In this document: positions 1 to 56,470 of the stretch, piece by piece | Layout of the letters: each line of letters starts with the position of its first letter | How positions within the stretch are numbered: position 1 is the first letter of the stretch | NCBI GenBank assembly: GCA_938091495.1 | Contig: CALLJF010000032.1 | Span: 1 to 56,470, forward strand | Length of the DNA: 56,470 nucleotides | DNA from: an uncultured Nitrososphaerales archaeon | Lineage (GTDB): Archaea; Thermoproteota; Nitrososphaeria; Nitrososphaerales; JACAEJ01 | Direction of reading: 5' to 3' | Made by a program: the position numbers and the translations under genes | Notes under the pieces: generated by a model | The model's database searches: none | The model's input: the letters and a program-made list of their open reading frames with translations, nothing else | What the model was told of the DNA's origin: nothing

Positions 1-406
1 GGAATTCCTCTTGATACTCTGCCAAAAGATTTCTCATCGTGATAAGGTTCTTTCTCGTCTTTTCTATAGATAATTTAACAACGTCTGTTCTTACGTTTAT
101 TGTGCTCTTTGATATTACTCCTTTTACATTCTCAAAAAACCTGCTATGAGATCCTTTTGCTCTTTTGACAGCGGTTATTACGCTTTGAAGTTTTACTTCT
201 CTTTGCGCCATCTCTTCAACTTTCGGCTTTATCATCCTTGCAATAGCGCTAAAATTACCATAATCTCTTCTAAGAGCATCTTGAAGGGCTACATCGTTCT
301 CTATGATTTTATTGACGATCTTCGATACTGATTCTTCTCTTATTGCACTTTGATGAATAATGACTTTATCTTCCCTTCTTTTTAGGAGATGATCAATTTT
401 GGTCAT
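1..406 (-). CDS. Partial conserved archaeal protein, possibly ACT-like regulator
   Basis: This reading frame is not in the supplied ORF track. Reading the minus strand from an ATG at 406 gives 135 uninterrupted codons (MTKIDHLLKRREDKVII...) that run off the left edge, so the 3' end is missing. The segment LQDALRRDYGNFSAIARMIKP looks like the N-terminal part of small archaeal proteins I associate with ACT-like amino-acid-binding regulators; this is memory-based and not certain. The protein is rich in Lys, Arg and Glu and has no membrane segment. It is divergent from the arginine operon across a short spacer holding an inverted repeat, so a regulatory role toward argG or itself is plausible but inferred. 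Confidence 0.6.
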   Translation of the reverse strand, partial: MTKIDHLLKRREDKVIIHQSAIREESVSKIVNKIIENDVALQDALRRDYGNFSAIARMIKPKVEEMAQREVKLQSVITAVKRAKGSHSRFFENVKGVISKSTINVRTDVVKLSIEKTRKNLITMRNLLAEYQEEF

Positions 407-438
407 TTTGAACTAATAATGATCAAATTAGACCAAAA
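397..438. promoter_or_regulatory. Inverted repeat between divergent genes, candidate operator
   Basis: TTTTGGTCATTTTGA (397-411) is mirrored by TCAAATTAGACCAAAA (423-438), imperfect arms around an 11-base centre. The left arm covers the start codon of the minus-strand gene and the right arm abuts the argG TATA box. An operator controlling both directions is inferred from position only. Confidence 0.45.
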
Positions 439-448
439 AATATAAAAG
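437..448 (+). promoter_or_regulatory. TATA box for the arg/LysW operon
   Basis: AAAATATAAAAG is a good archaeal TATA element about 80 bases before argG. Transcription would start near 470, leaving a leader of about 50 bases that ends with the Shine-Dalgarno GGAGGT at 515-520. Confidence 0.6.
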
Positions 449-522
449 CTTTTTGGACAAAGGTTGTCTTATCTTTATGGGCTGGAATATTCATCAATAC
501 AATAGTTTAACTATGGAGGTTA

Positions 523-1731
523 ATGAAACTGACTGATAAGATCGTATTGGCCTACTCTGGTGGACTGGATACTTCAGTATGTATAAAATGGCTCAAAGAG
601 AAGTTCATGGCTGATATAATAACAGTAACAGTTGATGTTGGTCAAAAGGAAAATCTAGAAGAGATAGGCAAAAGAGCTCAGCAAATAGGAGCCATAAAGC
701 ATTATTTGATAGATTCAAAAGAAGAGTTTGTAAAAGATTATGTATTCCCATCGATAAAGGCAAATGCGTTATATGAATCAAAGTATCCATTGAGCACTTC
801 TCTCTCAAGACCTCTTATAGCTTCTAAGCTAGTCGAAATAGCTGAAAAAGAGGGGGCTTTTGCAGTGGCTCATGGTTGTACTGGCAAAGGCAATGACCAA
901 GTAAGGTTCGAGGTTACGATAAAGGCCTTGAATCCAAAGCTCAAAGTAATGGCGCCAGCTCGTGAATGGAACTTTAGCCGTGAACAAGAGATAAAGTATG
1001 CGAAAGAACATGGAATAAAGATCGAGCCAAAGAAATCAGTCTTCAGCATTGATCAGAACTTGTGGGGAAGGTCCATCGAGTGTGGTCCAATAGAAGACCC
1101 TGAGGTGGAGCCACCTTTAGAAGCCTTCGAGTGGACAAAGCCACTGAATGAGGCACCAGAAGAAGCAAGTTATGTTAGCATTGGCTTTGAGAAAGGAGTC
1201 CCAATTACTATAAACGGTGAGGAGAAGAAGCCAGTAGAACTTGTATCAAATCTTAATCAAATAGCTGGGATGAATGGAGTAGGGATAATAGACCATATAG
1301 AGGATAGATTAGTAGGGATAAAGTCTCATGAAGTTTACGAGTGCCCTGCTGCTCTATGCCTTATCGAAGCTCATAAGGATCTTGAGAAACTCGTACTGAC
1401 TCGTCACGAATTGTTCTTTAAAGAAATCATAGATTCACAGTGGGCATGGCTTGTATACTCAGGCTTATGGCTAGACCCTTTGAAAAAGGACCTTGACGCC
1501 TTCATTAATTCGACTCAAGAAAGAGTCAGTGGAAATGTGAGGATAAAGCTCTACAAAGGCAACTATAGAGTTGTTGGAAGGTCTTCACCTTATTCATTGT
1601 ATGATATGAATCTTGCAACCTATGGGATATCTTCAAAATTCGATCAGTCATTAGCCCAAGGATTCATAGAGCTTTGGGGATTACCGACTCGTGTAGCCTA
1701 TTCGATGCTTTCTAAGATGAAAAAAGAGTGA
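523..1731 (+). CDS. argG: Argininosuccinate synthase
   Basis: This enzyme joins citrulline and aspartate with ATP to give argininosuccinate, the penultimate step of arginine synthesis, in the cytoplasm. The PP-loop AYSGGLDTS lies at residues 10-18 and GCTGKGNDQVRFE near residue 118 is the conserved aspartate/citrulline-binding segment. At 402 residues it is normal family length. The ATG start is supported by GGAGGT just upstream. It is the first gene of a tightly packed operon with argH and the LysW genes, eight bases before argH. The context makes an arginine role secure. Confidence 0.97.
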   Translation: MKLTDKIVLAYSGGLDTSVCIKWLKEKFMADIITVTVDVGQKENLEEIGKRAQQIGAIKHYLIDSKEEFVKDYVFPSIKANALYESKYPLSTSLSRPLIASKLVEIAEKEGAFAVAHGCTGKGNDQVRFEVTIKALNPKLKVMAPAREWNFSREQEIKYAKEHGIKIEPKKSVFSIDQNLWGRSIECGPIEDPEVEPPLEAFEWTKPLNEAPEEASYVSIGFEKGVPITINGEEKKPVELVSNLNQIAGMNGVGIIDHIEDRLVGIKSHEVYECPAALCLIEAHKDLEKLVLTRHELFFKEIIDSQWAWLVYSGLWLDPLKKDLDAFINSTQERVSGNVRIKLYKGNYRVVGRSSPYSLYDMNLATYGISSKFDQSLAQGFIELWGLPTRVAYSMLSKMKKE

Positions 1732-1738
1732 ATCGATC

Positions 1739-3229
1739 ATGGATATACTAAGAGGAAAAAGATTATCAGATCTCTCTTCCGATGCTGCAGACTACACTTC
1801 ATCGATAGGTAGTGATAAGTTTCTCATATCATCGGTGATAAAGATAAACAAGGCTCATATGCTCATGCTAATGAAAAAAGGGATAGTGGATTTAAAGGAA
1901 GGATGTGGTTGCCTTCAAGCCCTTGAAAAAATTCCTGAAGATATGCCTATGAGCCCAAAACTTGAGGATGTCCACATGAACATAGAGGCTTTAGTTGTAG
2001 AGAATGTAGGAGAGACTATAGGGGGGCAGTTAAACCTTGCCAAGAGCAGAAACGATCAAGTTGCAACAGCCATAAGGATGGTATTGAGAGAATTCATATT
2101 GAATATAGCATCCTCTCTAAATCATCTAAGAAAGGTTATTCTAAAAAGATGTGAGGAGCATCTGACAACGGTAATGCCAGGCTATACTCATTTACAGCAT
2201 GCTCAACCAATAACTCTTGCCCATCATCTTCTTGCCTATCATGACGCGTTCATGAGGGATTGTGAAAGATTGATGGAATCGTATAAAAGAGTCAATCTGA
2301 GTCCTATGGGAGCCTGTGCTTTGGCAACTACGGGCTTCAAAATAGATAGAGAAATGGTATCTGAACTTTTGGGCTTTGATGGCTTAGTTGAAAATTCTAT
2401 GGACGCTGTAAGTGCAAGAGATTTCTTAGTAGAAGTAATATCAGACCTTGCCATTTTGATGACGAATTTGAGCAGGTTTTCAGAAGAATTGGTCTTATGG
2501 AGTACTCAAGAATTCTCTATAGCAGAGATGCCAGACGAGTATTCATCCACAAGTAGCATAATGCCACAGAAGAAGAACCCAGTAGTGGCTGAATTGATTC
2601 GCGCCAAGACATCAAAGGTTTACGGCAATCTTTTGACTTCTTTATCGATTTTGAAGAGTTTGCCCTATAGCTACAATCTTGATCTGCAAGATTTAACTCC
2701 TAACATCTGGGATTCATGCCAAATAACTTTATCATCGATAAACGTGTTCAAAAACATGCTAGAAAAAGTTAAATTTAACGAGAAAAGGCTTCTTGAGCTT
2801 GTAAAAAGCGGGATGTCAATAGCAACAGAACTTACAGACACTCTTGTTAGAGAACAAAAGATACCTTTTAGAACTTCTCACAGGATAGTAGGGATGCTCG
2901 TGAAAAGAGCCTTAAGTGAAGGGAAGAGCTTAGATCAGGCTGTCAAAGAAGATTTAGCAGATATCATTAGAGAGAATACTGGAAAGAGCATGAGCATATC
3001 TGAGGAAGTTTTGGGAAAAGTCCTTGATCCAGTTGAAAATATAAAGATAAGAACAATAAAGGGTGGACCAAGCCCAAATGAAGTCCTGAGGATGACAAAA
3101 GAAAGATGGAAAGTTTTGAAAGATGATGATGAACTGATTCTAAAGAAGAAAGAGTCTCTGAAGCTTGCTGATGATAGATTAGTTAAAGAAATCTTGAGCC
3201 TAAAGGAGGTGACAAAGGCACGAAAGTAA
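1739..3229 (+). CDS. argH: Argininosuccinate lyase
   Basis: It splits argininosuccinate into arginine and fumarate. The fumarase/aspartase-superfamily signature SSIMPQKKNP lies near residues 271-280, and the catalytic-histidine segment YTHLQHAQP near residue 150. At 496 residues it matches archaeal ArgH, somewhat longer than many bacterial forms because of an acidic/lysine-rich tail. It starts eight bases after argG. Its last codons overlap the ribosome-binding region and the first codons of lysW in another frame, which suggests coupled translation. Confidence 0.96.
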   Translation: MDILRGKRLSDLSSDAADYTSSIGSDKFLISSVIKINKAHMLMLMKKGIVDLKEGCGCLQALEKIPEDMPMSPKLEDVHMNIEALVVENVGETIGGQLNLAKSRNDQVATAIRMVLREFILNIASSLNHLRKVILKRCEEHLTTVMPGYTHLQHAQPITLAHHLLAYHDAFMRDCERLMESYKRVNLSPMGACALATTGFKIDREMVSELLGFDGLVENSMDAVSARDFLVEVISDLAILMTNLSRFSEELVLWSTQEFSIAEMPDEYSSTSSIMPQKKNPVVAELIRAKTSKVYGNLLTSLSILKSLPYSYNLDLQDLTPNIWDSCQITLSSINVFKNMLEKVKFNEKRLLELVKSGMSIATELTDTLVREQKIPFRTSHRIVGMLVKRALSEGKSLDQAVKEDLADIIRENTGKSMSISEEVLGKVLDPVENIKIRTIKGGPSPNEVLRMTKERWKVLKDDDELILKKKESLKLADDRLVKEILSLKEVTKARK

Positions 3230-3393
3230 AATGTTCAGAATGTGATGGAGACATAGATCTGCCCGATGATGTTACAAAAGGAGAGATAGTCACATGCCCT
3301 GATTGTGGGCTTGATTTCGAAGTATATGAGGTCAATCCTAATGGCATATCTTTGAAGAGGGCAGAATCCATCGGTGAGGACTGGGGAGAATAG
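3220..3393 (+). CDS. lysW: LysW amino-group carrier protein, apparent ACG start
   Basis: This 57-residue protein is too short for the ORF track. LysW carries glutamate and/or aminoadipate through ornithine/lysine synthesis by attaching them to its C-terminal glutamate. The sequence reads KVKCSECDGDIDLP, then EIVTCPDCG, and ends EDWGE: two CxxC zinc-binding pairs and the invariant carrier tail. No ATG, GTG or TTG exists in frame between the upstream in-frame stop at 3184 and the first cysteine. The best start is ACG at 3220, exactly where family members have the Met of M-K-V-K-C, seven bases after the strong Shine-Dalgarno GGAGGTGA at 3205-3212. Non-canonical initiation, frameshifting from argH or a base error are the options. 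Confidence 0.9.
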   Translation, partial: TKVKCSECDGDIDLPDDVTKGEIVTCPDCGLDFEVYEVNPNGISLKRAESIGEDWGE

Positions 3394-3396
3394 ATA

Positions 3397-4260
3397 TTGA
3401 GGAGCATCGGACTTGTGTATGATAGGATACGCTTTGAAGAGAAGGCCATAATTGAGAAGGGTAAAGAAAAAGGATTGAACATAAAGCCATTAGACGCAAA
3501 GACTCTTTGCCTAAATGTAAAGAGCTCAAATAAAGAATCAAAAACCATCTTTGGAGATGTTGTTCTACAGAGATGCATAAGTTACTTTAGAGGCTTGCAC
3601 GTTACTGCCTTTTTAGAGAGCAAGGGAATAGACGTAATAAACTCGTTAAGTGTAGCTCAAATATGTGGAAATAAGATTCTGACCACTTTGGCCTTGGTAG
3701 AGGCTGGCGTGCCAACCCCAAATACTCTCATAGCTTTCTCTCCTGAGGGCGTATATGAGGCTATTGGTAATGTTGGCTATCCTGCTGTTCTTAAACCGAT
3801 AATAGGAAGTTGGGGAAGGTTGGTAGCTTTGCTCAAAGACAAGGATACAACAGATGCAATACTAGAGTCAAGAGAATTGCTTAACAATCCTATTTACAAC
3901 ATATACTACATTCAAGAGACGGTGAACCGTCCTCCTAGGGATATAAGAACCATAGTTGTTGGTGATAGAATAATAGCCTCGGTCTACAGATACGCATCTC
4001 AAGAAGATTGGAGGACTAATGTAGCAAGAGGGGGTAAGACTACTCCTTGCCCATTGACCAAGGAGCTTGAAGATATTGTACTGAAAGCAGCAGATGCTGT
4101 TGGAGGAGGAATTCTTGGAGTAGATGCCATGGAGAGCCCTAATGGAATTCTTGTTCACGAAGTCAACAACACAGTAGAGTTTAAAGGTGCCATGGCTGCT
4201 GGTGCCACTAATATACCTGACGAGATTTTGAATTATGCAATAGGTTTGGCGAGGAGATAA
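3397..4260 (+). CDS. lysX: LysW ligase for glutamate or aminoadipate (ATP-grasp)
   Basis: This RimK-type ATP-grasp ligase couples the alpha-amino group of glutamate or alpha-aminoadipate to the C-terminal glutamate of LysW. Visible ATP-grasp features include the segment PAVLKPIIGSWGR near residue 127, the VRD-like stretch PPRDIRTIVVGDRI, and the metal-binding HEVNNTVEF near residue 250. The C-terminal GATNIPDEILNYAIGL is typical of LysX/ArgX. It has 287 residues, normal length. TTG is the start, three bases after the lysW stop. Location beside argG and argH favours a glutamate/ornithine role, but dual use for lysine is common in archaea with a single copy. Confidence 0.92.
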   Translation: MRSIGLVYDRIRFEEKAIIEKGKEKGLNIKPLDAKTLCLNVKSSNKESKTIFGDVVLQRCISYFRGLHVTAFLESKGIDVINSLSVAQICGNKILTTLALVEAGVPTPNTLIAFSPEGVYEAIGNVGYPAVLKPIIGSWGRLVALLKDKDTTDAILESRELLNNPIYNIYYIQETVNRPPRDIRTIVVGDRIIASVYRYASQEDWRTNVARGGKTTPCPLTKELEDIVLKAADAVGGGILGVDAMESPNGILVHEVNNTVEFKGAMAAGATNIPDEILNYAIGLARR

Positions 4261-4262
4261 AT

Positions 4263-5315
4263 TTGAGAGTTGGAATATTAGGCGCTTCTGGATATGTAGG
4301 GGGAGAATTGCTAAGAATCCTGCTCTTTCATCCTAATGTTGAAGTGACATGCGCAACTTCTAAACGCCATTCTGGAGACTATATACATCATGTCCATTCA
4401 AACCTGAGAGGCGCGACAGACCTTAAGTTCATAGAGCACAATCCAGAAGAGATAATTAACAGATGTGATTTAATCTTCTCTTCTCTGCCTCATGGTTTAT
4501 CAGTAAAAACTATCCCAGATTACATAGAAAGAGGAATGAAGATCATCGATTTGAGCGCCGATTTTAGGCTTAAGAATCCAGAAGACTATAAGAAATGGTA
4601 TGGTTATGAGCATCCTCATCCTGAGATTATTGAGAAATTTGTTTATGGAATACCAGAGCTTCATCGCGAAGAAATAAGAAAGTCATCGTTGATAGCTAAT
4701 CCAGGTTGCATGGCTATAGCATCAATTCTTGTTTTAGCACCTCTTGCTAAGAGTGACGCTATTGATAAGAATAGAATAATTGTGGATACAAAGATAGGGT
4801 CATCAGGAGCGGGAGGAGCACCATCTCCATCAACTCATCACGCTATTCGCTTTGGTGTAATAAGGCCCTATAAGCCAGTTGGCCATAGACATACTGCAGA
4901 AATAGAGCAAGAGCTTAGTCAGATTGCAAAAGATAGTGTAAAGGTTGCCATGTCAGCCCATGCAGTAAACATGGTTAGAGGAATTTTGTCAACATGTCAT
5001 GTATTCACTCTTAAGCCCCTTACAGTATCAGACTTATGGAAGATCTACAGAGGCTTTTACCAAAATGAACCTTTCATAAGATTTGTAAGGGATAAGAAAG
5101 GTCTATACAAGCTCCCAGACCCTAAAGTTGTAATAGGCTCAAATTACTGTGATATTGGCTTTGAAGTTGATGAGCACGTAAATAGAATAGTTGCCTTTTC
5201 TGCTATAGACAATTTGATGAAAGGAGCAGCAGGAAACGCTGTTCAAAATATGAATATAATGCTTAACATAGATGAGAAGACAGGTTTACAAAGTCCAGGG
5301 TTACACCCAGTGTAA
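4263..5315 (+). CDS. lysY: LysW-glutamyl/aminoadipyl phosphate reductase
   Basis: An ArgC-family NADPH-dependent reductase that converts LysW-bound acyl phosphate to the semialdehyde. The N-terminal Rossmann motif GILGASGYVGGELLRIL begins at residue 3. The catalytic cysteine sits in NPGCMA at about residue 149, followed by the conserved SSGAGGAPS segment. The protein has 350 residues and ends with the usual family tail TGLQSPGLHPV, so it appears intact. TTG start two bases after lysX. Its last 13 bases and the spacer after it form the first copy of a 37-bp direct repeat. Confidence 0.94.
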   Translation: MRVGILGASGYVGGELLRILLFHPNVEVTCATSKRHSGDYIHHVHSNLRGATDLKFIEHNPEEIINRCDLIFSSLPHGLSVKTIPDYIERGMKIIDLSADFRLKNPEDYKKWYGYEHPHPEIIEKFVYGIPELHREEIRKSSLIANPGCMAIASILVLAPLAKSDAIDKNRIIVDTKIGSSGAGGAPSPSTHHAIRFGVIRPYKPVGHRHTAEIEQELSQIAKDSVKVAMSAHAVNMVRGILSTCHVFTLKPLTVSDLWKIYRGFYQNEPFIRFVRDKKGLYKLPDPKVVIGSNYCDIGFEVDEHVNRIVAFSAIDNLMKGAAGNAVQNMNIMLNIDEKTGLQSPGLHPV

Positions 5316-5410
5316 GAAATGGTCACAGTAGTAAAGTGGAGCAGCAGCTGGCCTATATGATGGGCATGATAGAGTTACACCCAGTGTAAGAAATGGTCAC
5401 AGTAGTAAAG
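5300..5410. repeat. 37-bp direct repeat, 74-bp period, at the argC/lysZ junction
   Basis: GTTACACCCAGTGTAAGAAA... occurs identically at 5300-5336 and 5374-5410. Copy 1 contains the argC stop and a decoy lysZ start that runs only 13 codons (MVTVVKWSSSWPI). Copy 2 repeats the argC tail and carries the real lysZ start. The intervening 37 bases begin with a GGAGCAGCAG also found in argC at about 5224. This is a recent tandem micro-duplication, or an assembly error. Confidence 0.9.
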
Positions 5411-6202
5411 ATAGGAGGCAGTATCTTAGAAAAGGGGGTAAACCCTACAATTCTAGAGGATTTAAAGATTGTTTTCCTTCAGCATAAAATTTTGCTCGTT
5501 CATGGTGGCGGGGATATAGTTACAGAAATAGCTGAAAAGCTAGGGAAGCGACAGACCTTCATAGTATCCCCTGAAGGGATTAGAAGCAGATACACTGACT
5601 GGGAGACTGTTGTAATTTACACTATGGTCATGGTGGGCAAGATAAACAAGGAGATAGTTTCAGCGCTACATAAAGTTGGGATAAACGCCATAGGCCTCTC
5701 AGGAGTCGATGGTTCAATAATAAAGGCTGAGCGCAAGAAGAAATTGATAGTCATGGATGAGAGAGGTAGAAAAAGAGTTATAGAAGGAGGCTATACTGGC
5801 AAGATAAAATCTGTAAATGCTGACCTATTGAATCTTTTAATCAATAATGATTACATGCCCATAATAGCACCTATAGCCATTGGAGATGAGGGAGAGTTAT
5901 TGAACGTAGATGGCGATAGAGCAGCAGCCTACGTTGCCGGAGGGATTAAAGCAGATAAGATCATATTCCTCACAGATGTTCCAGGAGTTTTGATGAATGA
6001 TAAAACTATTGAGAAGATGAGTCTATCAGAGGCTAAAGAAATTTTGCCGAAGATTGGTTTTGGTATGGAGAAGAAAGTTTTAGCATCAATAGAGGCTTTG
6101 GAGATGGGTGTAAAAGAGAGCATAATTGCATCAGGCCTTGTTGAGAAGCCTGTAAAGTCAGCCATCGAGCATAAGAACGGTACTGTGATTACTCATGGAT
6201 GA
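5393..6202 (+). CDS. lysZ: LysW-glutamate/aminoadipate kinase
   Basis: An amino-acid-kinase-family enzyme homologous to acetylglutamate kinase that phosphorylates the side-chain carboxylate of LysW-bound glutamate or aminoadipate. The N-terminal KIGGSILEKG and LLVHGGGDIVTEIAEKLG segments are the nucleotide-phosphate-binding loops, and the C-terminal NVDGDRAAAYVAGGIKADKIIFLTDVPGVL is the nucleotide-binding signature. Normal length at 269 residues. ATG start at 5393 in the second repeat copy; the first copy gives only a 13-codon peptide. Its end overlaps lysJ by eight bases. Confidence 0.94.
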   Translation: MVTVVKIGGSILEKGVNPTILEDLKIVFLQHKILLVHGGGDIVTEIAEKLGKRQTFIVSPEGIRSRYTDWETVVIYTMVMVGKINKEIVSALHKVGINAIGLSGVDGSIIKAERKKKLIVMDERGRKRVIEGGYTGKIKSVNADLLNLLINNDYMPIIAPIAIGDEGELLNVDGDRAAAYVAGGIKADKIIFLTDVPGVLMNDKTIEKMSLSEAKEILPKIGFGMEKKVLASIEALEMGVKESIIASGLVEKPVKSAIEHKNGTVITHG

Positions 6203-7406
6203 AAGAAAAATAAAAGAGATCGAAGACAGGCATTTTGCTCCTGTTTATGAAAGATTACCCATAGTGATAGTAAAGGGGCAAGGAGCCACTCTTTGGGATG
6301 TAAATGGCAAAGAGTACATAGACTGTATGGGGGGATACGGAGTCGCTATAGTAGGGCACTGTAACAAAAAGGTAATAGATGCCATAAATGAGCAGTCTAG
6401 GAGGCTTATAATATGCCATGGTTCTCTATATAATGATGTTAGAGCGAATCTATTAGAAAAGATGGCGAAGATTTCTCCCAAAGGTTTGGATGATGTTTAT
6501 CTATCTAATAGTGGTGCTGAAGCAGTCGAATGTGCATTAAAGCTTGCTAGAAGATACTCTGGAAAACCAGAAGTAATTGCTATGACAAGAGGCTATCATG
6601 GTAAGACTTTAGGAGCATTATCAGCAACTTGGAGCCAAAAGTACCGTTCACCTTTCTTGCCATTACTTTCAGATGTGAAATTTACACCTTTTGGCGATGC
6701 AGAAAAGGTAAGAGAGGCTATAACAGAAAAGACTGGGGCGATAATAGTTGAGCCAATACAAGGTGAGAGCGGGATATACGTTGCCCCAGATGGCTTCTTA
6801 AAAGAGCTTAGAGAAATTTGTGATGAGAAGAATATAGTTTTGATCTTCGATGAAATTCAGACAGGGTTTGGCAGAACTGGAAAGATGTGGGCATGTGAGC
6901 ACTGGAATGTAATGCCTGATGTAATGTGCTTGGCTAAAGGAATAGCAGGAGGTTTGCCATTAGGAGCTACTCTGGCTAAAAAGGAGATCATGTCATCCTT
7001 TAAGACAGGAGACCATACAAGTACTTTTGGTGGAAATCCTTTATCTTGCGCTGCTGCATGTGCAACTATAGACTACATAATTGGAGAGAACCTTGTTGAA
7101 AGAGCAAACAATCTTGGCTCAATTTTTAAAGAAAAATTAGAGAGTATCAAAAAGGATCACAGAATAGTTAGAGATGTGAGAGGTTTAGGTCTAATGCTAG
7201 GAATGGAGCTAAGGTTCGATATTAAAAACATATTGATGAATGGTATTGAGAAGGGTTTAATAATGCTCTATTCAGGCAAGAACATTCTTCGCTTCTTACC
7301 ACCTTTGGTGATAAGCGAAGAGCAGATTCATAAAGCCACAGATATACTCGAATCATTAGTATCTGAAGATGAGAAGTCCAGAATAGAAGTTAGATCACAA
7401 GAGTAA
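6195..7406 (+). CDS. lysJ: LysW-ornithine/lysine-forming aminotransferase
   Basis: A class III PLP aminotransferase (ArgD/LysJ family) that aminates the LysW-bound semialdehyde using glutamate. Visible are the PLP-phosphate segment SNSGAEAVECALKLARRY, the aspartate motif LIFDEIQTGFGRTG, and the Schiff-base lysine in CLAKGIAGGLPLGA at about residue 248. At 403 residues it is full length. It overlaps lysZ by eight bases and is the last gene of the operon. The LysK deacylase that releases the product from LysW is not next to it, nor elsewhere in the window. Confidence 0.94.
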   Translation: MDERKIKEIEDRHFAPVYERLPIVIVKGQGATLWDVNGKEYIDCMGGYGVAIVGHCNKKVIDAINEQSRRLIICHGSLYNDVRANLLEKMAKISPKGLDDVYLSNSGAEAVECALKLARRYSGKPEVIAMTRGYHGKTLGALSATWSQKYRSPFLPLLSDVKFTPFGDAEKVREAITEKTGAIIVEPIQGESGIYVAPDGFLKELREICDEKNIVLIFDEIQTGFGRTGKMWACEHWNVMPDVMCLAKGIAGGLPLGATLAKKEIMSSFKTGDHTSTFGGNPLSCAAACATIDYIIGENLVERANNLGSIFKEKLESIKKDHRIVRDVRGLGLMLGMELRFDIKNILMNGIEKGLIMLYSGKNILRFLPPLVISEEQIHKATDILESLVSEDEKSRIEVRSQE

Positions 7407-7455
7407 ATACTCTATATAGTAAGCCTTAACTATTTGACGGCACTTAGTTAGATTG

Positions 7456-7674
7456 ATGACAACAAGAACTTTTACTGTAACCATAGAGTAAGACAAAGAA
7501 ACTAGATATTATACAGTTCAGTATGTGGAATTACCAGCAGCCATAAGCCAAGGTAAAACAGAGGAAGAGGCTCTAGCGAACATAAAGGATGCCATTCAGT
7601 TGGTTCTTGATTATTTGGAGGAAAAAGCTGGGACAAAGAAGCCTGGAAAGAAGCTCGTTGAAGTTATTGTCTGA
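7456..7674 (+). pseudogene. HicB-type antitoxin remnant
   Basis: Reading from ATG 7456 gives MTTRTFTVTIE, an in-frame TAA at 7489, then DKETRYYTVQYVELPAAISQGKTEEEALANIKDAIQLVLDYLEEK and a short tail. This is the compact HicB partial RNase-H fold with its G-x-T-xEEA-xx-N-xxxAI signature. The premature stop after 11 codons breaks the gene. The terminal TGA overlaps the ATG of the HicA remnant, preserving the operon layout. No in-frame restart gives a full domain. Confidence 0.8.
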
Positions 7675-7910
7675 TGCGAAAGCTCCCAGTTCTAAAAATG
7701 GATTGAAGTAGTTAAGCGTTAACCAAAAAGGGCTTTAAGCCGATAAGACAGACGGGAAGCCATGTCATCCTTGTAGGTCTAGGCGGAAAGTTCACAATAG
7801 TGCCAAGACATGATAAAATCGCTCCTACAACCTTGATGAAGATCCTTGCCTGTGCTGAAATTAGCAAGAAGAATTTCTTGAACTGTTGCGATAATTATTT
7901 ATTTGCCTAA
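7674..7910 (+). pseudogene. HicA-type toxin remnant
   Basis: The frame from ATG 7674 reads MRKLPVLKMD, then TGA (7704) and TAA (7713), then ALTKKGFKPIRQTGSHVILVGLGGKFTIVPRHDKIAPTTLMKILACAEISKKNFL. The pattern GF-x-RQTGSHVIL...VPRH matches HicA mRNA interferases, including the catalytic-histidine G-SH segment. Two in-frame stops remove the N-terminal helix junction, so the toxin is dead along with its antitoxin. The stop at 7908 lies 19 bases before tRNA-Tyr. Confidence 0.78.
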
Positions 7911-7959
7911 AAAGTTAGTTTTTAATGCCCCGCGGTAGCTCAGCCTGGTAGAGCTTCCG

Positions 7960-7979
7960 ACCCTCATCAAGGGGGAGAC
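7960..7979 (+). other. tRNA-Tyr intron 1, noncanonical position 30/31
   Basis: A 20-base intron inside the anticodon stem. Central helix CTTC (7954-7957) pairs with GGAG (7974-7977), flanked by 3-base bulges CGA and ACG cut after their second base; the inner hairpin is CCCT-CATCA-AGGG. Removing it is needed to rebuild base pair G31-C39. Confidence 0.85.
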
Positions 7980-7986
7980 GCTGTAG

Positions 7987-8030
7987 AGATTTGCTCTGGC
8001 AAAACTCACCAGCCTACTAGGCGCACAGAA
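7987..8030 (+). other. tRNA-Tyr intron 2, canonical position 37/38
   Basis: A 44-base intron. The anticodon-loop CTGT (7981-7984) pairs with ACAG (8025-8028); the 3-base bulges AGA (7985-7987) and AAA (8029-8031) are each cut after the second base, which is the standard archaeal endonuclease substrate. Confidence 0.9.
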
Positions 8031-8073
8031 ACCGGAGTGCCGCAGGTTCAAATCCTGCCCGCGGGACCTTTAT

Positions 8074-8880
8074 CTAAGACATCACTAACTTTCCATAAAA
8101 TTCCACTTTTCTGTCTTGAATTACATGATTGAACTTTGTTATGTTCTTATCACGGGCCTCAGAAATATCCACATCAACTACCTTTGTTATTACTTCATCT
8201 TCTTTGCCGATGCCAAAATCTTCATAGACGGGCTTGTAATCTGACTTTTTCCTGTGTAGTTGAATCTCTCTCCACCTCTAAATTCTGTTCCTGTACGATT
8301 GGCAGTAATAATGAACACTTTGTTTTCTAAAGACCTTATTAGCTAGCCTTTTGGCATAAGCCTGGAAGTACTAAATTCGAGGGATGAGCCATTACATCAG
8401 CCCCTTCTAAGGCAAGAACCCTTGCAGACTCTGGAAAGAACCAGTCAAACCATATCATCACTCCCAGCTTAAAATGTCTTAGATCAAAGACTCTAAAGCC
8501 AGTATCCCCAACTGAGAACCAAAGTTTCTCTTTATAAAGATGAATTTTCCTATAAACTCCTATGAACTGACCATTAGATACTACAACAGGAAAATTGAAT
8601 ATTTTATCATCAAATCTCTTTGCTAATCCTGCCACTATAGTCTTATTAGCTTCCCTTGAATGCTCCATTAGCTTGAGGGTAGTGTATCCATTTGGGATTT
8701 CTTCAGTTAGATAATCAATTTCTTTTTTTGCTAATGAAAGCGCATCCTGTATTAAAAAGCTCAGGAAATACTATCAAATCTCCCTCCTATATTTCTTGAT
8801 AGATCAATCGCTTCCTTAACGTTCTTCTCCTTGTTGCCGAAGGAAGGGTTTGTCTGCACGAAGCCTAGCTTTAATTTCAT
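8074..8880 (-). pseudogene. Broken carbon-nitrogen hydrolase (nitrilase family)
   Basis: From ATG 8880 the minus strand reads MKLKLGFVQTNPSFGNKEKNVKEAIDL, then shifts frame into LIVFPELFNTG (catalytic Glu region), shifts again into IPNGYTTLKLMEHSREAN, and continues through the 109-residue ORF at 8339-8668. It shifts again after ADVMAHPSNLVLPG into SLENKVFIITANRTG and ends near 8074. The order matches a whole nitrilase-superfamily enzyme of about 265 residues with several frameshifts. The nucleophile position reads GVMIWFDWFFPES, Trp replacing the essential Cys. The gene is therefore dead by both frame and active site. Confidence 0.85.
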
Positions 8881-8936
8881 TTTAATGTAATCTTAGAATT
8901 CAATATTTATTTGCATTTTTATATATAATTATAAAT

Positions 8937-9595
8937 TTATTCATTTCTTGCAAGGATAGATATCCTACTCGAATCAATTAACCTTTTTTGCTTTAGGGCT
9001 TCAAGAGTCATCCCAAATATTTCTTACCTATATTGATCTCAGAGAAGGTTTTACCATCCAGAATTGAATAGAGAATCTCTCTACTGGGTTGTTTGTAACG
9101 TTTCTTATAATTCTCTTAGCCTTTTCTGATGTTCTTTGCTTCACGAGCATCAAACTGGCTTCTATCTTCCCAAATTCTTCAAACTTTGCATCTATCCCCT
9201 TTAGAATTTCCTCTGAAATCTTAAGAGCCTTTTCTGGCTTACTTTGCTTCTCAAACGCTCTTCTTTAGCCTTTAAGTCTTTTACAGCACTAATCTTTGAC
9301 GCTCTTTTCTTGTGACGGACCTTATCGATAGAAAATCTTATCACGTTCTTGGCCATACCAACCCTTAAGTAGAGTGATCTAGCCAGTTCATAATACTTCC
9401 TTTGTGGCGCTGCTAATTCACTCCCAGCCAAAAACATCGAAATAAAACCGTGCTGCTGCAATAGATCAAGGTGCTTTAGGACTGTTTGCTGACTAACTTT
9501 CAATTCTTTGGCTAGCTGTAAAACGTAACGGGGCTCTTCCGCGATCAATTTTAGTATTTTTTACAAGTCTCATTGCCCAGAATGTCTAAGAGCAG
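8937..9595 (-). pseudogene. Broken ArsR/HTH-type transcriptional regulator
   Basis: The ORF at 9201-9548 contains a winged-helix segment, YVLQLAKELKVSQQTVLKHLDLLQQHGFI. Just upstream another frame encodes LLLDILGNET, the usual helix before it, followed by a frameshift. Downstream the sequence shifts again into KPEKALKISEEILKGIDAKFEEFGKIEASLMLVKQ..., then again into ILYSILDGKTFSEI and finally LEALKQKRLIDSSRISILARNE before a stop at 8937. Put together this resembles archaeal HTH regulators of about 200 residues with a coiled C-terminal half. At least three frameshifts make it a pseudogene. The exact start cannot be fixed. Confidence 0.75.
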
Positions 9596-9681
9596 ATCCT
9601 ACATCTCTATATGACATATCTTCATTTTGATGAAAGATAAAATTTGATTTAAGTGTTTCTAACCTTAGGTTAATGACTTAA

Positions 9682-11223
9682 CTATGCGCTATAGACTCTT
9701 CTTACCTTGCCAAGCTTGGCAGGTTCTAAGTTGAAGGTTATAGTCTTAATTTGAGTCATTTCATCTATGCTGTAACCAATTCCCTCTCTTCCTATACCAG
9801 ACTCCTTTGATCCACCGAAGGGGAAGTAGCCAACACCATGCCTAGGAAGATCGTTGATGGTAACTTCTCCTGTCTCAAGCCTCTTCGCTACCTTCCACAT
9901 CTTGTAAAAATCTTTTGTAAAGACACAAGAATCTAAGCCATACCTTGACTTCTTTCCTATCTCTATCGCTTCATCCTCGTTCTTTATCTTTATTATAGTG
10001 ATCACTGGTCCGAAGGTCTCTTCCCATGCAATTCTGGCATTTAATGGTACGTCGTAAAGCACTGTTGGCTCAAAGTAACAATCTTTATGATTTCCACCCA
10101 TGAGCAACTTGGCTCCCTTTGCTACTGCATCATCGACCAATCCTTTAATTCTTTGAGCAGCTCTAACGTTTATGACTGGTCCAACTTTTACAGAAGGATC
10201 TCTAGGATCTCCATGCTTCCAATTTTTTGCTTCTTTCATTACTTCTTTTACAAACTTATCAGCCAAGCTCTCAACCACTAAAACTGAACTTATGGCATCA
10301 CATCTCTGCCCAGCGTTCTTTAGAGAGCCTTCAACACATTTTTTTGCTGCAAGTTCCAAATCTGCATCATCAAGCACTATAGCCATACCTTTTCCTCCAA
10401 GTTCTAAATGTAATTTCTTAAGACCCGCCGTCTTGGCGATCTGTTTTCCAACATCAGTACTACCAGTGAAGTTGATCATGGCAACTTTCTCGTTTGACAC
10501 AAGATAGCCTCCTATAGCACCGCTCCCTGTGATTATGTTCAAAGATCCAGAAGGTATTCCAGCCTCTTCCAAAACTCTTGCAAAAAGTAGCAAAGATAAT
10601 GGGTTCTCGCTCGACTGCTTTGAAACTACGGTGTTGCCTGCCAATAGAGCAGGGACTATCTTCGCCGATGCTATGAAAAGAGGATAGTTGAAGGGACTTA
10701 TGGCAACCACAACTCCTACAGGTTCACGGATAACTAAGGCTATCTTGCCTGTTGTATCATCAGACCAGTCTCCTGGAATATATTCGCCAAATATTTTTCT
10801 AGCTTCTTCCATGGTCAACTTAAGCCTGTCAATGGTTGCTCTTACTTCGCCTTCAGCATCTCTCTTCGGTTTACCAGCTTCCAGCATTAGAGTTGTGATG
10901 AAATCATCCTTGTATTCTGAGAGAATCTGGCTGGCTCTTTCAAAGATCTCTATACGCTCTATTCCTGGTATATCTCTTATCTTCCGCCTACTCTCATAAG
11001 CAACGTCTGTTGCTCTATCAACATCTTCTTTACTAGCGTTGGATATTCTTGCTATTATGCTACCATCTATTGGCGTATCTACATCTATGACCTCTTTCGA
11101 ATTAGAATTGACCCATTCGCCGTTTATGAACATCTTGAAGAAGGGTATTCCATCAGGTCCTAAGGTGTAGATAGGCTCAAAGAATTTGTTGAGTTTAAGC
11201 ATGAGTTTCTCACGCATGAACAA
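9682..11223 (-). CDS. gapN: Non-phosphorylating glyceraldehyde-3-phosphate dehydrogenase
   Basis: An aldehyde dehydrogenase that oxidises glyceraldehyde 3-phosphate directly to 3-phosphoglycerate with NAD(P), the usual archaeal glycolytic bypass. The general-base Glu lies in LHLELGGKGMAIVL (Glu274) and the nucleophile in NAGQRCDAISS (Cys308). The GKGM and QRCDA forms are characteristic of archaeal GapN rather than other ALDHs. At 513 residues it is full length. A TATA-like element about 27 bases before the ATG suggests a leaderless transcript, with a palindrome in between. It faces away from the glycoside hydrolase gene next door. Confidence 0.88.
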   Translation of the reverse strand: MFMREKLMLKLNKFFEPIYTLGPDGIPFFKMFINGEWVNSNSKEVIDVDTPIDGSIIARISNASKEDVDRATDVAYESRRKIRDIPGIERIEIFERASQILSEYKDDFITTLMLEAGKPKRDAEGEVRATIDRLKLTMEEARKIFGEYIPGDWSDDTTGKIALVIREPVGVVVAISPFNYPLFIASAKIVPALLAGNTVVSKQSSENPLSLLLFARVLEEAGIPSGSLNIITGSGAIGGYLVSNEKVAMINFTGSTDVGKQIAKTAGLKKLHLELGGKGMAIVLDDADLELAAKKCVEGSLKNAGQRCDAISSVLVVESLADKFVKEVMKEAKNWKHGDPRDPSVKVGPVINVRAAQRIKGLVDDAVAKGAKLLMGGNHKDCYFEPTVLYDVPLNARIAWEETFGPVITIIKIKNEDEAIEIGKKSRYGLDSCVFTKDFYKMWKVAKRLETGEVTINDLPRHGVGYFPFGGSKESGIGREGIGYSIDEMTQIKTITFNLEPAKLGKVRRVYSA

Positions 11224-11256
11224 TCACCCATAATATGGTGAATCGAATATAAAAAT
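11224..11256 (-). promoter_or_regulatory. gapN promoter with palindromic candidate operator
   Basis: On the minus strand TTTTTATATTC (about 11245-11255) is a TATA box 27 bases from the gapN ATG. Between them TCACCCATAATATGGTGA (11224-11241) is a near-perfect inverted repeat lying over the predicted transcription start. Operator function is inferred from its position. Confidence 0.5.
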
Positions 11257-11315
11257 TGTATCAACATGACTGAACGATATACAAATAAATACACAGTTTT
11301 TGAAGAATTAATCTG

Positions 11316-13598
11316 TTGACAGTGTCATATAGCCTCACATTCGATTATGATCCTGTAGAGAACCCTGACTGGGGCTTTGCAAGAACGAACCGCTTTATCT
11401 TACGCAATAGCATAGCAGAGTTCGGTCTCTCAGTATATTCAGTGCCTATAGATATCTCCTTTCAATCTAAACAGTTGCGTCTAACAGCACCCAACAGAGA
11501 TTACCCATATGAAGGCCTACTGGCTTTGACGAAGGGGGAGAATTGGAAGTTTCTTGATTGTTTTGCATTTAGTATTATTAAAGATGGAAATGCACTGAAG
11601 CTTCATCCAAAAAAGATATCTGCATCTACATGGTTTCTTGATTATGTATACAAGATAGAGGATGAAGATGGAAATCAAGGTTCGTTAAAGACTTTATACT
11701 GGCTTAGCGAAGGTGAGCATGCATGCCTTAATCTAGAATTTGGGATAGAATCTTCTAAAAGAGATTTTGAGTTGATAGTAGCGCCTTTCATTGACATTCG
11801 CCACATCTGCTCTGATAGCGATCCGAAAAGACATGTTATAAAAATCATGGAGAATGAAAATAGTTATCCGACGATAAAGGCTGAGAAGAATGATCGCTTA
11901 TTCACCATATTCACTCCCAATAAGAACGTTCGAATAGAAGGTGGAACAGCTTACCTTAATTGGTTTTATAAATTAGGGGATGGTTTTAGGACTCAAACTC
12001 CTGAAGGTATAGTTTTTCGTGGCCAGAGTAAGGAGCTTCTTCTTCCAGCGCTATTTCATGCCAAATTTGCTGAAGAAAGAATGAGAGTTAGATTTCACGC
12101 CATACCTATGATGAAAGAAGATCCTCTAAAGATAGATTCTATGCAAGAATTTAAGGATAAGCTAGAGCTTGAATCTAAAAAGCTATCATTCTTAAAGAGT
12201 TTAATCAAAGGAGGTAAGGATCTCCAAGTCTACAACTCAATCCTTGCAAGAATAGACGCTCTTACAAGGTTTGGAATGAAGATTGTTCTTCAAAAAAGGA
12301 GAGAATTGAAAGTAATGGAGGCTGGAGGGTGGTGGTTCAGGTCTCCTTGGATGCGTGACATTTTCACTAATCTGCATCAAAATCTGGAATTTTTAAAAAT
12401 CTTGGACAAAAGGCTGGAGATAGTGAGAGACTGCATTCTGTTGGGGATAGAGTTTTTTGATGATAGTAGTGGAAGGGTTCACAACTATTTACCCATGTTA
12501 GCTTCTGATTATGAATTCAAGATCGGCCGTTTATTGCCTTTAGAGAAGTACTACTTTGCTTCAGATCCTACATTGCTATTCTTCATAATGTCTTGGGAAT
12601 ACATAAGATCGACAAGAGAAAAGGATTTGCTTAACACAATACTAAGGATAATGGTAAAAACCTATCAAACATACAAAAAGGCTTCTCTAGACGCTGTTAA
12701 CGGGCCTCCTGTCATTTCAGATTTAGGATTACTAGCCTGCGTGCCGTGGCATTCTTGGATAGACTCGAAAAGAGCGATAGTGCATAGAGGCTTAAGGTTC
12801 GACGAATTACCAAACAGGATACCGAAAGAGTGGCAGATAGAGGAAATTGAGAATTCCAAGGACCCAGAGGAAGTTAAAAGAATCTTCAACACGCCAAGGT
12901 TCTATCTGCCTGAAATAAACGCTCTTTGGATAAAGGCATTAGAAGCACTAGTTAAAATGGCCAATATGGAAAAGAGCATAGTAAATCAAGATTTTCTCAA
13001 GTCTGTCATGAATACTCTATCAAAGGCAAAAGAAAATTACTTGCGAATATTTTGGAATAGTAAGAGAGGGTATTTCTACGATGTCTTGTCCCATGATTTA
13101 TCAAAAAAGGATGAGACCTTAGGATCGCCTTGCATAGTCGCAGCATCCATTCTTAACGATCTTTTGCCTAAAGAGAAGCTTAAAACTATGTGGGAAGTAG
13201 CGCAGAAGAGGTTATTAGTGTATAGAAGGATAAAATGGCTCAAAAAATATTATGATGAATTACACCCTTTTGGGATAATAGTAAAAGATAATGAGGAAAG
13301 AATATATTTTGATGATGAACAGTATCACGGTGCAGTTATATGGCCTAGAGATACACCATACATAATCAAACTCTTAGAAAGAATTGGAAGGTACGATATG
13401 ATAAAGGGCTTTTTGATAAGCAATTTAGACCATCAAATGAGCGAAGGTACAATATTTTATAACAATGAGCTCTTTAGCCTTCCTCTTGGAAAGAATCCTT
13501 ATCCTGTTAATGGATTAAAAGAGAATCCTGTTCCAGTGAAGAATCCTGTTCAATTATGGTCACAATGGGTCGATCCTTATCTGAAGTATGAAATTTGA
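11316..13598 (+). CDS. Amylo-alpha-1,6-glucosidase-like (debranching) protein
   Basis: A 760-residue cytoplasmic protein without signal peptide. The C-terminal half (about residues 330-740) resembles the (alpha/alpha)6 barrel of glycogen-debranching and trehalase-like glycosidases: RSPWMRDIFTNLHQNLEFLK, LGSPCIVAASILNDLL, and EQYHGAVIWPRDTPYIIKLLERIGRYD, with acidic residues in the usual barrel positions. The N-terminal third is beta-rich, as expected for the sugar-binding domain. A glycogen-synthase-like gene follows, so action on storage glucan is the best reading. TTG start at 11316 is uncertain. I cannot assign the exact linkage specificity. Confidence 0.72.
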   Translation: MTVSYSLTFDYDPVENPDWGFARTNRFILRNSIAEFGLSVYSVPIDISFQSKQLRLTAPNRDYPYEGLLALTKGENWKFLDCFAFSIIKDGNALKLHPKKISASTWFLDYVYKIEDEDGNQGSLKTLYWLSEGEHACLNLEFGIESSKRDFELIVAPFIDIRHICSDSDPKRHVIKIMENENSYPTIKAEKNDRLFTIFTPNKNVRIEGGTAYLNWFYKLGDGFRTQTPEGIVFRGQSKELLLPALFHAKFAEERMRVRFHAIPMMKEDPLKIDSMQEFKDKLELESKKLSFLKSLIKGGKDLQVYNSILARIDALTRFGMKIVLQKRRELKVMEAGGWWFRSPWMRDIFTNLHQNLEFLKILDKRLEIVRDCILLGIEFFDDSSGRVHNYLPMLASDYEFKIGRLLPLEKYYFASDPTLLFFIMSWEYIRSTREKDLLNTILRIMVKTYQTYKKASLDAVNGPPVISDLGLLACVPWHSWIDSKRAIVHRGLRFDELPNRIPKEWQIEEIENSKDPEEVKRIFNTPRFYLPEINALWIKALEALVKMANMEKSIVNQDFLKSVMNTLSKAKENYLRIFWNSKRGYFYDVLSHDLSKKDETLGSPCIVAASILNDLLPKEKLKTMWEVAQKRLLVYRRIKWLKKYYDELHPFGIIVKDNEERIYFDDEQYHGAVIWPRDTPYIIKLLERIGRYDMIKGFLISNLDHQMSEGTIFYNNELFSLPLGKNPYPVNGLKENPVPVKNPVQLWSQWVDPYLKYEI

Positions 13599-13686
13599 GA
13601 AAGATTATCACCTTAAATATAATGATCAATTAAACGCTTTTAATATAGTGGTTATAAACAGCTTTGTTCGATAGATATTCAAGGTT

Positions 13687-14931
13687 TTGAGTATGAGGAT
13701 AGGCTTCTTCGTCTGGGAGTACCCTCCAGTTCTGGTAGGAGGGCTTGGCACCTATGCTACATATATCACTCGAAAATTCGTAAAGATGGGTCATGATGTT
13801 ATGGTCTTTACCCTTAACCCAGGAAATCTTCCCACAAGAGAAGTCATAGATGGTGTCGAAGTGCATAGACCACTAATCACTGATGCTGCCAACATATTTC
13901 CCTTATTTGTTTCAGATGACCTCAGGAGATGGGGAACTAACATTAAGTTCTTTAACGATGTATTCATATATAATGTTCTATCGGCAACAAAGTTCACCAA
14001 TGAGTTAGTAAGAAAAGAGAATGGTCGTTACGATCTGATATCCATACATGATTGGCTCAGCAGCATCTCTGGCCTCATCATCAAGAACGAATTGAAGATA
14101 CCCATGGTCTTCCACGCTCACTCAACAGAGTGGGGTAGAAGCGGTAACAATGGGTCTGAAGTAGTAAATCATTTAGAAGCTATGACAGCCCGAATGTCAG
14201 ATAGGATAATTACAGTAAGTAACATGATGAAAGATGATCTAATACGTCATGGTTGGGAAGGAAATAAAACCAACGTGGTCTGGAACGGTGTAGACCCTAA
14301 GATTTATGATCCAAAAAAGGTTAATGATGAAGAAGTTTCAGAGGTAAGAGAAATGTATAAAATCAAAGAAGATGAGCAGATGATCCTCTATGTGGGAAGA
14401 TTAACATGGATAAAAGGGGTAAGAAATCTGGTAGAAACCATGCCCTTGGTCCTTAAAGATTTTCCCAAGACGAAACTTGTGATACTAGGCAGAGGTGAAG
14501 ATCAGCAGAACCTCGTCGAGTTGGCGGGTCGATTAAAAATAAGGGATAATATTATCTTCAGGTTTGAATTTGTGCCTGAAAGGGAGCGAATTCTGCATTA
14601 TGCAGCCTCAGACCTTTGTGTATTCCCATCTCTCTATGAGCCTTTCGGGATTGTAAGCTTAGAAGCCATGGCGATGGAGAAGCCTGTAGTTGTAGGAGCA
14701 AGAGGTTTGGTAGGTTTCATTGAGCAAATTATTCCTTCAGGTCCTGAGCAAAATGGTATTCATGTAAATGGCTACGATGCTACCGATATAGCATGGGGCA
14801 TAAAAGAGGTCCTAAAAGACAAAGATTTAGCTAAGCAATTGGGCAAGAATGGAAGACAGAGAGTCCTAAAAGATTTCACTTGGGATAAAGTAGCTGAGCA
14901 GACTTTGAAGATATACCAGAGCCTATTATAG
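13687..14931 (+). CDS. Glycogen-synthase-like glycosyltransferase (GT4/GT5)
   Basis: A GT-B fold enzyme that probably extends alpha-glucan from a nucleotide-glucose donor. MRIGFFVWEYPPVLVGGLGTYATYITRKF is the N-terminal glycine-rich acceptor/donor loop. The C-terminal domain carries LYVGRLTWIKGVRNLVETMP and the donor-binding signature FPSLYEPFGIVSLEAMAMEKPVV with the two conserved glutamates. At 414 residues it matches short archaeal glycogen synthases. TTG 13687 or ATG 13693 could start it; TATA-like elements at about 13640 and 13654 precede it. Adjacency to the debranching-type protein supports a storage-glucan role. Confidence 0.8.
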   Translation: MSMRIGFFVWEYPPVLVGGLGTYATYITRKFVKMGHDVMVFTLNPGNLPTREVIDGVEVHRPLITDAANIFPLFVSDDLRRWGTNIKFFNDVFIYNVLSATKFTNELVRKENGRYDLISIHDWLSSISGLIIKNELKIPMVFHAHSTEWGRSGNNGSEVVNHLEAMTARMSDRIITVSNMMKDDLIRHGWEGNKTNVVWNGVDPKIYDPKKVNDEEVSEVREMYKIKEDEQMILYVGRLTWIKGVRNLVETMPLVLKDFPKTKLVILGRGEDQQNLVELAGRLKIRDNIIFRFEFVPERERILHYAASDLCVFPSLYEPFGIVSLEAMAMEKPVVVGARGLVGFIEQIIPSGPEQNGIHVNGYDATDIAWGIKEVLKDKDLAKQLGKNGRQRVLKDFTWDKVAEQTLKIYQSLL

Positions 14932-14950
14932 CAATCATGAATTAAACTTT

Positions 14951-15868
14951 CTATTCATTACCCATTAGATGTGGGATAGATTCCTTTACAGATTTAGCAC
15001 TTTTCGAGAAAAGCTCCTTCTCAACCTCGTCAAGTTCTAATTCCATGACTCTCTCAACACCATTCTTTCCTATGATCGCTGGTACTCCTACGCAAACATC
15101 GTATAATCCATATTCACCCTTCAAATAGAAGGAAACAAGATGGACCTTTTTCCTATCTCTGATCATAGATTCAATGATCGATGATGTTGAAGCTGCCACA
15201 CCAAAGGTTGTAGCACCTTTAAGAGATATTACATCGGCTCCTGCCTTCTTTGTCTTCTCAATTAGATTGGCCATCTGACATTCATTAAATATTTTTTCGA
15301 TAGGTATTCCATTAACCTTTGATTGGCTTCTCAAAATAACCATGGAGTCTCCATGCTCTCCTATAACAAAGGCATTAATTGAAGAATTGGAAACCTCTAG
15401 AACTGATGATAGATGATACTTGAGCCTAGCAGCATCTAACTCGCTACCGACTCCAAATACAACGTTACGATCAAAGCCCGTTGTCTTAAGAGTGAGATAA
15501 GTCATTAGATCCAATGGATTTGTCACTATGATTACTTTTGATCTTGGTGCATACTGTAAGATTTTCTCTGATATCTGTTTTATGATCGCCTTATTCTTTT
15601 TAAGAAGGTCTAGTCTACTCATATCGGCAGTTCTTGGAAAACCTGCTGCCACTACTACTATATCAGAACCTTCTAAATCCTTATAATCGTTAGAGCCTTT
15701 GATCTTAACATCTATGTTGAGTTCAGAAGCCATATGACTGAGATCTAGAGCATTTCCTTGGGGTAATCCTTGAATTATATCTATCAGTGTTAAGTCATCC
15801 AATCCTTTAAGAGTTATATGCTCAGCTATCGTGCTTCCAACCTTGCCAAGACCTACTATACTTATCAA
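14951..15868 (-). CDS. mdh: Malate dehydrogenase (LDH/MDH family)
   Basis: It interconverts malate and oxaloacetate with NAD(P). The Rossmann loop is MISIVGLGKVGSTIAEH at the N terminus. The mobile loop GFPRTADMSRLDLL carries the arginines typical of malate rather than lactate specificity, and the catalytic histidine is in VIGEHGDSM. Normal length at 305 residues. The gene is convergent with the glycosyltransferase and divergent from cofE. A biochemical preference for NAD or NADP is not evident from sequence alone. Confidence 0.9.
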   Translation of the reverse strand: MISIVGLGKVGSTIAEHITLKGLDDLTLIDIIQGLPQGNALDLSHMASELNIDVKIKGSNDYKDLEGSDIVVVAAGFPRTADMSRLDLLKKNKAIIKQISEKILQYAPRSKVIIVTNPLDLMTYLTLKTTGFDRNVVFGVGSELDAARLKYHLSSVLEVSNSSINAFVIGEHGDSMVILRSQSKVNGIPIEKIFNECQMANLIEKTKKAGADVISLKGATTFGVAASTSSIIESMIRDRKKVHLVSFYLKGEYGLYDVCVGVPAIIGKNGVERVMELELDEVEKELFSKSAKSVKESIPHLMGNE

Positions 15869-16022
15869 ACTTCCACCTAAGTTATGCCTTTACATGGGCT
15901 AATATTTGAATGATGCTAGATGTTTTTGCAATTTAATCAGTATCTTCCCAATGCTAAACTAATCCGATTTCTAACTTTAAATAAACATAAAAGACCATCT
16001 TTTCTATATCGTGTAAATCAGG

Positions 16023-16787
16023 TTGATAAATTTGTCATCAGAAATAAAGATCATAGGAATAAAAGGAATCCCTGAAGTTAAACTTGGCGATGATCTGGCT
16101 AACTTAATCATTGATTCAATTCAAAAACAAGGCATCAAGATCATGAATAAAGATGTAATAGTTATAACTCATAAGATAGTCTCTAAGGCTGAAGGAAGGC
16201 TTGTTGACTTAAAAAGGATAAAACCATCAGATTTCGCTTTAAAGATAAGTAAGCGTAGAAAAAAGGATCCTAGAATGGTAGAAGTCGTTCTTCGTGAGGC
16301 AAAAAGAATAGTCAGGATGGAGAGAGGAGTGATAATAGCCGAAACTAGGCACGGATTCATCTGCGCCAATGCTGGTGTTGATAAATCTAATGTAAAAGGC
16401 GAAGACATGGTCTCTTTATTACCCATTAATCCTGATAAGTCTGCTAAACTTATTAGAGATGGTATAAAGAGAAGATTAAATGCCGATGTGGCTGTGATAA
16501 TATCAGATACCTTTGGCAGACCTTGGAGAGAAGGGCAGACAAACATTGCTATAGGAGTCGCTGGGTTAGAGCCAATTTTGGATTACAGAGGAAAAAGGGA
16601 TAGTTATGGCTATACTCTTAAAGTGACTGCCATAGCTATAGCTGATGAACTAGCATCGGCAGCAGAGCTTGTTATGGGAAAAGTAGGAATGGTGCCTGTA
16701 GCGATAATAAGAGGCTATCAATACACTGAAGGAGAAGGCTCTGTCAAGTCTCTTATAAGACCTCGTTCAAGAGACCTCTTCAGCTAA
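16023..16787 (+). CDS. cofE: Coenzyme F420-0:L-glutamate ligase
   Basis: It adds glutamate residues to F420-0 with GTP, completing the F420 side chain. N-terminal IIGIKGIPEVKLGDDLANLI, the metal/GTP segment THKIVSKAEGRLVDL, ISDTFGRPWREGQTNIAIGVAG and the C-terminal ADELASAAELVMGKVGMVPVAIIRGY are all family hallmarks. At 254 residues it is the single-domain archaeal form, without the nitroreductase domain of mycobacterial FbiB. TTG start, with a TATA-like AAATAAACATAAAAG upstream. It converges on cofC. A divergent paralog occurs in the methanofuran gene set at 41960-42796. Confidence 0.95.
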   Translation: MINLSSEIKIIGIKGIPEVKLGDDLANLIIDSIQKQGIKIMNKDVIVITHKIVSKAEGRLVDLKRIKPSDFALKISKRRKKDPRMVEVVLREAKRIVRMERGVIIAETRHGFICANAGVDKSNVKGEDMVSLLPINPDKSAKLIRDGIKRRLNADVAVIISDTFGRPWREGQTNIAIGVAGLEPILDYRGKRDSYGYTLKVTAIAIADELASAAELVMGKVGMVPVAIIRGYQYTEGEGSVKSLIRPRSRDLFS

Positions 16788-16790
16788 TTT

Positions 16791-17480
16791 CTATTTCTTC
16801 AGAAGGGGTTTATGAGTTCCTTTCAAGTACTCTTTGACTCTGTTTATTAGACCAATTTTCATCATATAGTCATAAGTTTCTGTTTTTTCCCCAAGCTTTG
16901 AGAGTGTAATCAAATCCTTTGGAGTGTCTATATCCAACGCCACTCTTAACGATCTGTAGACAATGTATTGAATTCTATTGGCAATGGCTTCGTTAATATG
17001 AGTTTTAAAGCTGTTTGCTCCAAATCTAGGCTTTATCGCATTGGGAGGGGTCAAAAGAAGAGCGTTGGTCCCTTTTTCATTCATAGATGGTGTTATGACT
17101 ACAGATTTAGGAAGAAATCTTTGCTTTATCATATCATCTATATCGCTACTCTTTACAAGGGGTATGTCCATTGGTAAAACGAGCAACGATCTGACTCCTT
17201 CATCTAAGCAAAATTTTGCCATTTTCTCAACAGCCGAATTCAGTCCTCTTGATTCTCCCTCATCAAAGGCTATTGCTCTCATCTGTCTTGCCAATTCTAG
17301 TATGGTTTCGTCAAAGCTTATGATTGCTACTTTCTCTACATATTTTGAATTGCTTATTGCCTTCAGAACATCTTTTAGCATGGAAATGCAGAACAGACTC
17401 TTCTCTTCAGGCCTTAATACCACTTCAAGCCTTCTCTTTGCGTCTTTTAAGCCTTTTACAGGAACTGCTATGAGAGTCAT
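16791..17480 (-). CDS. cofC: 2-phospholactate (or PEP) guanylyltransferase
   Basis: It activates 2-phospho-L-lactate, or phosphoenolpyruvate in dehydro-F420 makers, with GTP for the CofD reaction. The N-terminal LIAVPVKGLKDAKRRLEVVLRPEEKSLF is the nucleotide-binding signature of CofC, and LLVLPMDIPLVKSSDIDDMI carries the metal-binding aspartate. Family length at 229 residues. It lies one base after cofD on the same strand. Substrate choice between phospholactate and PEP cannot be read reliably from the sequence. Confidence 0.92.
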   Translation of the reverse strand: MTLIAVPVKGLKDAKRRLEVVLRPEEKSLFCISMLKDVLKAISNSKYVEKVAIISFDETILELARQMRAIAFDEGESRGLNSAVEKMAKFCLDEGVRSLLVLPMDIPLVKSSDIDDMIKQRFLPKSVVITPSMNEKGTNALLLTPPNAIKPRFGANSFKTHINEAIANRIQYIVYRSLRVALDIDTPKDLITLSKLGEKTETYDYMMKIGLINRVKEYLKGTHKPLLKK

Positions 17481-17481
17481 T

Positions 17482-18441
17482 TTATACTCCTATAGCCTTT
17501 AAAGCGACCTTAGCTAATTCCATCTTTTCTTTTAAGCCTTTCATTATGGTGTCTGTAATGATAACTTTTATTCCCAAAGCCTCTATCTTCTCTTTAAGGT
17601 TTGCATCCAAGTTATCTATTATGAAAGCATCCAAAAAGTCTCTATACAACTTTGCCACGCCATAAGCAGAAACTTCTTCCTTTTCAATTTGAAGTTGCAT
17701 TGCTAAACTACTCATCAATTTGTCTGCAGGACCCTTGACTGGAGCGCCAGCTATTAAGGGGCTTATACCTACTATCTTTGCTTTTGTTTCTCTTAAGCTA
17801 TCTCTAATTCCTGGAACAGAAAGAATCGTGCCTATGCTGACTATTGGATTGCTTGGACAAATCGTTATTCCTTTAGCCTTCATGATGGAATCAATGACTC
17901 CAGGAGCAGGCTTTGCTTTTTCTATGCCTTTAAAAATCACCTTTAAAACTTCATCCTGGGTCTTTCTTTTTATCAGATACTCTTGGAAGTGTATATCACC
18001 TTTATCTGTTACCATGATAGTCTCAACTTTATCATTGGTCATAGGTATGATCCTAGCCTTTACGCCCAAAGCTATGCGCTCTTTGTCTATCACTTCTGAT
18101 AGTCTGAACCCTTTTTTCAAGAGATGAGTTCGATGAATATGAGTAGCAAGATCTCTATCGCCGAGCATGAACCATGTATCATAACCGTATCTTTGAAGGG
18201 CTTCTAAGCAATGGAAAGTGTCCCCCTTTATTCCCCAGCCTTTTTCATCATCGACTATTCCTGCTAATGTGTAAATTACTATATCGACATCAGGAGATAT
18301 CTGCAAGCCATAAAGTTCTATATCGTCTCCAGTATTGACTATGACGGATATTTCTTCATCTTTGACCACTCTGATAAGCCCTTCAAGGAATCTTGCAGCC
18401 CCTACCCCTCCTGCTAAGGCTGTTACCAATTTTAGCGCCAT
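17482..18441 (-). CDS. cofD: 2-phospho-L-lactate transferase
   Basis: It transfers the phospholactyl (or enolpyruvyl-phosphate) group from the GDP-activated form to the deazaflavin Fo, giving F420-0 or dehydro-F420-0. The N terminus TALAGGVGAARFLEGLIRV is the family signature; NTGDDIELYGLQISPDVDIVIYTLAG and WFMLGDRDLATHIHRT line the active site. Full length at 319 residues. It sits between the nitroreductase, which it overlaps by ten bases, and cofC, indicating one transcript. Confidence 0.95.
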   Translation of the reverse strand: MALKLVTALAGGVGAARFLEGLIRVVKDEEISVIVNTGDDIELYGLQISPDVDIVIYTLAGIVDDEKGWGIKGDTFHCLEALQRYGYDTWFMLGDRDLATHIHRTHLLKKGFRLSEVIDKERIALGVKARIIPMTNDKVETIMVTDKGDIHFQEYLIKRKTQDEVLKVIFKGIEKAKPAPGVIDSIMKAKGITICPSNPIVSIGTILSVPGIRDSLRETKAKIVGISPLIAGAPVKGPADKLMSSLAMQLQIEKEEVSAYGVAKLYRDFLDAFIIDNLDANLKEKIEALGIKVIITDTIMKGLKEKMELAKVALKAIGV

Positions 18442-19082
18442 TTGTTATAGCTGATTAAACTCTTTAAGGGTTTTCTTGATGGCATTTTTGGTTGTTCTAA
18501 AGGATAGCCAATCTCTATTAGAGCTTGAGGATCAAATTCACTAGGAATCTTCAAAACTTCTCTTACTGCTTCCATGCAGAATAAAGGTGCACACCTCCAA
18601 CAAGCTCCTAATCCTTTTGCATGAATCGCTAACAATAGGTTCTCTATGGCTGCTGAAACTGATTGAACAGCCATCAAGTATTCAGCTTTCTTTCTCCTGT
18701 TATCAGGATACTTATCCATATCCTCCATCGTAAGACATGGTATGATTAGTATTGAAGAATTTATGGTTCTCTTTTTTGATGCTTCAATTAGCTTTTCAAT
18801 TTCAATTCTCGATAAACCATTCTTTGATAAATCCTCTTGCCAAGCCTGAGCCATAGCATCAGCAAGTTTGATCTTGACCTTCTCATCGTCTATTATTATA
18901 AAGCGCCAAGGCTGAGCGTTATGGGCTGATGGAGCACTTACTGCTACATCAAGAATCTCTTCTATAGCATTTCTTGGGATAGAGACTGGCTTTAGTTTCT
19001 TTACGCTCCTTCTTGACTTAATGAATTTTAATAGATCATTAGACTCGATCATAACTTTTATAACCATTATTTTATTTGGCAC
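18432..19082 (-). CDS. Nitroreductase-family FMN protein, possible dehydro-F420-0 reductase
   Basis: An FMN-dependent nitroreductase-fold protein. Family marks are IKSRRSVKKLKPVSIPRNAIEEIL, the FMN-binding SAPSAHNAQPWRFIIIDD and the C-terminal GLGACWRCAPLFC and IEIGYPLEQPKMPSRKPL. It overlaps cofD by ten bases and should be co-transcribed with cofD and cofC. In mycobacteria the equivalent domain is fused to CofE as FbiB and reduces dehydro-F420-0, so a stand-alone version of that activity is a good inference. The ORF starts at GTG 19082; ATG 19052 (MIESNDLLKFIKSRRS) may be the true start. Other nitroreductase roles are possible. Confidence 0.82.
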   Translation of the reverse strand: MPNKIMVIKVMIESNDLLKFIKSRRSVKKLKPVSIPRNAIEEILDVAVSAPSAHNAQPWRFIIIDDEKVKIKLADAMAQAWQEDLSKNGLSRIEIEKLIEASKKRTINSSILIIPCLTMEDMDKYPDNRRKKAEYLMAVQSVSAAIENLLLAIHAKGLGACWRCAPLFCMEAVREVLKIPSEFDPQALIEIGYPLEQPKMPSRKPLKSLISYNKWR

Positions 19083-19084
19083 AA

Positions 19085-19100
19085 GAATATAAAATATAAA
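19085..19100 (+). promoter_or_regulatory. TATA element for aspS
   Basis: GAATATAAAATATAAA lies about 26 bases before TTG 19117, the spacing expected for a leaderless archaeal transcript. Confidence 0.5.
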
Positions 19101-19116
19101 GGGAACCCTATTATCA

Positions 19117-20463
19117 TTGAGCAGTAAGACTCTGATGGTAATGAAAAAGATCGATGAACTGGGTGATTGGAGAAGGACTCATTACTCTGTAGAGATTACT
19201 CCAAGATTAGAGAATAAAAGGGTCACGGTCTTTGGCTGGTTGGCAAGTATGCGTGAGCAAGGCGGCATAGTCTTTCTAATCCTTAACGATAAGGATGGCA
19301 TGGTTCAAGTCACTATTCATAAGGATAGAGCCCCCAACTCGATTTTGGAGAAGTTAAAGAATCTTAATGAGCACTCTAGCATAGGTGTTAGAGGAATAGT
19401 CAAGAGCATTAAAAAAGCTCCTCGTGGGGCTGAGATAATTCCTGAAGAAATTAGAATTCTAAGCACAACCCAAAGACAGCCTCCCTTTAGCTTATTCGGA
19501 GGGAAGATGCCAAGTATTGATAAACGCCTAGACATTCGTGTCATAGATCTGAGAAGACCAAAAGCCCAGTCTATATTCAAGATAAGGCACACAGTTTTGA
19601 AAGCGATAAGGGATTTTCTCATAAGTAAGGGTTACGTAGAAGTAAGCACTCCTAAGATAATTGCTACAGCCACTGAAGGAGGAGCAGCATTATTTCCCTT
19701 GTTATACTACGATAAAGAGGCTTTTCTTGCTCAAAGTCCTCAGCTTTACAAGGAACAATTAGTGATACCTTTTGAAAAGGTATTCGAAATAGGACCGATT
19801 TTTAGGGCTGAGGAATCTCGCACACTAAGGCATTTAAGTGAAGTTATTTCGATAGATGTTGAGGAAGCCTTTGTCTCTTATGAAGATACCATGAAGCTTA
19901 TTGAGCAGATGATTCATCATGTTACAAAAACGATAAATGACAAATGTAGTGAAGAAATGGAGTTGTTAAAGCATAAATTGATAATCCCTAAAGCTCCTTT
20001 CAAGAGATTAACTTACGATTATATCATCAAAATGTTAGAGAAAGAAGATGTAATAGTGAATTGGGGAGAAGATTTATCGACGCAAGCCCTCAAGATTTTA
20101 GGGGAGATGTTGCCTGAGTTCTACTTCATAACAGACTGGCCCACAGCTATAAAGCCCTTCTACATAAAGCCAAAAGACGGTAATCAAGATATTTGTGAAT
20201 CCTTCGATTTTATGCATGGCTCTATCGAATTGGCATCAGGAGGATCAAGGGTAAGCTCTAAGAGATTGTTGATGAAGAGGTTAAAGGAGCAAGGTTTGAA
20301 GCCAAAGCTCTTCGAATATCATCTGAGAATCTTTGATTATGGAATGCCTCCTCATGCAGGATTTGGACTAGGATTAGAGAGGTTGATGATGGTATTGACA
20401 GGGCAGGAGAACATTAGGGAGGTTACAATGTTCCCAAGAGATCAGTTCAGGTTAGCACCTTAA
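19117..20463 (+). CDS. aspS: Aspartyl-tRNA synthetase, probably nondiscriminating
   Basis: It charges tRNA with aspartate. The N-terminal OB-fold anticodon-binding domain contains KRVTVFGWLASMREQGGIVFLILNDKDG. The class II catalytic core shows FEIGPIFRAEESRTLRHLSEV (motif 2) and FGLGLERLMMVL (motif 3). Normal archaeal length at 448 residues. The Trp and Lys that mark discriminating Thermococcus-type AspRS appear to be replaced (GWLA, and KKAPRG), which points to a form that also makes Asp-tRNA-Asn for GatCAB encoded 2 kb downstream. The start may be TTG 19117 or ATG 19135; the promoter favours the former. Confidence 0.92.
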   Translation: MSSKTLMVMKKIDELGDWRRTHYSVEITPRLENKRVTVFGWLASMREQGGIVFLILNDKDGMVQVTIHKDRAPNSILEKLKNLNEHSSIGVRGIVKSIKKAPRGAEIIPEEIRILSTTQRQPPFSLFGGKMPSIDKRLDIRVIDLRRPKAQSIFKIRHTVLKAIRDFLISKGYVEVSTPKIIATATEGGAALFPLLYYDKEAFLAQSPQLYKEQLVIPFEKVFEIGPIFRAEESRTLRHLSEVISIDVEEAFVSYEDTMKLIEQMIHHVTKTINDKCSEEMELLKHKLIIPKAPFKRLTYDYIIKMLEKEDVIVNWGEDLSTQALKILGEMLPEFYFITDWPTAIKPFYIKPKDGNQDICESFDFMHGSIELASGGSRVSSKRLLMKRLKEQGLKPKLFEYHLRIFDYGMPPHAGFGLGLERLMMVLTGQENIREVTMFPRDQFRLAP

Positions 20464-20494
20464 TTTTTTAGTAAAGATTTCTTATTTTAATTCT

Positions 20495-21646
20495 TTAGGG
20501 ACTATTGATCGCCTTTTCATAAACTTTCAAGAGCTTATCTACGCATTTTTCTACTGAATAATCAAGGGCAGTTTTGCGGGCGTTTTCTCCCATCCTAGAT
20601 TTCTCATTTATCGTCTTTATTATCTTCTCAGCACAGTCATCAGGATCGTCAGCATCGAACAAATAACCATTGTAGCCGTTTTTCACTATTTCTTTTATGG
20701 CTAAATAATCTGCACCAACGACTGGCTTACCACAAGCCATAGCTTCAAGGGCTGTTAGACCTTGAGTCTCAAACTTAGAGGGAAAGACAAAAACGTCTGA
20801 GGCTGCGTAATAGTATGCTAATCTTCCTTCTCCAATATAGCCTTGAAGTATAAAGCTATCTTTTAGATTATTCTCGATTATCAGATTCTTGTAATACTCT
20901 CTAGCAGGTCCCAAACCAGCCACTAAAAATTTACAATTAGGCAAATTATTGAGCACTTTAGGAGCTGCTTTTATGAGAACATCGAGGTTCTTCTCTTTAA
21001 CAAGCCTACCAACGTAGAGCACTAAATATTCATCTTTAATGCTAAGCAATTTTCTTATAGGCTCGCCATTTATGCTAGGATTGAACCTATTCACATCGAT
21101 ACCAGTTGGAATTGTGTATATTTCCTTCTCTAATCCGTGCTCAATCAAGATATTCTTGATCACGTTGCTAGGAACGATGACAACGTTAGAACGTTTCAGA
21201 TAAAATTTCACATAACTCCAAGCCATTCTTTTGACTAAATTTTTCGCCTTATTACTCCTAGCTACATAATGAACCGCCTCTGGAATTAAAGTATGGAAGG
21301 TTGTGAAAAGAGGCAAATTCAAAGAGCGCGCCGCCCAAACAGCAGCCCAGCCTGTAGTAGCTATACCGTGAGAATGAACAAGTTGAATACCAAGTTTCTT
21401 TACTTTTCTTTTAGAGAAAAAGGGAAATAATGCTATCTTGTAGTCAGGGTAAGGCTTGAAGGGAATCGATGTATAGTAAAATACATGGTCATCCAAATTT
21501 CTTTCTTTTGCTTGTCTTGGACCTGAACAGAAGACGAATACTTCATGACCTCTTTCTTCAAGAGCCTTACGTAGTGTAAGAATGGATGTTACGACACCAT
21601 CTCTGTTTGGCAAGTAGGTGTCTGAGAAGAATGCAATCTTCATCAA
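20495..21646 (-). CDS. GT4-family glycosyltransferase
   Basis: A GT-B retaining glycosyltransferase. MKIAFFSDTYLPNRDGVVTSILTLRKALEERGHEVFVF is the acceptor-side domain. IPTGIDVNRF and LYVGRLVKEKNLDVLIKAAP begin the donor domain, and VFPSKFETQGLTALEAMACGKPVVG is the E-x7-E donor signature. It resembles enzymes that glycosylate diacylglycerol, phosphatidylinositol or other lipids, and the segment around residues 130-155 is basic and aromatic as in membrane-associated members. The acceptor cannot be named. 383 residues, no signal peptide. It is divergent from the tautomerase gene. Confidence 0.85.
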   Translation of the reverse strand: MMKIAFFSDTYLPNRDGVVTSILTLRKALEERGHEVFVFCSGPRQAKERNLDDHVFYYTSIPFKPYPDYKIALFPFFSKRKVKKLGIQLVHSHGIATTGWAAVWAARSLNLPLFTTFHTLIPEAVHYVARSNKAKNLVKRMAWSYVKFYLKRSNVVIVPSNVIKNILIEHGLEKEIYTIPTGIDVNRFNPSINGEPIRKLLSIKDEYLVLYVGRLVKEKNLDVLIKAAPKVLNNLPNCKFLVAGLGPAREYYKNLIIENNLKDSFILQGYIGEGRLAYYYAASDVFVFPSKFETQGLTALEAMACGKPVVGADYLAIKEIVKNGYNGYLFDADDPDDCAEKIIKTINEKSRMGENARKTALDYSVEKCVDKLLKVYEKAINSP

Positions 21647-21807
21647 AAAATCTAAAGCAAGGAGACTTAATAAGACTATGGCTAAATCTTGATTATACCT
21701 TCAAAAACGAACTGGTAAAGCCACCACCTATAAGAATGCTCTCTTGCCGTATTTGCCCTCTAATAGCCCTGAAAAGCTTTTAAATCGTATAGGGTAGAGT
21801 TTAGCTT

Positions 21808-22011
21808 ATGCCAATTATCCATGTTTATGTTTGGAAGGGATTTTCAAACGAGGCTAAGAAGAAGGCAATAGCAGGCATAACCAAGCTTTTCGCCGAAATA
21901 GGTGTGCCTGCAGAAGCGGTTGAAGTTATTATACATGAGGTTTCGAAAGAAGACTGGGGAGTAGGCGGAGAACAAGCTAGTGAGAAGCTTAAACATATTA
22001 AGCCGCCATAA
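21808..22011 (+). CDS. 4-oxalocrotonate tautomerase family protein
   Basis: A 67-residue protein beginning MPIIHVYVWKGFSNEAKKKAIAGITKLFAEIGVP. After Met removal the N-terminal proline is the catalytic base of this superfamily. The length and beta-alpha-beta pattern ending in KEDWGVGGEQASEK match the small 4-OT subunits that assemble as hexamers. A TATA-like CTTTTAAAT about 27 bases upstream suggests a leaderless transcript. The physiological substrate is unknown and no aromatic degradation genes are nearby. Confidence 0.85.
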   Translation: MPIIHVYVWKGFSNEAKKKAIAGITKLFAEIGVPAEAVEVIIHEVSKEDWGVGGEQASEKLKHIKPP

Positions 22012-22059
22012 GAACAATTCTGCGCTTATTGTTGCTGTGTCTTCCCTTCTAGTAGTGAT

Positions 22060-22350
22060 ATGAGATACATGATAGTGGACGGCCGTGTAACGGTCCCAGG
22101 TTTTCCTGAAAGGAGTGGGCTAAAGGAACCTACTCGTAAGGGCTACAAGGTATACTCTGAGGGAGTCACTCTCATGTGTAAAGAGAAGTTCGATAACCTT
22201 TGGGAGTCTCCCTCATCATCGGACTATGATTCGTATCTCAAAGAGACGATAAAGGAGGCAGTTGCTCATACTCCAGGAGTCTCGAATGAGACTCTTTCTT
22301 CTCTCTTAAGTCTACCTGTAGAGGAGATCGAAAGGATCAGGTCCTCTTAA
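22060..22350 (+). CDS. Small hypothetical protein
   Basis: I do not recognise this 96-residue protein. It begins MRYMIVDGRVTVPGFPERSGLKEPTRKGYKVYSEGVTLM, which looks like short beta strands, contains one cysteine, and has a helical C-terminal half (LKETIKEAVAHTPGVSNETLSSLLSLPVEEIERI) that could resemble a helix-turn-helix or helical hairpin. It lies between the tautomerase and gatC in the same direction with about 50-75 base gaps. Even codon use and absence of competing frames suggest it is real, but function is open. Confidence 0.5.
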   Translation: MRYMIVDGRVTVPGFPERSGLKEPTRKGYKVYSEGVTLMCKEKFDNLWESPSSSDYDSYLKETIKEAVAHTPGVSNETLSSLLSLPVEEIERIRSS

Positions 22351-22425
22351 ATATTCTAGCGAAAAAACTTCAAGAATGGTATAAATTAGAGTTCAATCAA
22401 CCTAAAATAAGAATAAATTCGTGAT

Positions 22426-22734
22426 TTGGTGACAATCTTGGTAGAAAGGAAGAAAACAATTTCAAAGGAACAGATAGAGAGTATTGCCTGGTTGGCAAGA
22501 ATTGAAATTTCGAAAAAAGAGTTAGAACTCTTTTCTAAGCAATTGAATGATATCTTAGCTTACTTCTCAAAAATAGATGAAGTAAATACCAAAAGCATTC
22601 CTCCCTCTTACCATGTTCTAGATTTGGTCAATGTGTTAAGGAAAGATGAAGTAAAACCTTCATTGTCTAAAGATATCTTTCAAATCGTACCTCAAACTAA
22701 AGGAAAGTTTGTGAAAGCGCCGAGGATGGCATGA
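22426..22734 (+). CDS. gatC: Asp-tRNA(Asn) amidotransferase subunit C
   Basis: The small subunit that clamps GatA and GatB together in the heterotrimer that converts Asp-tRNA-Asn to Asn-tRNA-Asn. The segment IESIAWLARIEISKKELELFSKQLNDILAYFSKIDEVNT is the family signature (LARIxLxxxE...L..IL.yv..l.evdt). The C-terminal PQTKGKFVKAPRM is the usual ending. 102 residues; start TTG 22426 or GTG 22429. It precedes gatA by four bases. Confidence 0.93.
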   Translation: MVTILVERKKTISKEQIESIAWLARIEISKKELELFSKQLNDILAYFSKIDEVNTKSIPPSYHVLDLVNVLRKDEVKPSLSKDIFQIVPQTKGKFVKAPRMA

Positions 22735-22738
22735 GTTC

Positions 22739-24205
22739 ATGCCCAGTTATATAGAACTGCCAGCGTATGAGATCGTCAAGAGAATAAAAGACCAAGAGTT
22801 GATGGCAGAGGATTACATAGCATCTTTATACGAGAGAATCAAAAAAGTTGAGAAAGATATCCATGCTTACATAACTCTTACAGAAGATTTGGCTCTTAAG
22901 AAGGCTCGAGAGATAGACAAAAAGGTAAAGCAAAGAGAGAAGACAGGAAGGCTTTGCGGGGTTGGAATAGCGATAAAGGATAACATCTGCACGAGAGGGA
23001 TTAGAACTACGTGCGCATCACATATGCTAGAGGATTTTGTTCCTCCTTACGATGCCACAGTAATCAGTAGAATAAAGGATGAAGATGGAGTAATAATGGG
23101 CAAAGCGAACATGGATGAGTTTGCTATGGGGTCATCCACAGAGTTTAGCTACTTCGGTCCTACTCATAATCCTTGGGATTTAGGAAGAGTGCCAGGAGGC
23201 TCTTCTGGAGGAAGTGCAGCAGCAGTAGCATCCGGCATGGCTACTTTGGCCTTAGGCTCTGATACCGGCGGCTCTATAAGATGTCCAGCAAGCTTTTGCT
23301 CGGTGGTAGGTCTTAAGCCAACTTATGGCTTGGTGAGCAGGTTTGGTCTGATAGCTTATGCCAATAGCTTGGAGCAGATAGGCCCTATTACTAAAGATGT
23401 TAGAGATTGTGCCTTACTTTTAAGCTGCATAGCAAGCCATGATCCATTAGATAACACATCAGTAGATAGGCCTCAGGAGGATTATACTAAGTATCTTATA
23501 GACGATGTCGATGGCATGAAGTTAGGTGTTGTAAAGGAGTTTTTTGGCGAAGGGACTCAAGATTCCGTGGAAAAAGGAGTTTTGGAAGCTATAACAAAGT
23601 TAGAGGAACTTGGATCTGATCATCAAGAAATTTCTCTTAAGAGTCTTCAATACGCTCTCCCATCATACTACATAATAGCTATGTCTGAAGCGAGTTCAAA
23701 TCTTGCAAGATACGATGGTCTCAGGTACGGTTATAGAATTCCAAACAAATCCTATGACTGGAGTACTGTTTATTCAAAAAACAGGCGCTTTGGTTTCGGC
23801 TTTGAAGTCAAAAGGCGCATAATACTTGGAACATTTGCTCTATCAACGGGATACTATGATGAATACTATTTGAAGGCGCAGAAGATAAGGACTTTGATAA
23901 AAAGAGATTTTGATATGGCATTCAAAAAATTTGATGTTTTAATAGGACCTACTATGCCCATACTTCCCTTCAAAATAGGAGAGAAAGTTCAAGACCCCTT
24001 AAAAATGTATATGTGTGACGTAGATTCGGTCCCAGCCAATCTTGCAGGAATACCTAGCATATCCATACCATGTGGCTTCTCTAAAGGTCTTCCTATAGGT
24101 TTCCAGATTATGGCTCCCCCTTTCAGGGAGGATTTATTGCTAAGAGTTGCCTTCTCTTTTCAAAAGAACTTTCCAGTATCAGCAAAGTTGAGGAGTTATG
24201 AGTAA
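22739..24205 (+). CDS. gatA: Asp/Glu-tRNA amidotransferase subunit A
   Basis: The amidase subunit that releases ammonia from glutamine for tRNA amidation. The Ser-cisSer-Lys triad is visible: lysine in GVGIAIKDNICTRGIRT, the cis-serine in GGSSGGSAAAVASG and nucleophile region SDTGGSIRCPASFC. 488 residues, full length. It lies four bases after gatC and overlaps gatB by eight bases, so the three subunits are translated in step. With no Glu-type context and AspRS nearby, Asn-tRNA formation is the likely role; archaea make Gln-tRNA with GatDE. Confidence 0.96.
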   Translation: MPSYIELPAYEIVKRIKDQELMAEDYIASLYERIKKVEKDIHAYITLTEDLALKKAREIDKKVKQREKTGRLCGVGIAIKDNICTRGIRTTCASHMLEDFVPPYDATVISRIKDEDGVIMGKANMDEFAMGSSTEFSYFGPTHNPWDLGRVPGGSSGGSAAAVASGMATLALGSDTGGSIRCPASFCSVVGLKPTYGLVSRFGLIAYANSLEQIGPITKDVRDCALLLSCIASHDPLDNTSVDRPQEDYTKYLIDDVDGMKLGVVKEFFGEGTQDSVEKGVLEAITKLEELGSDHQEISLKSLQYALPSYYIIAMSEASSNLARYDGLRYGYRIPNKSYDWSTVYSKNRRFGFGFEVKRRIILGTFALSTGYYDEYYLKAQKIRTLIKRDFDMAFKKFDVLIGPTMPILPFKIGEKVQDPLKMYMCDVDSVPANLAGIPSISIPCGFSKGLPIGFQIMAPPFREDLLLRVAFSFQKNFPVSAKLRSYE

Positions 24206-25652
24206 AATCAAATCAGTAGAGATAAAGATTGGATTAGAAGTCCATTGCCAATTGACAAATCTAAAGACGAAACTATTCTGTAGTTGCTCATCGGACTATA
24301 GAGAAAAAGAACCTAACACTCTCATATGTCCTATATGCATGGGCATGCCTGGAACTCTGCCTGTGTTGAATGAGAAAGCTTTGGAAGATGCCATAATGGT
24401 GGCAATTGCTCTAAACTCGAAAATATCTGAGAGGATGCTCTTCTTTAGAAAGAATTATTTCTACCCAGACATGCCAAAGAATTTCCAGATATCTCAGTAC
24501 GATAAAGCTGGAGGAGTACCTTTAGCCTTAGGAGGATACATCCAGATAAATGGCAAAAAGGTTCGAATAAGGCGCATACAATTAGAAGAAGACCCTGGCA
24601 AATTAAGCTACGAGGGTACAATAGAATCTTCAACCTATGCTTTAGTCGATTATAATAGAGCAGGAATAGCTCTAATAGAGATAGTCACAGAACCAGATAT
24701 GGAAACACCAAAGGAAGCAAGGCTGTTTCTCGAAAAGTTAAGATCTATTCTTGAGCACTTAGGTATATCAAATGGTAGTCTTGAAGGTTCTATGAGGTGT
24801 GATGCCAACATATCTTTGAGAGGTGGAAAAAGAGTTGAAATAAAGAACATATCATCCTTTAAAGAAGTTGAGAGAGCTTTAAACTTCGAGATCACAAGGC
24901 AGAAGAGCCTCATTGAAAGAGGAATTGCAGTAGGGCAAGAGACAAGGCACTGGGATGAGGTCAGAAGGATTACTATTTCATTACGCACAAAAGAGGAGGA
25001 GCAAGATTACAGATACTTTCCTGAACCAGACCTAGTGCCTGTTATCATCTCAAAAGATCAAATAAAAAAGATAGAGCAAAGTATGCCAGAGCTTCCCGAT
25101 GAGAGAAGGAAACGTTTTATTGAACAATATCATTTATCACCTCAAACCGCTGAAATCCTTACCCATAGCAAAGCCATGGCTGACTTTTTTGAAGAAAGTG
25201 CTAAGCTTTACGATAAACCTAGAGAGATCAGCAATTGGTTAACAGTAGAGTTCTTATCATATTTACATGATAGAGGCATAGAGATAGATGAATTAACATT
25301 ATCACCGAAGCATCTTGTTGATATGCTAAAACTTATAGATGAAGGCATTATAAGCAGAAAGATGGCCAGGTCAGTGCTTCAAGATATGCTACTAACAGGC
25401 AAGATGCCAGATGCTATTGTAAAAGAGAAAGGATTAGAAAAAATTCTTGATAGAGAATATGTGAGGAGAATTGTCGAAAAGATATTTAAAGAGAATCCTC
25501 AAGCAGTAAAAGATGCCATTGTTGATAAAAAAGCGATAAACTACCTCATGGGGCAATTGATGAAGGCAACTGAAGGGAAGATAGACCCTAAAATGGCTGG
25601 AGAAATTATAAGAGAGAGACTATCAAAGCTTTCAAAATTTGCTACTTCTTAG
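24198..25652 (+). CDS. gatB: Asp-tRNA(Asn) amidotransferase subunit B
   Basis: The tRNA-binding and kinase subunit of GatCAB. It starts with IKIGLEVHCQLTNLKTKLFCSCSSDY and CPICMGMPGTLPVLNEKAL, which include the zinc-binding cysteines and the ATP-dependent activation domain. MRCDANISLR and DYRYFPEPDLVP are further signatures. The C-terminal helical/YqeY-like tail spans about residues 330-484. Full length at 484 residues; ATG start overlapping gatA by eight bases. Confidence 0.96.
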   Translation: MSKIKSVEIKIGLEVHCQLTNLKTKLFCSCSSDYREKEPNTLICPICMGMPGTLPVLNEKALEDAIMVAIALNSKISERMLFFRKNYFYPDMPKNFQISQYDKAGGVPLALGGYIQINGKKVRIRRIQLEEDPGKLSYEGTIESSTYALVDYNRAGIALIEIVTEPDMETPKEARLFLEKLRSILEHLGISNGSLEGSMRCDANISLRGGKRVEIKNISSFKEVERALNFEITRQKSLIERGIAVGQETRHWDEVRRITISLRTKEEEQDYRYFPEPDLVPVIISKDQIKKIEQSMPELPDERRKRFIEQYHLSPQTAEILTHSKAMADFFEESAKLYDKPREISNWLTVEFLSYLHDRGIEIDELTLSPKHLVDMLKLIDEGIISRKMARSVLQDMLLTGKMPDAIVKEKGLEKILDREYVRRIVEKIFKENPQAVKDAIVDKKAINYLMGQLMKATEGKIDPKMAGEIIRERLSKLSKFATS

Positions 25653-25670
25653 CTAGGATAGGCAGATATT

Positions 25671-26630
25671 ATGGAAATAGAAGAGGTTTGTGCTAAACTT
25701 CGTTCTTTGCTCAAAGAAGCAGTTTTAAGAAATATGTCTGAAGGCATACTTTTGTCAGGAGGATTAGACACAAGCATCATTGCATACTTGGCTTCTGCTA
25801 ATAATAGATTGAAAGCTCTTACTGTAGCCTTTGATGCTGCCCCTGCTCCTGATGTAGAGTATGCAAAGCTAATGGCAAAAAGCCTGAACCTCGACCATAT
25901 CATCCATCTATTCAATGAGCATGAACTTCTAAATTCAATTCCTATAGTCATAAATACGTTAAAATCATTCGATCCTATGGAGATCAGAAATAGCGTTTCA
26001 ATATTTATTGCGCTAAGATTGGCAAAAGAAAGGGGGATTAAGTCAGTAATAACTGGCGATGGTAGCGATGAACTTTTCGCTGGTTACAGTTTTCTTTTCG
26101 ACCTTAAGAAGGAGCAGTTGGATTTTGAGCTAAGGAGAATGTGGGAAAGCATGTTCTTTTCATCTATTCCTTTGGGTAAAGCTTTAGGCGTTGATGTGAA
26201 AACCCCTTTTTTGGATTTAGAGTTAAAATCTTATGCCATGAGCCTTGATTCACAATACAAGATAAAGAAAGAGGGGCATCAGACTTGGGGCAAATGGATA
26301 TTGAGAAAAGCCTTCGATGGTCTATTGCCAGAAGTTATTGTTTGGAGAGTAAAAACACCTATAGAGTACGGTTCGGGAACAAATCTCCTCACGAATTTAT
26401 TGGAAAAAAGGATAAATGATTTTAAATTTGATGAGAAGAAAAGAAGATACTTGGAAGAAGATAAAGTAATAATTCGCGATAAAGAGCAACTTTGGTATTA
26501 CGAGATTTATAGAAAAATAATAGGCATACCTCGAAGGGCTAAGCATGGTGGCAAGAATTGCCCTTTTTGCAACTCAGACGTTAATGAAAATGCCAAGTAT
26601 TGTAGGGTCTGTGGGGCTTATCCTATATGA
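25671..26630 (+). CDS. Asparagine-synthase-like PP-loop protein with zinc ribbon, no glutaminase domain
   Basis: A 319-residue protein with the ATP-pyrophosphatase domain of asparagine synthetase B. The PP-loop is LLSGGLDTSIIAYLAS (about residues 27-42) and TGDGSDELFAGYSFLF is the second conserved segment. It lacks the N-terminal Cys-nucleophile glutaminase domain. The C terminus adds a zinc ribbon, NCPFCNSDVNENAKYCRVCGAYP. It follows gatB by 18 bases and is probably in the same transcript. The amino-donor, if any, would be free ammonia or a partner protein. Its substrate could be aspartate or an unrelated carboxylate; I cannot decide. Confidence 0.8.
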   Translation: MEIEEVCAKLRSLLKEAVLRNMSEGILLSGGLDTSIIAYLASANNRLKALTVAFDAAPAPDVEYAKLMAKSLNLDHIIHLFNEHELLNSIPIVINTLKSFDPMEIRNSVSIFIALRLAKERGIKSVITGDGSDELFAGYSFLFDLKKEQLDFELRRMWESMFFSSIPLGKALGVDVKTPFLDLELKSYAMSLDSQYKIKKEGHQTWGKWILRKAFDGLLPEVIVWRVKTPIEYGSGTNLLTNLLEKRINDFKFDEKKRRYLEEDKVIIRDKEQLWYYEIYRKIIGIPRRAKHGGKNCPFCNSDVNENAKYCRVCGAYPI

Positions 26631-26656
26631 TCCCATAACATGTATAGTTTTTATTC

Positions 26657-29245
26657 TTGAGGAAACTTTTGAGAAGTGTGCAAAGATACCGTTGTCCTTC
26701 TTGTGGTAAAAAAGCCGATGTAAAGAGGCTTTTTGATGGTAGATACATGATAAACTGTAAGGATTGTGGAATCTTATACATATCTCAACATGTTTTAGAA
26801 AGTGATGAGGCTTATCTGGAATTTCTTGGGAAGTATGATGAAGGCTTGATAAAACGTAACGCTGACGTAGAGAAGATAATGGAGAAAGAAGATCTCATAA
26901 GATCAAAGGATCAAATAATAAAGATGGTTGAAGATCATGGAATAAAGTATGAAGACTTGCCAAAGGTCATGAAAGATATTTTGAGTTCAAGAGAAGATTA
27001 TGTTGTCTATTACAAGCTCTTTGATGAGAATACTCCAGATATAGGTCATAGCATTTATGAGATAAGTATAGATCCTTCCTTGGCTGAAGTAGTTGAGAAG
27101 AGCGGCATAACTAAACTGTATAAATTTCAAGAAGAGGCTGTAAAGAGAATTTTAAATAGTGAAAATGTGGTAATAGTGGCTCCTACAGGTAGCGGTAAAA
27201 CAGAAGCCTTTGCAATCCCTATAATACAATTGATTGGAAAGAAGATAGAGCACTTTGGCACTCTCAGGGCTGGTGATAGACTCGTCAGAGCTCTTTTCAT
27301 CTACCCAACAAAGGCTTTGGCAAGGGATCAAATTCCAAAACTGTCAAGGCTTGCAAGCTCAGTAGGAGCAAGAATAGAGATATTCGATGGAGACACTCCA
27401 AGTAGTGAGAGACAAAGGATAATCTCTAACCCTCCTGACATCATCATAACAAATTTCGACACTCTTCATTACCATATGATGCATAAAACTAGTTTTTCAA
27501 AACTGCTGCATAATGTAGAGCATATAGTAGTCGATGAAGTTCATGTTTACACAGGAACCTTTGGCGCTAATGTGCATTTCCTAATTAAACGCTTGAAGAG
27601 GATTTGTGGTAATTTTCAAATAGTTGCAGCATCAGCAACGATAAGCAATCCGTTAGAATTCTGTAAATCTCTTTTTGGGATCGATTTCTCTTTGGTCCAA
27701 GAAGAAGAGGGAAAGCGCGGAAGAATGCACTTTGCCATCATCTTCCCAAGCTTAAGAACTCACAGATCATTAATTATAGATGTTTTAAAGAGATTAGCAT
27801 CGCATGATTATAGAACGCTAGTCTTTTCGAATTCACACTTAGGGGCTGAGCTTACAGCCTTTTACGCTAAGAAGAATGGCATAAATATATCTGTTCATAG
27901 AGCAGGGCTTTTGTCAAGTTATAGAAAGAGAATTGAGAAGGAGTTCAAGTTAGGATTATTGAAGGCTATATCTTCAACGCCGACTCTTGAATTGGGCATA
28001 GACATTGGTAGCGTAGATTCTGTTGTGTCAGATCTGGTTACCATAACTAGGATGATCCATAGGATAGGCAGAGCAGGTCGAAGAGGACAAGAAAGCATAG
28101 CGATACTAGCTTTAAGGGATAATGACCCCATAAGTCAGTATTATAAGAACAATCCCAAGGATTATTTCGATGATGTTGACCAAGGTTATGTTGATCCTAG
28201 CAATCCTGTAGTAGCTGAATTGCAGATTTTGGCTTCTTCCATGGATAAACCTATCAGAAAAGGAGAATTTATGAATTTCAAAAATATATTGAGAAAATTA
28301 GAATCTAGAAAAATCCTATTTGAAAAAGAGGATAGGCTCATACCAGATTACTCTACAGCAAGAAGAATTCTTGAGAAATATGATATCAGAGGTTCTGGAG
28401 AAACAGTTACAATAACTTTGAATGGTAAAAAGATAGGGACTAGAGAAATGCCTCAGGCTCTTAAAGAGCTTCACCCAGAGGCTGTATACTTTCTTGCAGG
28501 TTCTCGCTATAAATCTAAAAGCTTTAAATTTGAAAAAGGAATAGGAGAGGCTAAAGTTGAGCGTCTACCAATAAATTACCCATACTATACTAAGCCTTTA
28601 ATGGAAGATCGACCATCGATTCTTAAAATCTTGGACAAAAGGCAAATCATGAACATAGAGGTTGCGTATTGTGAGTTGCTTATAGAAAAGAAGGTTATAG
28701 GATACGTTAATTTTGAGATAGGATCAGAGGGAGTCAAAGGGCAAAAAGTTTTTCTCGGTAAAACTGTTGAATACAAATTTGAAACGAAAGGAATAGTCTT
28801 CAGAGTCCCTATTCCCGATAGGATACTGAGTAAAACACCTGTGGAAAAGATAGATGAAATAGCATGTAGCAGCTACCATGCAGCAGAACACGTAACCATA
28901 GAGGGAACGAATATGATAACAGGGGGAGCAGCCCAAGATATGGGAGGAATTGCTCTGGGATCATCAGGTTTAATCTTCATCTATGATGGTTCTGTTGGAG
29001 GCAATGGTGCAACAAGGCTTCTTTATGATAAAATGGATTTAGCCTTTAAAAGAGCCCTTAAGATACTAAAAGAGTGTCCATGCAAGTCAGAGGATGGTTG
29101 TCCAAGGTGCACATACTCTTACAGATGTGGTAACAACAACGAGTACTTGAACAAGCTTGGCGCAAAAGAAATCTTTGTCAGAATCCTATCTGGCGAGGTT
29201 ACTCAAATAGGGTTACCTATTCCTGGAGAAAGGGCGATTGTCTAG
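26657..29245 (+). CDS. Hrq1/MrfA-like superfamily 2 DNA helicase with DUF1998 domain
   Basis: An 862-residue SF2 helicase. An N-terminal zinc ribbon (YRCPSCGKK...INCKDCG) precedes the motor: Walker A APTGSGKTEAFAIP near residue 175, DEVH box VVDEVHVYTG, SAT motif ASATISNP, and motif VI HRIGRAGRRGQ. The C-terminal region holds a cysteine cluster CPCKSEDGCPRCTYSYRCG typical of the DUF1998 module of Hrq1-type helicases. Those enzymes act in DNA repair, including interstrand crosslinks or mitomycin damage. TTG start 26 bases after the preceding gene. Confidence 0.88.
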   Translation: MRKLLRSVQRYRCPSCGKKADVKRLFDGRYMINCKDCGILYISQHVLESDEAYLEFLGKYDEGLIKRNADVEKIMEKEDLIRSKDQIIKMVEDHGIKYEDLPKVMKDILSSREDYVVYYKLFDENTPDIGHSIYEISIDPSLAEVVEKSGITKLYKFQEEAVKRILNSENVVIVAPTGSGKTEAFAIPIIQLIGKKIEHFGTLRAGDRLVRALFIYPTKALARDQIPKLSRLASSVGARIEIFDGDTPSSERQRIISNPPDIIITNFDTLHYHMMHKTSFSKLLHNVEHIVVDEVHVYTGTFGANVHFLIKRLKRICGNFQIVAASATISNPLEFCKSLFGIDFSLVQEEEGKRGRMHFAIIFPSLRTHRSLIIDVLKRLASHDYRTLVFSNSHLGAELTAFYAKKNGINISVHRAGLLSSYRKRIEKEFKLGLLKAISSTPTLELGIDIGSVDSVVSDLVTITRMIHRIGRAGRRGQESIAILALRDNDPISQYYKNNPKDYFDDVDQGYVDPSNPVVAELQILASSMDKPIRKGEFMNFKNILRKLESRKILFEKEDRLIPDYSTARRILEKYDIRGSGETVTITLNGKKIGTREMPQALKELHPEAVYFLAGSRYKSKSFKFEKGIGEAKVERLPINYPYYTKPLMEDRPSILKILDKRQIMNIEVAYCELLIEKKVIGYVNFEIGSEGVKGQKVFLGKTVEYKFETKGIVFRVPIPDRILSKTPVEKIDEIACSSYHAAEHVTIEGTNMITGGAAQDMGGIALGSSGLIFIYDGSVGGNGATRLLYDKMDLAFKRALKILKECPCKSEDGCPRCTYSYRCGNNNEYLNKLGAKEIFVRILSGEVTQIGLPIPGERAIV

Positions 29246-29255
29246 CTTGTCCCAA

Positions 29256-29894
29256 TTATGAAAACGTGGCTCCAGTTACTGCTTGAAAGATGAATAGGAT
29301 GCCGAATACGATGAATATTATGGAGGCACCTATCTTTATGTACTGAATTGGTATGATTTTAGTTAAGTTAGAGCCCAAGGCAACAGCTACTCCCATCAAT
29401 ATAGAATAGGCAAGAACTACTCCAAGAAAGATAAGAGTTGGAGAGCCATACTTTGCTGCAAGAGCTATGATGGATAATTGAGTTTTATCACCTAACTCCA
29501 TTAAAGTGATAAGAGAGAAGGGAGCAACGAAACTAAGCCTTTGATTCTTGATATCAACCTTATCTTTATCCCTAGAGCGTAAAGTCAAAATTCCGAATAT
29601 TATGAAGACTATGCCTGATCCAAGGCTTAACCATGAGATTGGGATGAAGGCAGCAATGGCTATACCAGCCAGTATGCTTATACCATCCATTAGGCATACC
29701 GCAAGAAGAGCGCTTAGGAATACATACACAGGTTTATACCTTGTTGATAGAGTAATGGCAGCAAGTTGGGTCTTATCCCCAAACTCAGCAAGGGCTATTA
29801 TGCTGAACGACGATATTAATGGCGCTAAATCCACGCGTGAAGATGGAGTCAAACTCTGTATATTAATTTGTCTGAGAGTGATTCTGGTAACCAA
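29256..29894 (-). CDS. TMEM165/GDT1-family cation transporter
   Basis: A six-helix membrane protein with the duplicated family motif: LAEFGDKTQLAAITLSTRY in the first half and LMELGDKTQLSIIALAAKYG in the second, the E-x-G-D-K-[TS] signatures that bind Mn or Ca. Members export manganese or exchange calcium and protons. The two halves are internal repeats. The ORF starts at TTG 29894, but a TATA-like TTAATATACAG about 30 bases before GTG 29834 suggests that the real, shorter start is VDLAPLISSFSIIALAEFGDK. Convergent with the helicase gene. Confidence 0.9.
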   Translation of the reverse strand: MVTRITLRQINIQSLTPSSRVDLAPLISSFSIIALAEFGDKTQLAAITLSTRYKPVYVFLSALLAVCLMDGISILAGIAIAAFIPISWLSLGSGIVFIIFGILTLRSRDKDKVDIKNQRLSFVAPFSLITLMELGDKTQLSIIALAAKYGSPTLIFLGVVLAYSILMGVAVALGSNLTKIIPIQYIKIGASIIFIVFGILFIFQAVTGATFS

Positions 29895-29971
29895 GCACTA
29901 CGATAAATTAAAGTATAAATCATTGTTTTGATTGAGCGTATTGTCAACTCATCGTCAGGAAATGATGACTA

Positions 29972-30745
29972 TTGTCCAAAGAAATGGGTCTTCTTGAGCA
30001 TATAGATGAGCTTAGAGCAAGGCTGGTAAGGATTCTCATATCAGTCGCAGCTATTACTCTTTTCACCTTTATCTTTGGGATAGAAGAGTTCAACTTTAGC
30101 AATTTCAAGATTTACCTCCCTTTTCCGAACATCTACAATAATATTTCTGCCCAATTCATTACTAAGGTACAACACGATCTGCTCCCCAGTTACGTGAGAC
30201 TTATAGTAACATCTCCAAGTCAAGCTATATTCGCTCAATTTAGCACTTCTTTGTTCCTTGGTGTTATCTTGAGTATGCCTATCATAGTTCATCAAATAGG
30301 AAAGTTTGTGAGCCCCGCTTTATATCCAAAAGAAAAAAGAATGATTTTAAGGATAATAGTCCCTGCCACAATACTTTTCTCTCTCGGATGTATATTCTCT
30401 TACGTCTTAGTAACGCCGTTTACCCTTGACTTTTTGTACAAGTATGGTATAGCCTTAGGCGCACAGACTTTTGTAACTTTAGACGAATTTATCTCCTTCG
30501 TGTTATTATTTACCCTTGCCTTTGGTCTTTCCTTCCAATTGCCTATAATAATGGTTATTCTAACATCTTTGGAAGTAGTAGATGCACAATTCTGGAGAAA
30601 GAATTTCTCATACGCCATAGTAGCCATGGTCATCTTTGGAGCCGTTATTACCCCAGATACGAGTGGCATAACCATGTGGTTCGTGGCATTACCGATGATG
30701 TTTTTATATGTTATTGGTTATCTATTTGCACGTCGAAAAAGTTAA
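29972..30745 (+). CDS. tatC: Twin-arginine translocase subunit TatC
   Basis: The signal-peptide receptor of the Tat pathway, which exports folded proteins across the membrane. GLLEHIDELRARLVRILISVAAITLF is the cytoplasmic N terminus with the ELRxR motif followed by the first helix; FVSPALYPKEKRM is the conserved first-loop segment. About six hydrophobic helices are visible in 257 residues. TTG start, 27 bases before tatA. Together they make a minimal two-component Tat system. Confidence 0.93.
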   Translation: MSKEMGLLEHIDELRARLVRILISVAAITLFTFIFGIEEFNFSNFKIYLPFPNIYNNISAQFITKVQHDLLPSYVRLIVTSPSQAIFAQFSTSLFLGVILSMPIIVHQIGKFVSPALYPKEKRMILRIIVPATILFSLGCIFSYVLVTPFTLDFLYKYGIALGAQTFVTLDEFISFVLLFTLAFGLSFQLPIIMVILTSLEVVDAQFWRKNFSYAIVAMVIFGAVITPDTSGITMWFVALPMMFLYVIGYLFARRKS

Positions 30746-30772
30746 AATAAAACCTCAACAAAACTTAAATTC

Positions 30773-31114
30773 ATGCTGTTCAGTGGTCAGGTTCTTCAGA
30801 TAGTTGGAGGAATGGAGTGGATCTGGATAATACTTTTTGTGGTCGTTCTTCTGTTCGGAGCTAAGAAGATACCTGAGATAGCCAAGGCTTTAGGAAGAGC
30901 CAAAGGAGAGTTTGAAAAGGGAAAGCAGGAAATAGAGAGGGAGATAAGAGAGGCAGAGAGGGAGATCAAAGAGACTACGCAGCCTGTAAGCAAAAAAGAA
31001 GAAACTGAGAGAGAAAAGCTCATCAAAGCAGCCAGTGCATTAGGAATAAGCACTTATGGAAAGACAGATGAACAATTGCGCGAAGAAATTCAGGCAGTTT
31101 TATCAAAGAAATAG
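30773..31114 (+). CDS. tatA: Twin-arginine translocase subunit TatA
   Basis: The pore-forming subunit of the Tat system. One N-terminal membrane helix, WIWIILFVVVLLFG, is followed by the FGxKKxPE hinge (FGAKKIPEIAKAL) and an amphipathic helix with a long charged tail (KGEFEKGKQEIEREIREAEREIKE). 113 residues. A TATA-like TTAAAATAAAAC about 26 bases before ATG 30773 suggests it can be transcribed separately from tatC, although ATG 30812 is an alternative start. Confidence 0.9.
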   Translation: MLFSGQVLQIVGGMEWIWIILFVVVLLFGAKKIPEIAKALGRAKGEFEKGKQEIEREIREAEREIKETTQPVSKKEETEREKLIKAASALGISTYGKTDEQLREEIQAVLSKK

Positions 31115-31145
31115 ATAATTAGAGCTAAATCTTTAGTGTTCAGAC

Positions 31146-31155
31146 AGTATAAATA
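31146..31155 (+). promoter_or_regulatory. TATA element before the prenyltransferase gene
   Basis: AGTATAAATA lies about 28 bases before ATG 31178 and inside the longer GTG-started ORF, which argues for the ATG as a leaderless start. Confidence 0.5.
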
Positions 31156-31177
31156 CCTATTAAATAGTCTAGATAAT

Positions 31178-32056
31178 ATGGCTAGAATCATGCCAGTGAT
31201 CAACACCATTAAAAACTACTTTGAGCTTACAAAGCCCAGGATTGTTCTTCTACTCGCCTTTACAGCCTTTGGGGCTATGATTGTAGCTGGAGGTAAAAAC
31301 GTTCCAATAAATGTTATTCTCCTCGGAGTGTTCGCTGTAGCTTTAGGTTCATCGGGAGCAAACGTTCTCACTTGTTACATAGACAGGGATATAGATGCAA
31401 TAATGATCAGAACAAGGCTAAGACCTTTGCCTTCAGGAAGAATAAATGCAAAAAAGGCTCTTTACTATGGTCTAATTTTGGTGGCTCTATCTTTAATCCT
31501 TGCCTTTGCCATAAACCCCCTCAGCTCCTTTCTTATGTTATTAGGGATATTGATTAATGTCGTAATCTACAGCAAGATACTGAAAAGAAGGAACCCTATT
31601 AACATAATAGTAGGCGGTCTATCAGGAGGCTTGCCAGTCCTTATAGGCTATGCAGCAGTAAGAGGAACAGTATTAGAAGTATTGCCATTTTTAATGGCAG
31701 GATTGGTTGTTCTTTGGATACCTACTCACATATGGAGCTTGGCTCTAAAGTATAGAGATGATTATGCCAAAGCGAAAGTACCTATGCTTCCAGTAGTAGT
31801 TGAGAAAGGCGTTGCCATAAGGTGCATAGCAAGTACAACTATCATCCTTGTCATCTTCACTCTTGTTCTTTACTTTTTAGGCTTTTTCAAGTTAATCTAT
31901 CTAGCAACGGCAGGAGCTCTAAGTTTTGCTATGCTCTTGCTGAACATAAGACTATTCTTTGAACCTACAGATAGGAATGCATGGATTGTCTTCAAGTTCT
32001 CGAGTCCTTATCTAGCCTTGATCTTCATAGCCATGATGATAGATAGATTGGTTTAA
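31178..32056 (+). CDS. ctaB: Protoheme IX farnesyltransferase (heme O synthase), UbiA family
   Basis: A polytopic UbiA-superfamily prenyltransferase. LTKPRIVLLLAFTAFGAMIVAGG and the first aspartate motif TCYIDRDIDAIMIRTRLRPLPSGRI match heme O synthase closely; the RT-RPLPSG segment is specific to that family rather than to menaquinone or archaeol enzymes. LWIPTHIWSLALKYRDDYAKAKVPMLP is the second conserved region. About nine helices. The ORF extends to GTG 31136, but the TATA box inside it supports ATG 31178. Heme O implies heme-copper oxidase use, which is unusual beside C1-carrier genes. Confidence 0.85.
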   Translation: MARIMPVINTIKNYFELTKPRIVLLLAFTAFGAMIVAGGKNVPINVILLGVFAVALGSSGANVLTCYIDRDIDAIMIRTRLRPLPSGRINAKKALYYGLILVALSLILAFAINPLSSFLMLLGILINVVIYSKILKRRNPINIIVGGLSGGLPVLIGYAAVRGTVLEVLPFLMAGLVVLWIPTHIWSLALKYRDDYAKAKVPMLPVVVEKGVAIRCIASTTIILVIFTLVLYFLGFFKLIYLATAGALSFAMLLLNIRLFFEPTDRNAWIVFKFSSPYLALIFIAMMIDRLV

Positions 32057-33135
32057 CTGTAATTTGCTTCCTTGAATATGTATTTGTCAGAATAGTTGAG
32101 CCTTGACTTTAATCTATCCTTCATTTTTTCTATGCTTGCAGTTGGCGAAGGATCAAAGCCTCTTAGTACAGCCATGTAAAGAGATGAAAAGTCTAAGATA
32201 TAGAGCAAGGATACAATCTTACTTAAACGATCTTCGCCCTGTGAATATATCTCCAATACATCAAAGCCAGCATCCTTTATTAGCTCTCTAAGTATTTCAA
32301 ACCTCACTTTTACTTCAGGAGGCTCTCCTTTATATCTTAAGAATAGAGGCTTCAAAGCCTTATCCTTGGCTCCTTCCCATGCAACTATTTCGTTATGGCA
32401 TAACTCAGGCAAAACATCCACGATGGCATGCATCTTTGCATTTTCATTTAAAACATTCTTGAATCGAATGACAACGGCTCTATTCAGATTCGATCCATAA
32501 ATTACTGGCAAGAAATCGTAAAGCCAAAGGGCTATCTTCTTAGATAGATTCTCCTCCATCGATGCTCCAACCGATATACGCTTCGAAACACTCTCTACTA
32601 CCTTAATTGAGTTGGAAATCTGGTCTTCTAAGCCTTTGATAAAACCACAGGATGTCAAGATCTTTGATGATGCATAAAATATGTAAGGAAAAGAGGCACG
32701 AGATAGCAGTGTAAAGGCTACCTTATTATGAGGAATATTGTTTTTCAAGCTCATCTTTTCAAGTAATCCTCCTGAAGAGATGGTAGCAACTTTGCATCCA
32801 GTCTTTAGGGATTCATGAACTATGCTCAAAGTCTCTTCCGTGTTGCCAGAGCAGCTTACAGCAAGGACAAGAGTATCCTTTCCAGCAAACTTCGGAAGAT
32901 GGTAGTCTTTGACAACGTAGAAGGGAATATTTATGCTATTTTTTAGCCAGTCTTGAAGAATGTCTCCAGGAGTGGCAGAACCGCCCATGCCAGCATATAC
33001 TATCTTTTCAACATCAGAAGCATCTGGAGCATTAACTTCAATCTCATACGCTTTTTTACAATGCTTAGGCCAGTCCTCATAAACCTTGTAAAGCCCTGAT
33101 TTATCTGTCTTTTTTACTTCTGTTGGCGATAGCAT
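32053..33135 (-). CDS. Bifunctional phosphoglucose/phosphomannose isomerase
   Basis: An SIS-domain isomerase interconverting glucose 6-phosphate or mannose 6-phosphate with fructose 6-phosphate. The first SIS domain has VYAGMGGSATPGDILQDWL and LVLAVSCSGNTEETLSIVHES, with the S-GNTEE phosphosugar-binding loop. The C-terminal half contains CHNEIVAWEG, the family's H-N-E catalytic segment. Archaeal PGI/PMI length at 360 residues. It overlaps the end of ctaB by four bases. It begins a minus-strand group with phosphoesterase and GlmU-like genes. Confidence 0.9.
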   Translation of the reverse strand: MLSPTEVKKTDKSGLYKVYEDWPKHCKKAYEIEVNAPDASDVEKIVYAGMGGSATPGDILQDWLKNSINIPFYVVKDYHLPKFAGKDTLVLAVSCSGNTEETLSIVHESLKTGCKVATISSGGLLEKMSLKNNIPHNKVAFTLLSRASFPYIFYASSKILTSCGFIKGLEDQISNSIKVVESVSKRISVGASMEENLSKKIALWLYDFLPVIYGSNLNRAVVIRFKNVLNENAKMHAIVDVLPELCHNEIVAWEGAKDKALKPLFLRYKGEPPEVKVRFEILRELIKDAGFDVLEIYSQGEDRLSKIVSLLYILDFSSLYMAVLRGFDPSPTASIEKMKDRLKSRLNYSDKYIFKEANYS

Positions 33136-33206
33136 TTATAGATAAGAGCTTAAAGAGGATAATAAACAAAACGGTCAGAGAATTTAGAATTAATAGCATC
33201 AACATA

Positions 33207-33839
33207 TCATACTTGTAGTAAATCAGCCCTTGGTTTTCCATTCATAGAGATAATAGCATAGAAACCGTTCATGGCTGGTCCTGGATTTACTATCAAAGTA
33301 TCTCCTAAGACGTCAATGCCTCTTGCTTCATGAACATGCCCGCTTATTACAACTTTGAGCTTTACCTTCTCTATAAAACTTCTGACAGGCTTTGAGCCTA
33401 TGTGATTTCCTCTATATGTCCTATCACACTTTGTACCATAAGGTGAAGCATGGGAGATAAGAACGTCAACCCGATTAGGAAACCTAGATAGCAATTCAAC
33501 AACCTGATCATCTCTAAGCTCAAAGGGAGTGTTAAAAGGTGTCGGATTTGAGCCACCTATACCACAAAATATCAAGCCGTTGAAAGTCGTTGATTCACCA
33601 TGAAGGTTCAATATTTTAGGAAAAGTCGATTCATGGTATGGGTCATGATTTCCTGGGACAAAAAGAGTTGTGATATTGCTATCAGACAGGGTTTTGTAGA
33701 AATTTATGAAAAATACCTCATCCCCCCAGTCAGTAACGTCTCCAGCAATCACTAAAAGGTCAAGATTCTTGGCTAACTCTGTAAGCCATTTTAATACTTG
33801 AGTTTTTCCATGAACATCCGTTATCGCCAATAACTTCAT
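33207..33839 (-). CDS. Calcineurin-like metallophosphoesterase
   Basis: A 210-residue phosphoesterase with all five metal-binding motifs: DVHG at residue 8, GDVTDWGD near 36, VPGNHDPYH near 61, ISHASPYG near 128 and GHVHEARG near 167. The family cleaves phosphomono- or diesters with two metal ions; the substrate is unknown. It lies ten bases after the GlmU-like gene and precedes the PGI/PMI gene on the same strand, which suggests a shared transcript but not a specific role. Confidence 0.9.
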   Translation of the reverse strand: MKLLAITDVHGKTQVLKWLTELAKNLDLLVIAGDVTDWGDEVFFINFYKTLSDSNITTLFVPGNHDPYHESTFPKILNLHGESTTFNGLIFCGIGGSNPTPFNTPFELRDDQVVELLSRFPNRVDVLISHASPYGTKCDRTYRGNHIGSKPVRSFIEKVKLKVVISGHVHEARGIDVLGDTLIVNPGPAMNGFYAIISMNGKPRADLLQV

Positions 33840-33849
33840 TTTGATTACC

Positions 33850-35133
33850 TCACAAGAATGAGAACTCTCCTTTTACGACTCCTGCTTTGTACCTTTCCTC
33901 CTGGCTTATTGTGAATACTTTCCTAAGTAGATCGACATCCTCTTTTGTCTGTTCTATTCCCCTTCTCTCCATAATTCTTTTCTGACTCTCTATAGCAGAA
34001 TCAAGATTAACTTCAAACGATCTATGGCCCAAACTCTTTGCGTATATTGTGAAGCTTGGAACATCTTCAGTAACATAACCATGAATTTGGGAAGCTACTC
34101 CTATCTTCTTCCCAGTGTATATGAAAGTCCCAATGGAAGTCTTGACGTTATCGGCAATAAAGCTACCGACTTTGATTTTTCCTGAATCTACCCTCTCTCC
34201 TCTTATCATCATCTTGACATTGCCATAGGTATTCTTAAGATCAGAATTAGTCGTCAAAGCACCGATGTTCACCCATTCTCCAACGTAAGAATGACCTATA
34301 AATCCTTCATGAGCCTTGTTAGAGTAACTAGCAAATATGCTCCTATCGACTTGTCCACCAATCTTTACAAAATCCCCTACAGTGCTTTCTTCAACTATAG
34401 CAGATAATATGGTTGAATTTTTGCCTATATGGGCAGGTCCTTTTATCCTTGAGAAGGGTAGGATTTTAGTCTTTGAGCCTATGTGAATAGGTCCATCTCT
34501 TGTATCAAAGAACACTGGTCCATCTACTTCAACCCCCTCTTCCATGATTAATCTTGAATTGGAGCCTGAAACAATGCTGTTCTTTCCTATATCTGAAACT
34601 CCTTTAAAGTTCAAGGTTTGCCTTATGATTGCTTCAGGGTTTAATTCTATCAAATGCCAAGGATACCTTATCAAAGAAGAATCATCTAATTTGAATTCAT
34701 CGGCATATCCTTTGAACTTATTGGAAAAGGTCTTTGCCATGGAACTAGGAGGTACTAAAACTTCTTTTGCCAATTTAGAACCAACTTTTGCTATGGCTAA
34801 ATTGTTATTAGAGAAGGCAACAAAATGGCTATCCTTCATCAATAACTTTTTCAATCCCTGGGCATCTAGCCTCAAAAGAGAATTTATGAAGACTACATCT
34901 CCTTCTACTTTTTCAGGATTTACATCAGCATTGGGATGCCTTCTCGAAGTAATAGGTGATAAATACTCTGATACCAATAGAGAGTAATGCTCAGGCTTTA
35001 TCTCATCTAAGATAGCATCTAATAGCGTTTTTGTGCCTAGCATCAAATCAAAGGCGGGTCTGGTAAGAGTCAGTGGATAAAAGTTTAAAGTTAGATCGTC
35101 CTCAAAGATCAATAGATGCAATTTAATCATCAT
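33850..35133 (-). CDS. GlmU-like sugar-phosphate nucleotidyltransferase/acyltransferase
   Basis: A 427-residue two-domain protein. The N-terminal half carries LIFEDDLTLNFYPLTLTRPAFDLMLGTKTLLD, the nucleotidyl-transfer domain of an alternative GlmU-like group. The C-terminal half is a left-handed beta helix with hexapeptide repeats (GSKTKILPFSRIKGPAHIGKNSTILSAIVE...). Such proteins probably make an activated N-acetylated amino sugar. With PGI/PMI nearby it may feed UDP-GlcNAc-type precursor for glycans or lipids, an inference from context. Confidence 0.8.
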   Translation of the reverse strand: MMIKLHLLIFEDDLTLNFYPLTLTRPAFDLMLGTKTLLDAILDEIKPEHYSLLVSEYLSPITSRRHPNADVNPEKVEGDVVFINSLLRLDAQGLKKLLMKDSHFVAFSNNNLAIAKVGSKLAKEVLVPPSSMAKTFSNKFKGYADEFKLDDSSLIRYPWHLIELNPEAIIRQTLNFKGVSDIGKNSIVSGSNSRLIMEEGVEVDGPVFFDTRDGPIHIGSKTKILPFSRIKGPAHIGKNSTILSAIVEESTVGDFVKIGGQVDRSIFASYSNKAHEGFIGHSYVGEWVNIGALTTNSDLKNTYGNVKMMIRGERVDSGKIKVGSFIADNVKTSIGTFIYTGKKIGVASQIHGYVTEDVPSFTIYAKSLGHRSFEVNLDSAIESQKRIMERRGIEQTKEDVDLLRKVFTISQEERYKAGVVKGEFSFL

Positions 35134-35160
35134 CCAAGATAATAAAGCGACTATAAAATC

Positions 35161-35838
35161 TTAAGTTTTTTCGATTTTGTCTTTAGCCTTCCAGTTCTCT
35201 ATTCTTTTGAGATTTTCTTTCATTATGTCTGAATAGACGGACCTTGGCGCAACCTTTCCGACTAATGCGTCATAATATTTGACTAATTTTGTCAATTCTT
35301 CGACCTTTTTTTCATCTTTAGAAAGAAACACTTTAATCCTTGTAGCATGTATTATGCTCTCTATCAAAGCGAAAGTTGCTCTGCAATAAGCCTTTGGAAA
35401 AATTTTGGCAGGAACAATATTCAGAACTTCACAAAAAACTTTAGCTCTATCTCTCTTATTTTCTATTTCAGTCACTTCCACTTCTATGCATGCATCAGCA
35501 TTCTTTAACTTTGGTGCATTAACTCGATTCGCTTTTTCGAACCAACCCAATGGTACTTTACTACTATAATTGGCATCTTTAAAGGCAGTCTTATAGTAAA
35601 TGACAGGGTCGGAGGTTATGTTTACTACAGCACACTTTTGCAAAAGTATATTCCTGTAGGTTTGGGATGTAGTGTAAGGCTTGATGATCAATCTATGCAT
35701 GTCATCAGTCATTACCCCCATAGGAGCTGCGTTTGGCAAATTTTTGATGCTATAAGTCGAAATTATTGTCTCGAATATGCAATTTCTCATGAAACCTAAG
35801 TCGGATAAACTACTTACTTTTCGCAACTTTTTCCTCAA
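35161..35838 (-). CDS. DUF447-family protein, associated with H4MPT/C1 genes
   Basis: A 225-residue protein that I recognise as the DUF447 family from FETIISTYSIKNLPNAAPMGVMT and the following split-barrel pattern resembling flavin reductases. Family members occur in methanogens and in methylotrophic bacteria beside genes for the H4MPT pathway, and their reaction is undefined. Here it lies six bases after the DHPS-like gene, in front of the sugar-phosphate genes. An FMN-dependent or pterin-related role is guesswork. Confidence 0.82.
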   Translation of the reverse strand: MRKKLRKVSSLSDLGFMRNCIFETIISTYSIKNLPNAAPMGVMTDDMHRLIIKPYTTSQTYRNILLQKCAVVNITSDPVIYYKTAFKDANYSSKVPLGWFEKANRVNAPKLKNADACIEVEVTEIENKRDRAKVFCEVLNIVPAKIFPKAYCRATFALIESIIHATRIKVFLSKDEKKVEELTKLVKYYDALVGKVAPRSVYSDIMKENLKRIENWKAKDKIEKT

Positions 35839-35844
35839 ATTTAA

Positions 35845-37431
35845 TTATAAAAAAGCATTATTTACTTTGCTGAAAAGTGGCATGTCTTGAAGGTAGCTCT
35901 TACCAGTGTCAAGGGCTATCTGAGCCTTCTGCAACTCACTTCCTAAATAGGCTGCATGATCGTGAAGAGAGACTAACCCTAAATCTATTATCGTCCTGTA
36001 AATGTCTTCAGCGTTCTTTCCTTTTATTATCAGACTATGTTTATCAGCTTTGTAGCTTGGATAGTACAATGCCACGATCTTGTTTTCATCTCTATCCAAT
36101 AATATCTTAAAGGATCCTTTTGGGTCCAATCTTCTCATTCTAGCTTTCTTCGATTCTACAATCTTCACGCCTTCTTCAAACCTTCTATCATAAGGTTCTT
36201 CCTTTGACTTCTTATCCTTCATGATCATTAAATCAAGAGCCATATCCTTTGGAACTGATGATCTCTTTTTCGCTAAGAACATCATTTTTGAAGCCAAGGA
36301 TAGCTCTCTGACACTACCCTTCGCTTTATTGCTCACTTCCGTAGTTAGAAGTATGCCAGCCCCTAGCTCAGATGCGATGCCAGCAAGCAAAGCATTTACA
36401 CCTACTGTATCGGCATCTGTCAATTCTGTGATATTGCCAACGCCCATTAGAAGAGGAATATTTGGCTCTTTTTTTATGAATTCATAAAAGGCTACTACGG
36501 AGTCTAAAAAGCCTGGTGAGATGATAGGATCAAGGATCAAATCAGCAATGATTTTCTTCATCTCTAAATCCCTAGCCTTTTTTATGTTCTTCCTGATGAG
36601 ATTAACCCTCTCAATAGGCTCTTTAGGAAAAAGCTGTCTACTATGATCTGTAGGGATAACTATCACAGCTACATCTGAAGCAAAGGACGCCATCTCCTTT
36701 ACATTACTACCATCGACACTTAGGATCAAATCTGCGCCTGCTGAAACTGCAGCTTCAGCCTCTTTAGGATCTAGAGTGTCTATACTGATCAAAGAATTTA
36801 CAGCAGATTGAACGGCTTTAACTGCTCTTTCAGCATCATAAGGTCTAGACTCGCCAGCTATCATGCCTATGTCTATTATGTCAGCTCCTGATAAAGCATA
36901 GTATCTTGCCTTCTTTATTATTTCTTCATTAGTCAGTCTAGGAGCATCAACTATCTCAGCCATTATCCTTGAAGGGAAATCTTTTCCTATCGCTAAATCC
37001 TTGATGAGCATGTTCCAAGGATTCTTTAACAAATCTTCCTTGCGCTTTTCTACAGCCTTTATCTCTTCGATAGCCCTTCGCCTTAGCTCCTCTTTTAAAA
37101 GATCATCAGCAGGTAAAGTCTTTGATAGCTTGACTTTTTCTATCATATCAAGCACTAAAGGTATATCGGCAGCGTATCTGGGACCTTTAAAAGCAGGGAT
37201 GCCAACCTCATCTATCAAAGATACATCCCCAGAGATGAGCCCCGGGATCATTATCATATCAAAATCCTTAATCTTTCTTGCCTTTAACTCACGAAGTATG
37301 TATCTTGGTGTTAGCAGAGAGGCTACAGATATAGGTAAATCTTTAACTTCAAACTCTACATTGCTCTCACTAGCATATTTCCTTACCGAATTTTTAGCCA
37401 GCTGTCCTGTTACGAGAAGGACTCTCATCAA
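35845..37431 (-). CDS. Dihydropteroate-synthase-like protein (H4MPT-associated)
   Basis: A 528-residue protein of the archaeal DHPS-related family. The central TIM-barrel portion resembles dihydropteroate synthase: SRIMAEIVDAPRLTNEEIIKKARYYALSGADIIDIGMIAGESRP, then LISIDTLDPKEAEAAVSAGADLILSVDG. An extra N-terminal domain of about 170 residues and a C-terminal tail of about 100 residues distinguish it from true FolP. It probably acts in assembling the pterin-arylamine part of H4MPT; this is suggested by family distribution and by mtd, mptA and mptD next door, not shown directly. Confidence 0.85.
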   Translation of the reverse strand: MMRVLLVTGQLAKNSVRKYASESNVEFEVKDLPISVASLLTPRYILRELKARKIKDFDMIMIPGLISGDVSLIDEVGIPAFKGPRYAADIPLVLDMIEKVKLSKTLPADDLLKEELRRRAIEEIKAVEKRKEDLLKNPWNMLIKDLAIGKDFPSRIMAEIVDAPRLTNEEIIKKARYYALSGADIIDIGMIAGESRPYDAERAVKAVQSAVNSLISIDTLDPKEAEAAVSAGADLILSVDGSNVKEMASFASDVAVIVIPTDHSRQLFPKEPIERVNLIRKNIKKARDLEMKKIIADLILDPIISPGFLDSVVAFYEFIKKEPNIPLLMGVGNITELTDADTVGVNALLAGIASELGAGILLTTEVSNKAKGSVRELSLASKMMFLAKKRSSVPKDMALDLMIMKDKKSKEEPYDRRFEEGVKIVESKKARMRRLDPKGSFKILLDRDENKIVALYYPSYKADKHSLIIKGKNAEDIYRTIIDLGLVSLHDHAAYLGSELQKAQIALDTGKSYLQDMPLFSKVNNAFL

Positions 37432-37532
37432 ATCTCCTCTATGATATAATCTAAGTAATGAGTTCTTTCTTAAAAGTATGCTAATCCTGTCTACTGATTC
37501 TGATGATTGGATTTCGCTAAACCAGAATATTG

Positions 37533-38384
37533 TTATTCTCCAGGTTTTCTTGGTTTCTCAATCAGTTTCCTTTTTTGCATCACTGTCCCATCACTATGAT
37601 GAGGCGTGCGAAGAATAGCATCACCATTCTTTTCGATCTCTCTTGCTTCGTCAGCAAGCATTGAAGCAGTGCGCATCATTTCATGGGCAGCAGCAACCAA
37701 AGCTGTATAACGTTCCCATTCTTTTACCATAAAGCATCCTTCAACGCTCAAGTCAGCCACCCTTCTCGCTACTTCATAGGCAGCCATAGCTTTTACTCTT
37801 GCGTATGGATTTTGAAAACCTGCTGCATTTACCGCTTTCTCTTTATCGATAACAATCCTTGGCAAAGAAGGAGTTTCGCCTTTCTTAAAAGCGTCTATGA
37901 GTTTGTCTATTTCAGTGCATATTATGTTGAAGGCTCCTGTTATAGACAGGACTTTTATTAGATCAGCATTAAATAGAGCCATCTCTGCAGGGTCTAAGAA
38001 CTCTTTTCTTGCTCCTATCATGGAGTCCGCTTCGACAATTATGTAACCTTGACCCATGTCCTCTATCTGCTTGGTTACTTTTTTGGCAGGGCTATCCGAA
38101 ATAACGATTAAAGGAATTCCTGCCTCTTTTAGAACTTCTCGAATTTTACTCGGTCCAGGAAGAGCTGCATTTGGACTTGCTGTTACTACGAAGTTTGGCT
38201 TGTTTTCAACCATTTTCTTGCTAATTTCTTCTGCTTGATCAACTCCCATCTTTGCGCCACTCGTTACAACCCTGACATCTATGTCTTCTCTTTCAGCCCT
38301 TTCATCAAGTAATAGTTCGAGCAAAGGGGCAGAGGCAATATTGCCTACCTTTACAAAACCAATCTTTACTACCATATTTTTCAC
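37533..38384 (-). CDS. mtd: F420-dependent methylene-H4MPT dehydrogenase
   Basis: It reversibly oxidises methylene-H4MPT to methenyl-H4MPT with F420. VKIGFVKVGNIASAPLLELLLDERAEREDIDVRVVTSGAKMG at the N terminus and TASPNAALPGPSKIREVLKEAGIPLIVISD are diagnostic for Mtd, which has no close relatives. Full length at 283 residues. It reads away from mptA with a shared intergenic region of about 130 bases. It is one of the two C1-transforming enzyme systems encoded in the window, with Fwd. Confidence 0.96.
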   Translation of the reverse strand: MKNMVVKIGFVKVGNIASAPLLELLLDERAEREDIDVRVVTSGAKMGVDQAEEISKKMVENKPNFVVTASPNAALPGPSKIREVLKEAGIPLIVISDSPAKKVTKQIEDMGQGYIIVEADSMIGARKEFLDPAEMALFNADLIKVLSITGAFNIICTEIDKLIDAFKKGETPSLPRIVIDKEKAVNAAGFQNPYARVKAMAAYEVARRVADLSVEGCFMVKEWERYTALVAAAHEMMRTASMLADEAREIEKNGDAILRTPHHSDGTVMQKRKLIEKPRKPGE

Positions 38385-38484
38385 TCCACTACCTACTATA
38401 ACAGAATATATAATGATATTGCTACTGACAATTAAAATCTGAAAATGATCGATGCAAATATTCGACTAAAATACTTAGCAACAT

Positions 38485-38517
38485 ACATATATAAGTTGGA
38501 ACTTTCTTAAAGAAAGT
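38485..38517 (+). promoter_or_regulatory. mptA promoter with perfect palindrome at the start site
   Basis: ACATATATAAG (38485-38495) is a TATA box. About ten bases later ACTTTCTT-A-AAGAAAGT (38501-38517) is a perfect inverted repeat covering the predicted transcription start and the GTG at 38516. A repressor site controlling pterin synthesis is inferred. The transcript is likely leaderless. Confidence 0.55.
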
Positions 38518-39460
38518 GTCTCCTATGGAATTAGAGTTACCTGATATGCATGAAAAATACCCAGAAGTTACCCTATCTATTAACAAGGTCGGGGTTGTTA
38601 GCGTGAAGATGCCCATAGGTTACGTAACGCTAAAAAATAAGCCTGTGATAATAGTTCCAGTCTTTGATGCCTTCATAGACTTGCCTTCTAAACAGAAGGG
38701 CATTCATTCATCAAGAAACTATGAAGTTATTAACGGTGTCTTAAGCAGATACGTTGGGAAGACTTACAAGCTAGAAGATGTCTGTGTTGCAATGTCTAAA
38801 GAACTGCTGGAAAAGCACGAGTATGCAACTCGATCTGAGGTGAGAGCGAGAGGAGAAGCCATCTTCAAGCAAAGAACGCCAAAGACAAAGAGTTTAAGCT
38901 ATGAGTCTTTTAAGATTATAGCAAAAGCCATTGCAGAGAGAAGATCCAATGGCTCTATCAATACTAGAAGAATGATAGGAATAGGCTTAACAGGAATAAC
39001 TGCTTGTCCTTGCGCAAGAGAAATTGTAAAAAAGATTGCAGAGCAGGAGATGGAAAAGCTTGATCTCACAAAAGACAAAATAAAGAGGATCTTGGAGAGA
39101 ATTCCTATAGCAACCCACATGCAACGAGCCTACGGTTCAGTAATTGTTGAAATACCTGAGTATGTAGAGCTGGAGGCTACACGTTTAGTGCAGATAATCG
39201 CAGATTCTATGAGCTCATCAACCTTTGAACTTCTAAAAAGATCTGATGAGGCTGAATTGGTCATACATGCAACATCTAACCCAAGGTTCGTTGAAGATTG
39301 TGTTCGCTATATGATGTGTTACTTTGTAAAAGAGTTTCCCGACTTTCCTGACAACATTCACCTAGTCTTCAAAGTAAGGAGTATGGAGAGCATACACCAG
39401 CATGATTTAATAGCTGAAAGAGTTGCAAGCTTGGGCGAGATAAGAAAAGAATTAAGTTAA
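38516..39460 (+). CDS. mptA: GTP cyclohydrolase MptA
   Basis: The first enzyme of H4MPT pterin synthesis, converting GTP to 7,8-dihydro-D-neopterin 2',3'-cyclic phosphate with Fe(II). The family is the COG1469/FolE2 type: KQKGIHSSRNYEVINGVL carries metal-binding histidine, GITACPCAREIVKKIAEQEM the conserved cysteines, and RIPIATHMQRAYGSVIVEI a further active-site segment. 314 residues. GTG 38516 or ATG 38525 may start it. mptD follows by 13 bases. Confidence 0.95.
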   Translation: MSPMELELPDMHEKYPEVTLSINKVGVVSVKMPIGYVTLKNKPVIIVPVFDAFIDLPSKQKGIHSSRNYEVINGVLSRYVGKTYKLEDVCVAMSKELLEKHEYATRSEVRARGEAIFKQRTPKTKSLSYESFKIIAKAIAERRSNGSINTRRMIGIGLTGITACPCAREIVKKIAEQEMEKLDLTKDKIKRILERIPIATHMQRAYGSVIVEIPEYVELEATRLVQIIADSMSSSTFELLKRSDEAELVIHATSNPRFVEDCVRYMMCYFVKEFPDFPDNIHLVFKVRSMESIHQHDLIAERVASLGEIRKELS

Positions 39461-39473
39461 GTGTAGAAAAATT

Positions 39474-39872
39474 ATGAAAAGTATAGAAGAAGTTGTTAGA
39501 AAATATTTTGACAAGAGCGTTACAGACAGAGAAAGAGCAATATTTGAAGGAGGAATAGCTTTAGGCGCAATATATCATCAGTTTACAGGCATACCCATAT
39601 CCAAAGATAAAGATGTCATAAAAGCTCTAGAAGAAGCCATAAGCAAAAGTATGAAATTACAACCCCATAGAGAGAGCGTAAAAGCGAAGATAGATGCTGA
39701 TACGATAAAAGCTGGGAAGAGTCATGCTTATGACTATGAAACTCTAAAAGGAAGGCATCTTGACGTGAGAGTAAAGACAAGGTATGGCAATGCTAAAGCA
39801 ACTGTAAGGATGAGATACATTCCTGAGATAGATTTCACGCTCATGTATATAGAGAAGTTAGAGGAAACTTGA
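39474..39872 (+). CDS. mptD: Dihydroneopterin aldolase MptD
   Basis: It cleaves 7,8-dihydroneopterin to 6-hydroxymethyl-7,8-dihydropterin and glycolaldehyde in archaeal folate/H4MPT synthesis. FEGGIALGAIYHQFTGIPIS and the downstream GKSHAYDYETLKGRHLDVRVKTRYGNAKATVRMRYIPEIDFTLMYI are the DUF372 family pattern. 132 residues. It follows mptA directly, leaving only the cyclic phosphodiesterase MptB unrepresented between the two steps in this window. Confidence 0.92.
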   Translation: MKSIEEVVRKYFDKSVTDRERAIFEGGIALGAIYHQFTGIPISKDKDVIKALEEAISKSMKLQPHRESVKAKIDADTIKAGKSHAYDYETLKGRHLDVRVKTRYGNAKATVRMRYIPEIDFTLMYIEKLEET

Positions 39873-39930
39873 ACTGATGTTTTAGAAAAGCATAATAATA
39901 CAATTGTCCTTTCGTCTCTAGTCTAAGGCT

Positions 39931-41163
39931 ATGGATGTAGCACAAGTATTCATTCTTGTAAGTGTTGTAGTAATAATTGGCTTTATAGGCAATTACTTCT
40001 TCAGAAAGACAGGAATACCTGATATATTAATTCTGATTCTGCTCGGTGCCTTAGTTGGACCAGTCTTAAATCTGGTCGAGCGATCAGCCCTCGTTAGTGT
40101 AGCGCCCATATTCGCAGCCTTGGCCGTTGCTGTTATTCTCTTCGATGGCGGTCTTAACCTCAATCTATATTTAGTTCTAAAAGAGAGCCCAAGGGCTATT
40201 GTGCTTGCTTTTCTAGGTTTTTTGTTATCCATGATCGTAACATCCTTGTTTACCCATTTTGTTCTAGGATGGGATATTCTTCAAGGCTTACTCCTAGGCT
40301 CCATAATAGGTGGCACAAGCTCAGCCATAGTAATCCCACTTATGAACAGAGTTAACGTTAGTCACAAGGCTTCAACCCTCCTCAGCCTTGAATCAACTTT
40401 TACAGATGCTATATGTATAGTCTTTGCCATAGCTTTCCTGCAATTCTTTACAACAAGCCCTGCAGAGAACGGATTCAACATAATTGTTAGAGGAATCGCA
40501 TCAGGTTTTTCAATTGGAATAGTCATCGGTTTTGTTAGTGGGATAGTGTGGCTAAAGGTTTTAAGTAGCTTTACTGACGAGCCTTATGAGGACATTCTTA
40601 CTCTCTGCATAGCTCTGCTACTTTTTGGGTTGTCTGAACAAGTAGGTGGCAATGGAGCTATATCTGCCCTAGTCTTTGGGCTTATCCTTGGCAACGGAGT
40701 CAAAATCTCTGAAACACTATACATCAGCCAGCCGATAGAAGCAAGTAGAATCATGAAAAGATTTCATTCAGAGATTTCATTCATCATAAGAACTTTCTTC
40801 TTCACCTACATGGGTGCAATCTTTTTCTTCTATGACTTGCGCCTTATTCTAATTGGTGTTGCTCTCTCACTCATCTTCTTTTTAGTCAGATACGTGGCAG
40901 TCTGGATCACTACCATTAAAGAGCCTATCTTGGAGATAGATAGAAATTTGATGGCAATCATGATACCTCGTGGTCTGGCTGCGGCAGTGCTGTCTCAGTT
41001 AATCATCACATCAGGAATAAGTAATGCTGGACTTTTTCAAGATATCGTGTTTACAGTTATAATTTCAACGGTCATAATCTGTACTTTGGGAGTTTATCTA
41101 ATAAAAGAAAGTTATAAAAAAGTTGGGGAGAAACAAATCGATCGCCCCAAGGTTCAAGCATAG
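39931..41163 (+). CDS. NhaP-type cation/proton antiporter
   Basis: A 410-residue membrane protein with about 12-13 helices. The family pattern of CPA1 antiporters is visible: ILILLGALVGPVLNLV, LFDGGLNL, GGTSSAIVIPLMNRVN with the ion-binding region and MIPRGLAAAVLSQLI near the C terminus. It exchanges sodium or potassium for protons. No regulatory TrkA domain is attached. It stands in line with mptD and mfnB but probably has nothing to do with their cofactors; gaps of 58 and 41 bases separate it. Confidence 0.88.
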   Translation: MDVAQVFILVSVVVIIGFIGNYFFRKTGIPDILILILLGALVGPVLNLVERSALVSVAPIFAALAVAVILFDGGLNLNLYLVLKESPRAIVLAFLGFLLSMIVTSLFTHFVLGWDILQGLLLGSIIGGTSSAIVIPLMNRVNVSHKASTLLSLESTFTDAICIVFAIAFLQFFTTSPAENGFNIIVRGIASGFSIGIVIGFVSGIVWLKVLSSFTDEPYEDILTLCIALLLFGLSEQVGGNGAISALVFGLILGNGVKISETLYISQPIEASRIMKRFHSEISFIIRTFFFTYMGAIFFFYDLRLILIGVALSLIFFLVRYVAVWITTIKEPILEIDRNLMAIMIPRGLAAAVLSQLIITSGISNAGLFQDIVFTVIISTVIICTLGVYLIKESYKKVGEKQIDRPKVQA

Positions 41164-41204
41164 AAGTAATAATATATGCCTAGATTTTTGTATCATGAAG
41201 AAGA

Positions 41205-41966
41205 ATGGAGAGGGCTTACATGAAGAATACATTGAGACTGTTAGTCAGCATAAGTGATGCCGATGAAGCCTTGAGTGCATTCAAAGGAGGTGCGGACATA
41301 ATCGACATTAAAAATCCAAAAGAAGGAGCCTTAGGTGCAAACTTTCCTTGGGTAATTGCCAAGGTTAGAAAAATTCTAGGAGACAAGGCTCAGATAAGCG
41401 CAACAATAGGAGACATGCCTAACCTCCCAGGAACAGCCTCTCTCGCTGCTTTGGGCGCTGTGCATTCAGGCGCAAACTATGTAAAGGTTGGCTTATTTGG
41501 AACGAATTCTTTTTACGATGCTCTTTACATGATGAAAAACGTGGTTAGATCTGTCAAGGATCATGAATCTAAAGTGAAGGTCATAGCTTCAGGCTATGCT
41601 GACTATGCTGAATTTAAAGGTCTAAACCCCTTACTTTTACCAAGTATAGCATACAAGGCTGAAGCGAATGGAGTTTTGATAGATGTAAAGAATAAAGGAG
41701 TGTCAAAATTATTCGACTTTCTTGATTTATCCCAGCTTCAAGCTTTTGTTGATGGATCACATAAACTCGGTCTTACAGTAGCACTAGCTGGCGGACTGGG
41801 AAAAGAAGATGTAATTCGAATTCAAGAATTAGGTGCAGACATAATAGGTGTAAGAAGGGCTGTTTGTGAAAAAATTAACGATTGCTTTGGCAGAGTCCAA
41901 GAAAACTTTGTTTCAGATTTTGTAAGAGAGATAAGACTTCTTCAAAATCATAAAAGCTATCACTGA
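41205..41966 (+). CDS. mfnB: (5-formylfuran-3-yl)methyl phosphate synthase MfnB
   Basis: It condenses two glyceraldehyde 3-phosphate molecules to the furan precursor of methanofuran. LRLLVSISDADEALSAFKGGADIIDIKNPKEGALGANFPWVI is the DUF556 signature, with the Schiff-base lysine region DIKNPKEG, followed by GLFGTN and KVIASGYADYAE. 253 residues with a TIM-barrel pattern. ATG 41205 is the ORF start and ATG 41220 (MKNTLRLLVSI) is closer to usual family length. Its 3' end overlaps the convergent CofE paralog by seven bases. Confidence 0.94.
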   Translation: MERAYMKNTLRLLVSISDADEALSAFKGGADIIDIKNPKEGALGANFPWVIAKVRKILGDKAQISATIGDMPNLPGTASLAALGAVHSGANYVKVGLFGTNSFYDALYMMKNVVRSVKDHESKVKVIASGYADYAEFKGLNPLLLPSIAYKAEANGVLIDVKNKGVSKLFDFLDLSQLQAFVDGSHKLGLTVALAGGLGKEDVIRIQELGADIIGVRRAVCEKINDCFGRVQENFVSDFVREIRLLQNHKSYH

Positions 41967-42796
41967 TTTAATGAGCGAACTATTACTATCGGGTAATGAT
42001 CCACTTCATCAAGCATCTCCCAAGTAACGCTAGTTAAACTTGCTCCAAACCTCTTTGCCATGTCCCATGCCGTTCTTCCTGCCCCAGAACCTCGAGCCTT
42101 ATGAGCCAATTGAGCAATATCTAATGCTTCGTTAACGTTTATGTTTGAGCTAATTGCCAAAGGTGTTGCTCTAGACTTAAGCCTAAAGGCTCTTCCTATT
42201 ACGTATGCTACGAAACCTCCAATGGATAATATACCTTTTATTGGCTTTGGGCATGGTGTTATGTGCAAATTGCGCCAAGAATAAGTCATATCTGTATCAA
42301 CTATCATTACACGTAGTTTCTTTGCAGTTTTTTGAATTTCAGCCTGAATTCTTATCACTTCTCCATAAGGATCGTCAAGAGGCAAGCATGCATAAGTGAG
42401 AGGAACATTGCTAACGTCTATCCCACCTTCTGACCAATTTCTTAAGGCTTGGAGAAATCCAGCATAGATTAATGCTAATTGCTTATGACTTGCTCCTTCT
42501 TTTATAGGGTAATTTCTTAGACGATAAACATTCTTGGTCTTTAAATGGCATAATCTGGCTAGTATGTATCCCCACACATATCTTATCCAAAAACGAGCTA
42601 TGAATCTTGCGAGTAAACTAGGTTTGATCTTGCTTTCATCTATTAACCTCCCTTTTGCCACTGATATGGCTTTTTCAGATAGTACTACTATATCTCCATC
42701 TTCAACCTTATCTATTATGGAGCTTTTTATGATGCTTATGTAATCATCTCCAGGCTTCCAATACTTTGTCTTAACCGGTATTGCTATGTGTTTCAT
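41960..42796 (-). CDS. CofE-like ligase paralog in the methanofuran operon
   Basis: A 278-residue divergent homologue of F420-0:glutamate ligase. EDGDIVVLSEKAISVAKGRLIDES parallels CofE's KDVIVITHKIVSKAEGRLVDL, and IVDTDMTYSWRNLHITPCPKPIKGILSIGGF parallels the nucleotide/metal segment ISDTFGRPWREG. An inserted stretch of about 60 residues (FIARFWIRYVWGYILARLCHLKTKNVYRL...) is absent from true CofE. It starts six bases after mfnE on the same strand. A glutamyl or other amide-forming step on methanofuran or H4MPT is my inference; true cofE is elsewhere in the window. Confidence 0.8.
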   Translation of the reverse strand: MKHIAIPVKTKYWKPGDDYISIIKSSIIDKVEDGDIVVLSEKAISVAKGRLIDESKIKPSLLARFIARFWIRYVWGYILARLCHLKTKNVYRLRNYPIKEGASHKQLALIYAGFLQALRNWSEGGIDVSNVPLTYACLPLDDPYGEVIRIQAEIQKTAKKLRVMIVDTDMTYSWRNLHITPCPKPIKGILSIGGFVAYVIGRAFRLKSRATPLAISSNINVNEALDIAQLAHKARGSGAGRTAWDMAKRFGASLTSVTWEMLDEVDHYPIVIVRSLNQ

Positions 42797-42802
42797 GATG
42801 AT

Positions 42803-43468
42803 CTAAACTGGGTTTATCTTTGTGTAAATATCCCTCTCACCTTCTAGTATGCTTCTTATCCTACTAGGGTGCTTTCCATTCACTACATAGCAGGTAAGTT
42901 GCTTTTCAATCAAAATTCTTGGTAAGAATTCATCTACACAGCCAAGTTTTTCCTTCAATAGTTTGTTTGCAGATATGCTCCTGAACATTCTTACATCATT
43001 TTTCTTAGGGTCTGCTGTGAAAATTCCATCAACATCCTTTGCTAAAATCAACTTTTCAGCCTTTAATGATGAGGCTATGAAGGCTGATATGGAGTCAGAA
43101 GTGACTCTCCATGAATGCTCTAAAGGGTCTGAGGAAAACACGATCTTCGATGGGAGGATTATGGACAAGATTCCTCTTTTTGAGGCTTTTAATGCGTTCT
43201 TGAGGCTATAGGTTGGAAGAGCTTCTTTCATAATATCCTTCAAAAGTAATCCATACTGATCCATAGCCAATATGGCCATTTTATGTGCAATCTCATCTGA
43301 TATTTTTAATTTATCATATAAATGTCTCACGATATCTGCAAATCTCCCTCCCCCAGGCACAATTATTATGGGGTAACTTTTAGAAAAGGTGATTAATTCT
43401 TTGCATAAACGAACTAAACTATTTTGATCTTCAGCCAAGCTCCCCCCTATCTTTATTACAACAATCAT
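42803..43468 (-). CDS. mfnE: [5-(aminomethyl)furan-3-yl]methyl phosphate kinase MfnE
   Basis: An amino-acid-kinase-family enzyme that phosphorylates the furan phosphate to the diphosphate in methanofuran synthesis. VIKIGGSLAEDQNSLVRLCKEL is the phosphate-binding N terminus and IIIVPGGGRFADIVRHLYDK the second glycine loop, followed by family-specific ISDEIAHKMAILAMDQYGLLLKD. 221 residues, the length expected for MfnE. It precedes the CofE paralog by six bases. Confidence 0.9.
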   Translation of the reverse strand: MIVVIKIGGSLAEDQNSLVRLCKELITFSKSYPIIIVPGGGRFADIVRHLYDKLKISDEIAHKMAILAMDQYGLLLKDIMKEALPTYSLKNALKASKRGILSIILPSKIVFSSDPLEHSWRVTSDSISAFIASSLKAEKLILAKDVDGIFTADPKKNDVRMFRSISANKLLKEKLGCVDEFLPRILIEKQLTCYVVNGKHPSRIRSILEGERDIYTKINPV

Positions 43469-43518
43469 TCTGTCTAATTCATAACTACATCATCATAAAA
43501 TTTTTCCTATAGGAAAAT

Positions 43519-44514
43519 TCATATTGTTTTTCTGTATTGATAAGTTGTTTGATCATCTATAACATAGAAAGTATTTTCTTTCTCCTCTTTCAAGTACAGA
43601 ATTGGCTTATTCAGTGTGTCTGCTACCTTTGCCAAATCTTCTAAAGTCTTCATTTCTATTATCGTATTTGTCTCTGGAGGCTTTTGGGTTGTTTCTGCCA
43701 TTATCTCTTTGTATGGGGCTATGATCTTTGCTATAGTTTTTCCTTTAGGTTTCGTTTTTATGTGGAACCCTGTTGCTATGGTTAGACCTGAAGCTGAGGC
43801 TACGGCAAATATTATGGAAGCGATTCTCAGGTTTGCCATCCATGGTTGTAGGACTTGTTCTGTTCGTATGATTTTTTCTATGCTAGTTTTCAAAGGCCAT
43901 ATAGTAATGTATCTACCTAATGCAGGGTCTTGTACGAAGGCTACAGTTAGCTGTGGATTAAAGGTATCTTCTATTGTGCTTGCTGTTGTGTTGGCAGTTA
44001 TATGAATCGTAGGTCTTATGTTTAATCTATAATTTGTTGAGCTTATTCCTGTCTCATTATCTATTTTTTCTTTGAGTTGTGCTATTTCATCAGGATTTAC
44101 CTGAATTGTAAAGTTCAGATCATCTGTTAGTTGAAGTATTTCTTGTGTTTCTATTACAGTAAGGTTTCTTGCCCATCTTCCAGGCGATTCCAGCTGAACT
44201 GAAACTTGGTGCTGAACTATTAAGTTTGTCGGCTCTGGATTGCTTGTGAATGTGTAGGTGAAGGTGATGTTTATGTAGCTTACTATATTTGTGTAAAGGA
44301 TTCCTTCATCTTTTGGCGTTAGAGTTGTCGTATTATATATGATGTTTGGTTTTAGTTGTGCAATGTAGTCGTATTTCCCATCATGCTGGTAAGTGCCCAG
44401 GATCGTGGTTTTGTATATTGGTTGTTGATATGCGTAGTAGGTGCTTATTATTGAAACCAATAATAGAACTGATAAGATGATGAGTAAGGCTGTGATCTTT
44501 TTCCTTGTTACCAT
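43519..44514 (-). CDS. DUF5305-family membrane-anchored protein
   Basis: A 331-residue protein with an N-terminal anchor (ITALLIILSVLLLVSIISTYYA), a long extracellular beta-rich region rich in Asn-x-Thr/Ser, a second helix (LRIASIIFAVASASGLTIATGF) and a cytoplasmic tail of about 80 residues. I recognise the DUF5305 pattern, which often occurs near archaeal signal peptidases. It interrupts mfnF and mfnE, and its coding strand is unusually A- and C-rich (many ACA/ACT Thr codons) compared with neighbours, which may indicate insertion. Function unknown. Confidence 0.75.
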   Translation of the reverse strand: MVTRKKITALLIILSVLLLVSIISTYYAYQQPIYKTTILGTYQHDGKYDYIAQLKPNIIYNTTTLTPKDEGILYTNIVSYINITFTYTFTSNPEPTNLIVQHQVSVQLESPGRWARNLTVIETQEILQLTDDLNFTIQVNPDEIAQLKEKIDNETGISSTNYRLNIRPTIHITANTTASTIEDTFNPQLTVAFVQDPALGRYITIWPLKTSIEKIIRTEQVLQPWMANLRIASIIFAVASASGLTIATGFHIKTKPKGKTIAKIIAPYKEIMAETTQKPPETNTIIEMKTLEDLAKVADTLNKPILYLKEEKENTFYVIDDQTTYQYRKTI

Positions 44515-44570
44515 CGACTCTTCTCTTTAACTTTGATTTCATAGTGTCTAAAATATTTTGTGTAGATGAT

Positions 44571-45659
44571 TTACAGCGGAAAGGCACTAAAATTTGAGAA
44601 TTTAATCTTCAAGCCTAAAGACTCTACTACCATCAATGCTACTGCAAATGAAGGAGTTGCAACAGATGCATCCTTACCGATGATTTGCGCCAAGTCGATA
44701 ATACTCTCAAACTTTAACCTTTCTGCAGATTTTCTACCCAAAAAGCCTCCCCCTATTCCAGTCAAGACAAGAGAGAGTCTATCCTTGACAAGAGTTCTTA
44801 TCGAGTTGTATACTTGCATAAGCCCATCTGCTATCCTATCTGACTGTTTCATATAGATATAATTCGCCATGGCAACTATCTCCTCTTCTTTCAGCATATT
44901 CGTGTCGGCACAGACTATTCTCGCAAGCCTAGATAGAGCTTCTTTTCTTGTCTTTCCTCTTTTATCTGCAGTCTCAGTCTTGTACTCGTCTTGACTTATA
45001 TTTCCAAGGATCAGATGCACGTCTCCAGATAAAGCAAAGAGTTCTGATGATATTCTAGTCATTATACCTCTAACAGGAACCGCCTTCACAATAGTGGCAA
45101 CATTCGTTCTTAGAGCGCCGGTGTAGATAAGCTCGCCAGTAGCCAGTCTCTCCAGATCTGTTTTTCCCCTTGCCATTATCCTCCCCTTGAGTATAGGAAT
45201 TACGTCGGTAGTAGTGCTACCAACATCTAATAGGATGCAGTCTTTTACCCATTTAGAGACTAGCCAAGCCGTACTAACCCAGTTAGCACTGGCTACTCTT
45301 AGATACTCATCTCTTGCCTCTTCAACACTCTTTAAGTTAGTGTTAACATCGAGCACGAATACCTTCTCTTTTGGAAAGACTTCTTTAACGCAATCTAATA
45401 CATGGTTTACCCCTTCTTTCTTTGTTTCATAAACATCAGAAAGCTCGGCAGTCATGGTTAAGCCTATAGCATCAATAAAAGAGTCTTCGGCTATCTCTCT
45501 TTTTAACTCGTTCAAAACGATAGGGAGTCTTTCCTTCCCTTCAATCCATATCGGGAAATAACGAATTATCGTCTTAATTCTAAATACTTTTTCATCCTTG
45601 ATCTCTATCAAAGTTGTTTTGATATTAGCTCCACCTATGTCCCAGCCTACGATCTTCAT
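44571..45659 (-). CDS. mfnF: Methanofuran synthesis protein MfnF (hydantoinase/oxoprolinase family)
   Basis: It couples the aminomethylfuran diphosphate to gamma-glutamyltyramine to form the methanofuran core. MKIVGWDIGGANIKTTLIEI is the ASKHA-type phosphate-binding start, CILLDVGSTTTDVIPILKGR the second phosphate motif and LVLTGIGGGFLGRKSAERL the third. The same family was long annotated as an H4MPT-linked C1-transfer protein in methylotrophs. 362 residues, full length. It lies six bases after mfnD. Confidence 0.92.
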   Translation of the reverse strand: MKIVGWDIGGANIKTTLIEIKDEKVFRIKTIIRYFPIWIEGKERLPIVLNELKREIAEDSFIDAIGLTMTAELSDVYETKKEGVNHVLDCVKEVFPKEKVFVLDVNTNLKSVEEARDEYLRVASANWVSTAWLVSKWVKDCILLDVGSTTTDVIPILKGRIMARGKTDLERLATGELIYTGALRTNVATIVKAVPVRGIMTRISSELFALSGDVHLILGNISQDEYKTETADKRGKTRKEALSRLARIVCADTNMLKEEEIVAMANYIYMKQSDRIADGLMQVYNSIRTLVKDRLSLVLTGIGGGFLGRKSAERLKFESIIDLAQIIGKDASVATPSFAVALMVVESLGLKIKFSNFSAFPL

Positions 45660-45664
45660 TTACC

Positions 45665-46885
45665 TCACCTTAATTCAACTATACTTCGAAGTTTATGCCT
45701 TGCCTTCTTGAACAGAGTTTTAGCTTCTTCGATATCTTTTCCTTTTGTGGCAAGCAAAGCATAATTATCATCATGAAGAGGAAAGGGAGGGGTTACAACT
45801 TCCTTCATCGAATAGGTCCTTTTAAGAAGATTTTCTCCTAACCTTGGCAGAACTTCTTTCGAAAAGATAGAACAGCCAGAGTAATCAAATCCTTCTGGCA
45901 ATTCATCACAAAGACAAGCTTTAACCATGGCTTTGGCTAAGTTCAAGTTCGATACTCTTCTCAAACCGACATAAGATACGGTTAATCGAGGATTGATCTC
46001 AATCAGTAAAGGTCCACTGTTTGACAGGATCAAATCGACCCCAACATATCCTCTTAATCCTCTAAAAAGTTCTACAGCCTTTTTAGCAACATGGAAAGCT
46101 TCATCTTTCAATTCATGGTCAAAAGGCACTATACCACCAATATAGCTTGAAGCCTTTTCAGGTGTATTAAGATTGATTATTTGCAAGTTCAGAGTAAGAG
46201 GTATCGCTTTTTTTCCATTTGCGATCAAACTTACGCTTGCATTTATGCCTTTTACAAACTCCTGTATTAAATATGTATTAGTTTTTGCCTCTTCTTTTAC
46301 CTTGTTTATCGCCATTGGCAATTGTGAAAATTTTTTCACAATACTTAATCCTTGACATCCGATGCCTTCCTTGGGCTTGACTATCACAGGGAAACCTATG
46401 TTCTCAATTATCTTTTGACCCTTCTTAACATCTTCGTCAATTACAACTTCATCAGTTTTTGGAACGGGTAATCCGTTTTCCTTTAATCTCTTATAGAGTT
46501 TGAGTTTGTTGCATATAGGATTTATCGAATCAGCGCTACAATTTAAAGAATCGATACTCAATTCTTCACTCAGTCTTAGGAAGTTGGAAAGTATTCCCTC
46601 AGTCTCTGGCGCTATTAAAAGATGGGCATCAGCATGTCTCAACAAATTCAAAAACTCAGTTTTGAGTTTTTCCTGGGAGTTCACTAAATGAATCTCATTC
46701 GCTCTTAATGGTGGTTGAAATGGAGCAAGCCTTGAATCTAAAAGAGTGTCAGTTTGATGACCAGCATCTCTAAAATCGCTCAAAGCTGAGCAGAGCATGC
46801 CGTATCCTTCGCTTAAGATGTTTGATGGTAAATTCTTGTCTGAGAATCCACCTCCAGACACGTATTCGAATAGAGCGACCTTCAA
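45665..46885 (-). CDS. mfnD: Tyramine--L-glutamate ligase MfnD
   Basis: An ATP-grasp enzyme joining tyramine to the gamma-carboxyl of glutamate in methanofuran synthesis. MKVALFEYVSGGGFSDKNLPSNILSEGYGMLCSALSDFRDAGH is a distinctive N terminus of MfnD and its methylotroph homologues. The ATP-grasp domain shows FPVIVKPKEGIGCQGLSIVKK and GPLLIEINPRLTVSYVGLRRV with metal-binding Glu and Asn. 406 residues, somewhat longer than the methanogen enzyme. It is the first gene of a minus-strand run with mfnF, DUF5305, mfnE and the CofE paralog. Confidence 0.9.
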   Translation of the reverse strand: MKVALFEYVSGGGFSDKNLPSNILSEGYGMLCSALSDFRDAGHQTDTLLDSRLAPFQPPLRANEIHLVNSQEKLKTEFLNLLRHADAHLLIAPETEGILSNFLRLSEELSIDSLNCSADSINPICNKLKLYKRLKENGLPVPKTDEVVIDEDVKKGQKIIENIGFPVIVKPKEGIGCQGLSIVKKFSQLPMAINKVKEEAKTNTYLIQEFVKGINASVSLIANGKKAIPLTLNLQIINLNTPEKASSYIGGIVPFDHELKDEAFHVAKKAVELFRGLRGYVGVDLILSNSGPLLIEINPRLTVSYVGLRRVSNLNLAKAMVKACLCDELPEGFDYSGCSIFSKEVLPRLGENLLKRTYSMKEVVTPPFPLHDDNYALLATKGKDIEEAKTLFKKARHKLRSIVELR

Positions 46886-47057
46886 ATCATATAAAATTAG
46901 ATTGATCTAGTAAATGAGGTTTGTCTTCATAATTCTGAGGCGGCATTCTTAGGAGAAATGGCAGTCCTTTAATTTATTTCTAAATTTAATAGAAACCTCG
47001 CAAAACCTTATTTAGAAGTGAAACCTTTCAACTCGGTAAATTTTAGCAAGAAGGAAG

Positions 47058-47537
47058 ATGTTGGCAATGAGTGATAATGTTAAAAAGATTAAGAGCATGG
47101 TTAAGATGGAGCAAGACTATGCTACAAGTCTCTCAACAAGTGTAGAAGGACTGAGCAACGTAGTGGTTCGAGAACTGTTAAGGGGCATAGCTCATGACTC
47201 CCAAAAGCATGCAGGTCTTTACAATGCCATCTTGAATCTTATGAAGAGTGAAGGTAAAGCCCTCGATGATCAGGAGTATGATCGGCTTAAATCTGTCATA
47301 AAAGAGCATATCAAGGTGGAAAGTAGAATGGTGCGAGAGGTCGAAAAGCTTCTGGCGATTGAGCAGGACAAAAGGATAAAGCATATCATAACAGAGATTT
47401 ATGAAGATGAAGTCAGGCATCATGCACTAATGAAGCGCCTTTTGGAGGCAGTTATAAGAAAGGAAGCCATCTTAGAGGAAGACGTATGGGACATGATTTG
47501 GAGGGATGTGCCAGGCCATGGTGCTCCCCCTGGTTAA
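47058..47537 (+). CDS. Ferritin-like four-helix protein
   Basis: A 159-residue all-helical protein. EQDYATSLSTSVEGLSNVVVRELLRGIAHDSQKHAGLYNAILNLM and EHIKVESRMVREVEKLL...IYEDEVRHHALMKRLLEAVI place Glu and His residues in the E-x-x-H pattern of rubrerythrin/ferritin-like di-iron proteins. There is no rubredoxin domain. Role could be oxidative-stress defence or iron binding; the neighbours (mfn and fwd genes) give no direct clue. ATG 47058 start, with an alternative at 47067. Confidence 0.7.
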   Translation: MLAMSDNVKKIKSMVKMEQDYATSLSTSVEGLSNVVVRELLRGIAHDSQKHAGLYNAILNLMKSEGKALDDQEYDRLKSVIKEHIKVESRMVREVEKLLAIEQDKRIKHIITEIYEDEVRHHALMKRLLEAVIRKEAILEEDVWDMIWRDVPGHGAPPG

Positions 47538-47617
47538 TTATGATTTATGCAAAGCATCAGTGTAAGTCTCTTAAATTACAGAAGCCTTATCTTCACTTGT
47601 TGTAGAATTCATAATAA

Positions 47618-48343
47618 ATGAAGGTTATCCCTGTCATAGATATAATGGGAGGAGTTGCCGTCCATGCTAAAGGTGGTCATAGAGATCATTATCAACCAAT
47701 AAAGAGCCAATTATGTGATACTTCTAATCCGATAGATTTGGCTTTAGCCTTTAAAAAAAGATTCGGGTTTGAAGAATTGTATATTGCGGACTTGGATAGC
47801 ATTATGGGGATTGGTAGCAACACGGATATGCTTAGGAGAATCTATGAATCAAGCAATATGAAGATCATAGTAGACTCAGGAGTAAATGATGTTAAAAAAG
47901 CAAGAGAACTTCTTCAAGCTGGAGTTGAAAAGATTATCGTTGGGACTGAAACGTTAACAAGTTACGCACCACTAAAGAGTATTCCAAAATTTGTCAATTA
48001 CGAACACGTTATCGTTTCTATAGATGTAAAAGATGGTAAGATTCTCTCAAAATCTAAAGAAATAGTTAGACTAAGTCCTGAAGGATTAGCAAAAAGACTA
48101 GAATTGATGGGCATTAAAGAGATCATAGTATTGGATTTGTCGAGAGTGGGTAGAGAGTTAGGAGTTAACGTTGACTTGATAAGAGGAGTTTTGAAATCTG
48201 TTAGTATTCATACTATTATAGGAGGAGGCATCGGAAATATCGATGATATTATTTTACTTCGTGATATGGGTGTCTCTGGAGTACTAGTCTCTACAGCCCT
48301 TCATAATTCAAAGATAAAAAAAAGGGATTTGTTGAGATTATAG
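47618..48343 (+). CDS. HisA-like TIM-barrel protein associated with C1-carrier genes
   Basis: A 241-residue (beta/alpha)8 protein of the HisA/HisF-related family found in methanogens and methylotrophs. MKVIPVIDIMGGVAVHAKGGHRDHYQPIKSQLC is the N-terminal strand with catalytic aspartate and a GxR-like phosphate segment; IVDSGVNDVKKARELLQAGVEKIIVGTETL and IIGGGIGNIDDIILLRDMGVSGVLVSTALH carry the phosphate-binding loops. No his genes surround it; mfn and fwd genes do. A sugar-phosphate isomerisation in H4MPT or methanofuran synthesis is plausible. True histidine HisA is less likely. Confidence 0.82.
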   Translation: MKVIPVIDIMGGVAVHAKGGHRDHYQPIKSQLCDTSNPIDLALAFKKRFGFEELYIADLDSIMGIGSNTDMLRRIYESSNMKIIVDSGVNDVKKARELLQAGVEKIIVGTETLTSYAPLKSIPKFVNYEHVIVSIDVKDGKILSKSKEIVRLSPEGLAKRLELMGIKEIIVLDLSRVGRELGVNVDLIRGVLKSVSIHTIIGGGIGNIDDIILLRDMGVSGVLVSTALHNSKIKKRDLLRL

Positions 48344-48346
48344 GAA

Positions 48347-50068
48347 TTATGCATAATATGTGGGCATAGGTGAAGATCTTGTTATGAACCTATCGGGTAT
48401 CTTAAAGTTCTCCATTTCTACTGTATAGTAATCGCGGAACTTGTTGGCAAGATTGCTTTCCATGGCTTTCATCAAGTCTTCTGGTACATTAGGCTTCACC
48501 CAGTAAGTTCTTCCCTCTATGGATTTTACTATTTCCCCATCCTTTACTATTATCTCTCCATCTTTTATGGTGCAAGCAGCCTTGCTCAAGGCTTTGCGAA
48601 CCTTCTTATAATCACTCGAAGGATTTATTTCTCTTGGATTTACATCGTATATGGCAACATCGGCATCTGCGCCAACTCCTAAATGCCCTTTGTCCTTTAA
48701 GCCGAGAATCTTGGCAGTTGCAGCCCTCGTTACAATCGCTATTTCATAGAATGAATATTCACGGTCCATATTGTCTAAGTCGCTTCTAGATCTTGCCCTC
48801 TTTGAAATCTTATCAAGAGTTCTTTTCCTTGCTTCCTTGCTCATAAGCCAAGCCATAACCCTAGGATAATGAGTAAAAGGTCCACCGTTTGGATGATCAG
48901 TGGTCATGAAGATTCTCCAAGGATCTTTCGCAAGCAAGGCTAACTCTAATCCTATAGTCCACATAGTTGCATGGACAAAGTTGCTCTTCTTGTAGTGTAT
49001 TGGTACAAGACCTGCACCCTCTTCAGTTTCCACATCAGCGTTTGTCCACTTATTCTTAGTCAGCAAATGCAGCTTGTACTCAAAGGGTCCATCACCTGTC
49101 ATTGTAGTGGTGTCGGTGAAGATGATTTGACCAAGATCTAGGCTTACATGCTTATTGGCATTGACATACTTCATTATTTCGTGAGCTCCTGATCTCATTG
49201 TGATCCAGTCCGAACCAGCATATCCGTTGAACTGAACGTGAGTCAAATGAATTATTGGCTTATCTTCTTCAGCGAGATCCTTGACACTATCCATAGTATC
49301 TATGGTAGTTTGATAGTTACCAGGCGTGCCTAGACCATTCGCATGAACATGAATTGGATGAGGTAGATTGAGAAGTTTGTTGACCTTACATAACCCTCTT
49401 ACTATCTCTTTTGCAGTTACACCAAAGCGAGGGACTGGTTTATCTATTGCTTCAGGTCTTCCCCATAGCACATCCAAGAACTCTACATCTCCCCATTTCC
49501 AAGCTTCAACACATCCTGGGTCTACAAGCTTTATGGCATAGCCCTTCGTTGCATCCAGAGTCCAAGCTACATAGGCTGCGCATTCATCAAGTTTGTTATC
49601 CCTCAAATACTCCATTACAGACCAGTTATTACCAAACATAACAAGGCAACCCTTATCGAGAATAGGTATGTCTTTGAATTCGTGATGACAGTGTAACATC
49701 TTCAAAGGTGGGTTGGCGGGCTCAAAAACGGTTGTATAGCCAAGTACAGCATATCTATAACCTATAGCGAAGCTTGATGGGACGGAATATCCAACACCTG
49801 AACGTTTTACTTGAGTTTTGGGTTCAACATCTTTATAGTGATCTTCAGGGCGAAGCATCCTCCCAACATTGCACTTTGGTCCTGCTATATGTGAATGAAG
49901 ATCGACCCCTCCTGGCATGACAAGCTTGTTCGACGCATCTATCACGTAAGCGTTAGATTCATCTATTTTTTCCACTATTTTGTTGTCTTTTATGGCTATA
50001 TCCATGACTTCTCCATCAATACCATTTAAAGGATCATAGACAACTCCATTCTTTATCAGTAAATCCAT
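48347..50068 (-). CDS. fwdA: Formylmethanofuran dehydrogenase subunit A
   Basis: The amidohydrolase-like subunit that condenses formate with methanofuran (or the reverse). MPGGVDLHSHIAGPKCNVGRMLRPEDH has the HxH metal motif; the carbamylated lysine lies in TLDATKGYAIKLVDPG; further metal ligands are in HPIHVHANGLGTPGNY, IIHLTHVQFNGY and MTTDHPNGGPF. Full length at 573 residues. It follows fwdB by six bases. The same family is FhcA in methylotrophs, but the tungsten/molybdenum subunits next to it indicate the archaeal redox enzyme. Confidence 0.95.
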   Translation of the reverse strand: MDLLIKNGVVYDPLNGIDGEVMDIAIKDNKIVEKIDESNAYVIDASNKLVMPGGVDLHSHIAGPKCNVGRMLRPEDHYKDVEPKTQVKRSGVGYSVPSSFAIGYRYAVLGYTTVFEPANPPLKMLHCHHEFKDIPILDKGCLVMFGNNWSVMEYLRDNKLDECAAYVAWTLDATKGYAIKLVDPGCVEAWKWGDVEFLDVLWGRPEAIDKPVPRFGVTAKEIVRGLCKVNKLLNLPHPIHVHANGLGTPGNYQTTIDTMDSVKDLAEEDKPIIHLTHVQFNGYAGSDWITMRSGAHEIMKYVNANKHVSLDLGQIIFTDTTTMTGDGPFEYKLHLLTKNKWTNADVETEEGAGLVPIHYKKSNFVHATMWTIGLELALLAKDPWRIFMTTDHPNGGPFTHYPRVMAWLMSKEARKRTLDKISKRARSRSDLDNMDREYSFYEIAIVTRAATAKILGLKDKGHLGVGADADVAIYDVNPREINPSSDYKKVRKALSKAACTIKDGEIIVKDGEIVKSIEGRTYWVKPNVPEDLMKAMESNLANKFRDYYTVEMENFKIPDRFITRSSPMPTYYA

Positions 50069-50074
50069 CCTCTA

Positions 50075-51379
50075 TCACCTCCTCTTCGATCTTATAGTAT
50101 GCAATATCATGCCAACTAATTGTTCATCTGAGTTTATTCCTGGAGGAGGATCAACGACCTTCCTGAGAGGTAAAGGCACCGTATCCATCCTGTAGGCAGA
50201 TCCTTCAGCCTCTATTCCTGTAAATGCACAAGGCATGACTACTTCTGCAGCAAGAGCCGTCATTGATAAATGAGGGTCTATGACAGCGTAAGGAATTTTA
50301 CATAGGTTTTGGGCTACATTTTTGGGGAAATGTGCCAACGGATCTGAAGCTACGATAAGGGCAGCATCACACTCTCCTCTTCTCAATAAATCTGTGAACG
50401 TTGTTTCCCCAGGACTATACCATGGATAGCCATGGCTCAAGTCTACTGCGTAAGGATATCCTGTCTGCCAAGCAGTTACCTCGTTCATACCAGTTACGTT
50501 ATAATGCCCTCTCATTGGCATGATGACGAATTTTGTCCATTTGTTAAGATCACGAACAAGAGAGACAGCCATGTCTATGTTTCTCTCCTTTCCTCTGCTC
50601 ATGGTTAGACCTAGCCCATAAAATAGAACTCCGAATTCACAGCTTCTCATCATCTCTGCTAATTCCTCGACTTGTTCAACTGGCAGCCCAGCAACACTTT
50701 CTTCTTCTATATCATCGTATTGCAGAGCCATCCTTAATGCTGACATGAGCTCATAATCCTGGCCTGGAGCCACAGGAATGAAGAGATCGGCAAGCCTTGC
50801 ACTTGGGGTCTTTCTTACATCTATGACTACGAGCTTTCTTTCTTTTCTCCCTTTTCTAAATCTCCCTTCTGATGAGGCAGAGTATCTTGCCAAATGCCTT
50901 GGATGAGATTCTTGGAAGTTGCTCCCCCAATAGACGATAAGATCGGCTCTGTGTCTGACCTCTCCAAGAGTGCATGTAGGCATGCCTTGGTCATGTAATC
51001 CTAACGCACTAGGACCATGGCAAGTAACAGTCTGATTGTCTATGATTCCCCCTACTTCTTCAGCAAGCTCTACACCTACAGCTTGGGCTTCACAACCTGA
51101 GCAAGCAAAACCATAAATGACAGGGAAATCTGCATTCATCAAGATTTCAGCAGTCCTATCTACAGCCTCCTCCAGACTTACAGGTTTCAACTCGCCATTC
51201 TTCCTTACCAATGGGGAGAGATTTCTTTCCTTATAGTAGTTCAAGAATTTTGTAGCCGAAACAGAACATGAGTTTTTTACTTTCGTTATCTTATTGTCCT
51301 CAACGGTAGCCTCTATATCATCACATAAACAGCCACATATCGGACAGACAATGTTCTTAATTACTACCAATTTCTTCAC
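50075..51379 (-). CDS. fwdB: Formylmethanofuran dehydrogenase subunit B
   Basis: The catalytic molybdo- or tungstopterin subunit that reduces CO2 to formate. The N-terminal cluster motif NIVCPICGCLCDDIEATV with a fourth cysteine in NSCSVSA binds one 4Fe-4S cluster. The metal-ligand residue is Cys120 in NQTVTCHGPSALG; there is no selenocysteine codon. GFACSGCEAQAVGVELAEEVG and the later GSNFQESHPRHLARYS are family segments. 434 residues. It overlaps fwdD by four bases (ATGA). Confidence 0.95.
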   Translation of the reverse strand: MKKLVVIKNIVCPICGCLCDDIEATVEDNKITKVKNSCSVSATKFLNYYKERNLSPLVRKNGELKPVSLEEAVDRTAEILMNADFPVIYGFACSGCEAQAVGVELAEEVGGIIDNQTVTCHGPSALGLHDQGMPTCTLGEVRHRADLIVYWGSNFQESHPRHLARYSASSEGRFRKGRKERKLVVIDVRKTPSARLADLFIPVAPGQDYELMSALRMALQYDDIEEESVAGLPVEQVEELAEMMRSCEFGVLFYGLGLTMSRGKERNIDMAVSLVRDLNKWTKFVIMPMRGHYNVTGMNEVTAWQTGYPYAVDLSHGYPWYSPGETTFTDLLRRGECDAALIVASDPLAHFPKNVAQNLCKIPYAVIDPHLSMTALAAEVVMPCAFTGIEAEGSAYRMDTVPLPLRKVVDPPPGINSDEQLVGMILHTIRSKRR

Positions 51380-51768
51380 CTTCTCAAGTGTTGGCTTAAC
51401 AACTCCTTTACATTCAAAACTCTCTCTCCTGGGGCTGGTTCCACTTCGGCGGATAAACCTTTAAAGGAAGGCATGCCAGTACTATCTGTATCTGGACCCA
51501 TGATCATGTTGGCATAAGGGCCGTAAGGGATGAAGATGATCCCGGGCTTATCGATATTCTGTGAAGGATTGCATTTGACTACAATACTACCAAATTGCGT
51601 TGTAATGCGTATGGAATCTCCTTCTTTAAGTCCTAATTCTTCAGCATCCTTTGGATGAACTTCACAGATAGATACACTCTCCATGTATTTTTCTGAAACC
51701 TTGCTCAATTCTTTTCCCATTCCTTGCTTTAAGCTCCTTCCTGTTAGCAGTATTGCCTTAAATTTCAT
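51376..51768 (-). CDS. fwdD: Formylmethanofuran dehydrogenase subunit D
   Basis: The molybdopterin-dinucleotide-binding subunit. KAILLTGRSLKQGMGKELSKVSEKYMESVSICEVHPKDAEELGLKEGDSIRITTQFGSIVVKC is the double-psi barrel of the family. 130 residues. First gene of a D-B-A operon, with a TATA-like AAATATAAAAG about 50 bases upstream. Subunit C and the ferredoxin subunits F and G are not encoded nearby. Confidence 0.93.
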   Translation of the reverse strand: MKFKAILLTGRSLKQGMGKELSKVSEKYMESVSICEVHPKDAEELGLKEGDSIRITTQFGSIVVKCNPSQNIDKPGIIFIPYGPYANMIMGPDTDSTGMPSFKGLSAEVEPAPGERVLNVKELLSQHLRR

Positions 51769-51813
51769 GGTCTTTCAGGAAAATTGAAAAACCACTCCCT
51801 TAACTATTTTTCT

Positions 51814-51826
51814 TCTTTTATATTTC
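51814..51826 (-). promoter_or_regulatory. TATA element of the fwdDBA operon
   Basis: On the minus strand GAAATATAAAAGA is an archaeal TATA element about 50 bases before the fwdD ATG, leaving a predicted leader of about 25 bases. The rest of the 51769-51938 gap holds no gene that I can see. Confidence 0.5.
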
Positions 51827-51938
51827 GATTTTTTAGCGTAAACTGGAATTAGAATTGGAGATTTTGATAACTAACCTTAATTATTTTTGAAGTTTATAGT
51901 TAGGAAAATAATTGATGTATATAAAATAGGCTGGTCCT

Positions 51939-52997
51939 TTAATGATTTAATGGCTTTATGTATTCCATACCTTTACCTTCAAGGGAACCTACCAAAACCT
52001 GGTGATAGACTTCCCCACTTCTCTTATCGACAACTTTCTCTAGCCTCCCCATAGCAACTATTTCATCATTAACCTCAAAGATTCCGCCGTACAAGCCTTC
52101 GTATGTAGCGACCTTCTTAATATCTTGCACTTTCTTACCCTCTTCTACTATAACTCTTTTCAATGAATAAGTGTGGGGGAGGAAGATAGACTCCGATGAA
52201 TCGGAAACTACTGCTCTAACCTTTACCATGCCTATGGGAGAAAAGACTTTGTCGCCATAATTCTCAGTGATCTCCGAATCTAGCCTTGCTGGATGTATAG
52301 AAAAATTTGTTCCTCTAAATGAGCCATAGTTCCACTTTCTACTATAGATCTTTCTGGCCTCTTCATAAGTCAAAGGATAATCCCGTGCCTTTTCTTTAAT
52401 CCAATTATGTAAAGCATTCCCGTGAAGTTTTTGAAAATTGCTCTTCTTTTCACTATATAAAGACAGGATAGTTTCTTTAACCCTTAGAGAATTATCCCTT
52501 CCATAAACAACAAGGTCTATGTCTGAGAATTCTGGCCTGTAGATGTTTATAAGAATAGATCCTGTTACACCTATACAGCTTAAAGGTGTGCTACTTTTAT
52601 TTGAGATTAAAGTGGCTAATCCTGCGACTTTCTCCTGCAATTTATCAGGCTTGTCAAGTTTTAATATTTCACCAAGTCTATGCTCAGGTCTATAATGCTC
52701 CTTTATCTTATTGTGAGGTACAGATGACATCTGTGTGTTAAAAACATCTGAGTAAAATACGTAATCTGAAAAATCTTTTTTTAGCAATTCTATATTCTTG
52801 AGCAAGTGGCTTATAGTATATGATGGCATGGCTCTTGCATACCTCTCTGAACCATTCCCCCACTTCCCAGCAGGATTTGGAAAATATCTGAGGTAAGATA
52901 ATACCCTATCTTTGGGATGCAAGTAACCAACAACGCAGAAGAAAAAATTTTCAGGGGTTCTTATGAAATCCTTGTCTTTGAAACCTCTTGTAATCAT
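51939..52997 (-). CDS. Pol-beta-type nucleotidyltransferase protein, paralog 1
   Basis: A 352-residue archaeal protein with a minimal nucleotidyltransferase core: IGVTGSILINIYRPEFSDIDLVVYG (about residues 142-166), the G-S and D-x-D that bind metal and NTP. A beta-rich N-terminal domain (FFFCVVGYLHPKDRVLSYLRYFPNPAGKWG) and a C-terminal domain (PIGMVKVRAVVSDSSESIFLPHTY) flank it. It shares all three parts with the neighbouring gene. The substrate is unknown. Members appear widespread in archaea, so a housekeeping role is likely. Confidence 0.8.
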   Translation of the reverse strand: MITRGFKDKDFIRTPENFFFCVVGYLHPKDRVLSYLRYFPNPAGKWGNGSERYARAMPSYTISHLLKNIELLKKDFSDYVFYSDVFNTQMSSVPHNKIKEHYRPEHRLGEILKLDKPDKLQEKVAGLATLISNKSSTPLSCIGVTGSILINIYRPEFSDIDLVVYGRDNSLRVKETILSLYSEKKSNFQKLHGNALHNWIKEKARDYPLTYEEARKIYSRKWNYGSFRGTNFSIHPARLDSEITENYGDKVFSPIGMVKVRAVVSDSSESIFLPHTYSLKRVIVEEGKKVQDIKKVATYEGLYGGIFEVNDEIVAMGRLEKVVDKRSGEVYHQVLVGSLEGKGMEYIKPLNH

Positions 52998-53046
52998 AAA
53001 AGAGATAGCAAATATTACCTATTTATTCAGATCGTTTGTAAAATTT

Positions 53047-54066
53047 TTAAGTTATAGTCACCATAAAGTCTGTTGGCTTGCTTCCCAAAAGAATTCTGAG
53101 ATAATCTTTGTCGCGAGTGATTACTCTCTCAACTTTGCCTTGAGCGATCACTATTTCATCTTTCTTCGCCTGTTCACAGAATCTCCCTCTAAACGATGCT
53201 ATCTCTTCTAGTCCATTCAGTCTCTGTCCTTCCATAAATTCAACATCTGTCACTTTGTAGACACATGGTGTAAATATGGATTCAGAGTCATCTAGAATCT
53301 TGGCTCTTATCTTTGCGTATCCTTCAGGCTTATAAATTATTTCGCCATACTTCTCTTTAACTTCATTCCAATCTTTAACATATCTTATAAAAAATTCTTT
53401 ACCTTCGAATACTCCTTGAAAATTCTTTCTAATTTCATGCTTTAAGAAATCTTCAAAGGACATTATCGTATCTTTTACGCGGAATTGATACAATCTTCTT
53501 AAACCTTCCATCTTGTATCGCGAGACATAACGCTCAGATGCCAAAAGTCTCTGCACAGTATCACGAACTCGAAGGCAGTTTTTTATGCCGTAGATTATTA
53601 TATCTATGTCAGATTTATCTGTACAGAGTCCCAACAATATAGAACCAGTTATACCTATCTTCTTCCAAGGTATCTTTGCTTTCTTCTTCAAAATTTTTGC
53701 GAAGAGCAGAGCTTGCCTCTCCAATTTACTCATTTGAACATTCTTTCTTAACTTTCTTAGCTTATCATTTGGTCTATAAACATGGATAACGCTCGAAAGA
53801 TCAACTTCCGGCATATATTCACCAAAGGCATCATCGAAGATTAAGAACTGAGGATATTTCTCCTTTAATATCCTGTATCTTTCATCTATGGAGTATACTT
53901 TTCTATATAGTATACTGTCGAGCTCTCTATCGCCTTTAGGGTCTGGGATATACCTAATGAGAGCAATTACCCTTTCTGAAGGATGGCATAATCCCTTTAC
54001 TTCGAAGATAGTTCCATCGTAAATCTTGATAAAATCCCCTTCACGCAATGTATGATGATCTGTCAC
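53047..54066 (-). CDS. Pol-beta-type nucleotidyltransferase protein, paralog 2
   Basis: A 339-residue tandem paralog of the preceding entry. The N-terminal GDFIKIYDGTIFEVKGLCHPSERVIALIRYIPDPKGDRE, the catalytic IGITGSILLGLCTDKSDIDIIIYGIKNCLRVRDTV and the C-terminal PEGYAKIRAKILDDSESIFTPCVYKVTDV align segment by segment with it. Identity is only moderate, so the duplication is old. The gap between them is 49 bases and they read the same way, suggesting a joint transcript. Substrate unknown. Confidence 0.8.
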   Translation of the reverse strand: MTDHHTLREGDFIKIYDGTIFEVKGLCHPSERVIALIRYIPDPKGDRELDSILYRKVYSIDERYRILKEKYPQFLIFDDAFGEYMPEVDLSSVIHVYRPNDKLRKLRKNVQMSKLERQALLFAKILKKKAKIPWKKIGITGSILLGLCTDKSDIDIIIYGIKNCLRVRDTVQRLLASERYVSRYKMEGLRRLYQFRVKDTIMSFEDFLKHEIRKNFQGVFEGKEFFIRYVKDWNEVKEKYGEIIYKPEGYAKIRAKILDDSESIFTPCVYKVTDVEFMEGQRLNGLEEIASFRGRFCEQAKKDEIVIAQGKVERVITRDKDYLRILLGSKPTDFMVTIT

Positions 54067-54100
54067 TATTCATCTACTTTGATCAGTTCTTTAAATTTAT

Positions 54101-55012
54101 CTAAAAAATAGGAGGGTAGCGAAACTTGGCGAGAAGCACTATCTTTGGCATTCCTGCTATGGATGGCTTTCTCATTCTGATGAAGATGTAAACAGCTACG
54201 ACGGCTATTACTACAATGCCTATGCCTATTGCCAACCAGACCCACAACTCCAATGGTGCACTAGGCCCTAAGAGATTGGTCTCCATCAATTTCATTCTCA
54301 TCATCAATCGCTCATCTGACCTTCTTTTCTGTAGCTCCATGACGCTACCGCCAACATTAGAAGAATAATATTGCTCGTAGATAAAATCCGATGTTCTATA
54401 ACTAACTACAAAAGCATCGAAAGTTCCTGCATCCACTGTTACTCTATCCAAAGTGTTGCCAACAGTGTAGTTTCGAGCGAGATGAGTAGTCTTCGTATAT
54501 GGAGGTTCTCCAGGAAAAGTTGCTGTCTCAGTCTTTGATAGACTGACATTCCATCTCTTTCCTTCTGTTAGAGGGAAGTCGAGTTCCTTAAGTGGAGGAT
54601 CATAGGTTATATTAGAGATTTGATAAAGAGTAAATTCTTCCCCTGTCTTTAGCCAATATTCCATATCTTCCTTAACAGTACGCAGATCTGACTTAAGTAA
54701 GTAGACCATACTTTTGACATTTAAGACGATAGTTGTAATATTCGTCATTACTACGAAGCAATCATATGTCGTTGTATCGACAGTAACACTGGCTTCTCCA
54801 ATAATCTCTCTAACAGTAGTTCCATTCGCTACAACATTACCTGTGTCAGGATCGAGGTATTCGACTTTATACGTCCAACGGTTACCTACAGAAAGGGATG
54901 GTTTTTGTGCTTCAGTAGCATCAACTTGGGGCGTTAATATAGCAGGTAGTATCATCAAGAAGACGAAAGCCATGGCAAGGGTTTTCCTAACTTCTTTTTG
55001 CATTGTTATCAC
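54101..55012 (-). CDS. Secreted protein with C-terminal membrane anchor
   Basis: I do not recognise a family. The 303-residue protein has an N-terminal signal peptide (KTLAMAFVFLMILPAILTPQVDATEA), an extracellular beta-rich region of about 200 residues beginning SLSVGNRWTYKVEY, with NGT, NIT and NVS glycosylation sites, and a C-terminal helix LELWVWLAIGIGIVVIAVVAVYIFIRMRK followed by a short basic tail. The NRWTYKVEY start resembles archaeal cell-surface proteins of unknown role. The last residues (LLAKFRYPPIF) look truncated relative to an ordinary tail, but nothing shows a frameshift. Confidence 0.75.
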   Translation of the reverse strand: MITMQKEVRKTLAMAFVFLMILPAILTPQVDATEAQKPSLSVGNRWTYKVEYLDPDTGNVVANGTTVREIIGEASVTVDTTTYDCFVVMTNITTIVLNVKSMVYLLKSDLRTVKEDMEYWLKTGEEFTLYQISNITYDPPLKELDFPLTEGKRWNVSLSKTETATFPGEPPYTKTTHLARNYTVGNTLDRVTVDAGTFDAFVVSYRTSDFIYEQYYSSNVGGSVMELQKRRSDERLMMRMKLMETNLLGPSAPLELWVWLAIGIGIVVIAVVAVYIFIRMRKPSIAGMPKIVLLAKFRYPPIF

Positions 55013-55130
55013 GACGCTTCAACTTATATACTGCAGATATTTAAAGAATAAGTTGCTCGAACGAGTTAAACGATCTAGTCAAGAATTAAAACATAAAACA
55101 TATCTTTGAATATTTATTTTAGCGAACATA

Positions 55131-56135
55131 ATGAAGGATTATTACAAAAGAATGGCTGACGAGATAATGATGGCGGCTCAGCTTGCTTCAGCTTTAGAGG
55201 TAAGCGGCACACCAAAGCCTGGCAATGTCCATAGAAATGCAGACTTCATAGATACAAGATTTGAGCATTACTTGGCTGGCTCTATAGCCATTGGACCTCA
55301 TATAAGGGAGGTTGCACTAAAGGGCATTGATGCAAGCCTAAATCTAATTAAGCTCAGCGAAATGAGGATTGGAAGGCATGTTAAAGAATCTGTTCATGAG
55401 GTGAAGCTATGGCACAAAGGAGGAAATACCCATTTGGGCATAATCTTGCTCTTCATCCCATTGGCAGCAGCGGCAGGATTCATGATTTCAAAATCTAAGA
55501 TAGAGCCTAATGAATTGCGTTCAAACCTATCCAAGATTATGAGGGAAACTACCTATCAAGATGCCATAGATGTTTGGGATGCCATTCTCGAATCTAGCGT
55601 CTCAGCCCTGGGTAGTTTAGAGGCAGAAGTTGCACCGGACCTTATGAGCATTGATGCAAAGAGCGAGATATTGGAGAAAAAACTCAGCCTATACGATTTG
55701 ATGAAGATTTCTTCTAAATGGGATAATATAGCTAAGGAACTAACAACAGGTATGAGAATTTCTTTTGATTTAGGCTATAGGACCCTTTCAGATGTCTATG
55801 AAAAGACAGGCGATATTAACACAGCAACTGTGCACACCTTTTTAACTATATTGGCAAAGCATCCTGATACACTTATCGCCAGAAAAGTTGGACTAAGGCA
55901 TACACAAGACATAAGCAAAGCAGTTAAAATAGGGTTGGTGGAAGCCAAAAAGATTTCAAGACAAGCTGAGATAATATTAACATTGGGAGGGCTAACTTCT
56001 AAGAATGGTAGAATGGAATTAGATCGCTTTGATAAGAAGTTAAGAGATCCTAGGAATAAATTGAACCCTGGTACGACCGCAGATATTGTGGCTTCATCCT
56101 TGATGATTGCCATTTTATGTGGAATGAGGGTATAG
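55131..56135 (+). CDS. CitG/MdcB-like triphosphoribosyl-dephospho-CoA synthase family protein
   Basis: A 334-residue all-helical protein. AAQLASALEVSGTPKPGNVHRNADFIDTRFEHYLAGSIAIGPHIREV at the N terminus matches CitG/MdcB, with the K-PGNVH nucleotide-binding segment; KLWHKGGNTHLGIILLFIPLAAAAG is the second signature. Citrate or malonate decarboxylase genes, the usual partners, are absent. Homologues lie in H4MPT gene clusters of methylotrophs and in methanogens, so a role in making the ribosyl-phosphate part of H4MPT is likely but undemonstrated. ATG 55131 is the start. Confidence 0.85.
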   Translation: MKDYYKRMADEIMMAAQLASALEVSGTPKPGNVHRNADFIDTRFEHYLAGSIAIGPHIREVALKGIDASLNLIKLSEMRIGRHVKESVHEVKLWHKGGNTHLGIILLFIPLAAAAGFMISKSKIEPNELRSNLSKIMRETTYQDAIDVWDAILESSVSALGSLEAEVAPDLMSIDAKSEILEKKLSLYDLMKISSKWDNIAKELTTGMRISFDLGYRTLSDVYEKTGDINTATVHTFLTILAKHPDTLIARKVGLRHTQDISKAVKIGLVEAKKISRQAEIILTLGGLTSKNGRMELDRFDKKLRDPRNKLNPGTTADIVASSLMIAILCGMRV

Positions 56136-56187
56136 GGAGATCATGTATGGAATAAGAATAAAAACTTCTTTTATTGACTATGCTTAA

Positions 56188-56262
56188 GCGGAGTTGGTCT
56201 AGCCTGGTCAGGATGTCAGCCCCCCAAGCTGAAGGTCGCGGGTTCAAATCCCGCACTCCGCA
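56188..56262 (+). tRNA. tRNA-Gly (CCC), with C33
   Basis: Acceptor stem GCGGAGT/ACTCCGC with A73; D arm GTCT-AGCCTGGTCA-GGAT; anticodon stem TCAGC/GCTGA; loop CCCCCAA giving anticodon CCC at positions 34-36; T arm GCGGG-TTCAAAT-CCCGC. The D-arm and acceptor fit archaeal glycine tRNAs. Position 33, normally U, is C. No encoded CCA and no intron. Confidence 0.88.
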
Positions 56263-56283
56263 TACATTGGGGAGTTAAATACG

Positions 56284-56295
56284 CATCTTTTTTTA
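56284..56295 (+). terminator. T-run terminator after tRNA-Gly
   Basis: CATCTTTTTTTA, seven T about 25 bases after the tRNA, fits an archaeal intrinsic termination signal. Confidence 0.45.
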
Positions 56296-56346
56296 CTATA
56301 GTGCAAAAAGGATGTCAGGAGACCTTGCCATTTGTCAAAAACGGAC

Positions 56347-56470
56347 TCAAGCAAAAATGAAGCATTCAACATCGAATTTCCCTCGGAATTCTCTGGGCTT
56401 TTCCACAGACATTATGACGACTCCCTCTCTGACATGGATTAAAGATATGAGATACCTTAAACTTAGGTCG
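56347..56470 (-). CDS. Partial protein, C-terminal 40 residues
   Basis: The minus strand is open from the right edge and reads ...DLSLRYLISLIHVREGVVIM then SVEKPREFRGKFDVECFIFA and a stop at 56347. It is absent from the ORF track. The even composition suggests a real C terminus whose body lies outside the window. I do not recognise it. Confidence 0.4.
   Translation of the reverse strand, partial: DLSLRYLISLIHVREGVVIMSVEKPREFRGKFDVECFIFA

Follow-up and report, generated by a model that had tools for sequence, protein, structure and literature searches.

A proposed H/ACA-like guide within the tRNA-Tyr intron of Thermoproteota that borrows the D-arm of its own tRNA

In archaea, the box C/D guide RNA carried by the intron of tRNA-Trp methylates C34 and U39. 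For pseudouridine at position 35 (Psi35) of tRNA-Tyr the usual enzyme is TruD/aPus7, and in eukaryotic pre-tRNA-Tyr the intron is required for formation of Psi35 by Pus7. The tRNA-Trp intron guide was termed a unique example in 2014 (PMC4090602) and was still the only archaeal tRNA-intron guide named in 2024 (PMC11408192); reviews in the open-licence literature name it as the sole case, and the accepted modification-guide functions of archaeal tRNA introns so far number one, this box C/D RNA. Formation of Psi35 by an H/ACA RNA has been reported in pre-tRNA-Tyr of S. solfataricus (PMC7991803, PMC4652768), and an H/ACA guide for this site, Sso1 with its '10/5/9' fold, is described from the Sulfolobales and Aeropyrum (Muller et al. 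2009, as cited in PMC4652768). By the rules for such guides, the lower stem measures 7-9 bp and the ACA box lies 14-16 nt from the target (PMC4652768, PMC7991803).

Here we propose, with a probability of about 0.7, that in at least 28 families of Thermoproteota, in some of which TruD/aPus7 was not found, the intron of tRNA-Tyr holds a cis-acting H/ACA-like element that takes the D-arm as half of its guide stem, directs Psi35 of its own tRNA and must refold for splicing. The element found in the window (the whole stretch of 56,470 nucleotides analysed) resembles the Sso1-type guide in its target, U35 of a tRNA-Tyr precursor, and in its dimensions: about 5 nt for the 3' guide, 9 bp for the lower stem, about 9-10 bp for the upper stem and 14-16 nt between ACA and target. 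However, the literature presents the Sso1-type guide as an H/ACA sRNA that acts on the tRNA, whereas the putative guide of the window lies inside the tRNA-Tyr intron, draws half of its lower stem from the D-arm and has neither a 5' guide strand nor a recognisable K-turn. With the tRNA-Trp intron it would share the encoding of a guide that modifies its own tRNA, but that intron carries C/D boxes for 2'-O-methylation, while this one has an ACA-type layout and a proposed pseudouridine as product. The eukaryotic precursor likewise links an intron of pre-tRNA-Tyr to Psi35, but there a stand-alone protein reads the precursor, whereas the TruD/Pus7 family was not found in the genome from which the window comes.

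The tRNA-Tyr(GTA) gene with its two introns occupies positions 7929-8066 of the plus strand, a match to the Rfam tRNA family (RF00005, 44.9 bits). One- and two-intron parses of the gene were scored on the quality of the cloverleaf and of the bulge-helix-bulge (BHB) motifs, and the best of them (score 32.1, runner-up 26.4) is Tyr-GTA with intron 1, ACCCTCATCAAGGGGGAGAC, of 20 nt at 7960-7979 (position 30/31) and intron 2, of 44 nt, at 7987-8030 (position 37/38). In this parse the acceptor, D, anticodon and T stems of the mature tRNA are fully paired, the anticodon loop is CTGTAGA and the discriminator is A73; removal of both introns is thus predicted to yield a complete tRNA with the sensible anticodon GTA. 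As judged from their predicted pairing, both are BHB introns, each with a 4-bp central helix and two 3-nt bulges at the splice sites. In BHB1, CUUC (7954-7957) pairs with GGAG (7974-7977), including one U-G pair, the bulges are CG^A and AC^G, the inner stem is CCC/GGG and the outer helix has only 2 bp. In BHB2, CUGU (7981-7984) pairs with ACAG (8025-8028), the bulges are AG^A and AA^A, and the outer helix is the anticodon stem, itself split by intron 1. An earlier sequence-only reading of the locus had proposed the same two introns, with anticodon GTA, A73 and the same two BHB helices with 3-nt bulges, all of which the parse recovers; it had named another intact tRNA-Tyr as a possible refutation, and no second tRNA-Tyr was found in the genome (1.39 Mb, 96.6% complete) when the whole gene or its mature exons served as BLAST queries. 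Neither ARAGORN nor a genome-wide tRNA search reported the gene, probably because of its length, and an automatic annotation could therefore list this genome as lacking tRNA-Tyr.

Two EndA genes are present in the genome. The first (187 aa) matches the endonucleases of S. tokodaii and A. pernix best; it has the Tyr/His/Lys catalytic residues and a KPKGADF loop, a KPK loop of the CSL type that aligns to the CSL of A. pernix. In the second (179 aa), the catalytic His is missing. A lysine of the CSL has been tied to broad endonuclease specificity (PMC12397907), and Thaumarchaeota are credited with a heteromeric alpha2beta2 EndA (PMC4090602). The protein sequences thus support the prediction that this splicing endonuclease can cut noncanonical sites. 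The earlier inference that an enzyme of relaxed specificity should be sought in the genome was right, since a catalytic EndA with a CSL-type loop and a His-less second subunit were both found, but given these two reports the outcome was to be expected.

While its two introns and its relaxed endonuclease hold, that reading stopped at splicing and overlooked both the conserved ACA of intron 2 and the pairing of this intron with the D-arm and the anticodon loop, in which the locus is unusual. There is a strong case from the sequences that in the unspliced precursor intron 2 can base-pair with the tRNA that contains it in an alternative fold, all of whose parts lie on the plus strand. The D-arm 9-mer GCCUGGUAG (7943-7951), which would supply the 5' side of a lower stem (P1) like that of an H/ACA RNA, forms nine of nine pairs with CUACUAGGC (8014-8022), which comparison, covariation and the minimum free energy (MFE) structure all place as the 3' strand of this P1-like helix. 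Just ahead of it, CAGC (8010-8013) opposes G31 C32 U33 G34 (7980-7983), directly 5' of U35, as a 3' guide-like strand. A P2-like hairpin, GAG-A-UUUGC-UCUG-GCAAA-A-CUC (7986-8007), runs from G37 into intron 2 and is seen both in the MFE structure and in relatives. Between them, U35 and A36 of the anticodon (7984-7985) are unpaired in the MFE structure, U35 being the proposed target of pseudouridylation. The ACA (8025-8027) lies 15 nt from C8010 and here also falls within the BHB2 strand ACAG.

The alternative fold is the unconstrained MFE structure of the window precursor (-60.5 kcal/mol, 37 C parameters), the cloverleaf core with BHB2 being about 9.5 kcal/mol less stable (-51.0 kcal/mol); the fold with BHB1 formed as well comes to -59.5 kcal/mol. 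The alternative fold and BHB2 are mutually exclusive, while BHB1 is compatible with both, and since both folds compete for nt 32-34, formation of BHB2 requires refolding. Shuffling the window intron 4000 times yields only two sequences that reach its score. The D-arm helix appears in the MFE structure of 51 of 64 precursors and is missing from that of 13, as against 38 of 320 (12%) with shuffled introns. Complementarity to the D-arm as a general property of introns was considered and rejected, as none of the other introns examined in the same genome reaches nine of nine pairs, the best reaching eight. A hairpin within the intron itself (AGCC/GGC(U)) was likewise dismissed: the intron base changes in step with the D-arm (C-G to U-A), whereas its would-be hairpin partner is an invariant C.

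Relatives were compared in a set of 75 genomes from 27 families, a sample smaller than the whole phylum Thermoproteota, to which a genome of a 28th family (G254) was added later; the pairing fit permits one bulge or a one-base spacer, and a minority of genomes use either. An alignment of relatives brings out a far more conserved segment in intron 2, CAGCCTACTAGGC-NN-ACA. The pairing of CAGC with nt 31-34 (GCUG) is complete in 74 of the 75 genomes, and the nine-base pairing between D-arm and intron is perfect in 63 and reaches at least eight of nine in 73. In total, 97.7% of cells are paired (27 distinct rows), compared with 20.7-49.4% when slid, and changes on both sides occur in 12 cells versus 3.4 in shuffles (0/500). 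A variable C/U of the D-arm tracks a G/A of the intron (55 C-G, 19 U-A and 1 U-G; Fisher 7e-17, with phylogeny ignored), with switches between C-G and U-A within families f1 and f9 and the U-G state in one f9 genome. Compensatory pairs of D-arm and intron are GGCAG/CUGUC in f4 and GGAAG/CUUCC in f29, and one genome (G162) has A at nt 31 and U in the intron, compensating G31-C to A31-U. In one counter-example (G080) the D-arm GGAAG faces CAACC, with two mismatches. The genome of the 28th family has a shorter and different D-loop together with a shifted, matching complement in the intron, and the helix is present in its MFE structure. A single upper hairpin, mostly of 7-10 bp, is found in 73 of 74 relatives, with G37 paired in 50.

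The ACA is similarly constrained. It starts 14-16 nt past the base opposite G34 in 72 of the 75 genomes (exactly 15 in 60), and ANA stands at the box position in all 75, ACA having a background of 0.65% elsewhere in the introns. In 27 genomes from 12 families the BHB strand lies elsewhere, yet the ACA is kept.

Held against the described guides, the window element has its ACA at a spacing of 15 nt from the target, a 9-bp lower stem with one strand supplied by the tRNA D-arm, and a 3' guide of 4-5 nt in CAGC with nt 31-34. A 5' guide strand is missing, the target strand entering the upper hairpin directly at G37, and the upper stem stands 17 nt from the ACA in the window and 17-18 nt overall instead of 14-16, owing to two or three extra bases between hairpin and CAGC in most genomes with G37 paired. 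Inspection of the window hairpin, which has A-A mismatches only and no tandem G-A, reveals no evident K-turn or K-loop to bind L7Ae. On account of these three departures we term the element H/ACA-like and do not count it as a member of the H/ACA sRNAs. Nop10 is encoded in the genome, as is one protein with a TruB_C_2 domain that is taken as Cbf5. An Rfam search at E up to 1 gave only tRNA and thus no known H/ACA family, and a box C/D guide as in the tRNA-Trp intron was set aside, since no C/D boxes were seen on inspection of the 44-nt intron 2. Among the matches of a pattern scan outside the Nitrososphaeria, three (L128, L114 and L129) did not resemble tRNA genes on inspection.

Intron 2 is thus probably a cis H/ACA-like element that guides pseudouridylation of U35 before it is itself excised. 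The gene would yield a tRNA-Tyr precursor with two BHB introns of the EndA type. In the unspliced fold, CAGC would lie on nt 31-34 and the next nine bases on the D-arm, with the hairpin starting from G37 and U35-A36 left free. Cbf5 and Nop10 may then bind the ACA and the 9-bp stem and turn U35 into pseudouridine in cis; an H/ACA guide performs the same reaction in trans, whereas here guide and target would be one molecule. Afterwards the RNA would refold to the cloverleaf, in which BHB2 arises from pairing of the same anticodon bases with ACAG, and intron 2 would be excised by EndA. The BHB of intron 1 could form in either fold, and this intron probably leaves first or independently, because intron 1 splits the anticodon stem, which serves as the outer helix of BHB2.

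It is possible that the helix between intron and D-arm is real but serves the control of folding or splicing, masking the 37/38 site until some other step has occurred and playing no part in pseudouridylation. The mutual exclusion of alternative fold and BHB2, with some 9.5 kcal/mol in favour of the former, would fit such a role, and a guide might be unneeded in the 48 of 75 motif-bearing genomes that have TruD. However, this explanation, which we regard as unlikely, does not account for an ACA fixed at 15 nt from the base adjoining U35, nor for the retention of this ACA where the BHB strand lies elsewhere, nor for a 9-bp lower stem that fits the H/ACA rule (PMC4652768). That the motif belongs to an ordinary two-intron tRNA and is kept solely for the pairing of ACAG with the anticodon loop that splicing requires is scarcely credible: ACAG is indeed the BHB2 strand in most genomes, but just the final 6 nt of the intron enter the BHB, while covariation with the D-arm and nt 31 extends over the preceding 13 nt, and the 27 genomes that retain ACA beside a separate BHB strand contradict conservation through splicing only.

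In a further scenario, intron 2 once excised would target other precursors of tRNA-Tyr in trans; such action is known for the box C/D RNA of the tRNA-Trp intron (PMC4090602). The ACA stands exactly 3 nt from the 3' end of the intron in 55 of 75 genomes, and in free H/ACA RNAs the box is likewise 3 nt from the 3' end (PMC7991803). Yet this spacing follows automatically from the geometry of BHB2 wherever ACAG is the splice strand, and the lower stem requires the tRNA D-arm, so that a free intron would be without its own P1; action in trans therefore appears quite improbable.

The distribution of TruD speaks both for and against the proposed guiding in cis. TruD/aPus7 was not found in the source genome or in any of the seven genomes of its family. 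Among the 75 motif-bearing genomes it is present in 48 and absent from 27, while it is kept by every one of the 14 sampled genomes whose Tyr introns are short and lack the motif (Fisher 0.0045, phylogeny uncorrected). A strict link between the motif and the loss of TruD was accordingly rejected, and it would be too simple to see the element as a substitute for a lost gene; genomes with both may have a redundant element, or a TruD that acts elsewhere.

As a further point against the proposal, other families of Thermoproteota have larger tRNA-Tyr introns with a different hairpin, or short introns. A second intron type consists of a long hairpin with a K-turn-like GAUGA strand and, after it, a strand complementary to nt 26-34, with no ACA at 15. 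It was seen at L199-L223 (L220 excepted), L232, L237, L238 and L243, in families f20, f41, f43, f44, f46, f48, f49, f59 and f60 and in one member of f19, and may be an alternative guide architecture aimed at the same site.

If guiding of Psi35 in cis by intron 2 is true, this would be a second intron guide, of another guide class, kept by covariation over a large part of the phylum. It would give a reason for the persistence of tRNA-Tyr introns and account for how Psi35 could arise in lineages that lack TruD. The idea of a switch in conformation between modification and splicing also becomes testable: named base pairs allow each helix to be disrupted and rescued, and some genomes permit a change of the ACA that leaves the splice motif intact.

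The emphasis of the sequence-only reading on the 30/31 position of intron 1 as a surprise was overstated, because the Phe, Asn and Met tRNAs of the same genome (L019, L021 and L025) carry 30/31 introns too. Indeed, many tRNAs of this genome bear introns, often at noncanonical positions: Phe at 30/31, Asn at 30/31 and 37/38, Met at 30/31 and V45/46, Pro at 29/30, Val at 28/29, Gly at 29/30 or 53/54, and others. Both introns of tRNA-Tyr were found in all seven genomes of the family, and the 30/31 intron of tRNA-Tyr occurs in at least 13 families (also in f4-f7, f9, f12-f14, f17, f18, f34 and f47), with hairpins that vary among them, a recurrence that speaks against chance; its length in relatives ranges from 16 to more than 60 nt, and the CUUC/G(G/A)AG helix is largely kept. 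Split tRNA-Lys at 30/31 in Nanoarchaeum and Staphylothermus and noncanonical BHB introns in Thermoproteales have been described (PMC3218864), and intron 1 is like them in position 30/31, BHB and heteromeric EndA. It differs as a cis intron in a tRNA-Tyr of Nitrososphaerales, and is a real, old and ordinary BHB intron that adds a member to a known kind.

Several smaller observations concern these introns. The tRNAs for Phe and Tyr have a common CCG^A...^GCT context, so the 30/31 intron may have spread between tRNAs. Two tRNA-Pro genes, TGG and GGG (L035 and L036, on C35 and C3 of G000), carry an identical 20-nt intron, AAGATTCTAAATCTGAAGAA, at 29/30, which suggests that either a gene with its intron or the intron alone was copied. 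One tRNA-Tyr of family f12 (L055, G017) seemingly has five introns, at 9/10 (read by eye) and at 30/31, 37/38, 53/54 and 59/60 (from the parser), where at most three introns per tRNA were mentioned in 2011 (PMC3218864). In family f8 (L077-L081), tRNA-Tyr has an apparent T-loop intron in addition to that at 37/38.

In the window, the genes just upstream of the tRNA (3397-7406) resemble, from their translations only, those of lysine/arginine biosynthesis with an amino-group carrier, namely an ATP-grasp ligase, a reductase, a kinase and an aminotransferase. On the minus strand, at 8339-8668, a 109-aa open reading frame resembles part of a nitrilase/amidohydrolase and is possibly a fragment.

Follow-up and report, generated by a model that had tools for sequence, protein, structure and literature searches.

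Close to the genes for methanofuran synthesis (mfn) in a 56,470-nucleotide stretch of DNA from an uncultured Nitrososphaerales archaeon (the window, meaning the whole stretch that was analysed) lies a gene for a protein resembling CofE, and the question is what this protein, here called CofEx, does there when the window also carries a true cofE (Table 1). An earlier note on the sequence had recognised both genes and proposed that the mfn-linked copy does another job than CofE, as a missing glutamyl ligase for methanofuran or for tetrahydromethanopterin (H4MPT). As for archaeal methanofuran, the enzymes that attach its glutamates from the second onwards were said in 2021 to ‘remain to be identified’ (PMC8141765), and a search of the open literature found no earlier description of the CofEx clade.

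The window holds a combined methanofuran/H4MPT gene neighbourhood

On the minus strand the gene order is mfnD, mfnF, a DUF5305 gene, mfnE and CofEx, the run in which the earlier note had placed it, with 6 nt between the mfnE stop and the CofEx start, and the convergent mfnB gene overlaps the CofEx stop by 7 nt. Of the models used for these assignments, the broader MfnF model TIGR03123 was matched above its cut-off and the equivalog models for MfnD, MfnE and MfnF below theirs. The mptA, mtd and DHPS-like genes of an H4MPT block lie 2.5-6 kb from CofEx, and the window is thus a combined methanofuran/H4MPT neighbourhood; the 132-aa open reading frame in that block gave 0 matches to NCBIfam families at E 1e-15. 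The locus was also present in G005 and L036, and Candidatus Methylarchaceae HK01M is a member of the source organism's family.

Table 1. Features of the window referred to in the text, in window coordinates
Feature	Coordinates	Strand	Basis
True cofE, comparison paralogue	16023-16787	+	TIGR01916 295.9 bits
DHPS-like TIGR00284 gene, H4MPT block	35845-37431	-	
mtd, H4MPT block	37533-38384	-	
mptA, H4MPT block	38516-39460	+	
132-aa ORF, H4MPT block (35845-39872)	39474-39872	+	
mfnB	41205-41966	+	PF04476 242.9 bits
CofEx (CofE-like ligase candidate, 278 aa, ATG start)	41960-42796	-	open reading frame
mfnE-like amino-acid-kinase-fold kinase	42803-43468	-	NF040622 197.6 bits, cut-off 300, by far the best family
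DUF5305 protein	43519-44514	-	PF17231 70.3 bits
mfnF	44571-45659	-	TIGR03123 342.4 bits, above cut-off; also NF040623
mfnD-like ATP-grasp ligase	45665-46885	-	NF040722 148.9 bits; ATP-grasp_3
HisA/HisF-family protein near mfnD	47618-48343	+	TIGR00734 173.4 bits

The DUF5305 gene was seen in two loci only, that of the window and that of its nearest relative, L034, where it sits between mfnF and mfnE; the other mfn-linked loci were without it and, being outside the conserved set, it was rejected as a partner of CofEx. A HisA/HisF-family (TIGR00734) gene, by comparison, recurs beside mfnD/mfnF (L043, L049, L053, L060, L073, L082, L087, L093 and L095). As it shares its Pfam family, PF00977, with Orf17 of M. 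extorquens, which is required for methylofuran synthesis in a role that is not known (PMC8141765), the HisA/HisF-family gene near mfnD may be the archaeal counterpart of Orf17.

Elsewhere in the genome mch, an MptN-like ligase gene and ftr adjoin each other (G000:C3:13730-16916), the ligase gene lying between the other two (C3:14826-15680). A third PF01996 protein is encoded on contig C39 (G000:C39:2661-3302, also in L002) and is a divergent CofE-type paralogue (TIGR01916, 197.5 bits).

CofEx retains one half of CofE

CofEx matched PF01996 (F420_ligase) with 72.4 bits against a cut-off of 25, covering only positions 2-155 of the 218 in the profile, and the same family was matched by 52/52 CofEx members of alignment A2 (E <= 0.01). 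It scored 46.9 bits against the CofE equivalog TIGR01916, well under the cut-off of 180.65, and 14.9 bits against TIGR04132 (FolC2), where the cut-off is 350. In profile-profile alignment CofEx followed CofE over residues 1-169 (probability 99), after which the alignment ended. The predicted structure (AlphaFold2, using 52 window and locus sequences) had a pLDDT of 93 and a pTM of 0.90, and a Foldseek search of the PDB with this model returned five CofE chains as the only matches at E <= 0.001 (best 7.6e-10, to 2phn, with a TM by target of 0.64), so that CofEx, as modelled, has the CofE fold.

The core motifs of CofE which the earlier note had reported were borne out, as the CofE ‘GIDxSN ... 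DT’ region aligned to EGGIDVSN/DTD of CofEx, the family motifs EGGIDxSN and D-T/S-D standing opposite NAGIDxSN and DT of CofE. D127 and D167 stand opposite D109 and D150 of AF2256, which we take to be metal ligands, and both are among the 20 positions that were invariant across 66 CofEx sequences, very divergent ones included (W13, P15, S40-E41-K42, E54, W75, H104-K105, S122-E123, D127, N130, P139-L140, D167, D169, T211, G238 and G240). This conservation, together with orthologues at 46-94% identity, ruled out a chance open reading frame or a pseudogene. The inserted segment that had been noticed was found to comprise about 20 extra residues relative to CofE, which the profile alignment places in three pieces between positions 74 and 121; in the model they belong to helices 61-82, 87-94 and 98-111, and the helical insert carries the invariant H104-K105. 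None of the acceptor-side motifs of CofE (RPFRxGQ, IGxAG and ADExAxAAEL) occurs in the CofEx sequences. The simplest reading of this anatomy, taken from the sequences, would be a conserved chemistry joined to a new acceptor site.

CofEx is a separate clade linked to mfn and ftr genes

In the tree CofEx and CofE were the two sides of one branch with a support of 100 and long stems, and CofEx is a separate conserved clade. Its members come from Nitrososphaeria, Bathyarchaeia, other Thermoproteota, Brockarchaeota and Baldrarchaeota (Asgard). One scan of genome contigs gave 53 loci, none of them euryarchaeal, with strict patterns that were not aimed at Euryarchaeota. One locus (L079) is titled Deltaproteobacteria, yet it fell within the Bathyarchaeia part of the tree and is probably a mis-binned contig.

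CofEx lay directly after mfnE in 13/14 Nitrososphaeria loci, the exception being L039 (G012), in which mfnF is on another contig, and the order mfnF-mfnE-CofEx was also found in another family (L091). Among deeper Thermoproteota CofEx adjoins ftr in L087, L088, L098 and L099, and by coordinates also in G157, G211, G303 and G346, and in Baldrarchaeota (L038) CofEx is followed by ftr. An MptN-like rimK gene adjoins CofEx in L087 (with a 1-nt overlap), L088, L090, L097 and L065. In most Bathyarchaeia loci CofEx had no mfn neighbour, and the genes found there (acetyl-CoA synthetase alpha, inositol phosphate synthase, HtrA, a Bud32-like kinase, TldD and Suf) gave no functional lead. CitG-like (PF01874) genes were seen near or beside CofEx in several lineages (L100:5046-6059, L092:3023-3994, L065:4754-5797 and L077:6845-7786).

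CofEx co-occurs with C1 genes and is independent of F420

The earlier note had suggested mapping the co-occurrence of the gene with mfn and with cof genes, and when this was done CofEx was linked to mfn, Ftr and Mch; the contrary pattern that the note had named, linkage to F420 genes only, was not what was found. In 300 Thermoproteota genomes, counted with no correction for phylogeny, CofEx was present in 72, Ftr and Mch in 74 each and MfnF in 49. CofEx and Ftr occurred together in 66 genomes, CofEx alone in 6, Ftr alone in 8 and neither in 220 (Fisher 8e-50, phylogeny-uncorrected), with identical counts for Mch (66/6/8/220), while CofEx and MfnF occurred together in 42, alone in 30 and 7 respectively and neither in 221 (p 1.6e-24, likewise uncorrected). 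At least one of Ftr, Mch and MfnF was present in 72/72 CofEx genomes. Among 61 relatives CofEx and MfnF were each found in 17 and together in 16, and in the lone relative with CofEx only (G002) a contig end falls in mfnE.

Despite this strong association MfnF and MfnB were both absent from 30 CofEx genomes, and in 28 CofEx genomes Ftr and/or Mch remained where MfnB, MfnF and beta-RFAP synthase were all absent (for example G061, G070, G139, G196, G254 and G330), showing that canonical methanofuran synthesis is dispensable for CofEx. Both Ftr and Mch were present in 23 of these genomes (16 of the 23 being listed as >=95% complete) and one of the two in the other 5. Such organisms may salvage the carrier or have undescribed routes for its synthesis, and an enzyme adding the tail late would be kept in either case. 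The beta-RFAP synthase marker misses divergent forms, as no such synthase was recognisable in 9 genomes that have MfnB, MfnF, Ftr and Mch. Where that synthase was found without Ftr, Mch and MfnF (76 genomes), CofEx was present in 0/76. Nor is CofEx universally needed, since G084 and the family f38 (G310, G315 and G324) have MfnB, MfnF and Ftr without it. An MptN-like ligase was present in most of the CofEx genomes tested, this genome included; G084 and G091 were seen to lack both CofEx and a high-scoring MptN-like ligase. Many Bathyarchaeia-type genomes had a second, divergent Ftr-like protein that did not reach the Ftr cut-off (scores of about 210-245 bits), and in some it was the sole Ftr-like protein.

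In three members of genus g111 (G233, G267 and G346) CofEx is the only PF01996 protein, with no CofE and no CofD, and these genomes carry MfnB, MfnF, Ftr and Mch, whereas a fourth member (G215) has neither CofEx nor Ftr, Mch and MfnF and has kept beta-RFAP synthase. The families f2, f8 and f10, which from genome size and order we infer to be ammonia oxidisers, show the reverse: in seven of their genomes CofD and two CofE-type proteins are present and CofEx is absent. CofEx thus tracks methanofuran/methanopterin C1 metabolism and not F420, and its identity as an F420 ligase or a duplicate CofE was rejected both by this co-occurrence and by the loss of the second-half motifs. Annotation from the PF01996 match alone would mislabel CofEx as an F420-0 ligase and would falsely suggest F420 synthesis in genomes without CofE and CofD, such as those of g111.

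Proposed function and alternative acceptors

CofEx is probably the enzyme that makes the glutamate side chain of methanofuran or of a methanopterin-type carrier. From its resemblance to CofE and from its gene company we infer a ligase activity, glutamate as the donor, the nucleotide, the acceptor and the position and number of the glutamates added. Belief and doubt are about evenly matched in our proposal that TACK archaea and Baldrarchaeota have in CofEx a ligase of CofE fold which adds at least one L-glutamate to the side chain of a C1 carrier, most likely to methanofuran-Glu1. Somewhat more tentatively, TACK and some Asgard archaea could have in it the missing ligase for the side-chain glutamates of methanofuran, unrelated to the bacterial MyfA/MyfB and extending the tail from the carboxylate and not the amine. 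Methanofuran is favoured because CofEx shares an operon with mfn genes and because it was absent from all the genomes that have beta-RFAP synthase without Ftr, Mch and MfnF; pointing against methanofuran are the Bathyarchaeia loci without mfn genes and the pairing with an MptN-like ligase in some lineages. Of the earlier claim of a missing methanofuran/H4MPT glutamyl ligase, the tie to methanofuran/H4MPT genes stands, while methanofuran is a candidate acceptor: in view of the MptN-like pairing and of the 28 genomes that have none of mfnB, mfnF and beta-RFAP synthase, CofEx may act on H4MPT or on salvaged cofactors.

The 2024 structures of CofE (PMC10861534) were described as having two Mn ions and, at the dimer interface, a pocket for glutamate, the chemistry proceeding through an acyl phosphate. 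If CofEx works alike, the free carboxylate of the acceptor would be phosphorylated by a nucleoside triphosphate (GTP in CofE) on two divalent metals, and the amino group of a glutamate in the neighbouring pocket would attack the resulting acyl phosphate to form the amide and release phosphate. In CofEx this chemistry would fall to the conserved nucleotide/metal half, and the new acceptor would be bound by the replaced second half with the helical insert. Methanofuran chains in Euryarchaeota grow from the amine of glutamate, whereas CofE chemistry extends the carboxylate of the acceptor, and so a CofE-like mechanism predicts that the tail is extended from the carboxylate. The glutamate would then be attached differently in the methanofuran product, as by MyfB in methylofuran, the tail of which is extended from the carboxylate and not from the amine (PMC8141765).

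A serious rival, though in our judgement an unlikely one, is that CofEx glutamylates H4MPT to give a sarcinapterin-type or longer tail, with the MptN-like ligase perhaps acting before or after it as CofF acts after CofE. H4MPT ends in 2-hydroxyglutarate on a phosphodiester, much as F420-0 ends in phospholactate, and CofE chemistry would therefore transfer easily. The MptN-like rimK genes beside CofEx in five loci, the retention of CofEx in 28 genomes without mfnB and mfnF, and the nearness of mptA, the DHPS-like gene and mtd in the window all fit this, and there is a precedent in CT611 of Chlamydia, a CofE-family protein that can replace FolC in a complementation test with an E. coli mutant of folC (PMC1971073). 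The same 28 genomes, however, also lack beta-RFAP synthase, the 76 that have it without Ftr, Mch and MfnF have no CofEx, and the tightest linkage of CofEx is to mfnE and mfnF; moreover most of the CofEx genomes tested already have the MptN-like ligase, and the glutamylation step of H4MPT may thus be taken.

That CofEx is a late ‘trapping’ ligase, glutamylating methanofuran and/or H4MPT regardless of whether the cell makes or imports them, in the manner of folylpolyglutamate synthase in folate auxotrophs, seems quite improbable. It would account for the genomes in which MfnB, MfnF and beta-RFAP synthase are missing although CofEx is present together with both Ftr and Mch (23 genomes) or with one of the two (5 genomes), and FolC is retained by several folate salvagers (PMC1971073), but no transporter was identified, those genomes could use unrelated enzymes of synthesis and the beta-RFAP synthase marker misses divergent forms. 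Action on F420 or a deazaflavin derivative, or a function other than that of a ligase, is suggested by the homology to CofE and is very improbable, as g111 has CofEx without CofE and CofD, the F420-type genomes of f2, f8 and f10 have no CofEx and the CofE motifs RPFR, IGxAG and ADExAxAAEL are absent. Glutamylation of methanofuran, the reading that we prefer, narrows the TACK candidate for the later methanofuran glutamates to a single conserved gene with a chemical prediction attached, and CofEx is apparently a conserved, undescribed ligase family of C1 metabolism in TACK archaea and Baldrarchaeota.

Comparison with known systems

With CofE (AF2256; PDB 2phn and 7uld; TIGR01916) CofEx has in common the predicted fold, the N-terminal nucleotide/metal half and the GIDxSN and DT motifs, at about 21-22% identity to the solved CofE chains in the fold alignment. 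It differs in an acceptor half unrelated by sequence, in the extra helical insert, in linkage to mfn/ftr and not to F420 genes, and in forming its own clade (branch support 100). FolC2 (TIGR04132, Chlamydia CT611) is likewise a CofE-family protein recruited to glutamylate another C1 carrier (PMC1971073), but it belongs to other organisms and another pathway, and CofEx scored so far under the TIGR04132 cut-off that a chlamydial FolC2-type identity was rejected.

MptN and CofF, which are RimK-type alpha-glutamate ligases, also glutamylate C1 or redox cofactors, and MptN-like genes adjoin CofEx in some lineages, but their fold differs from that of CofEx, and since MptN-like ligases and CofEx are found together in the same genomes, CofEx is disfavoured as a functional replacement of MptN. 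With MyfA/MyfB, the methylofuran glutamate ligases of methylotrophic bacteria, CofEx would share its proposed role, the addition of glutamates from the second onwards to a furan C1 coenzyme, in an mfn-type gene setting (PMC8141765). MyfB resembles MptN (PMC8141765) and is of the ATP-grasp type, whereas CofEx has the predicted fold of CofE, and if our proposal is true this fold would serve a third cofactor type in addition to F420 and folate.
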